A stretch of DNA of 40,661 nucleotides from a virus. Where the stretch lies: positions 1-40,661 of the IMG/VR virus record IMGVR_UViG_3300023106_000007; one strand, written 5' to 3'. The notes below the pieces were generated by a model, which saw only the letters and a program-made list of their open reading frames with translations, was not told the DNA's origin and ran no database searches. Positions 1 to 40,661 of the stretch are shown here, piece by piece. Position 1 is the stretch's first letter. Every line of letters begins with the position of its first letter. The position numbers and the translations under genes are program-made.

Positions 1-127
1 CTTGCCGGCGCAACTGAGGCGGTGGAGATCGTAGGGCAGCGAAAGAATGACTACTCACAGTTTGCCCAAAACCCTGCAAATGTCGGGGCAGATTACTTTG
101 CATCCGGCAAGCTTGGCCGCCTTGAGA
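1..127. repeat. Terminal overlap copy 1 (assembly circularisation)
   Basis: The first 127 bases are identical to the last 127 bases (40535-40661). Both copies lie inside the portal gene and keep its reading frame, so joining them restores one uninterrupted gene. An exact 127-base overlap is what a de Bruijn assembler using k=127 leaves on a circular contig. I therefore read it as assembly overlap showing a circular or circularly permuted genome of 40,534 bp, not as a biological terminal repeat. Confidence 0.93.
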
Positions 128-591
128 TGGGCACAAAGCTGGCGGATATGCAGGTAGTTGAATTGGAAAAGGTGAACTTTAAGCGCCTTTGCAACATCTA
201 CCACGTATCGGATAGGCTCTTCAATAACGATGCGACGGGCAGCGAGATAAGCGATGATAACGCCCGTAAATCTCTTTACATAAATGCTACGCTGCCAAAC
301 GTAAGAATGTTCTGTGACGGTCTAAATATGGCCTTGCTTCCGTTCTTCAAGGACAAGACACGCTACATTAAATACGATGACAGCACGATCCCTGAGCTGC
401 AGGAGAATATGAAGGATCTTGCATCCTGGGTAAATACCTGCTATGTGCTTAAGGGTAATGAGAAACGGGAGATGCTGCGCTTTGACAAGGACACCGAAGA
501 CCCGCTCATGGAGCAATATATTATACCATCCGGCATGATGCTGCTTTCCGATCTTGCCTCAATCGATCCCGCAAACGACATACTACCATGA
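1..591 (+). CDS. Portal protein, C-terminal part (continues from 39710)
   Basis: This is the 3' part of the portal gene that begins at 39710 and crosses the contig ends. The frame is continuous through the 127-base overlap, giving a joined protein of 471 residues, a normal size for an HK97/SPP1-type portal. The portal dodecamer sits at one capsid vertex, is the channel for packaged DNA and docks terminase and the head-tail connectors. The stop TGA (589-591) overlaps the next start as ATGA, implying translational coupling to the small gene that follows. No true start lies in this part; the methionine near base 22 is internal. Confidence 0.9.
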   Translation, partial: LAGATEAVEIVGQRKNDYSQFAQNPANVGADYFASGKLGRLEMGTKLADMQVVELEKVNFKRLCNIYHVSDRLFNNDATGSEISDDNARKSLYINATLPNVRMFCDGLNMALLPFFKDKTRYIKYDDSTIPELQENMKDLASWVNTCYVLKGNEKREMLRFDKDTEDPLMEQYIIPSGMMLLSDLASIDPANDILP

Positions 592-797
592 GTTATGAGC
601 AGATAGGCCGCACACGCAAGGAGCAGATAGCCGGTGAGGCTGCTAAGATGGTCCGCCAGCATATTGCGCAAAGCGTGCCCGTGCAGGATTGCCCGCTGAA
701 GCGCCAAAGGGCTATATGGGATAAGGAGGAGATCATGAAGCTAACGATAGCCAAGTTGGGCGGCAATGAGGGCATCCAAACGACAGTAACGGCATGA
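588..797 (+). CDS. Small hypothetical protein between portal and minor head protein
   Basis: A 69-residue, strongly charged, mostly helical-looking protein (KQRAIWDKEE near residues 38-48) without a membrane segment. It overlaps the portal stop (ATGA, 588-591) and the next start (ATGA, 794-797), so it is tightly coupled inside the head operon. I do not recognise a family. Its place between portal and the MuF/SPP1-gp7-like protein suggests a head-assembly role, but that rests on position only. Confidence 0.72.
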   Translation: MSYEQIGRTRKEQIAGEAAKMVRQHIAQSVPVQDCPLKRQRAIWDKEEIMKLTIAKLGGNEGIQTTVTA

Positions 798-1561
798 CAA
801 AGCAGGAGTATATAGCACAATGGAGCAGGTGGCAGCAAGGCATGGAGCGCAAGCACATAGCCGCTATTCGCCGTGCGGTTCGCCTGCAGTTTGAGCAGTT
901 CTTTGCTACGGGGCGTGTGGAAGATATCAGCGCCGAGGGCATGGCGCAGGCATTGCTCGCACTCCGAAAGGATGCAGCGGTAGGATGGGGGCATAAGATA
1001 CTGATTGGCTTACCCCGTGATGCGAAAGGAAGGCATCCAATGGGCTTTAGCCAGCGGGTGTACGACCTCATGCGGGATTACTTCGGCATAGACCTGCTTA
1101 ACGATTCGGAAGAGATAACGGACACTACCAGGGAATATATCCGTATTGCATTAAGCCGCGGTGCATTGAACGGGCTCGGCGTTGATGATGTGGTAAAAGA
1201 GATGCAGGCTTTAGTCAGCGATCTGAGCACCAAGCGGGCACGGGCTATAGCACGCACGGAGACTGTTGGCGCTGCTAATAAAGCTGCCGTAGTTGTTGCT
1301 AATGACAGCGGGCTTGTGCTGAACAAGACATGGCAGGCAGTGCACGATAAGAGAACAAGGCATGACCACGTATTAGCAGACGGCAAGACCATAGCAATGG
1401 ATGAATACTTCAAGATTGGCGGATACGATATGCTGCAGCCAGGAGATCGCGGCGGCAAGGATGGCAAGCCGAAGGTGGCAGCTCGCGAGCTGGTGAACTG
1501 TAGATGTGTTGTTGGGTTTGAAGGTGTAAAGGATGGTAATGGGAGGCTGGTTAGGAGGTAG
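794..1561 (+). CDS. Minor head protein, phage Mu F / SPP1 gp7 family
   Basis: A 255-residue protein whose C-terminal half has the pattern of the SPP1 gp7/Mu gpF head morphogenesis family: an ARTE element (about residues 152-156, in RARAIARTETVGAA), then KTWQAVHDKRTRHDH, a DGK turn, and a closing NCRC-V motif (about 235-239) with paired cysteines. Members of this family are few-copy head proteins bound to the portal, linked to procapsid assembly and DNA delivery. The order portal, small protein, MuF-like protein, protease, capsid is standard. After its stop the strand changes: the next three genes are on the opposite strand and converge on this one, overlapping its last bases. Confidence 0.87.
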   Translation: MTKQEYIAQWSRWQQGMERKHIAAIRRAVRLQFEQFFATGRVEDISAEGMAQALLALRKDAAVGWGHKILIGLPRDAKGRHPMGFSQRVYDLMRDYFGIDLLNDSEEITDTTREYIRIALSRGALNGLGVDDVVKEMQALVSDLSTKRARAIARTETVGAANKAAVVVANDSGLVLNKTWQAVHDKRTRHDHVLADGKTIAMDEYFKIGGYDMLQPGDRGGKDGKPKVAARELVNCRCVVGFEGVKDGNGRLVRR

Positions 1562-1745
1562 GCTTATAGCGAACGACGAAGTAGTGCGCAACCTTGAAGT
1601 TAAGTGTGTTATATAAAAAGAAAACCCAATCGCGAGGAAATGATAACCCCTCATGAATATCTATTTTATTTTCGCCTAAAACATCTGTATAGTAGACAAC
1701 AATGCGCCTGGTGTTGTACTCTAATTTAGCTAATCTTCTGTCCAT
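1551..1745 (-). CDS. Third gene of the reverse-strand cassette, unknown function
   Basis: A 64-residue basic, Tyr/Phe-rich protein beginning MDRRLAKLEY. Its ATG at 1745 starts one base after the TAG stop (1747-1749) of the previous reverse-strand gene, which argues for coupling and for this start. An in-frame ATG at 1757 would add four residues and overlap the upstream gene. The longer open frame on this strand reaching to about 1955 is only the antisense of the preceding gene. The 3' end overlaps the last bases of the convergent minor head gene. No family recognised and no clear membrane segment. Confidence 0.6.
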   Translation of the reverse strand: MDRRLAKLEYNTRRIVVYYTDVLGENKIDIHEGLSFPRDWVFFLYNTLNFKVAHYFVVRYKPTS

Positions 1746-1746
1746 A

Positions 1747-1995
1747 CTATTTCTCATTAAATATTTTAAAGTCAATACCCAGCTTTTCGCAAACCTCCCG
1801 GTGCGATGTGGGGTACCCTGCACGATCAAACTCCTTCTTAAGATCAGCAACCAAGCGGCGCATGTTTGCAATGTCTTTAAGGCGCCGGGCGGCCTTAGCC
1901 TTTTCGTATTGGTATCTTTCATGCCAATCAAGACCCCAAACGATAACGAATGCAAGAATGCTTACTGATAAGTAGATGATGTGGCGGGTGCTCAT
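1747..1995 (-). CDS. Small single-pass membrane protein (reverse-strand cassette)
   Basis: An 82-residue protein with a hydrophobic N-terminal segment (about residues 6-22, YLSVSILAFVIVWGLDW) followed by a charged, basic, probably helical cytoplasmic or periplasmic domain (RYQYEKAKAARRLKDIANMRR). The ATG overlaps the stop of the upstream reverse-strand gene as ATGA (1992-1995). The topology could suit an i-spanin, but the location inside the head operon on the opposite strand is more like a moron, a gene expressed independently of the lytic programme. Superinfection exclusion is one possible role and is speculation. Confidence 0.75.
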   Translation of the reverse strand: MSTRHIIYLSVSILAFVIVWGLDWHERYQYEKAKAARRLKDIANMRRLVADLKKEFDRAGYPTSHREVCEKLGIDFKIFNEK

Positions 1996-2189
1996 TGCCT
2001 TTGATTTACCGGTGATTCGTTAAAAATAATTTCTTTGTCTATGATCAGTGTGCATTTGCGTATTGCCAATTCCCTGCGTATTGCTGCATCTATCAGCTCA
2101 TACATTTTATCGGGGTTCTGTGAGCAATACTGCGCAATAAGCGTATGTGTTACCCTTAAAACAGCAACAGAAGTGAAATCTTTCTCCAT
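1992..2189 (-). CDS. First gene of the reverse-strand cassette, unknown function
   Basis: A 65-residue soluble protein starting MEKDFTSVAV, mostly helical in appearance, with one Cys-containing stretch (IRKCTLIIDKEII). I chose the ATG at 2189. The frame is open upstream to a TTG at 2198, but that TTG lies within the promoter -7 box (2196-2203). The predicted transcription start would fall within a few bases of the ATG, so the mRNA is probably leaderless or nearly so. The stop overlaps the next gene (ATGA). I do not recognise the family. Confidence 0.65.
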   Translation of the reverse strand: MEKDFTSVAVLRVTHTLIAQYCSQNPDKMYELIDAAIRRELAIRKCTLIIDKEIIFNESPVNQRQ

Positions 2190-2195
2190 TAATAC

Positions 2196-2226
2196 CAAAA
2201 CTATAAAAGTTTAACGAATAAACAAA
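2196..2226 (-). promoter_or_regulatory. Consensus Bacteroidota promoter for the reverse-strand cassette
   Basis: Read on the minus strand, TTTG (complement of 2223-2226) is followed after exactly 19 bases by TAGTTTTG (complement of 2196-2203). This is a perfect match to the Bacteroidota housekeeping promoter TTTG-N19-TAnnTTTG (-33/-7). It points away from the prohead protease gene and into the three-gene reverse-strand cassette. The -7 box ends only six bases before the ATG at 2189. Confidence 0.75.
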
Positions 2227-2239
2227 ATATTTTTACAGC

Positions 2240-2962
2240 ATGAGCGAGCAAAAGCTAAAATCGGCGGTACACTTTGCAGCATCCATTAAGGATATGGATT
2301 TAAAGCAGGGTATCGTTACCGGGTATGCTGCCAACTTCGGCTCAAAGGATTCTGACAATGATATTATCATGCCGGGGGCTTTCTCAAAGACGATCAAAGA
2401 ACAGGGGCCGGACAGTGCACAGCCACGTATTAAGCATTTGCTAAATCATAACACCGGCCAGGCATTAGGCTTGCCGATGGTGCTTAAGGAAGACAGCACA
2501 GGTCTTTATTACGAATCAAAGGTGGGCACGCACGCACTCGGGCAGGACTTCTTAAAGATGGTGGATAGCGGGCTGATAACAGAGCACTCTATAGGCTTTG
2601 GAACAATACGGAAAACCGTAATTAACCCGGATGCTGATTGGTATGATCAAACAACCCAGCTGCACGAATTGAAGCTATGGGAGTTTAGCAGCCTTACCGC
2701 ATGGGGTGCAAACCAATATACACCGCTAACAGGCAGCAAGTCTAAGCAGAACGCAGAGGAGCGCATTTCGAAGCTGCTAAAGGCTTTAGACGGCGGCACA
2801 TTCACAGATACTACTTTCTCATTCTTAAATGAGGAATTACTATACATTCAAAAGGCATTCAAGGACCTAAGCACCACAGCGCCGCACGTTGAACAAAAGA
2901 CGGACACCCTGCCGGGATTTGTATTTGGATCGCTGGAAAATATCATTAACTCATTAAAATAA
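2240..2962 (+). CDS. HK97-family prohead maturation protease
   Basis: A 240-residue serine protease of the HK97 prohead protease family (S78/U35). It cleaves the delta (scaffold) domain from the capsid protein during head maturation. Visible features are the N-terminal VTGYAANFGSKDSDNDII strand region with the conserved PGAF (residues 45-48), the presumed catalytic His in KHLLNHNTG (H66 or H70), the catalytic Ser in EHSIGF (S117) and the LWEFSSLT strand (about 146-153). The capsid gene follows six bases after its stop, the usual protease-capsid pair. The divergent promoter for the reverse-strand genes lies just upstream. Confidence 0.93.
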   Translation: MSEQKLKSAVHFAASIKDMDLKQGIVTGYAANFGSKDSDNDIIMPGAFSKTIKEQGPDSAQPRIKHLLNHNTGQALGLPMVLKEDSTGLYYESKVGTHALGQDFLKMVDSGLITEHSIGFGTIRKTVINPDADWYDQTTQLHELKLWEFSSLTAWGANQYTPLTGSKSKQNAEERISKLLKALDGGTFTDTTFSFLNEELLYIQKAFKDLSTTAPHVEQKTDTLPGFVFGSLENIINSLK

Positions 2963-2967
2963 AAATA

Positions 2968-4221
2968 ATGGACAATTTCGATCAAAAGGCGTTTGACGCA
3001 AAATTGGAAGAATTTAAGTCAGCAATACTGACTAAGGCAAAGGAAGATGCAAAGGCAGACTTCACTGAGCAGTTGAGGGCGATTACAGATGCCGCAACAG
3101 AAGCAAAGGATAAGGGTGCAGCGGAATTAAAGCGCATCAGCGATGATCTTGCAACAACTATCAAGGCGTTTGATATGCTGCAAACCCGCATCAAATCAAC
3201 GCCACTTAACGGCGGCGCGCAATCAAAAGGCTTTGAAGCTGAGTTAGGCGAAAAGCTTGCAGCAAAGGCGGCTGACCTTAAGAACTTCAAGACAGAAAAG
3301 AAGGGCATGGCGCCGATTGAAATGGAAAGCAAGGCGGTAGGCAATATGACGAGCGCAGGCAACCTAACGGGTGCTTACTTCGTACCGCCAACAACGGTGC
3401 CGGGCGTAATTCTTAAGCCATACGAGGAAGTGCATTTACGCGATATACTTCCGGTAGGACAAACAACCAGCAATGTAGTGCGCTACATCCGCGATAACGG
3501 CGGCGAAGGCGGGCCGGCTATGGTTGCTGAAGGTGGAACTAAGCCGCAAATTGACCGCGACTTGCAGGTATATGATGCAAACGTAAGGAAGATTGCAACG
3601 TACTTCCGCGTCCCGGAGGAAATGATCGATGATATTCCTTACCTGCAATCATTCCTCAGCCAAATAGGCCTGCAGGAAGTGATGAAGGTGGAGGATGCGC
3701 AAATACTTTACGGTGATGGCACAGGCCAGAACCTAAGCGGTCTTTTCACGAACGCAACAGCATTCGCAGCGGGCACATCAGTAGTAACTGCTCCGAATAA
3801 CTTTGACGTTCTTTTGGCAGCACGCAAGCAGGGTCGTGTAGCTCTTTACAACACCAATGTAGCTCTTGTTTCCCCTATCGACTACTACGACATGATCGAA
3901 AAAAAGGATACTACCAACAACTACATTTTCTTAGGTGGCGGCAACGGTATTGATGTAGCGGGAACGCTTAACTTCCGTGGATTGCGTGTAGTAGAGCATA
4001 CAGCAATCGCAGCAGGCGACTTCCTTGTAATGGATCCGATGGCTGCGGCTATCTTTGACAGGATGGGAACTACTGTAAGGTTCTACGACCAGGATCAGGA
4101 CAACGCTATCAAGAACTTGATTACGATTGTAATTGAGAAGAGATTAGCGCTGCCTATCTACAGGCCGGGTGCTTTGATAAAGGGCACATTCGCTACTGCG
4201 ATTACGGATTTAACTTCGTAA
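2968..4221 (+). CDS. Major capsid protein, HK97 fold
   Basis: A 417-residue HK97-type capsid protein. Residues 1-110 are charged and coiled-coil-like (many Ala, Lys, Glu), as expected for a delta scaffold domain removed by the protease encoded just upstream. The body follows, with a GAYFVPP start, an N-arm/E-loop region (RYIRDNGGEGGPAMVAEGGTKP), DIPYLQSFLSQIGLQEVMKVEDAQILYGDGTGQNLSGL, the typical spine helix and oligomer-loop pattern of this family, and a P-domain near the C-terminus (RFYDQDQDNAIKN). The start has an A-rich upstream sequence, AAAATAAAAATAATGG. A strong intrinsic terminator follows directly. Confidence 0.94.
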   Translation: MDNFDQKAFDAKLEEFKSAILTKAKEDAKADFTEQLRAITDAATEAKDKGAAELKRISDDLATTIKAFDMLQTRIKSTPLNGGAQSKGFEAELGEKLAAKAADLKNFKTEKKGMAPIEMESKAVGNMTSAGNLTGAYFVPPTTVPGVILKPYEEVHLRDILPVGQTTSNVVRYIRDNGGEGGPAMVAEGGTKPQIDRDLQVYDANVRKIATYFRVPEEMIDDIPYLQSFLSQIGLQEVMKVEDAQILYGDGTGQNLSGLFTNATAFAAGTSVVTAPNNFDVLLAARKQGRVALYNTNVALVSPIDYYDMIEKKDTTNNYIFLGGGNGIDVAGTLNFRGLRVVEHTAIAAGDFLVMDPMAAAIFDRMGTTVRFYDQDQDNAIKNLITIVIEKRLALPIYRPGALIKGTFATAITDLTS

Positions 4222-4231
4222 AGTAAATAAT

Positions 4232-4263
4232 AAAAGGGCGGTGAGATAATTGCCGCCCTTTTT
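4232..4263 (+). terminator. Intrinsic terminator after the capsid gene
   Basis: A perfect 10-bp stem, AAAAGGGCGG (4232-4241) with CCGCCCTTTT (4253-4262), an 11-base loop and a run of T at its 3' base. It lies 10 bases after the capsid stop and probably sets capsid mRNA apart from the connector genes. Confidence 0.85.
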
Positions 4264-4278
4264 CTTTATCTTTATTCC

Positions 4279-4506
4279 ATGAGATACGATTTTTACAACA
4301 CAAGGAAGGCGGGAAGGGTTGTTATCTACACAGAGGCGATCAACGGCACAGCCTTTCAGAGCATACACAAGTGCGGCGGGATGCAGGATGATATTGCAAA
4401 GAGTGCTTTTCACCGTGAGCATAAGCGGGAAGTGCTTACGCTTATCCAACAAAAATTAGTAAACGAAAAACTTATAAAAGATGGCGATAGTAAAAGTAAT
4501 TGCTAA
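4279..4506 (+). CDS. Hypothetical protein after the capsid terminator
   Basis: A 75-residue charged protein beginning MRYDFYNTRKAGRVVIYTE, with no recognised family. It sits between the capsid terminator and the head-tail connector genes, and its 3' end overlaps the next gene by 26 bases. A possible -7 box TATCTTTA (4267-4274) ends four bases before the ATG, without a clear -33 element, so a weak promoter with a leaderless start is possible. Function unknown. Confidence 0.6.
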   Translation: MRYDFYNTRKAGRVVIYTEAINGTAFQSIHKCGGMQDDIAKSAFHREHKREVLTLIQQKLVNEKLIKDGDSKSNC

Positions 4507-4720
4507 CCACCACAGCGGCGGCACAATGTATAAGATTGGTGATGAAAGAGAAGTGAGCGAGGCTATCGCTGCAGACCTTAAACGTAGTGGCTTGGTTGAT
4601 TGGGAAGGTGCTGCCAGCGCAAAGGAAGAAGGGCAGAAGATCAATGTAACTGAAAAGGTTTATAAGCCTGCTGAAAAGGAAAAAGTTCAAAAGAACGATA
4701 ACGGCACTACTAAGAAATAA
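4481..4720 (+). CDS. Small virion-module protein (YKIGDEREV-type)
   Basis: A 79-residue protein with a short beta-rich N-terminal half (VKVIANHHSGGTMYKIGDEREVSEAIAADLKRS, residues 4-36) and a Lys/Glu-rich low-complexity tail. Proteins of this size and pattern often lie between capsid and head-tail connector genes in siphophages, and some are head-completion or decoration components. I cannot assign a precise role. It ends at 4720, where the connector gene starts (TAATGG overlap). Confidence 0.7.
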   Translation: MAIVKVIANHHSGGTMYKIGDEREVSEAIAADLKRSGLVDWEGAASAKEEGQKINVTEKVYKPAEKEKVQKNDNGTTKK

Positions 4721-5253
4721 TGGATATTGATACGCTATATCAAGACACTAATATCGGGTTGTACAACTGCGTACTTCAGGTATCAAAGCCCTATAATGGG
4801 CCTGAGCCTGTAAGCTTGCAAGAGGCTCGGGAATGGTGCAGGATTGATGTAACGGACAACGATACAACGCTTGCAACGCTTATTATAGCTGCAAGGGAAT
4901 TATGCGAGGATTATTTAAACCTTGCATTGGTTGCAAGGACAATACATGCTACAGTTCAAACACCTAACGGGTATATGCGCTTGCCTTATGGGCCGGTAAT
5001 AAGCATATCCAACGCTGAGGATGCCGACGGAATACCGCAGGAATATACTTTGAATGGATTAGGAATAAAGACTTCATCAACGCCATCTATAATTGTATAT
5101 GTGGGGGGATATGGTGATGCGGGCGAGCCTTTACCGGCTAAATTCAAGATAGCGATATTGAATCAGGTGCTTTACATGTACGACAATCGTGGGGATCTGA
5201 CAACATTAAGCCCGGCAGTAATGCAGGCTTTGCAACCTTACAGGCTGGTATGA
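4720..5253 (+). CDS. Head-tail connector protein (gp6/phiE125 gp8-like)
   Basis: A 177-residue protein with the hallmark of the phage head-tail connector family: VSLQEAREWCRID followed by DNDTTLATLIIAARELCEDYL (about residues 29-60), an all-helical core, then a beta segment with RLPYGPVISI. Members form a ring under the portal that extends the DNA channel. The order connector, head-tail joining protein, gp10-like protein, terminator fits HK97-like phages. Its stop overlaps the next start by four bases. Confidence 0.85.
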   Translation: MDIDTLYQDTNIGLYNCVLQVSKPYNGPEPVSLQEAREWCRIDVTDNDTTLATLIIAARELCEDYLNLALVARTIHATVQTPNGYMRLPYGPVISISNAEDADGIPQEYTLNGLGIKTSSTPSIIVYVGGYGDAGEPLPAKFKIAILNQVLYMYDNRGDLTTLSPAVMQALQPYRLV

Positions 5254-5591
5254 GTGTAAGCGAGTACAAGAGAAGGATAAAGATCATTGGCTATAACTTA
5301 GCTGGTAAGAATGAATACGGGTCTCCTGTTAAGGGCGCTATTGCTACACAGTGGGATCGCTGGGCCAAGGTAGAGGATCGCTCAGGCTTTCAATCTACCA
5401 ATGAGCAGCAGCAGACATGGAGCTACGACACTAAGATAACGGTGAGGCATGAGCCTACTCAGCAAATAAAGAGCAATATGTATGTGGAGTACGAAGGGGC
5501 ACTGTATGCCATCCGTGATGTGCAGACAAAGTCAGAGGGCTACAAGGTAGAAGACATTTTAAGGGTTGAAAAGACAGACGAAGTGATATGA
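5250..5591 (+). CDS. Head-tail joining protein (SPP1 gp16 / HK97 stopper-like)
   Basis: A 113-residue beta-rich protein matching the Phage_H_T_join pattern: an opening RRIKIIGYN strand, a central DRWAKVEDRSGFQSTNEQQQTWSYD region, and the closing VEYEGALYAIRDVQTK strand followed by a hydrophobic segment (DILRVEK). Such proteins form the stopper ring that closes the capsid after packaging and contacts the tail. ATGA overlaps occur with both neighbours (5250-5253 and 5588-5591). Confidence 0.85.
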   Translation: MSVSEYKRRIKIIGYNLAGKNEYGSPVKGAIATQWDRWAKVEDRSGFQSTNEQQQTWSYDTKITVRHEPTQQIKSNMYVEYEGALYAIRDVQTKSEGYKVEDILRVEKTDEVI

Positions 5592-6175
5592 GCATAACCT
5601 TCAAGGTAAAGGGGCTGGATGCGGTTGTAAAAGCCGCTAATGACATTGCAGCGAATGCCAAGAGGGATGTGCAGGATGAATTGAATGCGTTTGCTATACG
5701 GGTACAAAAGCAGGCTCAATTATTAGCTCCTGCGGATAACGGGATATTAAGAAACAGCATAGTAACTGAATTTGGCGACTTGAATGTTTCTGTATTTAGC
5801 ACCTTGAATTATGCAGCATATCAGGAGTTTGGTACGAGTAAATTCGCTGCAGCTTATGTAAGCTCTTTGCCTGCTGATTGGTCTTCCTACGCAGCAACAT
5901 TCAAAGGAAAGACAGGAGGAAATGCAGATGATCTCTTACAGGCGATTATGGAATGGGTAAAGCGCAAGGGAATAGTCCCAAGGGCTACAAAGACGGCAAA
6001 GACGGGAAGGGTAACGAATGATAAAAAGCAGCAGGCAACGGACGATGATGCTGCAGCGTATGCGATCACGCTTTCGATATTAAGGAACGGCATAAAGCCT
6101 CATCCTTTCCTTTACCCGGCTTATCAGGAGCAGGTGAAGGTATTAGAGGCAAACTTAAAAAAGATATTCAGTTGA
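5588..6175 (+). CDS. HK97 gp10-like tail completion protein
   Basis: A 195-residue protein resembling the HK97 gp10 family: an opening VKGLDAVVKAANDIAANAKRD helix, an LLAPADNGILRNSI stretch (about residues 47-60) and a YAAYQEFGTSKF motif (about 77-88), the family's conserved Y-x-E-F-G-T signature. The C-terminal HPFLYPAYQEQ is also typical. The middle carries an insertion (about residues 88-160) compared with the usual 110-150 residue members. It acts at the head-tail interface. It overlaps the next gene's TTG start. Confidence 0.84.
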   Translation: MSITFKVKGLDAVVKAANDIAANAKRDVQDELNAFAIRVQKQAQLLAPADNGILRNSIVTEFGDLNVSVFSTLNYAAYQEFGTSKFAAAYVSSLPADWSSYAATFKGKTGGNADDLLQAIMEWVKRKGIVPRATKTAKTGRVTNDKKQQATDDDAAAYAITLSILRNGIKPHPFLYPAYQEQVKVLEANLKKIFS

Positions 6176-6597
6176 AGGACATAAATCTACCAATGCGGAA
6201 GGCTTATAACACGCTTTTAAGTGCTGCGGTAGATCCTATACCGGTTTATTATCAGAATGCGCCGGATGATATTGCAGATAAGGTTTATATTGTGTTTGAT
6301 TCGGTGAGCAATAATGATCGGTCAACATTAACTTGTCAAGAGCTTGAATGCTCAATGCGGATTACGGTGCACAGCTTTGATACAAAGTACAATGACGAAG
6401 TGGCAAGAGATCAGGCGGCGGACTTGATATTAAGGAACTTATATGCGACTCCTTTGAATGCATTAGGCGCAGATGGTGTTCAGGTATTAAGCACAAGGCT
6501 TACCAGCGACCAAAGCCTGCCGTACAATTTGAATAACACAAGGAACTACTCAGACAGAGTTTTAATTTTCAATCATAAGGTTTATATAAAAAACTAA
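6172..6597 (+). CDS. Tail terminator / completion protein (gp17-like)
   Basis: A 141-residue protein in the position and with the layout of tail terminators: N-terminal helix with LLSAAVDPIPVYYQN, then beta strands with VYIVFDSVSNNDRSTLTCQELECSMRITVHSF, an AADLILRNLY helix and a long final strand region. The start is probably the TTG at 6172, which overlaps the upstream TGA (TTGA, 6172-6175); the first ATG is at 6193 and would shorten the protein by seven residues. Such proteins cap the tail tube and fix its length. The tube protein follows after six bases. Confidence 0.78.
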   Translation: MKDINLPMRKAYNTLLSAAVDPIPVYYQNAPDDIADKVYIVFDSVSNNDRSTLTCQELECSMRITVHSFDTKYNDEVARDQAADLILRNLYATPLNALGADGVQVLSTRLTSDQSLPYNLNNTRNYSDRVLIFNHKVYIKN

Positions 6598-6603
6598 AAT
6601 AAA

Positions 6604-7050
6604 ATGGCACAAAGAAAGTACGAACCGAACAGCTGGCTTTTAATGTTTGACCTTTCAGGTGACGGTACAGATCCTGCAGACTTCTCATTAGTTGTTTGCC
6701 TTGAGAACTGGGCTTATCCTACTAACAGGGACGAGATAGATGCAAAGAGCATGTGCGGCCCTGATAAGTCAGTAGGCGGCGCTAATTACGGGCCTATCAC
6801 ATTTGACGGGCAGGTAATACTTTCCCCTGATACCGGCAAGCTTGGATTGGCGGCATTGAAGACAGCTTTTGCGGCAAAGACTAAGATTGCATGGAAGCTG
6901 GCACCGGTAACGCCTGTAACGGGAGATGTAACAGAGGCGGGATTTGGCACGCTGTCGCAGCTTGACACATCAGCGGCTACGGACGAAGTGCCAAAGTTCT
7001 CTGCGGCTCTTACCATCTATGGCACGCCAACGACTACGATCACGGCATAA
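6604..7050 (+). CDS. Major tail (tube) protein
   Basis: A 148-residue beta-rich protein directly upstream of the tail chaperone and tape measure genes, the standard place of the tube protein. The pattern of alternating strands, a mid-protein PITFDGQVILSPDTGKLGLAALKTAF and a final SAALTIYGTPTTTITA fits the tube fold of siphophages. It starts after a typical A-rich leader (ACTAAAATAAAATGG). After the TAA stop (7048-7050) the same frame remains open for 22 codons and encodes octapeptide repeats; see the next entry. Confidence 0.82.
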   Translation: MAQRKYEPNSWLLMFDLSGDGTDPADFSLVVCLENWAYPTNRDEIDAKSMCGPDKSVGGANYGPITFDGQVILSPDTGKLGLAALKTAFAAKTKIAWKLAPVTPVTGDVTEAGFGTLSQLDTSAATDEVPKFSAALTIYGTPTTTITA

Positions 7051-7119
7051 ATTGCAAGGCTCACGGAATCGGGTGTAACCCGGCTCACTGAGTCGAGCGT
7101 AACCAGGATTCTAAATTAA
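7051..7119 (+). other. In-frame repeat-encoding extension after the tube protein stop
   Basis: Directly after the TAA of the tube gene the same frame continues for 22 sense codons and ends in a double stop (TAATAA, 7117-7122). It would encode IA then RLTESGVT, RLTESSVT and RILN. DNA repeats of 24 bp underlie it (7058-7081 and 7082-7105, imperfect). This could be a C-terminal extension made by low-level readthrough or a remnant of a once longer tube protein. The bases between the genes would otherwise have no reason to stay open in this frame. Confidence 0.5.
7058..7105 (+). repeat. Tandem 24-bp imperfect repeat
   Basis: Two adjacent 24-base units, both starting GGCTCAC and containing TCG and GTAACC, differ at several positions. 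They are in phase with the tube protein frame, and the unit length of 24 is a multiple of three. Confidence 0.75.
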
Positions 7120-7124
7120 TAATC

Positions 7125-7565
7125 ATGGCAGGAAAGATAACGGAATTACCGGCAGCGGGATCGCTTAATGGTACAGAATTAATTGAAGTTGTTCAGGACG
7201 GAGTTAGTAAAAAAGCTGCGCTTATGCCTTACAAGGTGTATACAGCTTTACTTTCTCAAACGGGAACAGCAGCACCAGTGGCAACAGTGCTGGCAAATAC
7301 ATTAGGCTTTACCCCCGTTTGGAGCAGATTAGCGCAAGGTAGATACGCAATTACATTCACATCTGGTACAGCACCTTTAAATAAGCGGGTTACTTTCATA
7401 AGCTATAATAGCGATGCAAATGGAGCAACGGCAACTGAGGGAGGCACAGAGGTAGATGATGTTATTGGGCTAAATACGTGGTCTACATCAGGCACCCCTA
7501 CATTTCAGGACGGTTTAATGATTGATACAGAAAAGACATCCTTTGAAGTAAGGATTTACCCATAA
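7125..7565 (+). CDS. Fibre-like virion protein with ITELPAAGSLNGTE N-terminus
   Basis: A 146-residue protein. Residues 1-30 (GKITELPAAGSLNGTELIEV, then VQDGVSKKAAL) have the pattern of the N-terminal attachment segment found on many tail fibre and head-fibre proteins. The rest is beta-rich with LANTLGFTPVWSRLAQGRYAITF and a VTFISYNSD segment that looks like a small beta-sandwich. Its place between tube and chaperone genes suggests a decoration of the tail tube or a short fibre. It is shorter than receptor-binding fibres. I infer a virion surface role only. Confidence 0.68.
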   Translation: MAGKITELPAAGSLNGTELIEVVQDGVSKKAALMPYKVYTALLSQTGTAAPVATVLANTLGFTPVWSRLAQGRYAITFTSGTAPLNKRVTFISYNSDANGATATEGGTEVDDVIGLNTWSTSGTPTFQDGLMIDTEKTSFEVRIYP

Positions 7566-7574
7566 ATAAACACC

Positions 7575-7907
7575 ATGCTAATAAACGGCACCGAATACAA
7601 ATTAAAGTTCAACCAGCTTACCTTGGAGAAGGTGAGCACGCTTGCTGTAGCGGGGGAATTAAGCGATACGCAGGCTTTGTATGCTATTACACAGGCCGCA
7701 GTAGAATCAGGAGCGTGGCTAAGTGGCATTACAGCCCCTTCACTGGAAGAAACAGCGGATGCATTAGACTTGCTGACTAAAGAAGAAAAGGCGGCTATTT
7801 TAAGCCAATTCTTTGATATGAATGCTTACAAGGAAACACTTGCATCACAGGTGCCCGCTGCAGGAGAAAATGACAAAAAAAAAGAGACGAGGAAAGCAGG
7901 GAAATAA
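7575..7907 (+). CDS. Tail assembly chaperone, short form (gpG-like)
   Basis: A 110-residue helical protein between tube and tape measure genes, the position of lambda gpG. The N-terminus is a short beta hairpin (INGTEYKLKFNQLTLEKV) and the remainder helical, ending in a Lys-rich tail from a run of nine A. It is the zero-frame product; about 8 residues follow the slippery site before the TAA at 7905-7907. Such chaperones bind the tape measure protein and recruit tube subunits, and are absent from the finished virion. Confidence 0.83.
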   Translation: MLINGTEYKLKFNQLTLEKVSTLAVAGELSDTQALYAITQAAVESGAWLSGITAPSLEETADALDLLTKEEKAAILSQFFDMNAYKETLASQVPAAGENDKKKETRKAGK

Positions 7908-8218
7908 GCCTATTTTTAGAACATAAGTTTTTCCTTGGCGAATTGGGGATGAGCGTAACAGAATATTATTCAAATACGCCTTACCAAAACTTCTGCAAGT
8001 GGCTGGGATATATGGACAGGATAGATAGGGACACGGAGAACTACCGCAGGCTTGCTTACATTACCCATGCCAGCATGAGCGCAAAGCCTTTAACGATAAA
8101 TAAGCTTTGGCCTGCAAGGATTCCTGAAAAGAGCGAATCGCTTACGATGTCAAAGGAGATGCTGGAGAATATAATCAGATCACATGGATTAGACCCGAAT
8201 AAAGTAAAACATGCCTAA
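7575..8218 (+). CDS. Tail assembly chaperone, frameshifted long form (gpGT-like)
   Basis: A -1 ribosomal frameshift on the A9 run at 7875-7883 would join the upstream frame to the -1 frame, which is open from the slip site to 8218. The downstream part reads RDEESREISLFLEHKF, then FLGELGMSVTEYYSNTPYQNF and a charged helical region, giving a fusion of about 214 residues. The downstream frame has no ATG near its beginning (first candidates TTG 7943 or ATG 7949), which favours expression by frameshift. The G/GT arrangement is conserved in siphophages. The 3' end overlaps the tape measure start by eight bases. Confidence 0.8.
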
Positions 8219-10403
8219 ATTAGAAATATCAGCGGAGGCGAATTTTAATGGCATAAATGATTCCATTAACAGGCTTATTAATAAGCTTGGAGAGGTTGAT
8301 AAAGCCGCTGCCGGCACTTCCTCAGAAGTATCAAAGGTTTCCACTACATTAAGTAAGTTGCCAAAGGCCGCATCAGATGCGAGCAAGGGATTAGCTGCTG
8401 TTGCGGCAGCGAATACAAAGCTTGACAGCAGCCTTGGTAAATTAAAGGGTGCAGATCAGGCAAGCAATGCTTTAATGAACCTTGGAAGAGTTGCACAAGA
8501 TGCGCCTTTTGGGTTTGTCGGTATTTCAAATAACATCAACCCCCTTTTAGAATCTTTCCAAAGGCTTAAGGCGGAAAGCGGGAGCACAAGCGGGGCTTTG
8601 AAGGCCCTTGCAAGCTCATTAGCCGGCGGGGCAGGGCTTGGGCTTGCGATATCAGTGGCTACAGGGTTATTAACCGTATTAGCGCAGCAGGGGTTCTTTA
8701 AGACAGAAAAGGCGGCAGATGCAGCGGCAGAAGCGGCAAAGAAGTTTAAGGATGAAGTAACCGGTATATTCGCAGATGCCGGTAAAGAGGCTGCTCAGGC
8801 TACAGCATTGGTAGCAGTGCTTAAATCTGAAACAGAGACAAGAGAAAGGAAACTACAGGCCTTAAAGGATTTAAAGGAGATAAATCCTACCATATTCAAT
8901 CAGCTTAAATTAGAGGGTGATGCGGTAGTAGGATTAGATGCAGCATACAAGAATTACCTTGTAAACTTCAAGGATGTAATTGCAGCAAAGATCACTCAGG
9001 CAAAGCTTGAAAAGGCAATTACAAAGCTCTTGGAGGCTCAGGGAACAACGCAAACGCAATCAACAAAGAATGTGCTTGCGGCCCTAAAAGCTATTAATAA
9101 ATCACAGAATGACTTAAGGGAGGCAAACGGCGTACAGTCAATACAGAAATCTATTGATGACCTGAATACAAGCAAGATCGCAAAGGCTAATAAGGAAGTA
9201 GAAGATCTGTTTGCGTTGCTTGGCGAGCAATCGAAGGGCATAGAGATAAAGATTGATAAGCCAAAGAAAGAGAGCACAAAGGAAACTATTCAGGATGTTA
9301 TTGCTCAGCTGCGCAGAGATGTAAATGAGGCTAACATATTTGAAGGTCTTTTTAATGTGGATAAAAGTAAAGATCGTGCACAGCTTTTTGAATCAGCCAT
9401 ACAAAAGCTGGTAAGCAAGTTTAAGCTTGACCCAAAAGGGGATTTAATAAAGGGGCTTTTTGATGAGGAAATAATTGCAAAAAATGGCTTTATTGCGCCG
9501 GCTGCATTAAATGCAGGTGTTTTAAAGCTTGGTAAGGATTTAAGGGATGCCGCAAAGAAATTATTATCTACGGCTCCAATTGAAATACCAATAAGCTTTG
9601 GTACAGGCCCGACAGGGAACAGCGCCTTACCGGGTGGCGCAGGCTCAACAACGCCATTAACCGGCTTAGGAGAGGCGGCAGAATCTGAAGGTGTAGCCAT
9701 TGCTGCACTATTAAAAGCAGGCGTAAAAAAGGGCTTTCAGGATGGCGGTCTTGTAGATATAACTGCATTAAGGTTGCCTGAATTGCTGGATGCAGCTGCA
9801 AAATCTGCAGAACTGATTAAATCTGCAAATGGTATCGGCACCTCACTTGCCACAGGTATTGCAAGCGGAATAGGCGATACGCTCGGTAAGGCATTGGCGG
9901 GCACAGCACAAGTAGGGGATATATTTTCCGGCATATTCCAGAGCTTAGGCGCATCATTAAGCCAGCTTGGCGATCTGTTTATACAGACGGGTATTAAAAT
10001 AGCTATCTTCAAGAAATTGGCACTTTCTAATCCTGCGGCAGCTATTGTAGCGGGTATTGCATTAAAGGCTTTGGGTGCATTTGTTCAAGCCAAGACAAGC
10101 CGAAAAGGGTTTGCGGATGGCGGCTACGTTTCGGGCCCCGGCAGCAGCAGATCAGACAGCATCCCCGCACGCCTGAGCAACGGGGAGTTTGTTATGCAGG
10201 CTAAGGCTGTTAAGAGCCTTGGCGTTGGGTATTTGAATTCTCTAAATAACGGCTTTACACCCGGTTTTGCAAATGGCGGATCAGTAGGCGTTATTGAAGG
10301 CGGTGGCGGCGTTACGCAAGTGCATGGAGTATTCACGGTAAGGGGCAGCGATTTGGTTGTAGTATTGGACCGCGCTCAGGCAACAAGAGGAAGACAACAG
10401 TAA
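8211..10403 (+). CDS. Tape measure protein
   Basis: A 730-residue protein, Ala/Lys-rich and largely helical, right after the chaperone. Residues about 125-160 are hydrophobic and Gly/Ala-rich (LAGGAGLGLAISVATGLLTV), as in the membrane-interacting part of many tape measures; a second hydrophobic stretch lies near 590-630. The C-terminus has the characteristic GFADGGYVSGPGSSRSDSIP then ARLSNGEFVMQAKAV signature. It sets tail length: about 730 residues would suggest a tail near 110 nm by the usual 0.15 nm per residue rule. Start ATG 8211 overlaps the chaperone end. Confidence 0.92.
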   Translation: MPKLEISAEANFNGINDSINRLINKLGEVDKAAAGTSSEVSKVSTTLSKLPKAASDASKGLAAVAAANTKLDSSLGKLKGADQASNALMNLGRVAQDAPFGFVGISNNINPLLESFQRLKAESGSTSGALKALASSLAGGAGLGLAISVATGLLTVLAQQGFFKTEKAADAAAEAAKKFKDEVTGIFADAGKEAAQATALVAVLKSETETRERKLQALKDLKEINPTIFNQLKLEGDAVVGLDAAYKNYLVNFKDVIAAKITQAKLEKAITKLLEAQGTTQTQSTKNVLAALKAINKSQNDLREANGVQSIQKSIDDLNTSKIAKANKEVEDLFALLGEQSKGIEIKIDKPKKESTKETIQDVIAQLRRDVNEANIFEGLFNVDKSKDRAQLFESAIQKLVSKFKLDPKGDLIKGLFDEEIIAKNGFIAPAALNAGVLKLGKDLRDAAKKLLSTAPIEIPISFGTGPTGNSALPGGAGSTTPLTGLGEAAESEGVAIAALLKAGVKKGFQDGGLVDITALRLPELLDAAAKSAELIKSANGIGTSLATGIASGIGDTLGKALAGTAQVGDIFSGIFQSLGASLSQLGDLFIQTGIKIAIFKKLALSNPAAAIVAGIALKALGAFVQAKTSRKGFADGGYVSGPGSSRSDSIPARLSNGEFVMQAKAVKSLGVGYLNSLNNGFTPGFANGGSVGVIEGGGGVTQVHGVFTVRGSDLVVVLDRAQATRGRQQ

Positions 10404-10425
10404 AAATTAAATACGATTTCATACA

Positions 10426-12705
10426 ATGCCCAACTACGGCTTAAAATATATTGCGGAATTCGATGTGCCGGTTACCGGTGTAAGGTATAAGGGAGAGTTT
10501 GAGTTCCTTAATTATACAGGCGGCTACTCGGAGATTACATTCGCAGACCCGGGTGTTATACATAAGTGGTCTATAGATGATCCCTTTCCTTCAATAAAGG
10601 GCAGCTCCTGTGATATCTCCATAATAGGATCAAAGACATTCGGCCTTGATAAGTTTTACATCGATTCGGATAACGGCGTTCGCTTTACATTGCGCCGTGA
10701 AGGATTTATCGTTGCACAGCACTTCCTTGTGCAGGATGACTTCTCGGAGGATATAAGCGAGACAGCGCATGTGCTTAACCTTTCATCAACGGATAACCTG
10801 GGCTTGCTGAAGGATGTATCATACACAGATGCGAATGCCCGATACGGAACGCTGGTAGTAAAGAATACGCAGGCAGCTATTGCTCCACCGCCAAATAATT
10901 ACTTCATAGTTATAAGCGATGCAACCTATGTGCCCGTAGTGGGGCAATACTTCCTGTTGGAAGGGACAGGCACAAACCTTGACGGGCAATACTTCAAGAT
11001 CACGATTGTAAATGTTATCGGCTCAGCATTGAATATATATGTAGATCGGCCATTTTCAGCAAACGGCAACTTTTTGACGGCGGTTGTTACATTTATTGAG
11101 GCTGCAGATATTACGCAAAAGATAAGCATGGCATATATATTTGCTACTATCTTTAATGCCACAGGACTGCAGCTTACTTCACGCACATACATGAATATCC
11201 GCCATGAAGGGGTTGCAGATTGGCTTACACTCAATCAAACATATTTGCGGGGAAATGATATTGCCGGGAAGTCCTGCTATGAGGTATTGGATGCTGTCTT
11301 GGGTGGCACTGATAAAGGTCTTGGGGCTACTGTATTTCAGGCGCAGGGGCAATGGCACTTTGTCCGCTGGGCAGAGCTCCGATATCCCGCAGGATCGCCC
11401 GCTGGCAGCCCTGAGCTGATAAATTACGACCAGGGATTTAATATGATCGGCTCTCCCGGTTCTTATTATGATAGCCGTATTGAGATAAGGGATAATGATG
11501 TATTGGATATGCCCCGCAAGACGTTGATCAGGCCATTGCAATACGCAAGGGAGGAGTTTATGTATAGTCAGGCGGAAAGGATAATACCAAATATTAACCT
11601 TGATATCCTGGGCCCGCTGATTGCAACATACACAACGGGCAGCGGTGTTAACCTGCAGACTATTTCAGAATATGTAGCGCCTTATTGGAGCCGTGGCTTT
11701 TGGTGGAATGCAGCCGGCACTGTGCTGGGCAATAATGCCACAACGTTCTTCATCCGGGTTGTAAAGGATTACCACGGTGATGAATCAGACAGGTATATGG
11801 TCATTAAGGGCGCAACGGGCTTTGATGATTCAGCGGCAGTGATCAGCTCCTATATTGAGGCGAATAAAGGTGATCGGGTAAGCGTTTCCATGAATATAAG
11901 GACCAGTAACAGCATACCGGGGCCATACGCCCGCAGCATATACGTAAACAATATCAGCCACTTGCCCATAAATAATACCCGTGCGCCGTGGTATGAGCTG
12001 AAGGACAGCGGGTATTGGGCTGCCGGCAGTGCGCCAAAATTCCAAATTGTTTGGGCGAACGGTGAGAACACCAACCAATGGAAGAGCATTGAGCATACCA
12101 GTAATGAATACCCGACAGACGGGCGCACCTATATTTACCTTCCGCAGGTTTCCAACGGCAGCGGCGGTACCTACTTTGAGACGCATGTAAAGGGCATATC
12201 AGTAAAATACTTCCCCCAGATCGCAGGGCAGCCATCCGTTAAGGGCCATGAGCATATTGATACGGTTCTTACACTCACCGTAAAGAACAACCTTGACAAC
12301 AGCCTGATTATTGATGATACGCAGAGCAATAACATTATGGGCACTATATTTCAAAAGCCGGTTAACAATGAGCTAATCCGTGACAGGACCAGGAATTGGG
12401 AGCGTCGCGGCTTTGAAGGCGAGGGTAAGCGGCTGGGGCAGATCATAACAACGGAGGCTGTGCAGCTACACCGGCAGATCCGAATGAAGATTGAGGCTGA
12501 TATCAACAGGCTTGATCGGGGCACTGTATCAATTTCTCCCTTAAATGCCTTCTTTTATGAAAGATACCCTACATTTTTATTTATCTTTGGATCATTGGAA
12601 TTAAATTACTTCGGTGATCGCGGCAGGTGCACGATATATGAGCTTTATGAGAGTGATGAGGGAGAGGTAATACAGGACTATAAATTTAATTACTTGTATG
12701 AGTAA
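10426..12705 (+). CDS. Large tail-tip / baseplate protein
   Basis: A 759-residue protein directly after the tape measure, where distal-tail and hub proteins are encoded. The N-terminal ~120 residues (AEFDVPVTGVRYKGEFEFLN, ITFADPGVIHKWSIDDPF) are beta-rich and resemble a tail-tip docking domain. The middle (about 380-560) looks like a beta-sandwich with aromatic residues, possibly carbohydrate-binding. The C-terminal part has a run of polar strands and a LLDRGTVSISPLNAFF-like stretch. I infer that it combines distal tail and hub roles, since no separate Dit/Tal pair is visible. Its stop overlaps the next gene by eight bases. Confidence 0.7.
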   Translation: MPNYGLKYIAEFDVPVTGVRYKGEFEFLNYTGGYSEITFADPGVIHKWSIDDPFPSIKGSSCDISIIGSKTFGLDKFYIDSDNGVRFTLRREGFIVAQHFLVQDDFSEDISETAHVLNLSSTDNLGLLKDVSYTDANARYGTLVVKNTQAAIAPPPNNYFIVISDATYVPVVGQYFLLEGTGTNLDGQYFKITIVNVIGSALNIYVDRPFSANGNFLTAVVTFIEAADITQKISMAYIFATIFNATGLQLTSRTYMNIRHEGVADWLTLNQTYLRGNDIAGKSCYEVLDAVLGGTDKGLGATVFQAQGQWHFVRWAELRYPAGSPAGSPELINYDQGFNMIGSPGSYYDSRIEIRDNDVLDMPRKTLIRPLQYAREEFMYSQAERIIPNINLDILGPLIATYTTGSGVNLQTISEYVAPYWSRGFWWNAAGTVLGNNATTFFIRVVKDYHGDESDRYMVIKGATGFDDSAAVISSYIEANKGDRVSVSMNIRTSNSIPGPYARSIYVNNISHLPINNTRAPWYELKDSGYWAAGSAPKFQIVWANGENTNQWKSIEHTSNEYPTDGRTYIYLPQVSNGSGGTYFETHVKGISVKYFPQIAGQPSVKGHEHIDTVLTLTVKNNLDNSLIIDDTQSNNIMGTIFQKPVNNELIRDRTRNWERRGFEGEGKRLGQIITTEAVQLHRQIRMKIEADINRLDRGTVSISPLNAFFYERYPTFLFIFGSLELNYFGDRGRCTIYELYESDEGEVIQDYKFNYLYE

Positions 12706-13372
12706 GGTAACAGGCAGCAATGTAATGGGATATGTCTTTCTTGATGGCATCTATAAGCCTGTGGTTTGCGCTACAAGCCTTTCCATGTCATTTGATACGG
12801 AGCTGCTGAAGACAAGCAGGGTAGGCAATAATGGCTATGCTACCTTCATTGGCGCTGAGCACAGCATAAGCGCTACATTGAGTGGCATAGTAACATTGCA
12901 ACAGGTTAATAGTGTTGCGTTCCCTGATCTGAGGGCACTGCAAAAAGCACGGACGGAGATATTATTCCGCTACCAAAGGACGGATGCAGATGCAAATGTG
13001 TATGCGGATGAATGGATGGCACTGATAAAGAATACGAGTGACGAGGCCAGCACGGACGGCATGAATACATTTACGGCCACGCTGCAGGGTACAGGCGGTA
13101 TTACAGTTATTTTTACACCTACACCAATAAACACGGGGGGCAAAGTGATAGACTTTAATTATATAGCTACCGGCGGGGAGACATTCTTCAGCGATCCTGA
13201 GCTTATCGGCCGGGATATTGTGGGCGCTTTCAAGTCGCAAAACTACAGGGTTATATTAAGCGGAACGCCTGTAAACCAGGAAACAAAATATACCTCAGCC
13301 AGCGGCCGCTTTGATTGGCCGATAGCATTGGATCCGGGAGAGCATGTGCTGATACAATACCAGGAAATATAA
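12698..13372 (+). CDS. Second tail-tube-like protein with C-terminal extra domain
   Basis: A 224-residue protein. Residues 1-135 follow the tube-protein pattern: SLSMSFDTELLKTSR strand pair, EHSISATLSGIVTL, a helix with FPDLRALQKARTEILFRYQ, a WMALIKNTSDEASTDGMNTF strand and the closing FTATLQGTGGI. Residues about 140-224 form a separate small domain. It overlaps the tail-tip gene (12698-12705). Position after the tip protein and before the fibres suggests a tube-like tail-tip ring or adaptor rather than the main tube. The fold assignment is by pattern only. Confidence 0.6.
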   Translation: MSKVTGSNVMGYVFLDGIYKPVVCATSLSMSFDTELLKTSRVGNNGYATFIGAEHSISATLSGIVTLQQVNSVAFPDLRALQKARTEILFRYQRTDADANVYADEWMALIKNTSDEASTDGMNTFTATLQGTGGITVIFTPTPINTGGKVIDFNYIATGGETFFSDPELIGRDIVGAFKSQNYRVILSGTPVNQETKYTSASGRFDWPIALDPGEHVLIQYQEI

Positions 13373-13389
13373 AATAAAAATACCCATTT

Positions 13390-16122
13390 ATGAAGAGGAT
13401 TATTCTTTCTGTTCTTATGCTTTGGAGCGCCGCTGCGATGGCGCAGGCTCCTTACTTCCCTGCACCGCCTTACACACCATTAGGGACAGCTAAGGTATAC
13501 ACAGTACCAAAGTACATTAATGCCGACAGCGCTATTAAAAGCCCGCTGGTGATCACCGGCACGCGTCCTGCCAACGACAGCACGAAGGCGGCTGCTACTA
13601 CCGAATGGGTGATGCAGCGCAATAACGTGCTATACCCTACCAAGACACTGCAGCAAACAATTGATGCAGGTAATATTTTAAGCCACAGCAACGAAATAAG
13701 CGGAAGGAATAATACGCTTAATTTTAATAATAACGGGACATTTCAAGCGCAAGCGATAAGCGGCGATTCTCTTGGAGGATTGCCAAGGGTAAGATCTATT
13801 ATTCAGGCAAGCGGCACGGAGTTGTTTATGGACAGGACAGAGTATTTAAATGCGGCTCATTCAAGCACAAGAACTTCACGTATTGATGTGGAGAACGGAG
13901 ATATTGCATTAAATGCTACAGATACTACAGTAACAAACGGGATATTAATAACGCCTGATTCTGTTATGCTGCAAAAAGATCCTGCCGGCGGTGATAGCAC
14001 ATTAAATATCGCTACGACGGGCTGGGTAAAGAGGAATGTAACGGGAGGGGGTGGAGCAGGAACCGATACAACACATACACAAGGCTACGGCATAACGCTT
14101 ACAAGGCCCGGCAGCAATGTAGTGAATATTAAATTAGATACGGCAGCAGTATTCCCGGCAGTGAGGGCAACAATTCCTTCCGGCGCTGCGGGTTCTGACA
14201 CCTCAATATATAAAATGGATGATTCATTAATATCTGACAGAACCTTAAAGGGAAACAATAAATTTCTTCACTTAGATACATTAAAGGATTTTAGGGTTTC
14301 AACTTATACAAATAGTGGCATACCGAGGTCTAATGCAGCACAAGCATCAGGATACGGAGCGCTACCAACGGTGGGAACGGATATTACAATACAAAACTTC
14401 TTTGTATTAAATACGTCCCATGTAACAAGGATAAGGCAAACGGGAACCATTAACCGAATAAGATTTTATTTAGGGACAAAGCCAACTACAACATTAAGCT
14501 TTGTTATTTGGAGAAAATCAGGCTCTACGTATACTCAAATATCATCACAAAATATACTGTCAATCACAAGCCCAAATGTAATTAATAATATTACACTTCC
14601 TACACCTATAAGCGTATTGGAGGGAGATTATACGGGGTTCAGCTTTACAAGCTCTACATCACAAACTGTATTTCAGGATATAGCAGGGTCTTCGTTATTC
14701 TTTACAACAGATCCCGGAACAAGCAGTACCTTCTCAGGAGCAACAAGCCTTGCATTTTATACTCCTGTCGAATGCTTTACTACTTTATCCCCTGTATTGG
14801 TATCTATCGGTAATTCTATCATAGCAGGGCAACCTTTGAATAGTACATTTATCGAAAGCGGTTCATTAGACAGCAATAGCTCTACAATACCATATAAGAC
14901 ACAAGCCGCCTTGAGCATTACAGGGCAGAACATGGGCATAGGAGGACAAACTACAGCGCAGATATTAGCAAGATTCAATACAGATGTTTGCGCATCTCAT
15001 CCCCGATTTGCGTTGCTTGAAGGTGGGGTAAATGATGTAAACAACGGGGTTGCTACAACGTCTATAAATTCAAATTGGGATGCTATATTGCAAAGATGTG
15101 TTGATAGCTCAATAAAGCCAATAATATTGCTAATACTTCCTTGGAGTAATGGTACAAATGCGCAGAACAGGCAAGTAGATACCGTAAACGCTCACCTTGT
15201 ATCAGTAGCATCGTCTTATGGGGCTATAGTCGTTGATGCAAGATCAACAGTCGGTCAATTTAGAAGTGGCGGAACAGCAGGTAATTTTTGGGATATTCAG
15301 AGCACATATAATGCAGACGGTGTTCATTATAATCCTTCAGGGTATACTGCAATAGCATCATTGGTTACTACCGGCACATCTCCATTTTTAGGCGCATCAT
15401 CACTTAATGCATTGGTTGTTGATACATCAGGAAACACACATATAAGAGGAGCATTTATGCCATCGGATAATGCAGGTACAGCAAATCAATTACTATCTTC
15501 TAATGGCGCAGGACAACCGCCCTCATGGCGTACAATAGCAGCGCAAGGATGGAGCTTTACAGGAGACGCAGTAACAAATAATACACTTGGCACAACAAAT
15601 AACAGGTCGGTAAGCCTTATAGCAAACAATGTTGAAGTAGCAAGGATAGACAGTACAAATAAGTTTGGGATAGGAGATGCAGCACCTTCCTTTCAACTCA
15701 GCGTAAAGAGGTCCGGCACATCTCAATTGTTTTCAGTTATGCGCCCGTCAATGAGCAACGGGGATAAAGCTTGGTTTGCTATCGGGCAATCTTTCTCCGC
15801 AAATGAAAGTTTCTATTTAAACTACAATCATAATTCATCAAATACAGACAGGTATATATCTTGGCAGGGAACGGAAAGCCTGCCGGGGACACGATCACTT
15901 ACATTAACTGCTACGGGTGCTGTGGGTGTGGGAACAGTTGCCCCATTACCCTCTGCTGCACTTGATGTAACAAGCACTACACAAGGTTTTTTACCGCCAC
16001 GTATGACACAATCCCAAAGGTTGGCTATATCTTCACCCGCAACGGGTCTGATGGTGTATCAAACTGACGGGACGGAGGGCTGGTATGGCTACAAGTCCAC
16101 AGGATGGGTTCAAATGTTTTAA
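13390..16122 (+). CDS. Tail fibre with SGNH-hydrolase domain and N-terminal signal-like sequence
   Basis: A 910-residue protein. Residues 1-20 look like a Sec signal peptide ending AMAQA. Residues about 60-330 are fibre-like with Asn/Thr/Ser-rich repeats and a TEWV motif. About 330-460 is a beta-sandwich-like domain. Residues about 468-660 are an SGNH/GDSL esterase: block I SIGNS (nucleophile S476), block II GIGG (516-519), block III GGVND (545-549) and block V DGVH (D643, H646). The last ~75 residues have an [11 protein letters not shown] / PPRMTQSQR / GLMVYQTDG pattern often seen at the C-terminus of Bacteroidota surface proteins. It may deacetylate host polysaccharide during adsorption. 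Confidence 0.83.
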
Positions 16123-16140
16123 CATATAAATTTCAATAAG

Positions 16141-17100
16141 ATGATCAGCCATTTAATTAATTTTTTCTTAAGCCAACGGGTTAGCAGATTTATCATTTTC
16201 GCCTTGCTCGTTTGCTTTGTGTCACATGCGCAGTCAAATACCTACAGCCTATACACAATAAGCACAGGGGCAATACCGGATACGACTGTCATTAAGAATA
16301 ATACAGACAGCCTTTTTCATCAGGCAGGAAATACCTTCAGCTATATAGGCAAGCTAAATCCAAGAAGATACAGCGCTTGGTTTACAACAGAGGCTATTCC
16401 TGCTATGCTGAAAGATACTGCAGCGTTAAAGGCAAGCATTGACAGCAAGGCTACGGCTGCAAGCGTTTCATCATTGGCTGCTAATATGATTCCTTGGACA
16501 GATACAGTTAATGCCGGGCCAATTATGACGATCACAAAGGCGAATCTATCTATTGCAACATTAAACAGCAGCATATCTACAAAGTTTAACCAGCCTTCCG
16601 GGAGCACATCGCAATATATTCGGGGTGACGGGTCTATATCTGCGTTTCCTTCAATACCGACACAAACGGGGCAAATTTCCGAGAGCAGCAATTTATATTA
16701 TACTGATGCGAGGGCAAGGGCGGCTGTAACACCCGATACTTTTGCGGTTAAGGTTTACAATGCCGGCGGCTTGGTTTCCAAATACGGCAAGATCTTCACC
16801 GATACGATTGCTATCAGCACAGCTACGCCTACAATATCATTAAGTAGCTATTTAACGGCGATGAGTGCTACCAGCTTTAAGCTGATGGGTGTTACTGGGT
16901 ATAGGATAGGTTCTACAGCCACTACAAGCCCACAGGTTTCAATTTCAGCAATTACAGGCACCAGCGTTTCATTGGTTATATCGCAGCCAAATACGGCAAC
17001 GGTAACAATCGTAGGAATACCTGTACTTTCAGGCTTGCCTACGATATTAACGCCAGACCCGACCAATGTAAAGGTGGTCTTATCCTTCTACGCTTATTAA
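16141..17100 (+). CDS. Second tail fibre-like protein with signal-like N-terminus
   Basis: A 319-residue protein. An N-terminal hydrophobic segment (about residues 17-31, FIIFALLVCFVSHAQS) resembles a signal peptide with an Ala-Gln cleavage site. Residues about 150-200 contain common fibre motifs, SGSTSQYIRGDGSISAFPS and SSNLYYTDARARAAV, and the C-terminal ~110 residues are beta-rich. It follows the large fibre by 18 bases and probably encodes an accessory fibre or a fibre tip. A signal peptide on a phage fibre is unexpected; see the findings. Confidence 0.72.
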   Translation: MISHLINFFLSQRVSRFIIFALLVCFVSHAQSNTYSLYTISTGAIPDTTVIKNNTDSLFHQAGNTFSYIGKLNPRRYSAWFTTEAIPAMLKDTAALKASIDSKATAASVSSLAANMIPWTDTVNAGPIMTITKANLSIATLNSSISTKFNQPSGSTSQYIRGDGSISAFPSIPTQTGQISESSNLYYTDARARAAVTPDTFAVKVYNAGGLVSKYGKIFTDTIAISTATPTISLSSYLTAMSATSFKLMGVTGYRIGSTATTSPQVSISAITGTSVSLVISQPNTATVTIVGIPVLSGLPTILTPDPTNVKVVLSFYAY

Positions 17101-17118
17101 CAATAAAAATATAAAGAG

Positions 17119-17361
17119 ATGTCAGAACAAAAGAACACAACAGGAGATGAGCAAGTAATAATTGAGTGCTCTGGATCAGCAAGTCCTTTGGGTGGGTATG
17201 GGTATTCAGTAACGGCTTGGGATGGCACCACGGCTGCGATAGAAAGGTATCTGACCAATGCAAAGCTATTTTGGCGCATTGCTGAATCAGCTGAGATAGA
17301 TGCATGTATTGCATCGCTGCCTGAAGACACAAAGCCTATCAGGATAACTGTACCGGCATAA
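17119..17361 (+). CDS. Hypothetical protein between fibres and lysis block
   Basis: An 80-residue acidic protein (VIIECSGSASPLGGYGYSV, ERYLTNAKLFWRIAESAEID) with no membrane segment. It has an A-rich upstream sequence (ACAATAAAAATATAAAGAGATG) and its stop overlaps the next ATG by one base (TAATGG). I do not recognise the family; it may be a small virion or fibre-assembly protein. Confidence 0.68.
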   Translation: MSEQKNTTGDEQVIIECSGSASPLGGYGYSVTAWDGTTAAIERYLTNAKLFWRIAESAEIDACIASLPEDTKPIRITVPA

Positions 17362-17783
17362 TGGGAAAGTACTTCTACCTTAAGGCTTGGAAGCTTTGGC
17401 TGCCGTGTGATCTACTTGCTGTAACGCTTATCATTGGTGAGCTATGGTGGCATTATGTAAATAAAAGCTGCCCTGATCATAAATACCCAAATGGCGCCAC
17501 GGCTGATATTTCGTCTTACCTGTGGTTTTCATTCAATGGGATAAACAGGATCATGTGGGCGCTGCTGGCGGTATGGTTTTGCTTATTCCCGGATAAGGAT
17601 CATAGGGGCACCGCATTAGTGGCTTTAGCTTACTTTATAATTGATTACATCGTTTTCTTTTATTCAGGCAGCCAAAGCTTTCAAATAATGATTTGTGAGT
17701 ATATTTGCGTAGGGATATTATTTATAATAAATGGCAGGAGGATATCTAAGATATTATCAGACAGGGCTAAAACAACCGCATGA
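17361..17783 (+). CDS. Multi-pass membrane protein
   Basis: A 140-residue very hydrophobic protein with about four predicted membrane segments (around residues 12-30, 52-72, 83-102 and 108-125), a short loop containing KSCPDHKYPNG and a positively charged C-terminus (NGRRISKILSDR). It begins one base into the previous stop and is followed by the possible spanin pair. It may act in lysis or superinfection exclusion, but I recognise no family. Confidence 0.72.
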   Translation: MGKYFYLKAWKLWLPCDLLAVTLIIGELWWHYVNKSCPDHKYPNGATADISSYLWFSFNGINRIMWALLAVWFCLFPDKDHRGTALVALAYFIIDYIVFFYSGSQSFQIMICEYICVGILFIINGRRISKILSDRAKTTA

Positions 17784-17789
17784 TGAGTA

Positions 17790-18182
17790 ATGCTAAACTA
17801 TGCAAAGGGAATCTTAGAGGCAATAAGGCAGTACAACAAAGATCCGGGCCTGCGGATAGCCCTTATATTGGGCTTATCGGTAATGGGTGGGCTTTACTAC
17901 GCCTTTAAAGGAAAGGATGCCCGTAATGATGCTAATTGTGACGATAAGGACAGAACAATCGCATTGATACGTGGATTGCTTACAAAGCAGGTGGTGAAAA
18001 CAGACAGCGTTCAGGTAGAGAACTCGGGGCTTAAGACACAGATACTTTCATTAAGCGTATCTTTGATAAAGACAAGGGCTGATGCTGACAGTGCAAAGGC
18101 AGTATTCTATCAAACGCAATGGAAGAGGTCGGACAGCTTATACACTAATAGCCTAAAGCCGGCAATAAATAAAAAAAGATGA
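17790..18182 (+). CDS. Possible inner-membrane spanin (Rz-like)
   Basis: A 130-residue protein with one N-terminal membrane segment (about residues 22-40, LRIALILGLSVMGGLYYAF) followed by a charged, helix-forming domain (VENSGLKTQILSLSVSLIKT, RADADSAKAVFYQ), the topology of an i-spanin. The next gene overlaps by four bases (18179-18182) and has a signal-peptide-like start, as in Rz/Rz1 pairs. Spanins fuse inner and outer membranes in the last step of lysis in diderm hosts. The assignment is from topology and position, not sequence family. Confidence 0.6.
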   Translation: MLNYAKGILEAIRQYNKDPGLRIALILGLSVMGGLYYAFKGKDARNDANCDDKDRTIALIRGLLTKQVVKTDSVQVENSGLKTQILSLSVSLIKTRADADSAKAVFYQTQWKRSDSLYTNSLKPAINKKR

Positions 18183-18568
18183 TGCATAACGGATTCATAG
18201 GTTTTATATTCTTTATGCTGATTACAGGAGTAGGCAGCATGGGGCAGACTATGCCACCTGATAGCTCATCTGTAATACTGTTGCCTATTTCCAGCCCTGC
18301 AGACAGCAGCGTTTATTTTGCGGAGATTCGCAGAGGGGAATATTGGGCACGTCAGAAAGCAAGAGACTCATCCATTGCAGCCAATGCCAGGAAGAGAAAC
18401 TTAAATGCTATTTATGTGCTGGTTAATAAAAAGCCGGATACATTTATCAAGTATATTGAAATCCCTGCGGCAATAGAGTACGGGAATGGATCAGCGGAAG
18501 ACTATGCACCTGCTGACAGCGTAAAGAAGAAGACGAAAGTGGGGAAGTTCCTGAGCAGGATATTTTAA
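18179..18568 (+). CDS. Exported protein, possible outer-membrane partner of the spanin
   Basis: A 129-residue protein with a signal-peptide-like start (about residues 5-21, GFIGFIFFMLITGVGSMGQ), then a Ser/Pro-rich stretch and a charged C-terminal half ending in KKKTKVGKFLSRIF. It overlaps the possible i-spanin gene, so an o-spanin role is attractive. However, no lipobox cysteine follows the hydrophobic segment, which a typical o-spanin would have. It may therefore be a secreted or periplasmic protein of other function. Confidence 0.55.
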   Translation: MMHNGFIGFIFFMLITGVGSMGQTMPPDSSSVILLPISSPADSSVYFAEIRRGEYWARQKARDSSIAANARKRNLNAIYVLVNKKPDTFIKYIEIPAAIEYGNGSAEDYAPADSVKKKTKVGKFLSRIF

Positions 18569-18595
18569 TTACTCAATACATAAAACTTGATACTT

Positions 18596-18862
18596 ATGAG
18601 CTTAACAAACCTTCCATCAACCATATTCACGCTAAAGGTGCGTGACTTCCTTAAAGGGCTTATAATGGCTGTAGGTACTCCTGTATTATACATGGTGCAG
18701 GAATTGATACCTAATTGGCCTTTAAATCCTATTGAAAAAGCAGGATTATCCGCTTTGGTTACATACCTTATTAAGAACTTCTTTACAAACGATACGGCTA
18801 CAGCTGTAAAGGTTGTGCAGGAGGCTCAGGAAAAGAAGATTGAAAAGCAGGGCCAATTATAA
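18596..18862 (+). CDS. Holin
   Basis: An 88-residue protein with one or two hydrophobic segments (LKGLIMAVGTPVLYMVQEL and AGLSALVTYLIKNFF) and a charged Lys/Glu/Gln-rich C-terminus, a layout common among Bacteroidota phage holins. I prefer the ATG at 18596 over an upstream TTG at 18587. Holins permeabilise the inner membrane and time lysis. It ends the tail/lysis operon; a terminator follows 30 bases later. The endolysin is encoded about 1.8 kb further on. Confidence 0.75.
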   Translation: MSLTNLPSTIFTLKVRDFLKGLIMAVGTPVLYMVQELIPNWPLNPIEKAGLSALVTYLIKNFFTNDTATAVKVVQEAQEKKIEKQGQL

Positions 18863-18892
18863 TATTTTCATAAGCAGTTTAGTTTTGGTAAC

Positions 18893-18920
18893 AGGCGGCG
18901 TTTCTACGCTGCTTTTTTTA
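18893..18920 (+). terminator. Intrinsic terminator after the holin gene
   Basis: A stem of AGGCGGCG (18893-18900) with CGCTGCTT (18907-18914), including two G-U pairs, around a six-base loop, followed by a T run. It closes the late tail/lysis transcript. Confidence 0.75.
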
Positions 18921-18959
18921 TACGAAATATTTTCCATTTAAAAAAGAGTAAGTTTACTA

Positions 18960-18990
18960 TTTTATTTTTGACCGGTGCTTTGTATGTTTG
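18960..18990 (+). promoter_or_regulatory. Probable Bacteroidota promoter for the hexapeptide-repeat gene
   Basis: TATGTTTG (18983-18990) matches the -7 consensus TAnnTTTG. At the standard 19-base spacing upstream lies TTTT (18960-18963), three of four matches to TTTG. The start codon of the repeat gene follows 26 bases after the box. A terminator precedes it, so the gene appears to be its own transcription unit. Confidence 0.6.
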
Positions 18991-19015
18991 CAATTCACAA
19001 TTAAAAACTTTCAAA

Positions 19016-19642
19016 ATGAAGTACTTCAAATTAACTACGACAAGTAAGGTCAACTTATTTGGCATTACACTTTTTCAATTAGAATTTTCTGTTGACTGCG
19101 TTTGGGGAAAGAAAGGAGATAAAGCGGGGTGGATAGAAAGCGAAGAAACAAAGTTAGGCGATGCTCGGGTGTATGGCGATGCTCTGGTGTTAGGCGATGC
19201 TCAGGTGTATGGCAATGCTCGGGTGTCAGGCAATGCTCTGGTGTCAGGCAATGCTCTGGTGTTAGGCGATGCTCAGGTGTATGGCAATGCTCGGGTGTCA
19301 GGCAATGCTCAGGTGTATGGCAATGCTCGGGTGTCAGGCAATGCTCAGGTGTCAGGCAATGCTCAGGTGTTAGGCGATGCTCTGGTGTTAGGCGATGCTC
19401 AGGTGTATGGCAATGCTCGGGTGTATGGCGGAGAGTGGAAAGAATCCCCATTGCAAATTCAGGGAACTATGCATTTCGTTACCACATCATCCAAAACAGA
19501 ATTAAATATTGGCTGTAAAAAGTTCACATTTAATTTTTGGAAAGAAAACTTTAAGCAAATCGGAGAGGCTGAAGGTTATACCGAAAAGCAGATTACAGAA
19601 TATGGCTTGTATATAGATCTTGCCATATCTTTATTTTCTTAG
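19016..19642 (+). CDS. Hexapeptide-repeat (left-handed beta-helix) protein
   Basis: A 208-residue protein. Residues about 48-137 are 15 tandem copies of G-[D/N]-A-[R/L/Q]-V-[Y/L/S], the hexapeptide pattern of left-handed parallel beta-helices. The flanks are non-repetitive: an N-terminal beta region (MKYFKLTTTSKVNLFGITLF) and a C-terminal helical domain ending in YGLYIDLAISLFS. The chosen ATG has an A-rich leader; an upstream TTG at 18968 lies in the promoter. A terminator on each side and its own promoter suggest a moron-like accessory gene. It lacks visible acyltransferase residues, so I suggest a structural or binding role only. Confidence 0.8.
   Translation: MKYFKLTTTSKVNLFGITLFQLEFSVDCVWGKKGDKAGWIESEETKLGDARVYGDALVLGDAQVYGNARVSGNALVSGNALVLGDAQVYGNARVSGNAQVYGNARVSGNAQVSGNAQVLGDALVLGDAQVYGNARVYGGEWKESPLQIQGTMHFVTTSSKTELNIGCKKFTFNFWKENFKQIGEAEGYTEKQITEYGLYIDLAISLFS
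19157..19426 (+). repeat. Fifteen tandem 18-bp repeats
   Basis: Fifteen uninterrupted units of the form GGCRATGCTCNGGTGTNN (18 bases). Variation occurs at only three places: GAT/AAT, the middle base of CGG/CTG/CAG, and the last codon TAT/TTA/TCA. The unit is two times nine bases and a multiple of three, so changes in copy number keep the frame. Because the repeat stays open in several frames, long shadow ORFs appear on both strands. Confidence 0.95.
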
Positions 19643-19668
19643 CCTGTTTGTGAAAGTTCAGGCTATTA

Positions 19669-19712
19669 AAGCGGGGGCTTGGCTTGCATTAGCAGCGCCC
19701 CTGCTTATTTTT
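19669..19712 (+). terminator. Intrinsic terminator after the hexapeptide-repeat gene
   Basis: AAGCGGGGGC (19669-19678) can pair with GCGCCCCTGCTT (from about 19695) with a small bulge around a loop of about 16 bases, followed by ATTTTT. A second small inverted repeat, TAGCCTG (19640-19646) with CAGGCTA (19659-19665), begins at the gene's stop codon. Confidence 0.7.
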
Positions 19713-19743
19713 AAAAACAGCCGCAAGGCACTAACTTTATAAC

Positions 19744-19851
19744 ATGGCAGACATCACACTACCACGCCGGCTGGGATTAAACAAGGCGCAGTTTCTTTTT
19801 TTATATTTATGCGTTATTGTATTATCGCTCATCTATAAAGATTGGCTGTAA
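19744..19851 (+). CDS. Small membrane peptide upstream of the tmRNA
   Basis: A 35-residue peptide beginning MADITLPRRLGLNKAQ with a single hydrophobic segment (about residues 17-31, FLFLYLCVIVLSLIY) and the end KDWL. A weak promoter may lie directly upstream: TAACTTTA (19732-19739) with TTTT at N19 spacing (19709-19712). The box ends four bases before the ATG, so the message would be leaderless. It ends about 45 bases before the 3' half of the tmRNA and may share its transcript. Function unknown; a small lysis regulator is one possibility. Confidence 0.5.
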   Translation: MADITLPRRLGLNKAQFLFLYLCVIVLSLIYKDWL

Positions 19852-19894
19852 GAGGAAGACCCGGAATATTATGATTAAGTAATTTTAAATAAAT

Positions 19895-19956
19895 GATAAT
19901 TGCCTGACGATTATTAGACGCTTGTTTGGACGGCGGTTCGAGCCCGCCCACCTCCA
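19895..19956 (+). ncRNA. tmRNA acceptor piece (3' half, encoded first)
   Basis: This carries the helix-2 3' strand, the T-arm and the 3' acceptor strand with discriminator A19956. The GGAC immediately before the T-stem and the layout T-stem, 7-base TTCGAGC loop, 7-base acceptor strand align position by position with the end of E. coli tmRNA. The 5' boundary is not visible. The spacer (19957-20005) that would be removed contains a 7-bp hairpin, CGCTAAC (19977-19983) with GTTAGTG (19991-19997). Confidence 0.83.
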
Positions 19957-20005
19957 CAGCTTAATTGCTATTTGAACGCTAACCGGCCGCGTTAGTGCCG
20001 TTTTC

Positions 20006-20125
20006 GGGGGTGCTTTGGTTTTGACAGCAAGTAGTAGATAGTAATAGATTATCAGTAAACAGTAAACGGCAACGTTACACCAATGTTTGCAACTGCTCAT
20101 AGAGCAGCGGCATAACACGAGACTT
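20006..20125 (+). ncRNA. tmRNA coding piece (5' half with tag frame)
   Basis: It starts with the 5' acceptor strand GGGGGTG and the D-loop region. The tag frame opens at a GGC resume codon (20068) after two AGTAAAC copies (20054-20067) and reads GNVTPMFATAHRAAA before TAA (20113-20115). The Ala-rich end resembles known proteolysis tags. Upstream bases CAGTAAAC somewhat resemble the AAUAGUC context before the E. coli resume codon. No T-arm follows; the transcript instead meets a terminator hairpin. Confidence 0.8.
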
Positions 20126-20154
20126 GCCCCCTGCGACAATGGGGGCTACTTTTT
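20126..20154 (+). terminator. Intrinsic terminator after the tmRNA tag
   Basis: A perfect stem, GCCCCC (20126-20131) with GGGGGC (20141-20146), nine-base loop, then TACTTTTT. It sits 10 bases after the tag stop codon and likely ends the tmRNA precursor; part of the stem may also belong to the mature coding piece. Confidence 0.8.
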
Positions 20155-20195
20155 AAAGATCTTTAACAGCCCTGACGGGTACAAACTTTAACACA

Positions 20196-20384
20196 ATGGA
20201 AAACATATCACAAGCACAGGCGCAGGCCAACGCTGTAAAGCTTATTACTATCTGCGAGACATGGCAGAAGATTAAGCCGTTTGCCGGGTTGATACACACA
20301 CTGCTATTCTTCAGCAAGAAGGCCCGGGCAGCATTTGACACACTCGTAGACGTGGCAGACGGCATCTGCCCGAGTGAGCAATGA
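20196..20384 (+). CDS. Hypothetical protein after the tmRNA
   Basis: A 62-residue protein beginning MENISQAQAQANAVK, largely helical with a moderately hydrophobic centre (PFAGLIHTLLFF). The stop overlaps the next ATG by four bases. It lies in a three-gene unit that ends with the endolysin. No family recognised. Confidence 0.62.
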   Translation: MENISQAQAQANAVKLITICETWQKIKPFAGLIHTLLFFSKKARAAFDTLVDVADGICPSEQ

Positions 20385-20653
20385 TAACAGATACATACAC
20401 CACGGAGGTAGATCCGCAGGAAGGGACGCCCGGATTCAGAGTTAAAATAATGAAGGATAATCCAAAAGAGAATCCGGTACATTATGAAATAAAATGCATG
20501 CAGGATATTGCCGATTGCATAACACCTGAAAATCTGGAAAAGTTCTACACTGAATTTGGCCAGGTACTTCTTAATTTGAGCATAGCAAAAGAGGCTGCAA
20601 AATTACACAACGTAAAAATTGAATTTCCATCTTTTGAGTATATTGACGATTAA
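20381..20653 (+). CDS. Hypothetical protein upstream of the endolysin
   Basis: A 90-residue acidic protein (TEVDPQEGTPGFRVKIMKDN) with a helical C-terminal half (ENLEKFYTEFGQVLLNLSIA). ATGA-type overlap with the previous gene and 15 bases before the endolysin start indicate one operon. Function unknown. Confidence 0.66.
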   Translation: MITDTYTTEVDPQEGTPGFRVKIMKDNPKENPVHYEIKCMQDIADCITPENLEKFYTEFGQVLLNLSIAKEAAKLHNVKIEFPSFEYIDD

Positions 20654-20668
20654 AAAACTACAATTACC

Positions 20669-21178
20669 ATGACCAAAAAAGACTTCGTTGCAAAGCTTTA
20701 CCCGTATGCGCTGCAATGCCAAAAGGAAACGGGGATACATCCGCTTGCGATACTTGCGCAGGCTGCCCTGGAATCGGGCTGGGGAGAGGTATCGCCGGGC
20801 AATATGTACTTCGGCATAAAGGACACAGACGGCGTAAATGGTAATGAGCAATTATTGACCACTACAGAGTATAGCAGCCGGGCCAATTATCCTTTTCCTA
20901 ATATAATCAGCATTACACCTGTAATGATTGGTAATAAGAAGATGTTTAAGTACAAGATAAAGGGCTACTTCCGCAAGTATAAAACGCCTGCGGAAAGCTT
21001 TATTGATCATGGTAAATTCTTTATGCAGAACGGTCGATATGCCGCTGCTATGAAGGTTGCAGGCGATTACAATAAATTCTTTGATGCTATTGCGGCTGCA
21101 GGCTATGCCACAGCCCCAACTTACGCCAAGGATCTGAAAGATATTGCTGACGGGCTTGTAAAGTACGTGCCCGCATAA
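20669..21178 (+). CDS. Endolysin, glucosaminidase (FlgJ/LytG-like) family
   Basis: A 169-residue peptidoglycan hydrolase of the beta-N-acetylglucosaminidase type. The catalytic glutamate is in AQAALESGWGE (E35), followed by NMYFGIK and the C-terminal AGYATAPTYAKDLKDI, typical for the family. No signal peptide is present, so release through the holin pore is expected. It ends an operon of three genes and is followed by a strong terminator. Confidence 0.9.
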   Translation: MTKKDFVAKLYPYALQCQKETGIHPLAILAQAALESGWGEVSPGNMYFGIKDTDGVNGNEQLLTTTEYSSRANYPFPNIISITPVMIGNKKMFKYKIKGYFRKYKTPAESFIDHGKFFMQNGRYAAAMKVAGDYNKFFDAIAAAGYATAPTYAKDLKDIADGLVKYVPA

Positions 21179-21211
21179 AATAGTTGTTAGTTTGGTTGTT
21201 TTAAAGGTTAA

Positions 21212-21240
21212 ATGCCCCGCTGTAAAAGGCGGGGTATTTT
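21212..21240 (+). terminator. Intrinsic terminator after the endolysin
   Basis: CCCCGC (21215-21220) pairs with GCGGGG (21229-21234), extended by flanking A-T pairs, with an eight-base loop and ATTTTATT after it. It separates the lysis unit from the early region. Confidence 0.8.
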
Positions 21241-21259
21241 ATTATGTGGATAACTTTAT

Positions 21260-21291
21260 TAGTTTATTAAACTAAATAAATGCTATCTTTA
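21260..21291 (+). promoter_or_regulatory. Candidate early promoter with palindromic operator
   Basis: A perfect palindrome, TAGTTTA-T-TAAACTA (21260-21274), lies just upstream of a -7-like box TATCTTTA (21284-21291). The palindrome covers the place expected for the -33 element, so a bound dimer would block polymerase. The first early gene starts 38 bases after the box and a terminator precedes the region. No exact TTTG -33 is present. Confidence 0.5.
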
Positions 21292-21329
21292 CAAAGTCAA
21301 TAAGACGAAACAATAAAACATTTAGCAAA

Positions 21330-21755
21330 ATGAAAAACGCATACCCGAAAGAAGTAACAGAGTATATGATCAATAATAATATCAATATCGGAGGCTGGTA
21401 TGCTTTAGGTGGGGAAGACGGTATTAAAAAGCAGATCATTTCAGTTGAATTAAATGATTATTGGGGATGGCAGATTGTACTGGATGACAAATCTAAATTT
21501 CGAATATCACTCCCCTGGTGGAATGTTTCAACAACTGCGCCGGCGCAAAAAGAAGAAGAAGATGAAGAATTAGTTGTAGATAACAGGAAAAATCATGATG
21601 CGATTTTTTTTAAAATAAAAGAAAGATATCGAATTGTCTGTGACAAGAAAAGCCTAATGTACTCTAAAGGCAAAGGGAATAATATGAGAAATGCTTACTA
21701 CTCGCAGGAATTGGATCTATTGCGATCTCAGCTATCACAATACAAACAAAACTAA
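21330..21755 (+). CDS. First early gene, hypothetical
   Basis: A 141-residue protein. The N-terminal 70 residues are beta-rich (GGWYALGGEDGIKKQIISVE, WGWQIVLDDKSKFRISLPWW); an acidic linker (EEEDEELV) follows, then a basic C-terminal domain (KIKERYRIVCDKKSLMYSKGK). It is the first gene after the palindrome-marked promoter, so it should be among the first made after infection. No family recognised. Confidence 0.68.
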   Translation: MKNAYPKEVTEYMINNNINIGGWYALGGEDGIKKQIISVELNDYWGWQIVLDDKSKFRISLPWWNVSTTAPAQKEEEDEELVVDNRKNHDAIFFKIKERYRIVCDKKSLMYSKGKGNNMRNAYYSQELDLLRSQLSQYKQN

Positions 21756-21820
21756 AATAGCTAAATGCCGGGAACGGGCAACCAAGTACCGGCACTTTCA
21801 AAAAAAAAATAAAATATATA

Positions 21821-22009
21821 ATGGCAGTAAAGAAAATGGGGAGGCCTCCCGTAAAGGCATCAGAAAGAAAAGTAGAGGTAAAAACCACTGCACAATACAA
21901 GCATAGGGCAAAAGCAAAAAAAGCTATTGATAAGATTGTAAAGGACATTCCCCTAATGATCGCCTATGCCGACGGAAACGCAATAATTGTAGAAAACGCA
22001 AACCTTTAA
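21821..22009 (+). CDS. Small basic protein, possible DNA-binding
   Basis: A 62-residue, Lys-rich protein with MGRPPVKASERK near the N-terminus, an AT-hook-like GRPP followed by a basic region and a helix (KHRAKAKKAIDKIVKDI). Small phage proteins of this type often precede ribbon-helix-helix-like domains, so nucleic-acid binding is plausible. A hairpin, TGCCGG with CCGGCA, lies in the 65-base gap before it (about 21763-21798). Confidence 0.6.
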   Translation: MAVKKMGRPPVKASERKVEVKTTAQYKHRAKAKKAIDKIVKDIPLMIAYADGNAIIVENANL

Positions 22010-22034
22010 CCGGGCACACGCCCACAAACTAATA

Positions 22035-22292
22035 ATGATGAAACAAACTGACACATTGCCAACCACAACTAAAGAGCAACTCGCCCTTACCGCCGCAAAA
22101 GCTATAGTGGCTGATTTTACAACGTGCAACCAGGTGCCTACTGCTACCGGCCACCAGGAGCACGATATGCCATTCTCTGCCGCTATGCGCTGCGCTGAAT
22201 ACCATGTGGCAGGATTGATACGTGATACCGTTACATGCCCTGCAATCAACCTGCATTGGATTGAAGTGCAAAAAGCGTTAAAGCATGTCTAA
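22035..22292 (+). CDS. Hypothetical early protein
   Basis: An 85-residue protein beginning MMKQTDTLPTTTKEQLAL. It carries His/Cys residues (HQEHDMPFSAAMRCAEYHV) and a helical C-terminus (INLHWIEVQKALKHV). The 3' end overlaps the next small gene by eight bases. No family recognised. Confidence 0.62.
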   Translation: MMKQTDTLPTTTKEQLALTAAKAIVADFTTCNQVPTATGHQEHDMPFSAAMRCAEYHVAGLIRDTVTCPAINLHWIEVQKALKHV

Positions 22293-22428
22293 GCGCCGCC
22301 GCTCTGATCGGGCTATGAAGATACTGGCATTGCTGCAGCAAAGGACAGGGTGCAGGGTCAGGGGATGGCGCCCGACAAGGGCAGCCTTAGTAACATCAGA
22401 AGAAGTAAACAATAAACTTAAAAGTTAA
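22285..22428 (+). CDS. Small Arg-rich protein
   Basis: A 47-residue strongly basic protein starting MSKRRRSDRAMKILALLQQR, with a second Arg cluster (CRVRGWRPTRA). The start overlaps the preceding gene by eight bases and the stop is three bases before the next ATG, fitting a tightly packed operon. Nucleic-acid binding is possible from composition only. Confidence 0.5.
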   Translation: MSKRRRSDRAMKILALLQQRTGCRVRGWRPTRAALVTSEEVNNKLKS

Positions 22429-22431
22429 GAT

Positions 22432-22725
22432 ATGGAAAAATTAAAAATTCTTTTGAATGTAATAGCCGAACAATTCCCAGTTAAGTGGGATCGCTGGACA
22501 AAATCAGATCAAGAAACGCCTTATTTCTGTGTTTATGGATGGATAGCAAGGAAAGACGGACAGCGGGACTTCTTAGTGGTAGAAATGTGGGAAGACCAAG
22601 AAATTAATGAGGCTTATTTTGTTACATCCAGTGCTAAATATAGCGCAATGATAAGCGAATTAATAACCGGAACAAAAGGCGATCATAACCCGTGCATCAA
22701 AATAGAAGAATTATTTAAGCAGTAA
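22432..22725 (+). CDS. Hypothetical early protein
   Basis: A 97-residue protein with mixed alpha/beta character (FPVKWDRWTKSDQETPYFCV, DFLVVEMWEDQEINEAYFV, SSAKYSAMISELI). Acidic overall, no membrane segment. No family recognised. Confidence 0.66.
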   Translation: MEKLKILLNVIAEQFPVKWDRWTKSDQETPYFCVYGWIARKDGQRDFLVVEMWEDQEINEAYFVTSSAKYSAMISELITGTKGDHNPCIKIEELFKQ

Positions 22726-22743
22726 CCATCTCTCTCCTCTCTC

Positions 22744-22869
22744 ATGTGTGTGTGGGGACTGAATACAGAGATGCATATTAGGATATGCGATAATGAAACG
22801 CATATTAAGCTCCCTTTCGGGAATAAGTTTGATATAATAGATGGAGAAATTATAATCTATAGTAATTAA
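22744..22869 (+). CDS. Small hypothetical protein (41 residues)
   Basis: A short frame beginning MCVWGLNTEMHIRICDNETH and ending in a beta-like stretch (FDIIDGEIIIYSN). It fills the gap between two better-supported genes and begins 18 bases after the previous stop. Preceded by a CT-rich stretch (CATCTCTCTCCTCTCTC). Real but tiny, or a chance frame. Confidence 0.42.
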   Translation: MCVWGLNTEMHIRICDNETHIKLPFGNKFDIIDGEIIIYSN

Positions 22870-22878
22870 AAAAACACC

Positions 22879-23388
22879 ATGCAGCATATAGCAACCATAA
22901 ACGGGAAACAGATTTTGTTTCTGCAAATAACCCAAGACTTTAAAGAGATTTACAATTTAGAAGTATGCAATAGTACAAATACAGAAATTCAATCCCTTGT
23001 AATAAATCACGATCATGATTGGTATGATCTTCCTGCCGGCTCTTGGCTAATACTCGGTAAAGTGGATGAGATGACAGAAGAGCAACTAAAGCAAATTTAT
23101 CCCTACACAGAAGAAGGTTACATGGTAGAAAGCAGCCCTGAGAAGTGGGTAATGGATTTTGAAGGTGCAAAGGATTACCTGCTTACATCATGCGGCATCT
23201 TCCTTACTAAGCCGCTGGGAGAAAAGCCAGCCTTAAGGTATTCAGATTATGATTATAGTTTTGGGATGAGCGATGCCAAATTGGAATCTATTGAACATGA
23301 TTTTAATATGCGCCTTGCAGATTGGCAAGAGGCACAAGAAAGAACATCAAAGAATTGGATAGCATTAATACAAACTGAAAATAAATGA
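22879..23388 (+). CDS. Hypothetical early protein
   Basis: A 169-residue acidic protein: N-terminal beta strands (HIATINGKQILFLQI), a DHDWYDLPAGSWLILGKVDE segment, and a helical C-terminus (LESIEHDFNMRLADWQEAQE). A typical A-rich leader (AATTAAAAAAACACCATG) precedes the start. No family recognised. Confidence 0.68.
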   Translation: MQHIATINGKQILFLQITQDFKEIYNLEVCNSTNTEIQSLVINHDHDWYDLPAGSWLILGKVDEMTEEQLKQIYPYTEEGYMVESSPEKWVMDFEGAKDYLLTSCGIFLTKPLGEKPALRYSDYDYSFGMSDAKLESIEHDFNMRLADWQEAQERTSKNWIALIQTENK

Positions 23389-23516
23389 AAATTATAATAG
23401 TCGAAGATGTCGTTTACAAAGTATCTGATAAGGAATATAAAAAGTTATCAGATAAATACGAAAAGATCAAAGAACAGTCAAATGACTATCATAAGCATAG
23501 CCAGCTTGATGAATAA
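23385..23516 (+). CDS. Small hypothetical protein (43 residues)
   Basis: Starts by ATGA overlap with the previous gene (23385-23388) and reads MKIIIVEDVVYKVSDKEYKK, followed by a charged helix with SDKYEKIKEQSND. A short beta hairpin plus helix is likely. The 87 bases after it hold only a possible 22-residue TTG frame, which I do not call. Confidence 0.58.
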   Translation: MKIIIVEDVVYKVSDKEYKKLSDKYEKIKEQSNDYHKHSQLDE

Positions 23517-23603
23517 TTAAACTTGTATCTGGACGATGCAAAAGCAAATTACAAAGAAGTAGGAATAATAATGTTTGATTACAGAAGATAAAACCCTCAC
23601 ATC

Positions 23604-23849
23604 ATGACAAAGGAATATAAACTATGCGGATTAAGTAAAAGCAACTCTGCAACCATCGAGCTGCCTGACAGCGAAGAAACGTTCAATGTACCCGTAGATA
23701 TGCCGCAAGATAGATTTGATGCGCTGTTTAGTTACTGCAAATTTCATTGGGATGAAGAAAAGATAGCGATCGTATCTCATGATGGCATAAATGATAACAA
23801 CCTCCCTATAAACCCAAAAGTAATTGAAATTAAAATTCATAAAAAATGA
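23604..23849 (+). CDS. Hypothetical early protein
   Basis: An 81-residue protein (MTKEYKLCGLSKSNSATIEL) with beta-rich beginning and end. Overlaps the next gene by four bases (ATGA, 23846-23849). No family recognised. Confidence 0.62.
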   Translation: MTKEYKLCGLSKSNSATIELPDSEETFNVPVDMPQDRFDALFSYCKFHWDEEKIAIVSHDGINDNNLPINPKVIEIKIHKK

Positions 23850-24211
23850 CAAAGGAAGACATCAAGGCAGCGGCGGAGAAAAAATACAAAAACTATAGTG
23901 GAGCGAAAGTTAGCTATGATCTTGAAAATATGTATAACCATGCAAAATCACTTCAAAGATCATCCTTCATTGCCGGCGCAGAATGGATGCAGAGCAACGC
24001 ATCGGTGAGTGTGGATACGACGCCAGAGGTAGGTGAGTTTGTATTAGTATTTAATACCGAAGGCGCAATATTGACAGGAAGGTTAATGAATAACGGATGG
24101 GTGGCAAGTTTTTTAGATGGCGAACATCTTGTTAAAGAATTGAATATTTTATTTTGGCAACCACTTCCCACCCCGCCAACCTTTGAAGGAAAGCTAACAG
24201 ACAAAGGATAA
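23846..24211 (+). CDS. Early protein with DUF551-like C-terminal pattern
   Basis: A 121-residue protein. The N-terminal part is helical with SSFIAGAEWM. The C-terminal half has the strand pattern GEFVLVFNTEGAILTGRLMN, then FWQPLPTPP, resembling the end of DUF551 domains in phage accessory proteins. Function of that domain is not established. Similar pieces occur in the gene at 25409. Confidence 0.65.
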   Translation: MTKEDIKAAAEKKYKNYSGAKVSYDLENMYNHAKSLQRSSFIAGAEWMQSNASVSVDTTPEVGEFVLVFNTEGAILTGRLMNNGWVASFLDGEHLVKELNILFWQPLPTPPTFEGKLTDKG

Positions 24212-24232
24212 TAAACAATCAAAAATAATTTT

Positions 24233-24673
24233 ATGAACAAATCAGAGGCTATAACAGCATTAAAGCAAGGAAAAACACTCACCCATGCTTATTTTTCTGA
24301 AAGTGAATGGGTAAAGCTTAATGAGAGATGGGATTACGAATTTGAGGACGGTTGCACGATAGATGAGACGACCTTTTGGAAAGACAGACCCGGAAAAAGT
24401 TTTGAAGAAGGCTGGGAACTATTTATCCACACACAGGAAGAAGTACTGAAAGATCGCAATGGCAAGGAGATAAAAGCAGGGATGAAGATATTTAAAGTTG
24501 ATGATTGGAGAAAGCAAAAGGTGGTTGTATATGAAAAGGACGGCGTATTAATGGCAGGCGATATAAAAGTAAGCACTTATCATCCGTCAACTATGGAAAT
24601 ATGGGACGAGCAGCAAGTATCACAGGAAGATGGTAAGGAGTGCAACCCGAAGACTTCAATACAGGGCATTTAG
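24233..24673 (+). CDS. Early protein, MNKSEAI-type hypothetical
   Basis: A 146-residue protein beginning MNKSEAITALKQGKTLTHAY, then FSESEWVKL, an EFEDGCTIDETTFWKDR segment and EEGWELF, a pattern I associate with small phage proteins that control nothing yet known. The second half (KDRNGKEIKAGMKIFKVDDW) looks like a small beta-barrel. Preceded by an A-rich leader. Confidence 0.64.
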   Translation: MNKSEAITALKQGKTLTHAYFSESEWVKLNERWDYEFEDGCTIDETTFWKDRPGKSFEEGWELFIHTQEEVLKDRNGKEIKAGMKIFKVDDWRKQKVVVYEKDGVLMAGDIKVSTYHPSTMEIWDEQQVSQEDGKECNPKTSIQGI

Positions 24674-24693
24674 AAACTGATGCCAACAATTAT

Positions 24694-25026
24694 ATGAATG
24701 CAGCGAATGAATGGCAGGAAAGAACGGGAAGAGTAGCTCCGCTTGTTGATGAACTATTTGGTGAAGAAAAGCAAAGAGGTTTTATAATTCACGATTCCTC
24801 CTCACCGGTTGCCGACAAAGAGCAGGAAGAAAGGGATTTGGATGAAGAAGGTGCAATGCAAGCAAATAGTTCTTTAGATGCCCAGAGGGAGGATCAGGAA
24901 GAAAGGATGTTTACTTTGAGTGACGTAAGAAAGATATGGGATGCCGCAAAAGAAACACGAATACTCTCATTTCCAAACAGAAATACAACATTCGAAGAAT
25001 ACATTAACTCATTTACTAAATCATAA
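24694..25026 (+). CDS. Hypothetical early protein
   Basis: I use the ATG at 24694 (110 residues). An upstream in-frame GTG at 24640 would give 128 residues but overlaps the previous gene by 34 bases. The protein has an acidic, Glu/Gln-rich middle (ADKEQEERDLDEEG) and a C-terminal helix (LSDVRKIWDAAKETRIL). No family recognised. Confidence 0.57.
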   Translation: MNAANEWQERTGRVAPLVDELFGEEKQRGFIIHDSSSPVADKEQEERDLDEEGAMQANSSLDAQREDQEERMFTLSDVRKIWDAAKETRILSFPNRNTTFEEYINSFTKS

Positions 25027-25032
25027 ATAGAC

Positions 25033-25385
25033 ATGACAGAACAAGAAATACTTGAAGGTAATTTAATGCTTATCCGGAGTTAAAGCATAGCAATGTAACA
25101 AAGCCTGATGAAAGCGAGTGGAATTATGCAAGTTGGGACAAAGAAGATTTCGATAATTACATTATAAACAAACTACCATACCATTCATCATGGGATTGGC
25201 TTATGCCTGTATGGAAGAAAGCTGGCGAAAAAATATATTCCATGCGCAATAATGTTCCACAAGAGGAATATTACAAGGCTCATATCATCACAAAGAATGT
25301 TATTGATGCCTTGCAAAAAGTAGATATTGAAAGCGCCTTTTTAAACATTAGGTTAGCGGTACAGTTCATTAATTCTAATCAGTAA
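25033..25385 (+). pseudogene. Frameshifted hypothetical early gene
   Basis: From ATG 25033 a frame reads MTEQEILEGNLMLIRS and stops at 25081-25083. A different frame, open across the same point (AYPELKHSNVTKPDE), then continues to 25385 through DKEDFDNYIINKLPYHSSWD and KKAGEKIYSMRNNV. The two parts look like one protein of about 115 residues separated by a one-base change. The part in the second frame has no near ATG; its first internal ATG is at 25203. It may be a decayed gene, a recent indel or a sequencing error. Confidence 0.55.
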
Positions 25386-25408
25386 TCAATTTATAAAATC
25401 TAACAATC

Positions 25409-26305
25409 ATGAACAATAATACAGTAGAGAACAATATGGAACGGAATGCCAGATGGATAAATGCAACCGATAGACTACCTAATAATGGTAATTCCATATT
25501 AGGCTTGAACCTTGAATTTGGAGGACTGGCAGCAGTAGGATCGTATATTAAGGAGAAGAAATCATTCTTTTTAGTTGGTGATAAAACTCCAATAAGCGCT
25601 GAATATATAAAGTGGCTTGAAGAAATTCCTGCACACCCTGTAAGCGGTGAGAATCCAAACCTATCAAAAATAAATGTGGTTGATGCACTCAATATGGTTG
25701 AAGATATGTACGGAAGTGTCATTAACCATCCGTTTCACATTGGGGATTGTGTCCTTGCAAAATACAATGCGCTTGACAAGGATAAAATTCGCAAAATTGA
25801 AAGAAAGGTAAGCGGGGAGAAGGCGTACAGGTGGGTAAAGGGCAATGATCTTCCTATAGAAAAATATATCATTGTTCGCCATCCGCATGGTGTAGAAGCT
25901 GTAATATTTATCAGACATAGATGGAGGTATTGGTATTCTGGCGCAGAAGTTTCTTTGGAAACTATGAAATCAATTACAGAATGGAGTGATCCGCTTGAAG
26001 AAATAACCCTGCCTGCCGTACCTGTAAGCCTTAAAGAATTTGACAGCATTATACTAATTGATGAATTGGAGAGCAGAGGTATCGCTGTGCCTGTAAAGAA
26101 GGTAGAGGAAGAACATTTTATGCCACCAGATAATGGAGATGCTTGTTGGAGAATAGGCGCAAATGATTATACAAGGAAAGAAGTAGCCTATTTACTCTAC
26201 ACACAGCGTGCAATGATTGGCAATGACTTAAAATCAAAATGTGGGAATGATATGACCTCTGATATGTTTGATGTTATTAAAAATCCAAGAATGCCTGAAT
26301 TTTAA
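25409..26305 (+). CDS. Early protein with two DUF551-like segments
   Basis: A 298-residue protein. The first ~75 residues follow a DUF551-like pattern (RWINATDRLPNNG ... EYIKWLEEIP). A second similar segment begins near residue 129 (YRWVKGNDLPIEKYIIVRHP) and ends in ITEWSDPLEE. The C-terminus is a helical region with GDACWRIGANDYTRKEVAYL. Repeats of this domain type are common in early accessory regions, function unknown. Confidence 0.68.
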   Translation: MNNNTVENNMERNARWINATDRLPNNGNSILGLNLEFGGLAAVGSYIKEKKSFFLVGDKTPISAEYIKWLEEIPAHPVSGENPNLSKINVVDALNMVEDMYGSVINHPFHIGDCVLAKYNALDKDKIRKIERKVSGEKAYRWVKGNDLPIEKYIIVRHPHGVEAVIFIRHRWRYWYSGAEVSLETMKSITEWSDPLEEITLPAVPVSLKEFDSIILIDELESRGIAVPVKKVEEEHFMPPDNGDACWRIGANDYTRKEVAYLLYTQRAMIGNDLKSKCGNDMTSDMFDVIKNPRMPEF

Positions 26306-26345
26306 CCCGCAACACAACACATCAAACAATTAAAAAATAAGCAAA

Positions 26346-26456
26346 ATGAAGAAAATATTTTGGACAATCGTACACAATCTTATCGCTCATCCTTTACTAT
26401 GTACATTCTCAAGATGGGCTGATAAGTTCCACGATTGGACAGCAGAAAAAATGTAA
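26346..26456 (+). CDS. Small NLIAHPLL-type protein
   Basis: A 36-residue protein, MKKIFWTIVHNLIAHPLLCT then FSRWADKFHDWTAEKM. The NLIAHPLL ... WAD.FHDWT pattern recurs as a short stand-alone protein in many phages, to my recollection; its function is not known. A-rich leader before the start. Confidence 0.68.
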   Translation: MKKIFWTIVHNLIAHPLLCTFSRWADKFHDWTAEKM

Positions 26457-26500
26457 TCAAATACTTAAAAACGGACACGGCAACATTAGCCGCATAGATT

Positions 26501-27169
26501 ATGGAACAAACAAAACATTGGGCTGCTGGACTTATCGCAGGAGATAGATGCTTAGCCACTATCAGACATGAAAGCGACGGGGCAAAAAACTTAATAAACA
26601 AGGAAGTTATCGTTATAGATAACTGCCCTGCAAAGAAAGAAATAACAGCCGTTCTTTCGGGTGCAGATAAAGACCCTGTAAAATATACGATCCCTTATAA
26701 TGAGCTAAGTAAGCTCCCTGCACCCCCATCTCAAAGGGAAGATGCAGAGAAGGTAACGGCAATAGATTTCCTTAAATCAGAGAAAGTATTTTACGGAGAG
26801 AATGGATTTTCGGCTTACGGTGAATTTGGAGAGCAAAAGATTTCCGAATTTATGGAAGAATACGCCGCCCAACAACTCCCTGTAAGAGATACTAAGGATG
26901 CAGAACAGTGGTTCAATAAACATCATGAAGTTTTTATTGGAAGGGATTATAAGGGTAAAATAGAAGAGCATGTCCCTATTATTACGAGAGATAAATTCCT
27001 TCAATACGCCTCCACCCGTCTCCCTGAAGAAAGGAAGTATACAGAAGAGGAAAAGGACATGCTGCAAGGTATCGCTGATTCATTTGATAAGGGAGCGCTC
27101 GATAAGCTAAACAGCCGCCAATTCGATGCTGTAAACGACATTAAAGAATTCCTACAATCACTTAAATAA
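26501..27169 (+). CDS. Hypothetical early protein
   Basis: A 222-residue protein. Residues 1-75 are beta-rich (AAGLIAGDRCLATIRHES, NKEVIVIDNCPAKKEITAVL); a proline-rich linker (LPAPPSQRED) follows; two helical segments come after (ISEFMEEYAAQQLPVRD, KDMLQGIADSFDKGALDKL). The organisation suggests a small domain fused to a variable tail. No family recognised. Confidence 0.66.
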   Translation: MEQTKHWAAGLIAGDRCLATIRHESDGAKNLINKEVIVIDNCPAKKEITAVLSGADKDPVKYTIPYNELSKLPAPPSQREDAEKVTAIDFLKSEKVFYGENGFSAYGEFGEQKISEFMEEYAAQQLPVRDTKDAEQWFNKHHEVFIGRDYKGKIEEHVPIITRDKFLQYASTRLPEERKYTEEEKDMLQGIADSFDKGALDKLNSRQFDAVNDIKEFLQSLK

Positions 27170-27200
27170 AAACCGGGCACTGTAACGATAGCAGATAATT

Positions 27201-27353
27201 ATGGCAAGCGCAGAAACAGATTTAAAAGACTTGGAAGAAATTAATGATAGGTTGAAGAAATATCAAGATAAAAGAGATATAACCGAATTAGAGATGGTAT
27301 TTAAAATATTGGAAGATTGGATTGATGAATTAAAGAAAGTGACAGGATCATAA
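27201..27353 (+). CDS. Small coiled-coil-like protein (50 residues)
   Basis: A short charged protein, MASAETDLKDLEEINDRLKK, with heptad-like Leu/Ile spacing continuing to KILEDWIDELKKVTGS. Likely a small helical hairpin. Start preceded by AATT, 31 bases after the previous stop. Confidence 0.55.
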   Translation: MASAETDLKDLEEINDRLKKYQDKRDITELEMVFKILEDWIDELKKVTGS

Positions 27354-27397
27354 TTACTCCGTACCCTATTTCACATAACAAATAAAAAGCAGGCAAT

Positions 27398-27499
27398 ATG
27401 GAAGAAGATAAAACAGATTTATTCTGGCATGTACTATTTGGTGTTTTAATGATTATATCTCTCTTTGCAATTGTTTATATGGTAATTATTTCAACATAA
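27398..27499 (+). CDS. Small single-pass membrane peptide (33 residues)
   Basis: MEEDKTDLFWHVLFGVLMII followed by a hydrophobic stretch to YMVIIST. A charged N-terminus and one membrane segment are clear. Preceded by an A-rich leader. Possible role in superinfection exclusion or membrane targeting, unproven. Confidence 0.55.
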   Translation: MEEDKTDLFWHVLFGVLMIISLFAIVYMVIIST

Positions 27500-27556
27500 T
27501 CCCCTCACAAAGAGAAGGGCAAAAGACCATTGCCGGCCTAATTAAAAAATATAACT

Positions 27557-27922
27557 ATGAGCACACTATGCCAACCGTGCATTTGCACATTGCCTATAAT
27601 AACTTCAATCCCTAATCATTCAATTCGTGATGTGATATTTATTACTGCAGAAACATTTAATATTTCTATAGCAGATATTAAAAGTGAAAGCAGGAAAAGA
27701 ATATTTGTTGAGCCCAGGATGATGGCTATGCTATGGCTGAGAGACCAGGGACATAAAGTTGTAAGCATTGGTGCTTTTATGCGAAGGGATCATTCTACAG
27801 TTTGCGTATCTACCCGCACTATTGCGAACTACATACAAACTGATAGCATCCTTAAAGTCCAATGGGATCTGTTAAAATCAAATTTAAGCAGGACAGATTT
27901 TATTATAGAAAAAGCTGTTTGA
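27557..27922 (+). CDS. DnaA domain IV-like DNA-binding protein
   Basis: A 121-residue protein. Residues about 33-90 follow the DnaA C-terminal DNA-binding domain: FNISIADIKSESRKR, then EPRMMAMLWLRDQG, VVSIGAFMRRDHSTVCVSTR. The RRDHSTV motif (76-82) matches the DnaA signature that contacts the DnaA box. The AAA+ ATPase domains are absent. It could recognise DnaA boxes at the phage or host origin, or act as a regulator. It lies just upstream of the XRE regulator gene. Confidence 0.82.
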   Translation: MSTLCQPCICTLPIITSIPNHSIRDVIFITAETFNISIADIKSESRKRIFVEPRMMAMLWLRDQGHKVVSIGAFMRRDHSTVCVSTRTIANYIQTDSILKVQWDLLKSNLSRTDFIIEKAV

Positions 27923-27973
27923 TATAATGCAACAGAGTTGCGAAAATAAATATTGGTAAATTAACAACGTACA

Positions 27974-28002
27974 GTAAATAAGTATTACCTTAGCGTAAAT
28001 AA
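27974..28002 (+). promoter_or_regulatory. Spaced direct repeats upstream of the XRE gene
   Basis: GTAAATAA occurs at 27974-27981 and 27995-28002, 21 bases apart, which places both on the same face of the helix. They flank TATTACCTTAG, a degenerate -7-like box (TACCTTAG, 27986-27993). A palindrome GCAAC-AGA-GTTGC (27929-27941) lies further upstream. They are candidate operators for autoregulation by the XRE protein, starting eight bases downstream. Confidence 0.4.
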
Positions 28003-28009
28003 TTATTAA

Positions 28010-28294
28010 ATGAATTACGGTAAAGCATTTAAAACATTGCGGTTTAATTGGGGCATAACTCAAACGCAAGTTGCAAAAAAGGTAGGTATTACTCAAACGT
28101 ACTTATCGCAGATTGAGGGTGGTACTAAGATACCATCTCAGGATGTGATTGATAAAATTTGCAAGAATTACGGCATACCATTTTTCTTTGTTGCATGGCT
28201 GGCGTTTGAGGATACAGATGTCAAGAAAAGTAAACTGGCATCATTCAAAGCGATCAAGCCCGCAATCGATAATCTTATAAATGAATTTATATGA
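28010..28294 (+). CDS. XRE-family helix-turn-helix regulator
   Basis: A 94-residue protein. Residues about 6-60 form an XRE/Cro-type HTH: LRFNWGITQTQVAKKVGI, then TQTYLSQIEGGTKIPSQDVI, with the recognition helix around residues 28-36. The C-terminal 35 residues (VKKSKLASFKAIKPAIDNLI) are helical. No integrase or divergent repressor gene is near, so it is more likely a lytic regulator than a prophage repressor, but that is open. Stop overlaps the next gene (ATGA). Confidence 0.88.
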   Translation: MNYGKAFKTLRFNWGITQTQVAKKVGITQTYLSQIEGGTKIPSQDVIDKICKNYGIPFFFVAWLAFEDTDVKKSKLASFKAIKPAIDNLINEFI

Positions 28295-28503
28295 GTGCCC
28301 TTACCTACACCGACCACGCCGCATACGCCTATTGGCTGCATCAACTCCACGAGCCGGAAGATCGCATCCGAACGGGATATAAGCACAAGCGGGATGAAGA
28401 ACCCAAGCGGGCGCATATACCGCTCAGAAAGACAGCGGAGGAGATGCGGGAGGATGAAAGGAAGGAGGATGAGTTTCTGAAAGCAAAAGGAATTATTTTT
28501 TAA
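28291..28503 (+). CDS. Hypothetical charged protein after the XRE gene
   Basis: A 70-residue protein beginning MSALTYTDHAAYAYWLHQLH, then a very charged tail (KTAEEMREDERKEDEFLKAK). Coupled to the XRE gene by an ATGA overlap. The GC content is visibly higher than in the surrounding early genes. No family recognised. Confidence 0.63.
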   Translation: MSALTYTDHAAYAYWLHQLHEPEDRIRTGYKHKRDEEPKRAHIPLRKTAEEMREDERKEDEFLKAKGIIF

Positions 28504-28539
28504 ACCGCCGAATTACAGGCAAATAAAACACAAAATAAA

Positions 28540-29304
28540 ATGAGCAATCAACTTGTAGTACAAAGCCAATCTGAAATGATGGATATGGCAAAGCTTTTTG
28601 TAGAAAGCAAAATGTTCAAGGATATTACAGCCGTAGGAATGGCATTTGTTAAGATTCAGGCAGGAAAAGAAATTGGTATTGCGCCATTTGCAAGCATGAG
28701 TGGAATACATATCATACAAGGCAAACCCACTGTAGGTGCAGGACTTATGGCAGGATGTGTTAAAGGATCAGGTAAGTATAATTATGAAATTGTAAAAATG
28801 GATGATTCTATTTGCTCTATTGATTTTTATGAGCGCAGGCAAACAGGTAATGATAAATTACTTGGCAACAGCACTTTTACAAAAGAAGATGCAATTAAAG
28901 CAGGTACTCAAAATATGGCGAAGTTTCCAAAGAACATGCTTTTTGCAAGAGCAATGTCAAACGGCGTAAAGTGGTTTACACCTGATGTTTTTACCATGCC
29001 TGTTTATACTCCCGAAGAAATGGGCGATCCTAATTTTACAGAAGATATACAGCATGAAGAAATTAATGCAAAGCCTGCCGCACCCACCACCATGCTATCC
29101 CAAGAAGCAGAGCCGATCCAAACGCCCGAGGAAAAGATCAATGCTACAACAACGCTACCCGAGCTACAGGCCACATGGACTGCACTAATGCCTGATGAGC
29201 AAAAGCAGGCTTTAGCAGCAAAAGACGCTCAAAAAGCAAAGCTGCAGCTTGCATCGGATACTGCAGCCACTACAACCCCATCTTTTGACCCCTCAAAACT
29301 ATAA
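28540..29304 (+). CDS. RecT-like single-strand annealing protein
   Basis: A 254-residue protein. The first ~165 residues show the pattern of a RecT-like annealing protein: MDMAKLFVESKMFKDITA, AGKEIGIAPFASMSGIHII, QGKPTVGAGLMAG, SGKYNYEIVKMDD and PKNMLFARAMSNGVKWFTPD. These proteins pair complementary ssDNA in phage recombination. The C-terminal ~85 residues are a low-complexity Thr/Ala/Gln-rich tail. No partner exonuclease (RecE/Exo) is recognised nearby. The gene after it may be its partner. Confidence 0.78.
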   Translation: MSNQLVVQSQSEMMDMAKLFVESKMFKDITAVGMAFVKIQAGKEIGIAPFASMSGIHIIQGKPTVGAGLMAGCVKGSGKYNYEIVKMDDSICSIDFYERRQTGNDKLLGNSTFTKEDAIKAGTQNMAKFPKNMLFARAMSNGVKWFTPDVFTMPVYTPEEMGDPNFTEDIQHEEINAKPAAPTTMLSQEAEPIQTPEEKINATTTLPELQATWTALMPDEQKQALAAKDAQKAKLQLASDTAATTTPSFDPSKL

Positions 29305-29307
29305 GCC

Positions 29308-30297
29308 ATGACAACAGAACTGACGCATAGTATCGCAATAAATACCTTTCTGCCCGCTGATAAAGCAAACGCATGGGTTCGGATGGCTGAGGCTAAGGAA
29401 TCATTATCCGAGTACCTGCAAACTTCCGATCTAAAAGGCCAGGGCATACTATTGGAAGTAAAGGACAGCACAGATCATTTGGTAATTGATAAGGCATTGA
29501 CTGCCTACTCATCCAACATCAAGCAAATGGATGATACCCGCCTGGAATTTACAAATAAGGTAAGCGGCGCACTGATCCAGCCGTTTATTGAAAAGGTGAA
29601 GGCCGCAAAGGAAAGCTCGGAGGTGATCCGATTGACAAATGTAAGCCTGCAGGCACGTAAGAAGATTGCAGAGATTGAGCGGTTTAAATTGCATCTTAAT
29701 TCAGAATTTACACGAGTTGCAGAGGCTTACCGCACCACACTCCGCAATGAAATCAGTCACCAATATCGTATCGCTTTGGAGGCAGGCAGTAAGGAGGGAT
29801 ATGATCAGCTGAAGGCAGCACTTGCAGATCTGACATTGCCGGAATACAATCGATTTAACCCGATCCTGCTAACGCCACAAGAGTTGACAGAAATTGCCAA
29901 CGCTGCTCCCGCCCTGCACAAGTCAGAAATTGTTATTCAAATGCAGGAAGAAATGGATGCAACCTTTGCAAATTTTGATCGGGATTTGAAGGAGAAGGTT
30001 GTGACGGAGGTTGCACCGGCGCCGCAGCCTGTTGTATCTGCACCCGCCTTGCCGGCAAAGCCTATAAGTAAGAAATCAGCCGTTAAAGTTTCATACAAAA
30101 TAGACACAGTAGAAACTGCAGAATGGGCGCAGGCTGTGATAAAGGCTTTTTTGGCAAATTGGGCCGCATGCTCTGCATTGGTTAAGGTAAGCAGCTACGG
30201 TAATTTATCCGTAAAGCAAATGGCGGATGCGTTAGCCAAGATGGCAATGGAGGCGACTGTGTACGAAGGACTGACGCTGAGTACAATTGAAAAATAA
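29308..30297 (+). CDS. Hypothetical recombination-module protein
   Basis: A 329-residue mostly helical protein (VIRLTNVSLQARKKIAEIER, HLNSEFTRVAEAYRTTLRNE) with an Ala/Pro-rich linker (APAPQPVVSAPALPAKP) around residues 235-251 and a C-terminal helical domain. It lies three bases after the annealing protein and before the SSB-like gene, where phages often encode DUF1351-like partners. I infer a role with the annealing protein, without a recognised family. Confidence 0.6.
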   Translation: MTTELTHSIAINTFLPADKANAWVRMAEAKESLSEYLQTSDLKGQGILLEVKDSTDHLVIDKALTAYSSNIKQMDDTRLEFTNKVSGALIQPFIEKVKAAKESSEVIRLTNVSLQARKKIAEIERFKLHLNSEFTRVAEAYRTTLRNEISHQYRIALEAGSKEGYDQLKAALADLTLPEYNRFNPILLTPQELTEIANAAPALHKSEIVIQMQEEMDATFANFDRDLKEKVVTEVAPAPQPVVSAPALPAKPISKKSAVKVSYKIDTVETAEWAQAVIKAFLANWAACSALVKVSSYGNLSVKQMADALAKMAMEATVYEGLTLSTIEK

Positions 30298-30351
30298 ACA
30301 TTAACCGCCCAAAAGGCAAACCCTGACATGGTACTGTCTTGAATAAACAAT

Positions 30352-30654
30352 ATGGCTAAAATGATCACAGGCTCAATATGCCTGACAGAATTAAACGAAA
30401 AAGCAAAAGCAGGGCATTCTGCATTTTCCAGAGCGCAAAATGGAAAGATCTATTTTAATGTTCTTGTATGGGAAAATGACCAGCCGGATAAGTATGGTAA
30501 TAATTTCTCTGTGCAATTGAACGCAAAGAAGGATGCTGCAGAATCTGAAAAAAAGCAATACATCGGTAATCTTAAATATTTGGAAGGTGGCGCCGGTGGT
30601 CCTGCAAATGTTACGGACAGCGATATACCGGACGAAGGTAAATTGCCATTCTGA
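30352..30654 (+). CDS. SSB-like small DNA-binding protein
   Basis: A 100-residue protein whose strand pattern (MITGSICLTELNEKAKAG, NGKIYFNVLVWENDQPDKYG, NNFSVQLNAKKDAAES) suggests an OB-fold, with an acidic tail ending DIPDEGKLPF, like the acidic, Pro-Phe-ending tails of SSB proteins. It would coat ssDNA during replication or recombination. The genes on both sides act on DNA. A terminator follows. Confidence 0.62.
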   Translation: MAKMITGSICLTELNEKAKAGHSAFSRAQNGKIYFNVLVWENDQPDKYGNNFSVQLNAKKDAAESEKKQYIGNLKYLEGGAGGPANVTDSDIPDEGKLPF

Positions 30655-30679
30655 TCTAACTAATACCCATTACCTTCAT

Positions 30680-30708
30680 GCCTGCGCTGATACCGGCGCA
30701 GGCTTTTT
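30680..30708 (+). terminator. Intrinsic terminator after the SSB-like gene
   Basis: Perfect 8-bp stem GCCTGCGC (30680-30687) with GCGCAGGC (30696-30703), eight-base loop and five T. Twelve bases later the helicase gene begins with GTG, so that gene may depend on readthrough. Confidence 0.85.
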
Positions 30709-30719
30709 AAACTAATTAA

Positions 30720-32258
30720 GTGCACCCCCTAACATTCACACTCCGCCCATATCAAAAGAATGCCTGCGCAAAGATCAGAGACCTGTTGCCACTTGGCGGC
30801 GTGCTCAGGCAATCCCCTGCACGGTCCGGCAAGAGCAAGGAGATAGCAGCATTGGCTTATTGGGCGGTAATGACCGGAAAGGTGCCGCTGATCCTTACGC
30901 ATAGAGGCAAGATCTTTAGGCAATTGGTAGAGCACTGCCAGGCTGTAAAGATTGATGCAAAGTCAGGCAATGTAGGCATATTAAAAGGGCATTGCTACGT
31001 AGCCATGCAGCAGACCATTATAAACAGACCGGCCATCCTTGAGCAGCTTGCCTGCTTGGGGCCTGATCTGCTGATCATCGCAGACGAGGCGCACCGGGGC
31101 GATTTTAATAAAACATTTGATCATTTAAGCGCAGGAAAGGCAGGCAGCGCAGGCCTCATTGGATTCACTGCCACACCCGCGTATAAATGGGCAAAGCACC
31201 TGGATCGCTACTATGCAAATTTCGTAGAAGGGCTGCAAATTGCAGAGCTCACAGCACTGGGAAATATTACACCAATGCGATACTTTGAAATGCGCAATGA
31301 CTTAAGCAAGTTAGTTAAGGCGAATACCGGTGAATTTACAGAGGCCAGCCAGGAGGCAACATTTGATCGCCCCGGTCTTTATGATGGATTATTCGAAGAA
31401 TTGCCAAAGTTTACGTTCAATAAGGCCATCATATTCTGCGCATCTAAGAAATCATGCAATAAGCTACAACAGCAATTTGATCAGCACGCCGGTTCTTACC
31501 GAGCGGTTACAGTTTACAGCGGTATGGCAGCGGGTCCCGCAAACCTCCTCAATTTTGAGCACGGAGACGCAAACGTATTGATCAGCATACGGAGCCTGTC
31601 TGAAGGTTATGATAATAACGCAATTGACCTTTGCATACTTTGGTGCGCAATCGGTAGCCTGCCGCTGTATATGCAGGCAGGCGCAAGGCCATGTACACCA
31701 GCCCCAAATAAGCCATTGTGTACCGTTATTGATTTCGGCGGCAATAACACACGCTTTGGCGGTTCCGCTGACCGCTGCGCCCTTACAATGGATAGGGATT
31801 GGGATTCTATGCGCAAGCCGCCATTGACGCACCCACGCTTACCTTCAGGTGTAGCTGCTATTCAATATTGCCCGCAGTGTGAATACATCCTCAGCGCCCT
31901 GGCTAAGACCTGCAGCAATTGCGGCTATAAGTTCCCGGAAGCGCATGTGCGGATGAAGGAAGGGGAGTTAGTAGAGATACAGGCTCAGGCGGCGCAAGTG
32001 GCAGCCAAGGTAGGAGGATTTATCGGCCGGCGCATCAGCGATCTCCTGCCCTCTGAGCTTGCATTGTACGCTAAAGAAAGAAAGCGCCATGCGCTGTGCG
32101 TTCGTGTAGCAAAAGCAAAGGAGCAGATCGCTCCGGGATGGCTTGCAGCGTATCAGCAGGCGGCAGGATATAAGAACGGATGGGCAAAGCGATTGGTGTC
32201 AGAATTATCAGCGGCACCGGAGGTAAAGATTGAATATTCAGATTTGGTTTGTAAGTAG
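30720..32258 (+). CDS. DEAH-box SF2 helicase with C-terminal zinc ribbon
   Basis: A 512-residue ATP-dependent helicase. Features: Q-motif-like LRPYQ (8-12), Walker A SPARSGKS (32-39), DEAH (122-125), GFTATP and, in the second RecA-like domain, SIRSLSEGYDN. Motif VI reads QAGARPC rather than the usual Q..GR..R. After this, CPQCEYILSALAKTCSNC has a C-x2-C-x10-C-x2-C zinc-ribbon arrangement. The start is GTG (30720), just ahead of the RPYQ motif. A role in phage DNA replication, like UvsW-type proteins, is inferred. Confidence 0.86.
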   Translation: MHPLTFTLRPYQKNACAKIRDLLPLGGVLRQSPARSGKSKEIAALAYWAVMTGKVPLILTHRGKIFRQLVEHCQAVKIDAKSGNVGILKGHCYVAMQQTIINRPAILEQLACLGPDLLIIADEAHRGDFNKTFDHLSAGKAGSAGLIGFTATPAYKWAKHLDRYYANFVEGLQIAELTALGNITPMRYFEMRNDLSKLVKANTGEFTEASQEATFDRPGLYDGLFEELPKFTFNKAIIFCASKKSCNKLQQQFDQHAGSYRAVTVYSGMAAGPANLLNFEHGDANVLISIRSLSEGYDNNAIDLCILWCAIGSLPLYMQAGARPCTPAPNKPLCTVIDFGGNNTRFGGSADRCALTMDRDWDSMRKPPLTHPRLPSGVAAIQYCPQCEYILSALAKTCSNCGYKFPEAHVRMKEGELVEIQAQAAQVAAKVGGFIGRRISDLLPSELALYAKERKRHALCVRVAKAKEQIAPGWLAAYQQAAGYKNGWAKRLVSELSAAPEVKIEYSDLVCK

Positions 32259-32286
32259 CCAATTACTAAATTGCATAAGCATCGAA

Positions 32287-32387
32287 GTGAAACCCGATTG
32301 CTAATATTGATTATTAAGCGCCGGCAGGCGGAAAGGAGCAGACGGCGCAGGCCAGAAGCGGTTTCACACTTTCCCCTGCCGGTTTTT
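32287..32387 (+). terminator. Structured terminator region between two helicase genes
   Basis: The core is CCGGCAGG (32321-32328) with CCTGCCGG (32375-32382), extended by GGAAAG (32330-32335) with CTTTCC (32369-32374), then five T. Two competing pairings exist: GTGAAACC (32287-32294) with GGTTTCAC (32360-32367) inside the loop, and GCGCCG (32318-32323) with CGGCGC (32343-32348), which overlaps the left arm. The region fills the gap between the two genes and ends five bases before the next ATG. Confidence 0.68.
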
Positions 32388-32392
32388 AATTT

Positions 32393-33568
32393 ATGACACT
32401 TTCAAAAAAGCAGCAGCTTTTCTTAGACGAAGCCCTTGCAGGGCAAAACATTTTTCTTACAGGGAAGGCGGGCACAGGTAAGACATTTATTGTAAAATAC
32501 CTTATTGAAAAATTGAAGGCCAAAGGTAAAAAGGTAATTGCCATCGCACCCACCGGAATTGCCGCAAATAACATCGGCGGACAAACAATCCATTCGATGT
32601 TCAGCATTAACCCTTTTGGCGTTGGGGAGTACAAAACATGTAATTTCCTGAAAGGCGAAAAAAGACGCATGCTTGATTTGGTGGATACTATCTTTATTGA
32701 TGAGATAAGCATGCTGCGGCCGGATGTATTAGATGCTATACATTGGACACTTCTAAAGAACGGCTGCGATGGACTACCAAAGAAGCAAATTGTTTTTATC
32801 GGGGATCTTAAGCAATTGCCGAGCCCTGTAGATGATAACACAAGATCCATTCTCTTCAGAACCTACAACGGTGAAGAGTTCTTTGAGGCTAAGATATACC
32901 CCAAATTAAACGTAAACAGCATTGAGCTTGATGAGGTGCTCAGACAAAGCAATGAAGAATTTATCCATGCTTTAAATATTGTACGTGAGGGCGGAAAATC
33001 TCCCTACTTTCGGCAGTTTGTTGGTACAGAACCAAAAGGTATCATCTTAGCACCTTACAATACTACAGTGGATAAATATAATAAAATAGGCTTTGATGCT
33101 ATTAATCAGCCGGCATTGCAATTTGATGCAAAGATTGAGGGTAACGTAAAAGCAGATGACTTCAATCTGCCTACCCGAATAAACGTAAAGAACGGCTGCA
33201 AGATCATGTACTTGGCTAATCAAGTTGGGGGTGAGCTTATAAATGGAAGTTTAGGCATATTCATTACACACCAAGATTGCCACTACATTCGCATAGGCGA
33301 TGTTGATCACGCTTTGGCACCTGTGAAATTCACCAAAAAGCAGTATGTTTTAAACGATGATAAAACCGACCTTGAATTGCAGGAAATAGGCAGCATTGAG
33401 CAATACCCTTTCCGCTTAGCGTTCGCCCTGTCAATCCACAAAAGCCAAGGTCTTACATTTGACGAAGTAACTGTAGATCTTAGCAGGCCATGCTTTGCAA
33501 AAGGTCAAATGTACGTGGCTCTTTCCCGTGTTACAACGCCAGAAGGACTTAGAATTATAACCGAATAA
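32393..33568 (+). CDS. Pif1/Dda-like SF1B helicase
   Basis: A 391-residue helicase of the Pif1/RecD/Dda group. Motifs: Walker A GKAGTGKT (24-31), APTGIAANNIGGQTIHS (motif Ia, 52-68), FIDEISML (Walker B, 101-108), GDLKQLP (motif III), and near the end ALSIHKSQGLTFDEV and MYVALSRV (motifs V and VI). Such enzymes move 5' to 3' on ssDNA. It sits between a DEAH helicase and the primase-polymerase, so replication-fork work is likely. Confidence 0.92.
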   Translation: MTLSKKQQLFLDEALAGQNIFLTGKAGTGKTFIVKYLIEKLKAKGKKVIAIAPTGIAANNIGGQTIHSMFSINPFGVGEYKTCNFLKGEKRRMLDLVDTIFIDEISMLRPDVLDAIHWTLLKNGCDGLPKKQIVFIGDLKQLPSPVDDNTRSILFRTYNGEEFFEAKIYPKLNVNSIELDEVLRQSNEEFIHALNIVREGGKSPYFRQFVGTEPKGIILAPYNTTVDKYNKIGFDAINQPALQFDAKIEGNVKADDFNLPTRINVKNGCKIMYLANQVGGELINGSLGIFITHQDCHYIRIGDVDHALAPVKFTKKQYVLNDDKTDLELQEIGSIEQYPFRLAFALSIHKSQGLTFDEVTVDLSRPCFAKGQMYVALSRVTTPEGLRIITE

Positions 33569-33582
33569 AATTAGCAATTTAT

Positions 33583-36090
33583 ATGAATGAAGATATTTTA
33601 AAAACATCATTCCCGGAAGTAAAATGGCTACATGAAAATGGACTAAGCTTAATACCGGTAAGAGATAAGGCCGAAGGTGATTACCAACCCAAAACCCCAT
33701 ATAAGGGCTGGCGCATACACCAAAAGGAACGTTTAAGCCTGCCCATATTGTGGGGGCAAATGGACACTTATAATACCAATGCGGTAGCGATCATTTGCGG
33801 TGAGGTAAGTGGAAATCTGGAGATTATTGATATTGATGTAAAATATAAGCCGGGTATAGATGCTACTATTTTTATGGCTTTGCGCGGTGCATATCCGGAC
33901 CTTTACAACCGCCTCAGAATCCACAAAACACCATCCGGTGGCTACCACATCCTTTACAGAGTTGCAACAGGCGTGGTGCCCGGTAATCAAAAGCTTGCAG
34001 GCCGTGAAAAATCAGAAGAGGAATTGAAAGCCCAGGCACGCCCCAGGGTTGTAAACTTTATTGAGACAAGAGGAGAAGCGGGATATGCCCTGGCGCCGCC
34101 ATCTGCAGGCTACAGCGTTTTTCAGGATGTATCAATACCTACAATAACATGGGCCGAAAGATGCAGCATTGAGGCTGTAATGCGATCTTTGCATGAGATC
34201 GTAGAGCGCGAGCAGGTTTATAAGCCAAAGAAGGCTGATAATGATTATTATGATGAAAACCCTTTTGAGCATTTCAATAACAGCCCGGAGGCAGAAGATA
34301 CATTAGAGATAGCAGGATGGAAGAAAACGGATGCGCAAAGCAGTGTTTATAATTGGTATACGCGACCGGGAAAAGATAAAGGTATTTCTGCCAGCTTCAA
34401 CAAGCGCAAACGGATCTTTTTTGTATTCACCAGCAGCACCGAACTTGAAGAGCAAAAGGGATATTTCCCCGCTGTTGCCTTGAGTAAGCTGCTGCACGGG
34501 GATGATCGTAAGAAAACCTTTGCCTACCTGGTCCAAAAAGGCTATGGCCGAATAAAGCAAAAGCATGAGCAGCGACTGGTGCACAATAAGGCAATTGCAG
34601 GCAAGCCGCTGCCGGCTAATGCCAGCACAGAGGCAAAAACAGAGCACAGCAAGGAGATTGCCAGGCTGCAGGCAACTTACCCATATGGCATATTCTGGGA
34701 ATTAAACGAGGATGGCCACACTGTTATCAATCGTGAGAAGCTTTACAATGTTGCTGACGGATTAGGATTTAAGCTGCACAACGAAGCGCCGGTGCGCATT
34801 GATAGGTATATAGTGCGCCATCAGACAGAAAGGGCCGTATTTGATGAATTGAAGGCATACATCAAGGAAGAGGATCAGGATGAGTATATGCTCATCGCCA
34901 ACAGCTTTGAGAGCTTTATTCAAAAGAACGGATCATTTACAATCAGCCGCCTTCAATTCCTTCCCGTTGATGAGATTGTAAAGGACAGCAGTAACACATG
35001 CTATAAGTTCTACAACAACGGATATCTGTACATTACCGGAACCGAATATAGCTTTAGGGATTATGAAAGCATAACAGGCCTTATCTGGGAGCATTCTATA
35101 ATGCAGAGAGCATACAATCAGGCACCGGAGGGCGGGCGCTACGTTGACTTCCTTAACCTTGCCACGCCCTACAGCGACCAACAAGCGCACATCCGTAAAT
35201 GTATCGGCTACCTTGCTCACCAATTCAAGGATGAGACCACAGCATATATTGTGGTACTTACCGAGCAGTGCCCGGATCCAAAGCAGGGCGGCGGCTCAGG
35301 CAAGAATATCTTCAGCAGCCTTTTCGCCCAAACAACTACCTATAAATCCATTCCCGGCGACCAGGTAAGCTTTGATACAAAGTTTATGCAGGCTATGAAT
35401 GGTGAGCGGATATTCGCTATTTCCGATGCGCCGCGCAAATTTAACTTCATGTTTCTTAAGGAGCCGAGCTCAGGCAGCGCAATATTGGAAAAGAAATTTA
35501 AGGATCAGCGCACAATAGAAGTTGAGGATATGCCTAAGTTCTTAATACAGACAAACTACAGCTACGAGGTAACTGATGGCGGCTTGCGCCGGCGCATCAT
35601 CGGCATTGAGTTTACAGATTTCTTCACCAAGGCCGGCGGTGTAGATGTTCATTTCGGCTGCCACTTCCCTAAAGGCTGGAGCATTGAAGATTGGCAGGGC
35701 TTTGATAACTTCATCGCAGGCTGCATACGTGATTGGATCGCAGGTGGCAATAAGCTACACCCACAGGAAATGACCACAGGCGGATGGCATAAGCAATTTG
35801 AGCAGACATGGGGCGCTGTAATAACGAATTTTATTGAGCAGGAAATTGAAGGATATTGCTCCCAATCATGGGTAAGCAACGACCAATTTAAGAAGGATTT
35901 GGAGACTTATTACCAGGAAAATTCAATTACAATAAATTATCGTCCGGCCATGCAAAGAATAGTTTCCGCATTCAGGGAATATTCTACTAAACATAATATC
36001 GAGTTTTTGAATGATCAGCAAAGAAAAAATGAGGCAGGTCAAAATTTGAAATATAAGTTCTTTGGAAAGCAAGGAAGTGTACCATTTTAG
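33583..36090 (+). CDS. Primase-polymerase fused to SF3 helicase
   Basis: An 835-residue protein with two modules. Residues ~1-190 are a PrimPol domain: PVRDKAEGDYQPKTPYKGW, IIDIDVK (D83, D85) and KTPSGGYHILYR (H122), plus FIETRGEAGYALAPPSA. Residues ~540-770 are a D5/SF3-type helicase with Walker A GGGSGKN (569-575), ISDAPRKF and RRRIIGIEF. The final Lys-Asn in Walker A differs from the usual GKT/S. The pair makes a priming and unwinding machine; no separate DNA polymerase is seen, so host polymerase may copy the genome. Confidence 0.9.
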   Translation: MNEDILKTSFPEVKWLHENGLSLIPVRDKAEGDYQPKTPYKGWRIHQKERLSLPILWGQMDTYNTNAVAIICGEVSGNLEIIDIDVKYKPGIDATIFMALRGAYPDLYNRLRIHKTPSGGYHILYRVATGVVPGNQKLAGREKSEEELKAQARPRVVNFIETRGEAGYALAPPSAGYSVFQDVSIPTITWAERCSIEAVMRSLHEIVEREQVYKPKKADNDYYDENPFEHFNNSPEAEDTLEIAGWKKTDAQSSVYNWYTRPGKDKGISASFNKRKRIFFVFTSSTELEEQKGYFPAVALSKLLHGDDRKKTFAYLVQKGYGRIKQKHEQRLVHNKAIAGKPLPANASTEAKTEHSKEIARLQATYPYGIFWELNEDGHTVINREKLYNVADGLGFKLHNEAPVRIDRYIVRHQTERAVFDELKAYIKEEDQDEYMLIANSFESFIQKNGSFTISRLQFLPVDEIVKDSSNTCYKFYNNGYLYITGTEYSFRDYESITGLIWEHSIMQRAYNQAPEGGRYVDFLNLATPYSDQQAHIRKCIGYLAHQFKDETTAYIVVLTEQCPDPKQGGGSGKNIFSSLFAQTTTYKSIPGDQVSFDTKFMQAMNGERIFAISDAPRKFNFMFLKEPSSGSAILEKKFKDQRTIEVEDMPKFLIQTNYSYEVTDGGLRRRIIGIEFTDFFTKAGGVDVHFGCHFPKGWSIEDWQGFDNFIAGCIRDWIAGGNKLHPQEMTTGGWHKQFEQTWGAVITNFIEQEIEGYCSQSWVSNDQFKKDLETYYQENSITINYRPAMQRIVSAFREYSTKHNIEFLNDQQRKNEAGQNLKYKFFGKQGSVPF

Positions 36091-36438
36091 TATAATAAAT
36101 TTAAATATAAATATTTGTATAGTTTATTTAATATTTTACTTTATATATTTCGTAACGTTGGTAACACTTGGTAACACTTGGTAAACTTAGTATAACTATT
36201 TGATAATCAATAAAGTAACAGAGGTAGCGAAGATTATTTCTATAATTATATCTAATAAATATTATTATCTTCTTAGTACTTCGTTGAAATGAAACATCAT
36301 TTATTTTTTTACCCTTAGCAACGAGTTTTTTGGCAAAAATGTCTGTTACTCCGTTACCAAAGCCACCAGCGCGGCTTTCAGCGGTAACACTTGGTAACAG
36401 ACATGCAAAAAGGGTGTTACCGAAATAAAAATACAATC
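36091..36438. other. Candidate replication origin: AT-rich, iteron-bearing gene-free segment
   Basis: The first 60 bases are almost only A/T. Then GGTAACACTT occurs at 36160-36169 and 36170-36179 with a related GGTAAACTT (36180-36188) and CGTAACGTT before them. A second cluster has GGTAACACTT (36383-36392), GGTAACAG (36393-36400) and inverted forms GTTACCAA (36353-36360) and GTGTTACC (36414-36421). CTGTTAC at 36343 and GGTAACAG at 36393 form a long imperfect inverted repeat around AAAGCC/GGCTTT. An A/T-rich middle lies between the clusters. It directly follows the primase-helicase gene. Confidence 0.62.
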
Positions 36439-36882
36439 ATGACCATAAAAACTATCAACTCCGAATCACAACTGCAGGCATGGCTATGGGAATATGCCTG
36501 GAATAACTACCCTCAGCTACGGCGTAAGATGTGGGCAGTGCCGAATGATGCAATAGGTGCATGGGTGAGCGCTAAAGATGCAATGCGATCAAATGAGTTA
36601 AAGGCAACCGGGTTACTCAGCGGCGTTTGGGATTTGCATTGCTTTGTTGCTGGTCGCCTGCACATCATTGAGACAAAATTTGGCAAAAATGGCCTTACTG
36701 TGGACCGTGTTGTGAAAGGAAAGAAAATATACGGGCAAAAGGAATGGGGTGAAATCATGGCCGCTGAAGGTGCAATAAGGCACATCTACCGAACGCAGGA
36801 GGAAGGCATTGCCGTGCTGGAAACTATCATCCGATCCCGAAGCGCAGGGTATGGATCAACTATCAAGCATTTTAAACAATAA
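36439..36882 (+). CDS. VRR-NUC family nuclease
   Basis: A 147-residue protein with VRR-NUC features: AVPNDAIG (34-40), KATGLLSGVWDLHC (D65), LHIIETKFGKNGLT (E78, K80) and GQKEWGEIM (Q100). This is the PD-(D/E)xK fold used by phage Holliday-junction or branched-DNA nucleases. I use the ATG at 36439, since an upstream TTG start would lie in the iteron region. It may trim replication intermediates before packaging. Confidence 0.85.
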   Translation: MTIKTINSESQLQAWLWEYAWNNYPQLRRKMWAVPNDAIGAWVSAKDAMRSNELKATGLLSGVWDLHCFVAGRLHIIETKFGKNGLTVDRVVKGKKIYGQKEWGEIMAAEGAIRHIYRTQEEGIAVLETIIRSRSAGYGSTIKHFKQ

Positions 36883-36888
36883 CGACAT

Positions 36889-37773
36889 ATGAGTTTAGGC
36901 ATCCCCTACATGGGTAGTAAAAGGAAATTGGCAGGACCGATACTGCAATTCATAACAGCAAGGCACCCGGCATGCACAGACTTTTACGACCTTTTCGGCG
37001 GCGGTGGATCTGTTTCATTTACAGCGGTACGTGATTACCGTTTCAATGTTCACTACAACGAATTAAACAGCCATATTGTGGCCCTTGTACGTTACTTGCA
37101 GGCGAATAGAACTTTAGAGCCTAAATTTTACGAATGGGTGCCGTGTGCTGAATTTCATAAGCAATGTGAACGTACTGATGCAGATTGGTATTCAGGCTTT
37201 GTGATGAGCTGCTGGGCATTCGGCAATAACCAAAAAGATTACCTATACGGGGCAGAAATACAGGAAATTAAGCGCTTAGCGCATGATTTTATAGTTCATG
37301 GCTGTTTGGAGTCTATGGCCGCCCTTGGGCTTGATATACCGCACTTGAGCGAAATAAAGGATGTGCAGAAAAGGCGGGTAGTTTTTTGTGATTACATCGG
37401 GAAGAGCGGCCGGATGCAAAGTATTGAAATGCTGGAGCACCTTGCACGCCTCCAAAACCTCCAAAACCTCCAATGCAGCAACTTACCTTACGAGGCCGTA
37501 CCGATCACAGGCGCACAACCTGTTATCTACTGCGACATTCCGTATAAGGGTACAGGCGAGTACAAAGAGGGTGGGTTTGACCATAACGCATTCTACCAAT
37601 GGGCTGCTAATTCCCCACATCCTGTTTACATCAGCGAATATGCGGCACCTTTTCAGGAGGTCCACGCCTTCAGGCACCGCAGTAGCTTGTCCGCTACAAA
37701 CAACAAAAAGCAAACTATTGAGAAGATATTTTGGAACGGTAAAGGCAATCCTTTTGTAGGAACTTTATTTTAA
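36889..37773 (+). CDS. D12-class DNA adenine methylase (Dam-like)
   Basis: A 294-residue N6-adenine methyltransferase. PYMGSKRKLAG (6-16) and FYDLFGGGGSVSF (32-44, SAM-binding) are clear; the catalytic motif is DIPY (216-219) in place of the usual DPPY. A 9-bp DNA repeat encodes LQN-LQN-LQC (188-196) in the middle. It may protect phage DNA from restriction or mark it for regulation. Its stop overlaps a candidate promoter for the terminase genes. Confidence 0.88.
   Translation: MSLGIPYMGSKRKLAGPILQFITARHPACTDFYDLFGGGGSVSFTAVRDYRFNVHYNELNSHIVALVRYLQANRTLEPKFYEWVPCAEFHKQCERTDADWYSGFVMSCWAFGNNQKDYLYGAEIQEIKRLAHDFIVHGCLESMAALGLDIPHLSEIKDVQKRRVVFCDYIGKSGRMQSIEMLEHLARLQNLQNLQCSNLPYEAVPITGAQPVIYCDIPYKGTGEYKEGGFDHNAFYQWAANSPHPVYISEYAAPFQEVHAFRHRSSLSATNNKKQTIEKIFWNGKGNPFVGTLF
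37450..37476 (+). repeat. Triple 9-bp repeat inside the methylase gene
   Basis: CTCCAAAAC, CTCCAAAAC and CTCCAATGC lie in tandem and encode LQN, LQN and LQC. Unit length keeps the frame, so copy number can change without breaking the enzyme. Confidence 0.9.
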
Positions 37774-37797
37774 ATTTGCTTATCTGCCCGAACGGGC
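37771..37797 (+). promoter_or_regulatory. Candidate late promoter and leader hairpin before terS
   Basis: TAAATTTG (37771-37778) matches the -7 consensus TAnnTTTG; the nearest TTTG (37753-37756) has only 14 bases of spacing instead of 19. A hairpin with GAAC tetraloop, GCCC-GAAC-GGGC (37786-37797), lies in the presumed leader of terS. It would start the late packaging and head genes. Confidence 0.42.
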
Positions 37798-37810
37798 GTA
37801 AATTCGGGTA

Positions 37811-38386
37811 ATGGCAAAAGGAGCAAAAGTTACAGATGGCACCACAGAGCAGCAAAAGCTGTTTGCGTACGCTTACTTCCAAAATGGGGGCAATGCTACA
37901 CAAGCGGCGATAGAGGCCGGATATTCAAAGAAAACAGCCACTTCGTGCGGTTCCCGGTTGTTAACGTATGAAAATGTTTCAGCATTAATAAAATCACTTA
38001 ACGATCAGGTAAAAGAGCGTGTAATAGTTACTAAGGAGCAGATAGCTAAAGAGTTAATGAAGGTAGGATTTGCTGACTTGCGAAAGGCTTACACGGTAGA
38101 CGGTGCATTGAAGGCAATCCGTGATCTGGATGATGATATTGCAGGGGCTATTACGGGTGTAAAGGTCATGGAAGAATTTGAAGGCAGCGGAGAAGATAGG
38201 CTGAAGATCGGTGAAACGGTTGAAGTAAAATTCAACCCGAAGATACCGGCTCTTGCAGAGCTAAATAAGATGTTTGGGTATTATGCGCCTACCTTGAATG
38301 CGCAAACAGATAAAGAGGGCAACGATGTAATTTGGAACGAACAAAAAACCTATGCGGCTAAACCTGAAGCAGACGCTGGCGCTTGA
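37811..38386 (+). CDS. Terminase small subunit
   Basis: A 191-residue protein of the terminase_2 family: an N-terminal HTH region with QQKLFAYAYFQNGGNATQAA then IEAGYSKKTATSCGSRLL (about residues 16-54), helices around KEQIAKELMKVGFADLRK, and the C-terminal FNPKIPALAELNKMFGYYAP. It recognises phage DNA and starts packaging. It overlaps the large subunit gene by 35 bases. Confidence 0.9.
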   Translation: MAKGAKVTDGTTEQQKLFAYAYFQNGGNATQAAIEAGYSKKTATSCGSRLLTYENVSALIKSLNDQVKERVIVTKEQIAKELMKVGFADLRKAYTVDGALKAIRDLDDDIAGAITGVKVMEEFEGSGEDRLKIGETVEVKFNPKIPALAELNKMFGYYAPTLNAQTDKEGNDVIWNEQKTYAAKPEADAGA

Positions 38387-39677
38387 TTACCTTGAGGATA
38401 ACACCACAAGTGAATTGGAGTATGGCGGTGCTGCCGGTGGCGGCAAGTCGGTGCTTGGGTGCTATTGGCAGATAAAGCGCAGGCTAAAGTACCCCGGAAC
38501 ACGGGGATTAATTGGCAGGGCATCGCTCAAGACCCTCAAGGAAACCACTCTAAACTCCTTCTTTGAGGTGGCACGGCTGCAGGGATTAAAGGCAGGAATT
38601 CACTTTAAGTATAATCAGCAATCAAACATTATTAATTTTTCCAATGGATCAATAATATTCCTGAAAGATTTATTTCAATACCCGGCCGATCCAAACTTTG
38701 ATGAGTTGGGATCTTTGGAGATTACAGATGCTTTCATTGATGAGAATAACCAGATCGTAGAAAAGGCCTGGAATATTGTAAAAAGCCGTATTAGGTACAA
38801 GCTTGATGAGTTTGGATTGATACCTAAGATGATGGGCAGTTGCAACCCGAGCAAGGGATTTATTTACACAAGGTTTTATAAGCCATCAAAAGATGGCACA
38901 TTACCCGCTGATCGTAAATTTATACAGGCGCTTGTAACGGATAACCCGGATATTTCTATTCATTACCGAAACAACCTGCTTACCCTTGATGAAACGAGCA
39001 AGCAGCGTTTGCTTTATGGCAATTGGGAATACGACGATGACAAATCCGTCTTAATGGGTTACGACAAAATAATAGATTGTTTCACCAATGATTTCATACC
39101 GCCGGGCACCAATTACATCACTGCGGATATTGCCCGATTCGGCAAGGATACAACCGTGATCGGATTATGGTCCGGGTATCGGGTAAAGCTATACCAGCAC
39201 AAGGGATTAAGCGTTACGGAAAGCGCAGCCGAGATACGCAGGATTGCGGACAGTAATGGCATCCCGAACAGCAGCATTATTGTCGATGAGGATGGTATCG
39301 GCGGCGGCGTGGTTGATATACTTCGCTGCAAGGGCTTCGTAAACGGCGGGATGCCGCTACCCGAGCCGGAAAGCCCGAAGATCGGAGCTCCGGATAAGCC
39401 CAACTACCTAAACCTTAAAAGCCAATGCTACTACCGATTGGCAGACCGCGTGAACACATCAGGTTTGTACATCGATTGTACTGACCCAACTATTAAGGAA
39501 ATGATCATTGCGGAAATGGAGCAGGTGAAGCAGCACAACATGGACAAAGACGGTAAAAAGCAGGTGGTGCCGAAGGATAAGGTTAAGGAATTAATAGGCC
39601 GCTCACCCGATTTCTCAGACACGCTGATGATGCGGGAATGGTTTGAGCTTAAGCCTAAATATGTCTACATTGGGTAA
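38352..39677 (+). CDS. Terminase large subunit
   Basis: A 441-residue packaging motor. ATPase: Walker A GGAAGGGKS (25-33) and Walker B DAFIDEN (126-132). Nuclease: ADIARFGKD (D259, D266) and IVDEDGIGGGVVD (311-322). It moves DNA into the procapsid and cuts it. The start inside terS is typical for coupled terminase genes. The portal follows after 32 bases. Confidence 0.93.
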   Translation: MRLNLKQTLALDYLEDNTTSELEYGGAAGGGKSVLGCYWQIKRRLKYPGTRGLIGRASLKTLKETTLNSFFEVARLQGLKAGIHFKYNQQSNIINFSNGSIIFLKDLFQYPADPNFDELGSLEITDAFIDENNQIVEKAWNIVKSRIRYKLDEFGLIPKMMGSCNPSKGFIYTRFYKPSKDGTLPADRKFIQALVTDNPDISIHYRNNLLTLDETSKQRLLYGNWEYDDDKSVLMGYDKIIDCFTNDFIPPGTNYITADIARFGKDTTVIGLWSGYRVKLYQHKGLSVTESAAEIRRIADSNGIPNSSIIVDEDGIGGGVVDILRCKGFVNGGMPLPEPESPKIGAPDKPNYLNLKSQCYYRLADRVNTSGLYIDCTDPTIKEMIIAEMEQVKQHNMDKDGKKQVVPKDKVKELIGRSPDFSDTLMMREWFELKPKYVYIG

Positions 39678-39709
39678 AATTATTTATCTTGCCTACAAAC
39701 TCATAAATA

Positions 39710-40661
39710 ATGGGAGTATTTGATGCATTTACAGGCCGCAAAGCCTTACAAAAACAGGTAGGAGCTATGCAGGTTGCATTAGACAACTTCAGGCGCGCAG
39801 GCATTGCATCGGCATTGCAGGCTTATAACAGCTCCGTGGCCATGTACCCTGCCTGGGATATATCACAAAACAGCGAGAAGTATTGCACGGACGATAATGT
39901 TTATTCTATCATCTCATTGCTGGTGCGCACTTCTGCGGAGGTGCCGGTATGGGCGTATGATGTAAAGCCCGATCAGCAAAAGAATTATAAGCAGCTAAAG
40001 AACTGCCGGCCGGGTACTGATAGCAGGCTGCAAAAGGCATTCGCAATAAAAGCCCTGGAGGATCTACCCGAAACGGATAAGGTGGCCGAATTGCTGGCTA
40101 ATCCCAACACTTACCAATCACAGTACGAATTTCTGATGATGTGGTACACTTGGGTTTATATGCAGGGTGAAGGTTTTATATTCTTTGAAACTGTTGATGG
40201 CGGTGTAAATGCCGGACGTCCTGTCGCTATGCACATACTCGACCCGCAGTACGTGGTGCTGAACGTTACAAGCACATTCCCGCAAAGGATTACAGGCTAT
40301 AGCTATGTGGTTGCCGGGCAAAAGATATTGGATAGCGTGGATCCCATGTTTATCATGCATATAAAATACCCCAACCCAACATACAGCATAAACGGTGCTG
40401 AGCTGCGCGGGCTATCCCCGCTTAAGGTTGCATCAGCATTAAATGTACGCTCACGCAGCACAATGAATGCAACTGTGCGGCAGCTGCAGAACGGAGGTGT
40501 AGCAGGGATAATTTATGATGAGACCATCAGCCAGCTTGCCGGCGCAACTGAGGCGGTGGAGATCGTAGGGCAGCGAAAGAATGACTACTCACAGTTTGCC
40601 CAAAACCCTGCAAATGTCGGGGCAGATTACTTTGCATCCGGCAAGCTTGGCCGCCTTGAGA
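39710..40661 (+). CDS. Portal protein, N-terminal part (continues at 1-591)
   Basis: The gene starts with ATG at 39710 (MGVFDAFTGRKALQKQVGAM) and runs open to the end of the window, then continues in frame at base 1 after removing the 127-base overlap. Recognisable are YSIISLLVRTSAEVPVWAYD (near residue 66), a GEGFIFFE strand and the RGLSPLKVASALNVR helix near the wing and clip regions. The joined protein has 471 residues. It follows the terminase gene, as expected for HK97-type phages. Confidence 0.9.
   Translation, partial: MGVFDAFTGRKALQKQVGAMQVALDNFRRAGIASALQAYNSSVAMYPAWDISQNSEKYCTDDNVYSIISLLVRTSAEVPVWAYDVKPDQQKNYKQLKNCRPGTDSRLQKAFAIKALEDLPETDKVAELLANPNTYQSQYEFLMMWYTWVYMQGEGFIFFETVDGGVNAGRPVAMHILDPQYVVLNVTSTFPQRITGYSYVVAGQKILDSVDPMFIMHIKYPNPTYSINGAELRGLSPLKVASALNVRSRSTMNATVRQLQNGGVAGIIYDETISQLAGATEAVEIVGQRKNDYSQFAQNPANVGADYFASGKLGRLE
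40535..40661. repeat. Terminal overlap copy 2
   Basis: Identical to 1-127; see that entry. It should be counted once when the genome is closed. Confidence 0.93.

Follow-up and report, generated by a model that had tools for sequence, protein, structure and literature searches.

The window analysed here, a stretch of 40,661 nucleotides (IMG/VR virus record IMGVR_UViG_3300023106_000007), carries on its plus strand a tmRNA gene in permuted order, which adjoins a lysis gene and lies within the late gene block. RF04321 (tmRNA_permuted) is the sole Rfam family above cut-off across the whole window; it matches positions 19895-20115 over the full model length with 58.0 bits vs. a cut-off of 47 (E 7.2e-9). 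The one-piece tmRNA model RF00023 gave no match at cut-off in the window, and the subclass models for alphaproteobacterial, betaproteobacterial and cyanobacterial tmRNAs (RF01849-51) stayed below cut-off, the best being a partial match to beta_tmRNA with 38.9 bits vs. 84. A first-pass annotation of the DNA had proposed a permuted tmRNA at 19895-20146 and had named covariance models and ARAGORN as checks. Order and coordinates proved right and RF04321 lies above cut-off, but ARAGORN calls no tmRNA in the window.

The T-arm and the 3' half of the acceptor are encoded ahead of the acceptor 5' half and the tag (Table 1). By direct reading, the acceptor strands GGGGGTG and CACCTCC form seven of seven pairs including the alanine identity pair G3-U70, exactly as annotated. 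CCA is absent from the gene, the genome reading CAG after position 19956. All three blocks that had been proposed to join the two halves are present, albeit with slightly shifted edges. Between the end of P2 (20054) and the resume codon (20068) lie 13 nt. The Bacteroidota promoter motif TAnnTTTG was not found on the plus strand close upstream of the gene and is not enriched window-wide.

Table 1. Features of the tmRNA gene and of two phage genes in the window
Feature	Position	Strand	Basis or remark
Acceptor RNA piece (predicted), 5' part	19894-19926	+	Cofold; covariation in 23 members
Joining helix P2, block 1	19918-19926 with 20026-20035	+	Cofold
Joining helix P2, block 2	19910-19915 with 20037-20042	+	Cofold
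Joining helix P2, block 3	19894-19901 with 20047-20054	+	Cofold
GGAC and T-arm	19928-19948	+	RF04321 alignment; T-stem covaries at two positions
T-arm	19932-19948	+	Stem 19932-19936/19944-19948, loop TTCGAGC 19937-19943
Acceptor 3' strand CACCTCC, discriminator A	19949-19955, 19956	+	Pairs 7/7 in 23/23 members
Intervening sequence	19957-20005	+	Position relative to RF04321; removal predicted
Acceptor 5' strand GGGGGTG	20006-20012	+	G3 pairs with U70
D-arm-like stretch CTTTGGTTTTGAC	20013-20025	+	RF04321 alignment; motif GGTTTTGACAGC also in Bacteroidia one-piece tmRNAs
Joining helix P2, 3' strand	20026-20054	+	Cofold
Tag frame, resume codon GGC, peptide GNVTPMFATAHRAAA, then TAA	20068-20115	+	Conserved in relatives
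Hairpin GCCCCC-TGCGACAAT-GGGGGC and T-run	20126-20154	+	Predicted 3' end/terminator of coding piece
Endolysin (glucosaminidase)	20669-21178	+	Just downstream of tmRNA
Terminase large subunit	38352-39677	+	Main host-group evidence

The phage and its host group

Matches to the large terminase come from 13 phage records: two are unnamed faecal records, and every record for which a host or genus is named belongs to a Bacteroidota phage. Its best match is Flavobacterium phage 11b (55%), whose order of head genes is also found in the window, and the helicase is most similar to those of Flavobacterium columnare phages (56%). Among bacterial genomes, the closest terminase is located in a Taibaiella MAG. 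Judged from these genes, the window phage, a siphovirus, infects Bacteroidota, which bears out the earlier assignment of the tmRNA to a phage of Bacteroidota type. The contig starts inside the portal gene (1-591) and ends after the terminase gene; it is probably an almost complete genome, opened inside that portal gene.

INPHARED phages gave no nucleotide match to the window region, and no relatives were found for the tail protein at 10426-12705. The relatives of the endolysin, L002 and L003, have no tmRNA. No tmRNA above cut-off was present in 50 IMG/VR contigs, many of them fragments and most with related terminases; the tmRNA is thus not conserved together with the window's terminase. One terminase of Bacteroidota-phage type is found in a MAG named Nanoarchaeota (L112, JAHIWS010000020.1), which is probably misbinned.

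Just upstream of the tmRNA, ORF 18968-19642 encodes a YdcK-type beta-solenoid repeat protein and includes an 18-base tandem repeat of about 15 copies (19153-19430). Between this gene and the tmRNA, a frame at 19744-19851 encodes a peptide of 35 residues with one hydrophobic segment, possibly a membrane peptide of the lysis block.

A family of permuted tmRNA genes

The window gene belongs to a family of 23 distinct members. Its 22 relatives are found in Chryseobacterium phage MA9V-3, seven crAss-like phages, IMG/VR contigs and a prophage (L179). Members were obtained by pattern scans of IMG/VR, by a BLAST match to MA9V-3 and by comparing the MA9V-3 gene with crAss-like phages; 13 of the 23 came from patterns in which some letters of the acceptor and D-arm are fixed, and the first IMG/VR pattern, which required TTTTGACAG, returned none. 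At least seven members are crAss-like phages of the Suoliviridae (cr114_1, cr10_1, cr50_1, cr53_1, cr60_1, cr125_1, cr273_1), four of them above and three below the RF04321 cut-off. The view of the window gene as a unique case is not supported, since the permuted form occurs in the Chryseobacterium phage, these crAss-like phages, a prophage and many metagenomic phages. ARAGORN calls a permuted tmRNA in 17 members and misses six, the window among them, so that standard annotation overlooks part of the family. With RF00023, L200 and L217 score only 36 and 33 bits. The host group was checked for part of the IMG/VR members; the contigs of L208 and L217 have protein matches to Bacteroidota phages only. 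Permuted genes at L004-L012, L207, L209, L215 and L216 are of proteobacterial type, with tags of AND/ANS type where readable, and were placed outside the family.

The tmRNA most closely related to that of the window is L203 (IMGVR_UViG_3300049491_000813, 842-2027, minus strand), which an integrase gene follows at a distance of about 0.1 kb. The two tmRNAs are closely similar while the terminases of the two phages are unrelated, which indicates that the gene moves between phages.

The seven acceptor pairs and G3-U70 are present in all 23 members. At acceptor pairs 4, 5, 6 and 7 both sides change in some members, and pair 5, left free in the search patterns, occurs as four pair types. Over acceptor, T-stem and first joining block we counted 63 double-change cells vs. 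a shuffled mean of 22.8 (0/500), with slid controls reaching at most 24. On a MAFFT alignment, register differences kept RNAalifold from finding the joining helix, which was therefore examined by fixed-register and re-pairing tests. The fixed-register test gave p 2e-5. Cognate halves pair over the whole joining region with a mean of -17.6 kcal/mol vs. -12.1 kcal/mol for re-paired halves (p about 1e-5); cognate halves were likewise favoured in a 16-member set, and a control region gave p 0.07. The strong evidence for the joining helix comes from the 22 relatives, the window alone being weakly better than shuffled sequence (p 0.04). Covariation in related phages, which the first-pass annotation had named as a check, was accordingly found, and includes the helices between the halves.

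These helices also bear on another reading, in which the gene is a functionless fragment of a host tmRNA gene left behind at an integration site. tmRNA genes are common attachment sites, and that of L203 is directly followed by an integrase gene. The covariation among members already contradicts such a remnant: lytic, temperate and crAss-like phages have all retained the two halves, the joining helix, the tag and the terminator, with covariation. Moreover, the order differs from that of the host gene, and the surroundings of the copy in the window showed no integrase. We consider a remnant highly improbable.

All but one of the 23 members retain the tag frame and the conserved resume context. 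Among ten members whose tags have 15 residues, frame 0 is free of stops, whereas frames 1 and 2 each contain stops in eight of the ten; the mean BLOSUM score per codon is 1.96 in frame 0 vs. 0.64 and 0.53 in the other frames. For most members, ARAGORN independently reports an identical or nearly identical tag. GKVIxMFxxPxRxxA is the approximate tag consensus of one subgroup and GNxxxVxDYTxxAA that of the crAss-like phages, and the MA9V-3 tag ends in GNVIDINKYVAKLEVAA. Like Bacteroidia host tags, which have nine residues (GxxxYALAA/YAMAA), family tags begin with glycine. A hairpin is found at the place of the window hairpin in most relatives.

In the family, 57-65 nt separate the 5' end from the resume codon, vs. 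84-90 nt in permuted phage genes of proteobacterial type and alphaproteobacterial genes and about 85-102 nt in Bacteroidota one-piece genes. The short offset, and the short gap after P2, leave no room for pseudoknot PK1, a typical tmRNA feature between P2 and the resume codon that is absent at this place in the window.

The intervening sequence measures 40-213 nt among relatives. In L210 (IMGVR_UViG_3300029319_000114, 3480-3844, minus strand) it contains a complete tRNA-Ala(TGC) gene at 3674-3748, and in crAss-like cr114_1 (L271, 564-1006) a tRNA-His gene at 665-737. One case of a tRNA gene inside the intervening sequence of a permuted tmRNA has been described, and was reported as unique (PMC11915505). 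In crAss-like phages, RNAs of the RAGATH-9, RAGATH-20 and RAGATH-22 types are found immediately upstream of the tmRNA or touching it (L271 141-308, L280 409-577, L276 254-355, L273 1-123).

Origin of the permutation

One-piece tmRNA is normal in Bacteroidota, as had been assumed: it was above cut-off in 60 of 61 sampled genomes. RF04321 was searched in partly overlapping samples of 395, 396 and 398 genomes and in 20 named genomes. Among these approximately 1,200 Bacteroidota genomes no permuted host tmRNA gene was found, and a single genome was positive above cut-off. Its copy, L179, is carried by a prophage that also encodes DNA polymerase A, helicase, primase and integrase; the bacterium has a one-piece tmRNA of its own in that genome. 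In the Bacteroidota genomes L178 and L180-L182, RF04321 matched weakly; these are cross-hits to normal one-piece tmRNA genes.

The phage family has GGTTTTGACAGC, TTGGAC and the glycine resume codon in common with one-piece genes of Bacteroidia. In a tree of 63 columns, calculated without cyanobacterial genes, the family groups with Bacteroidia one-piece genes (support 90/90). A clade with proteobacterial permuted genes was rejected by AU test on 60-63 columns (p 0.018), also when only members not found by the TTTTGAC pattern were used and the resume codon was dropped (p 0.017), but p rose to 0.085 once long branches were removed. A clade with Bacteroidia was not rejected. The independent permutation put forward in the first-pass annotation is hence backed by tree and AU tests, although with few columns and with a dependence on long branches; on this sequence evidence, independent permutation of a Bacteroidia gene is favoured, not proven.

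The same molecule might instead descend from an alphaproteobacterial, betaproteobacterial or cyanobacterial permuted tmRNA, or from that of their phages, and have been adapted to Bacteroidota. Permuted tmRNAs are common in phages of these groups (PMC9004378), our tree does not include cyanobacterial sequences, and the conserved 57 nt are equally identical to Bacteroidia and proteobacterial sources, pairwise identity being for this reason uninformative as a test of origin. Against such a descent stand the tree and the AU tests, the glycine resume codon and the GGTTTTGACAGC/TTGGAC context, which match Bacteroidia hosts, and the clade-specific models including beta_tmRNA, which score below cut-off. 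We therefore regard it as possible, though rather unlikely.

We lean slightly towards a further circular permutation, in which a Bacteroidia one-piece gene was captured by a phage and a compact form without PK1 then spread among Bacteroidota phages that are not related to each other (crAss-like, siphovirus, temperate). The captured gene would have lost its PK1 segment, and its permutation would most likely be independent of the alphaproteobacterial, betaproteobacterial and cyanobacterial ones. If this is true, infected cells hold two tmRNA systems that differ in architecture and tags.

Proposed function and known systems

The gene would give rise to a single transcript, from which, as in known two-piece tmRNAs, an RNase P cut at 20006 and 3' trimming after 19956 would remove the intervening sequence. 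CCA would then be added to the predicted acceptor piece, and the host alanyl-tRNA synthetase would charge the phage tmRNA. SmpB is not encoded in the window contig; the two paired RNAs would be delivered by host SmpB to ribosomes that stall during infection, and the phage tag would be added to the stalled peptide, which host Clp protease would then degrade. A 'ClpX' annotated near the MA9V-3 tmRNA is by Pfam only a general AAA ATPase, and a scenario involving a phage ClpX was dropped for this reason. By tagging and rescue of this kind, the phage gene may take over from or replace host tmRNA, to the presumed benefit of the phage.

Alternatively, the phage RNA may act as a decoy that captures SmpB, alanyl-tRNA synthetase or both and so blocks trans-translation by the host. 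Such a function has an analogue in mycobacteriophage DS6A, whose tmRNA relative consists of the tRNA-like domain only and is reported to inhibit tmRNA (PMC11915505, PMC4131195). A decoy has no need, however, for the tag frame conserved at the protein level and the resume context kept throughout nearly the whole family, and we consider it improbable. Taken jointly with the working and origin proposed above, the window gene is very likely a two-piece tmRNA of a Bacteroidota siphovirus and a member of a compact family of permuted phage tmRNAs.

So far, two-piece tmRNA has been associated with three bacterial lineages and with mitochondria. A phage lineage in a one-piece phylum would show the permutation arising and spreading in viruses, and the family would provide a natural minimal tmRNA without PK1. 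It would also allow one to test why phages, among them the abundant crAss-like phages of the gut, carry their own ribosome rescue and a different degradation tag.

RF04321 is a 2025 model merged from alphaproteobacterial, betaproteobacterial and cyanobacterial two-piece tmRNAs and covers the tRNA domain only (PMC11915505). The family resembles it in gene order, tRNA-like domain, G3-U70, tag frame and a score above the curated cut-off. Its seed, however, comes from these three bacterial groups only, whereas the family has tags starting with glycine, a short resume offset and no room for PK1. Permuted tmRNAs are known from marine phages, among them Melnitz and Pelagibacter phage Mosig (PMC9004378). 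These are phage-borne and permuted as well, but alphaproteobacterial in sequence, where two-piece tmRNA is normal, while the Bacteroidota hosts of our family carry one-piece tmRNA.

Bacteroidia one-piece tmRNA has the glycine resume codon and D-arm context in common with the family; it differs by its length of 360-400 nt, the longer stretch before the resume codon and the nine-residue tag ending in YALAA/YAMAA. Cellulophaga phages phi38:1 and Calle_1 infect the same host group and have one-piece tmRNA instead (L279/L274, 272-633, RF00023 about 87 bits); their ARAGORN tag is odd (AQIEANMEAVNAILNLEVAVGV), and the phi38:1 copy is unannotated. A further unannotated one-piece tmRNA is found in Phage Phass-1 of the code 15 clade (L278, 208-646, RF00023 77.9 bits).

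The tmRNAs of MA9V-3 and the crAss-like Suoliviridae belong to the family described here; several bear the GenBank label 'SsrA', and most crAss-like ones are already labelled tmRNA. The MA9V-3 paper lists a tmRNA and does not mention the permuted form (PMC13120357), and we found no description of permuted or two-piece tmRNA in Bacteroidota or crAss-like phages, singly or as a group, in the open-licence literature. Permuted tmRNAs of phages are already known; the window gene is a genuine one and leads to a coherent, under-described family in Bacteroidota phages.
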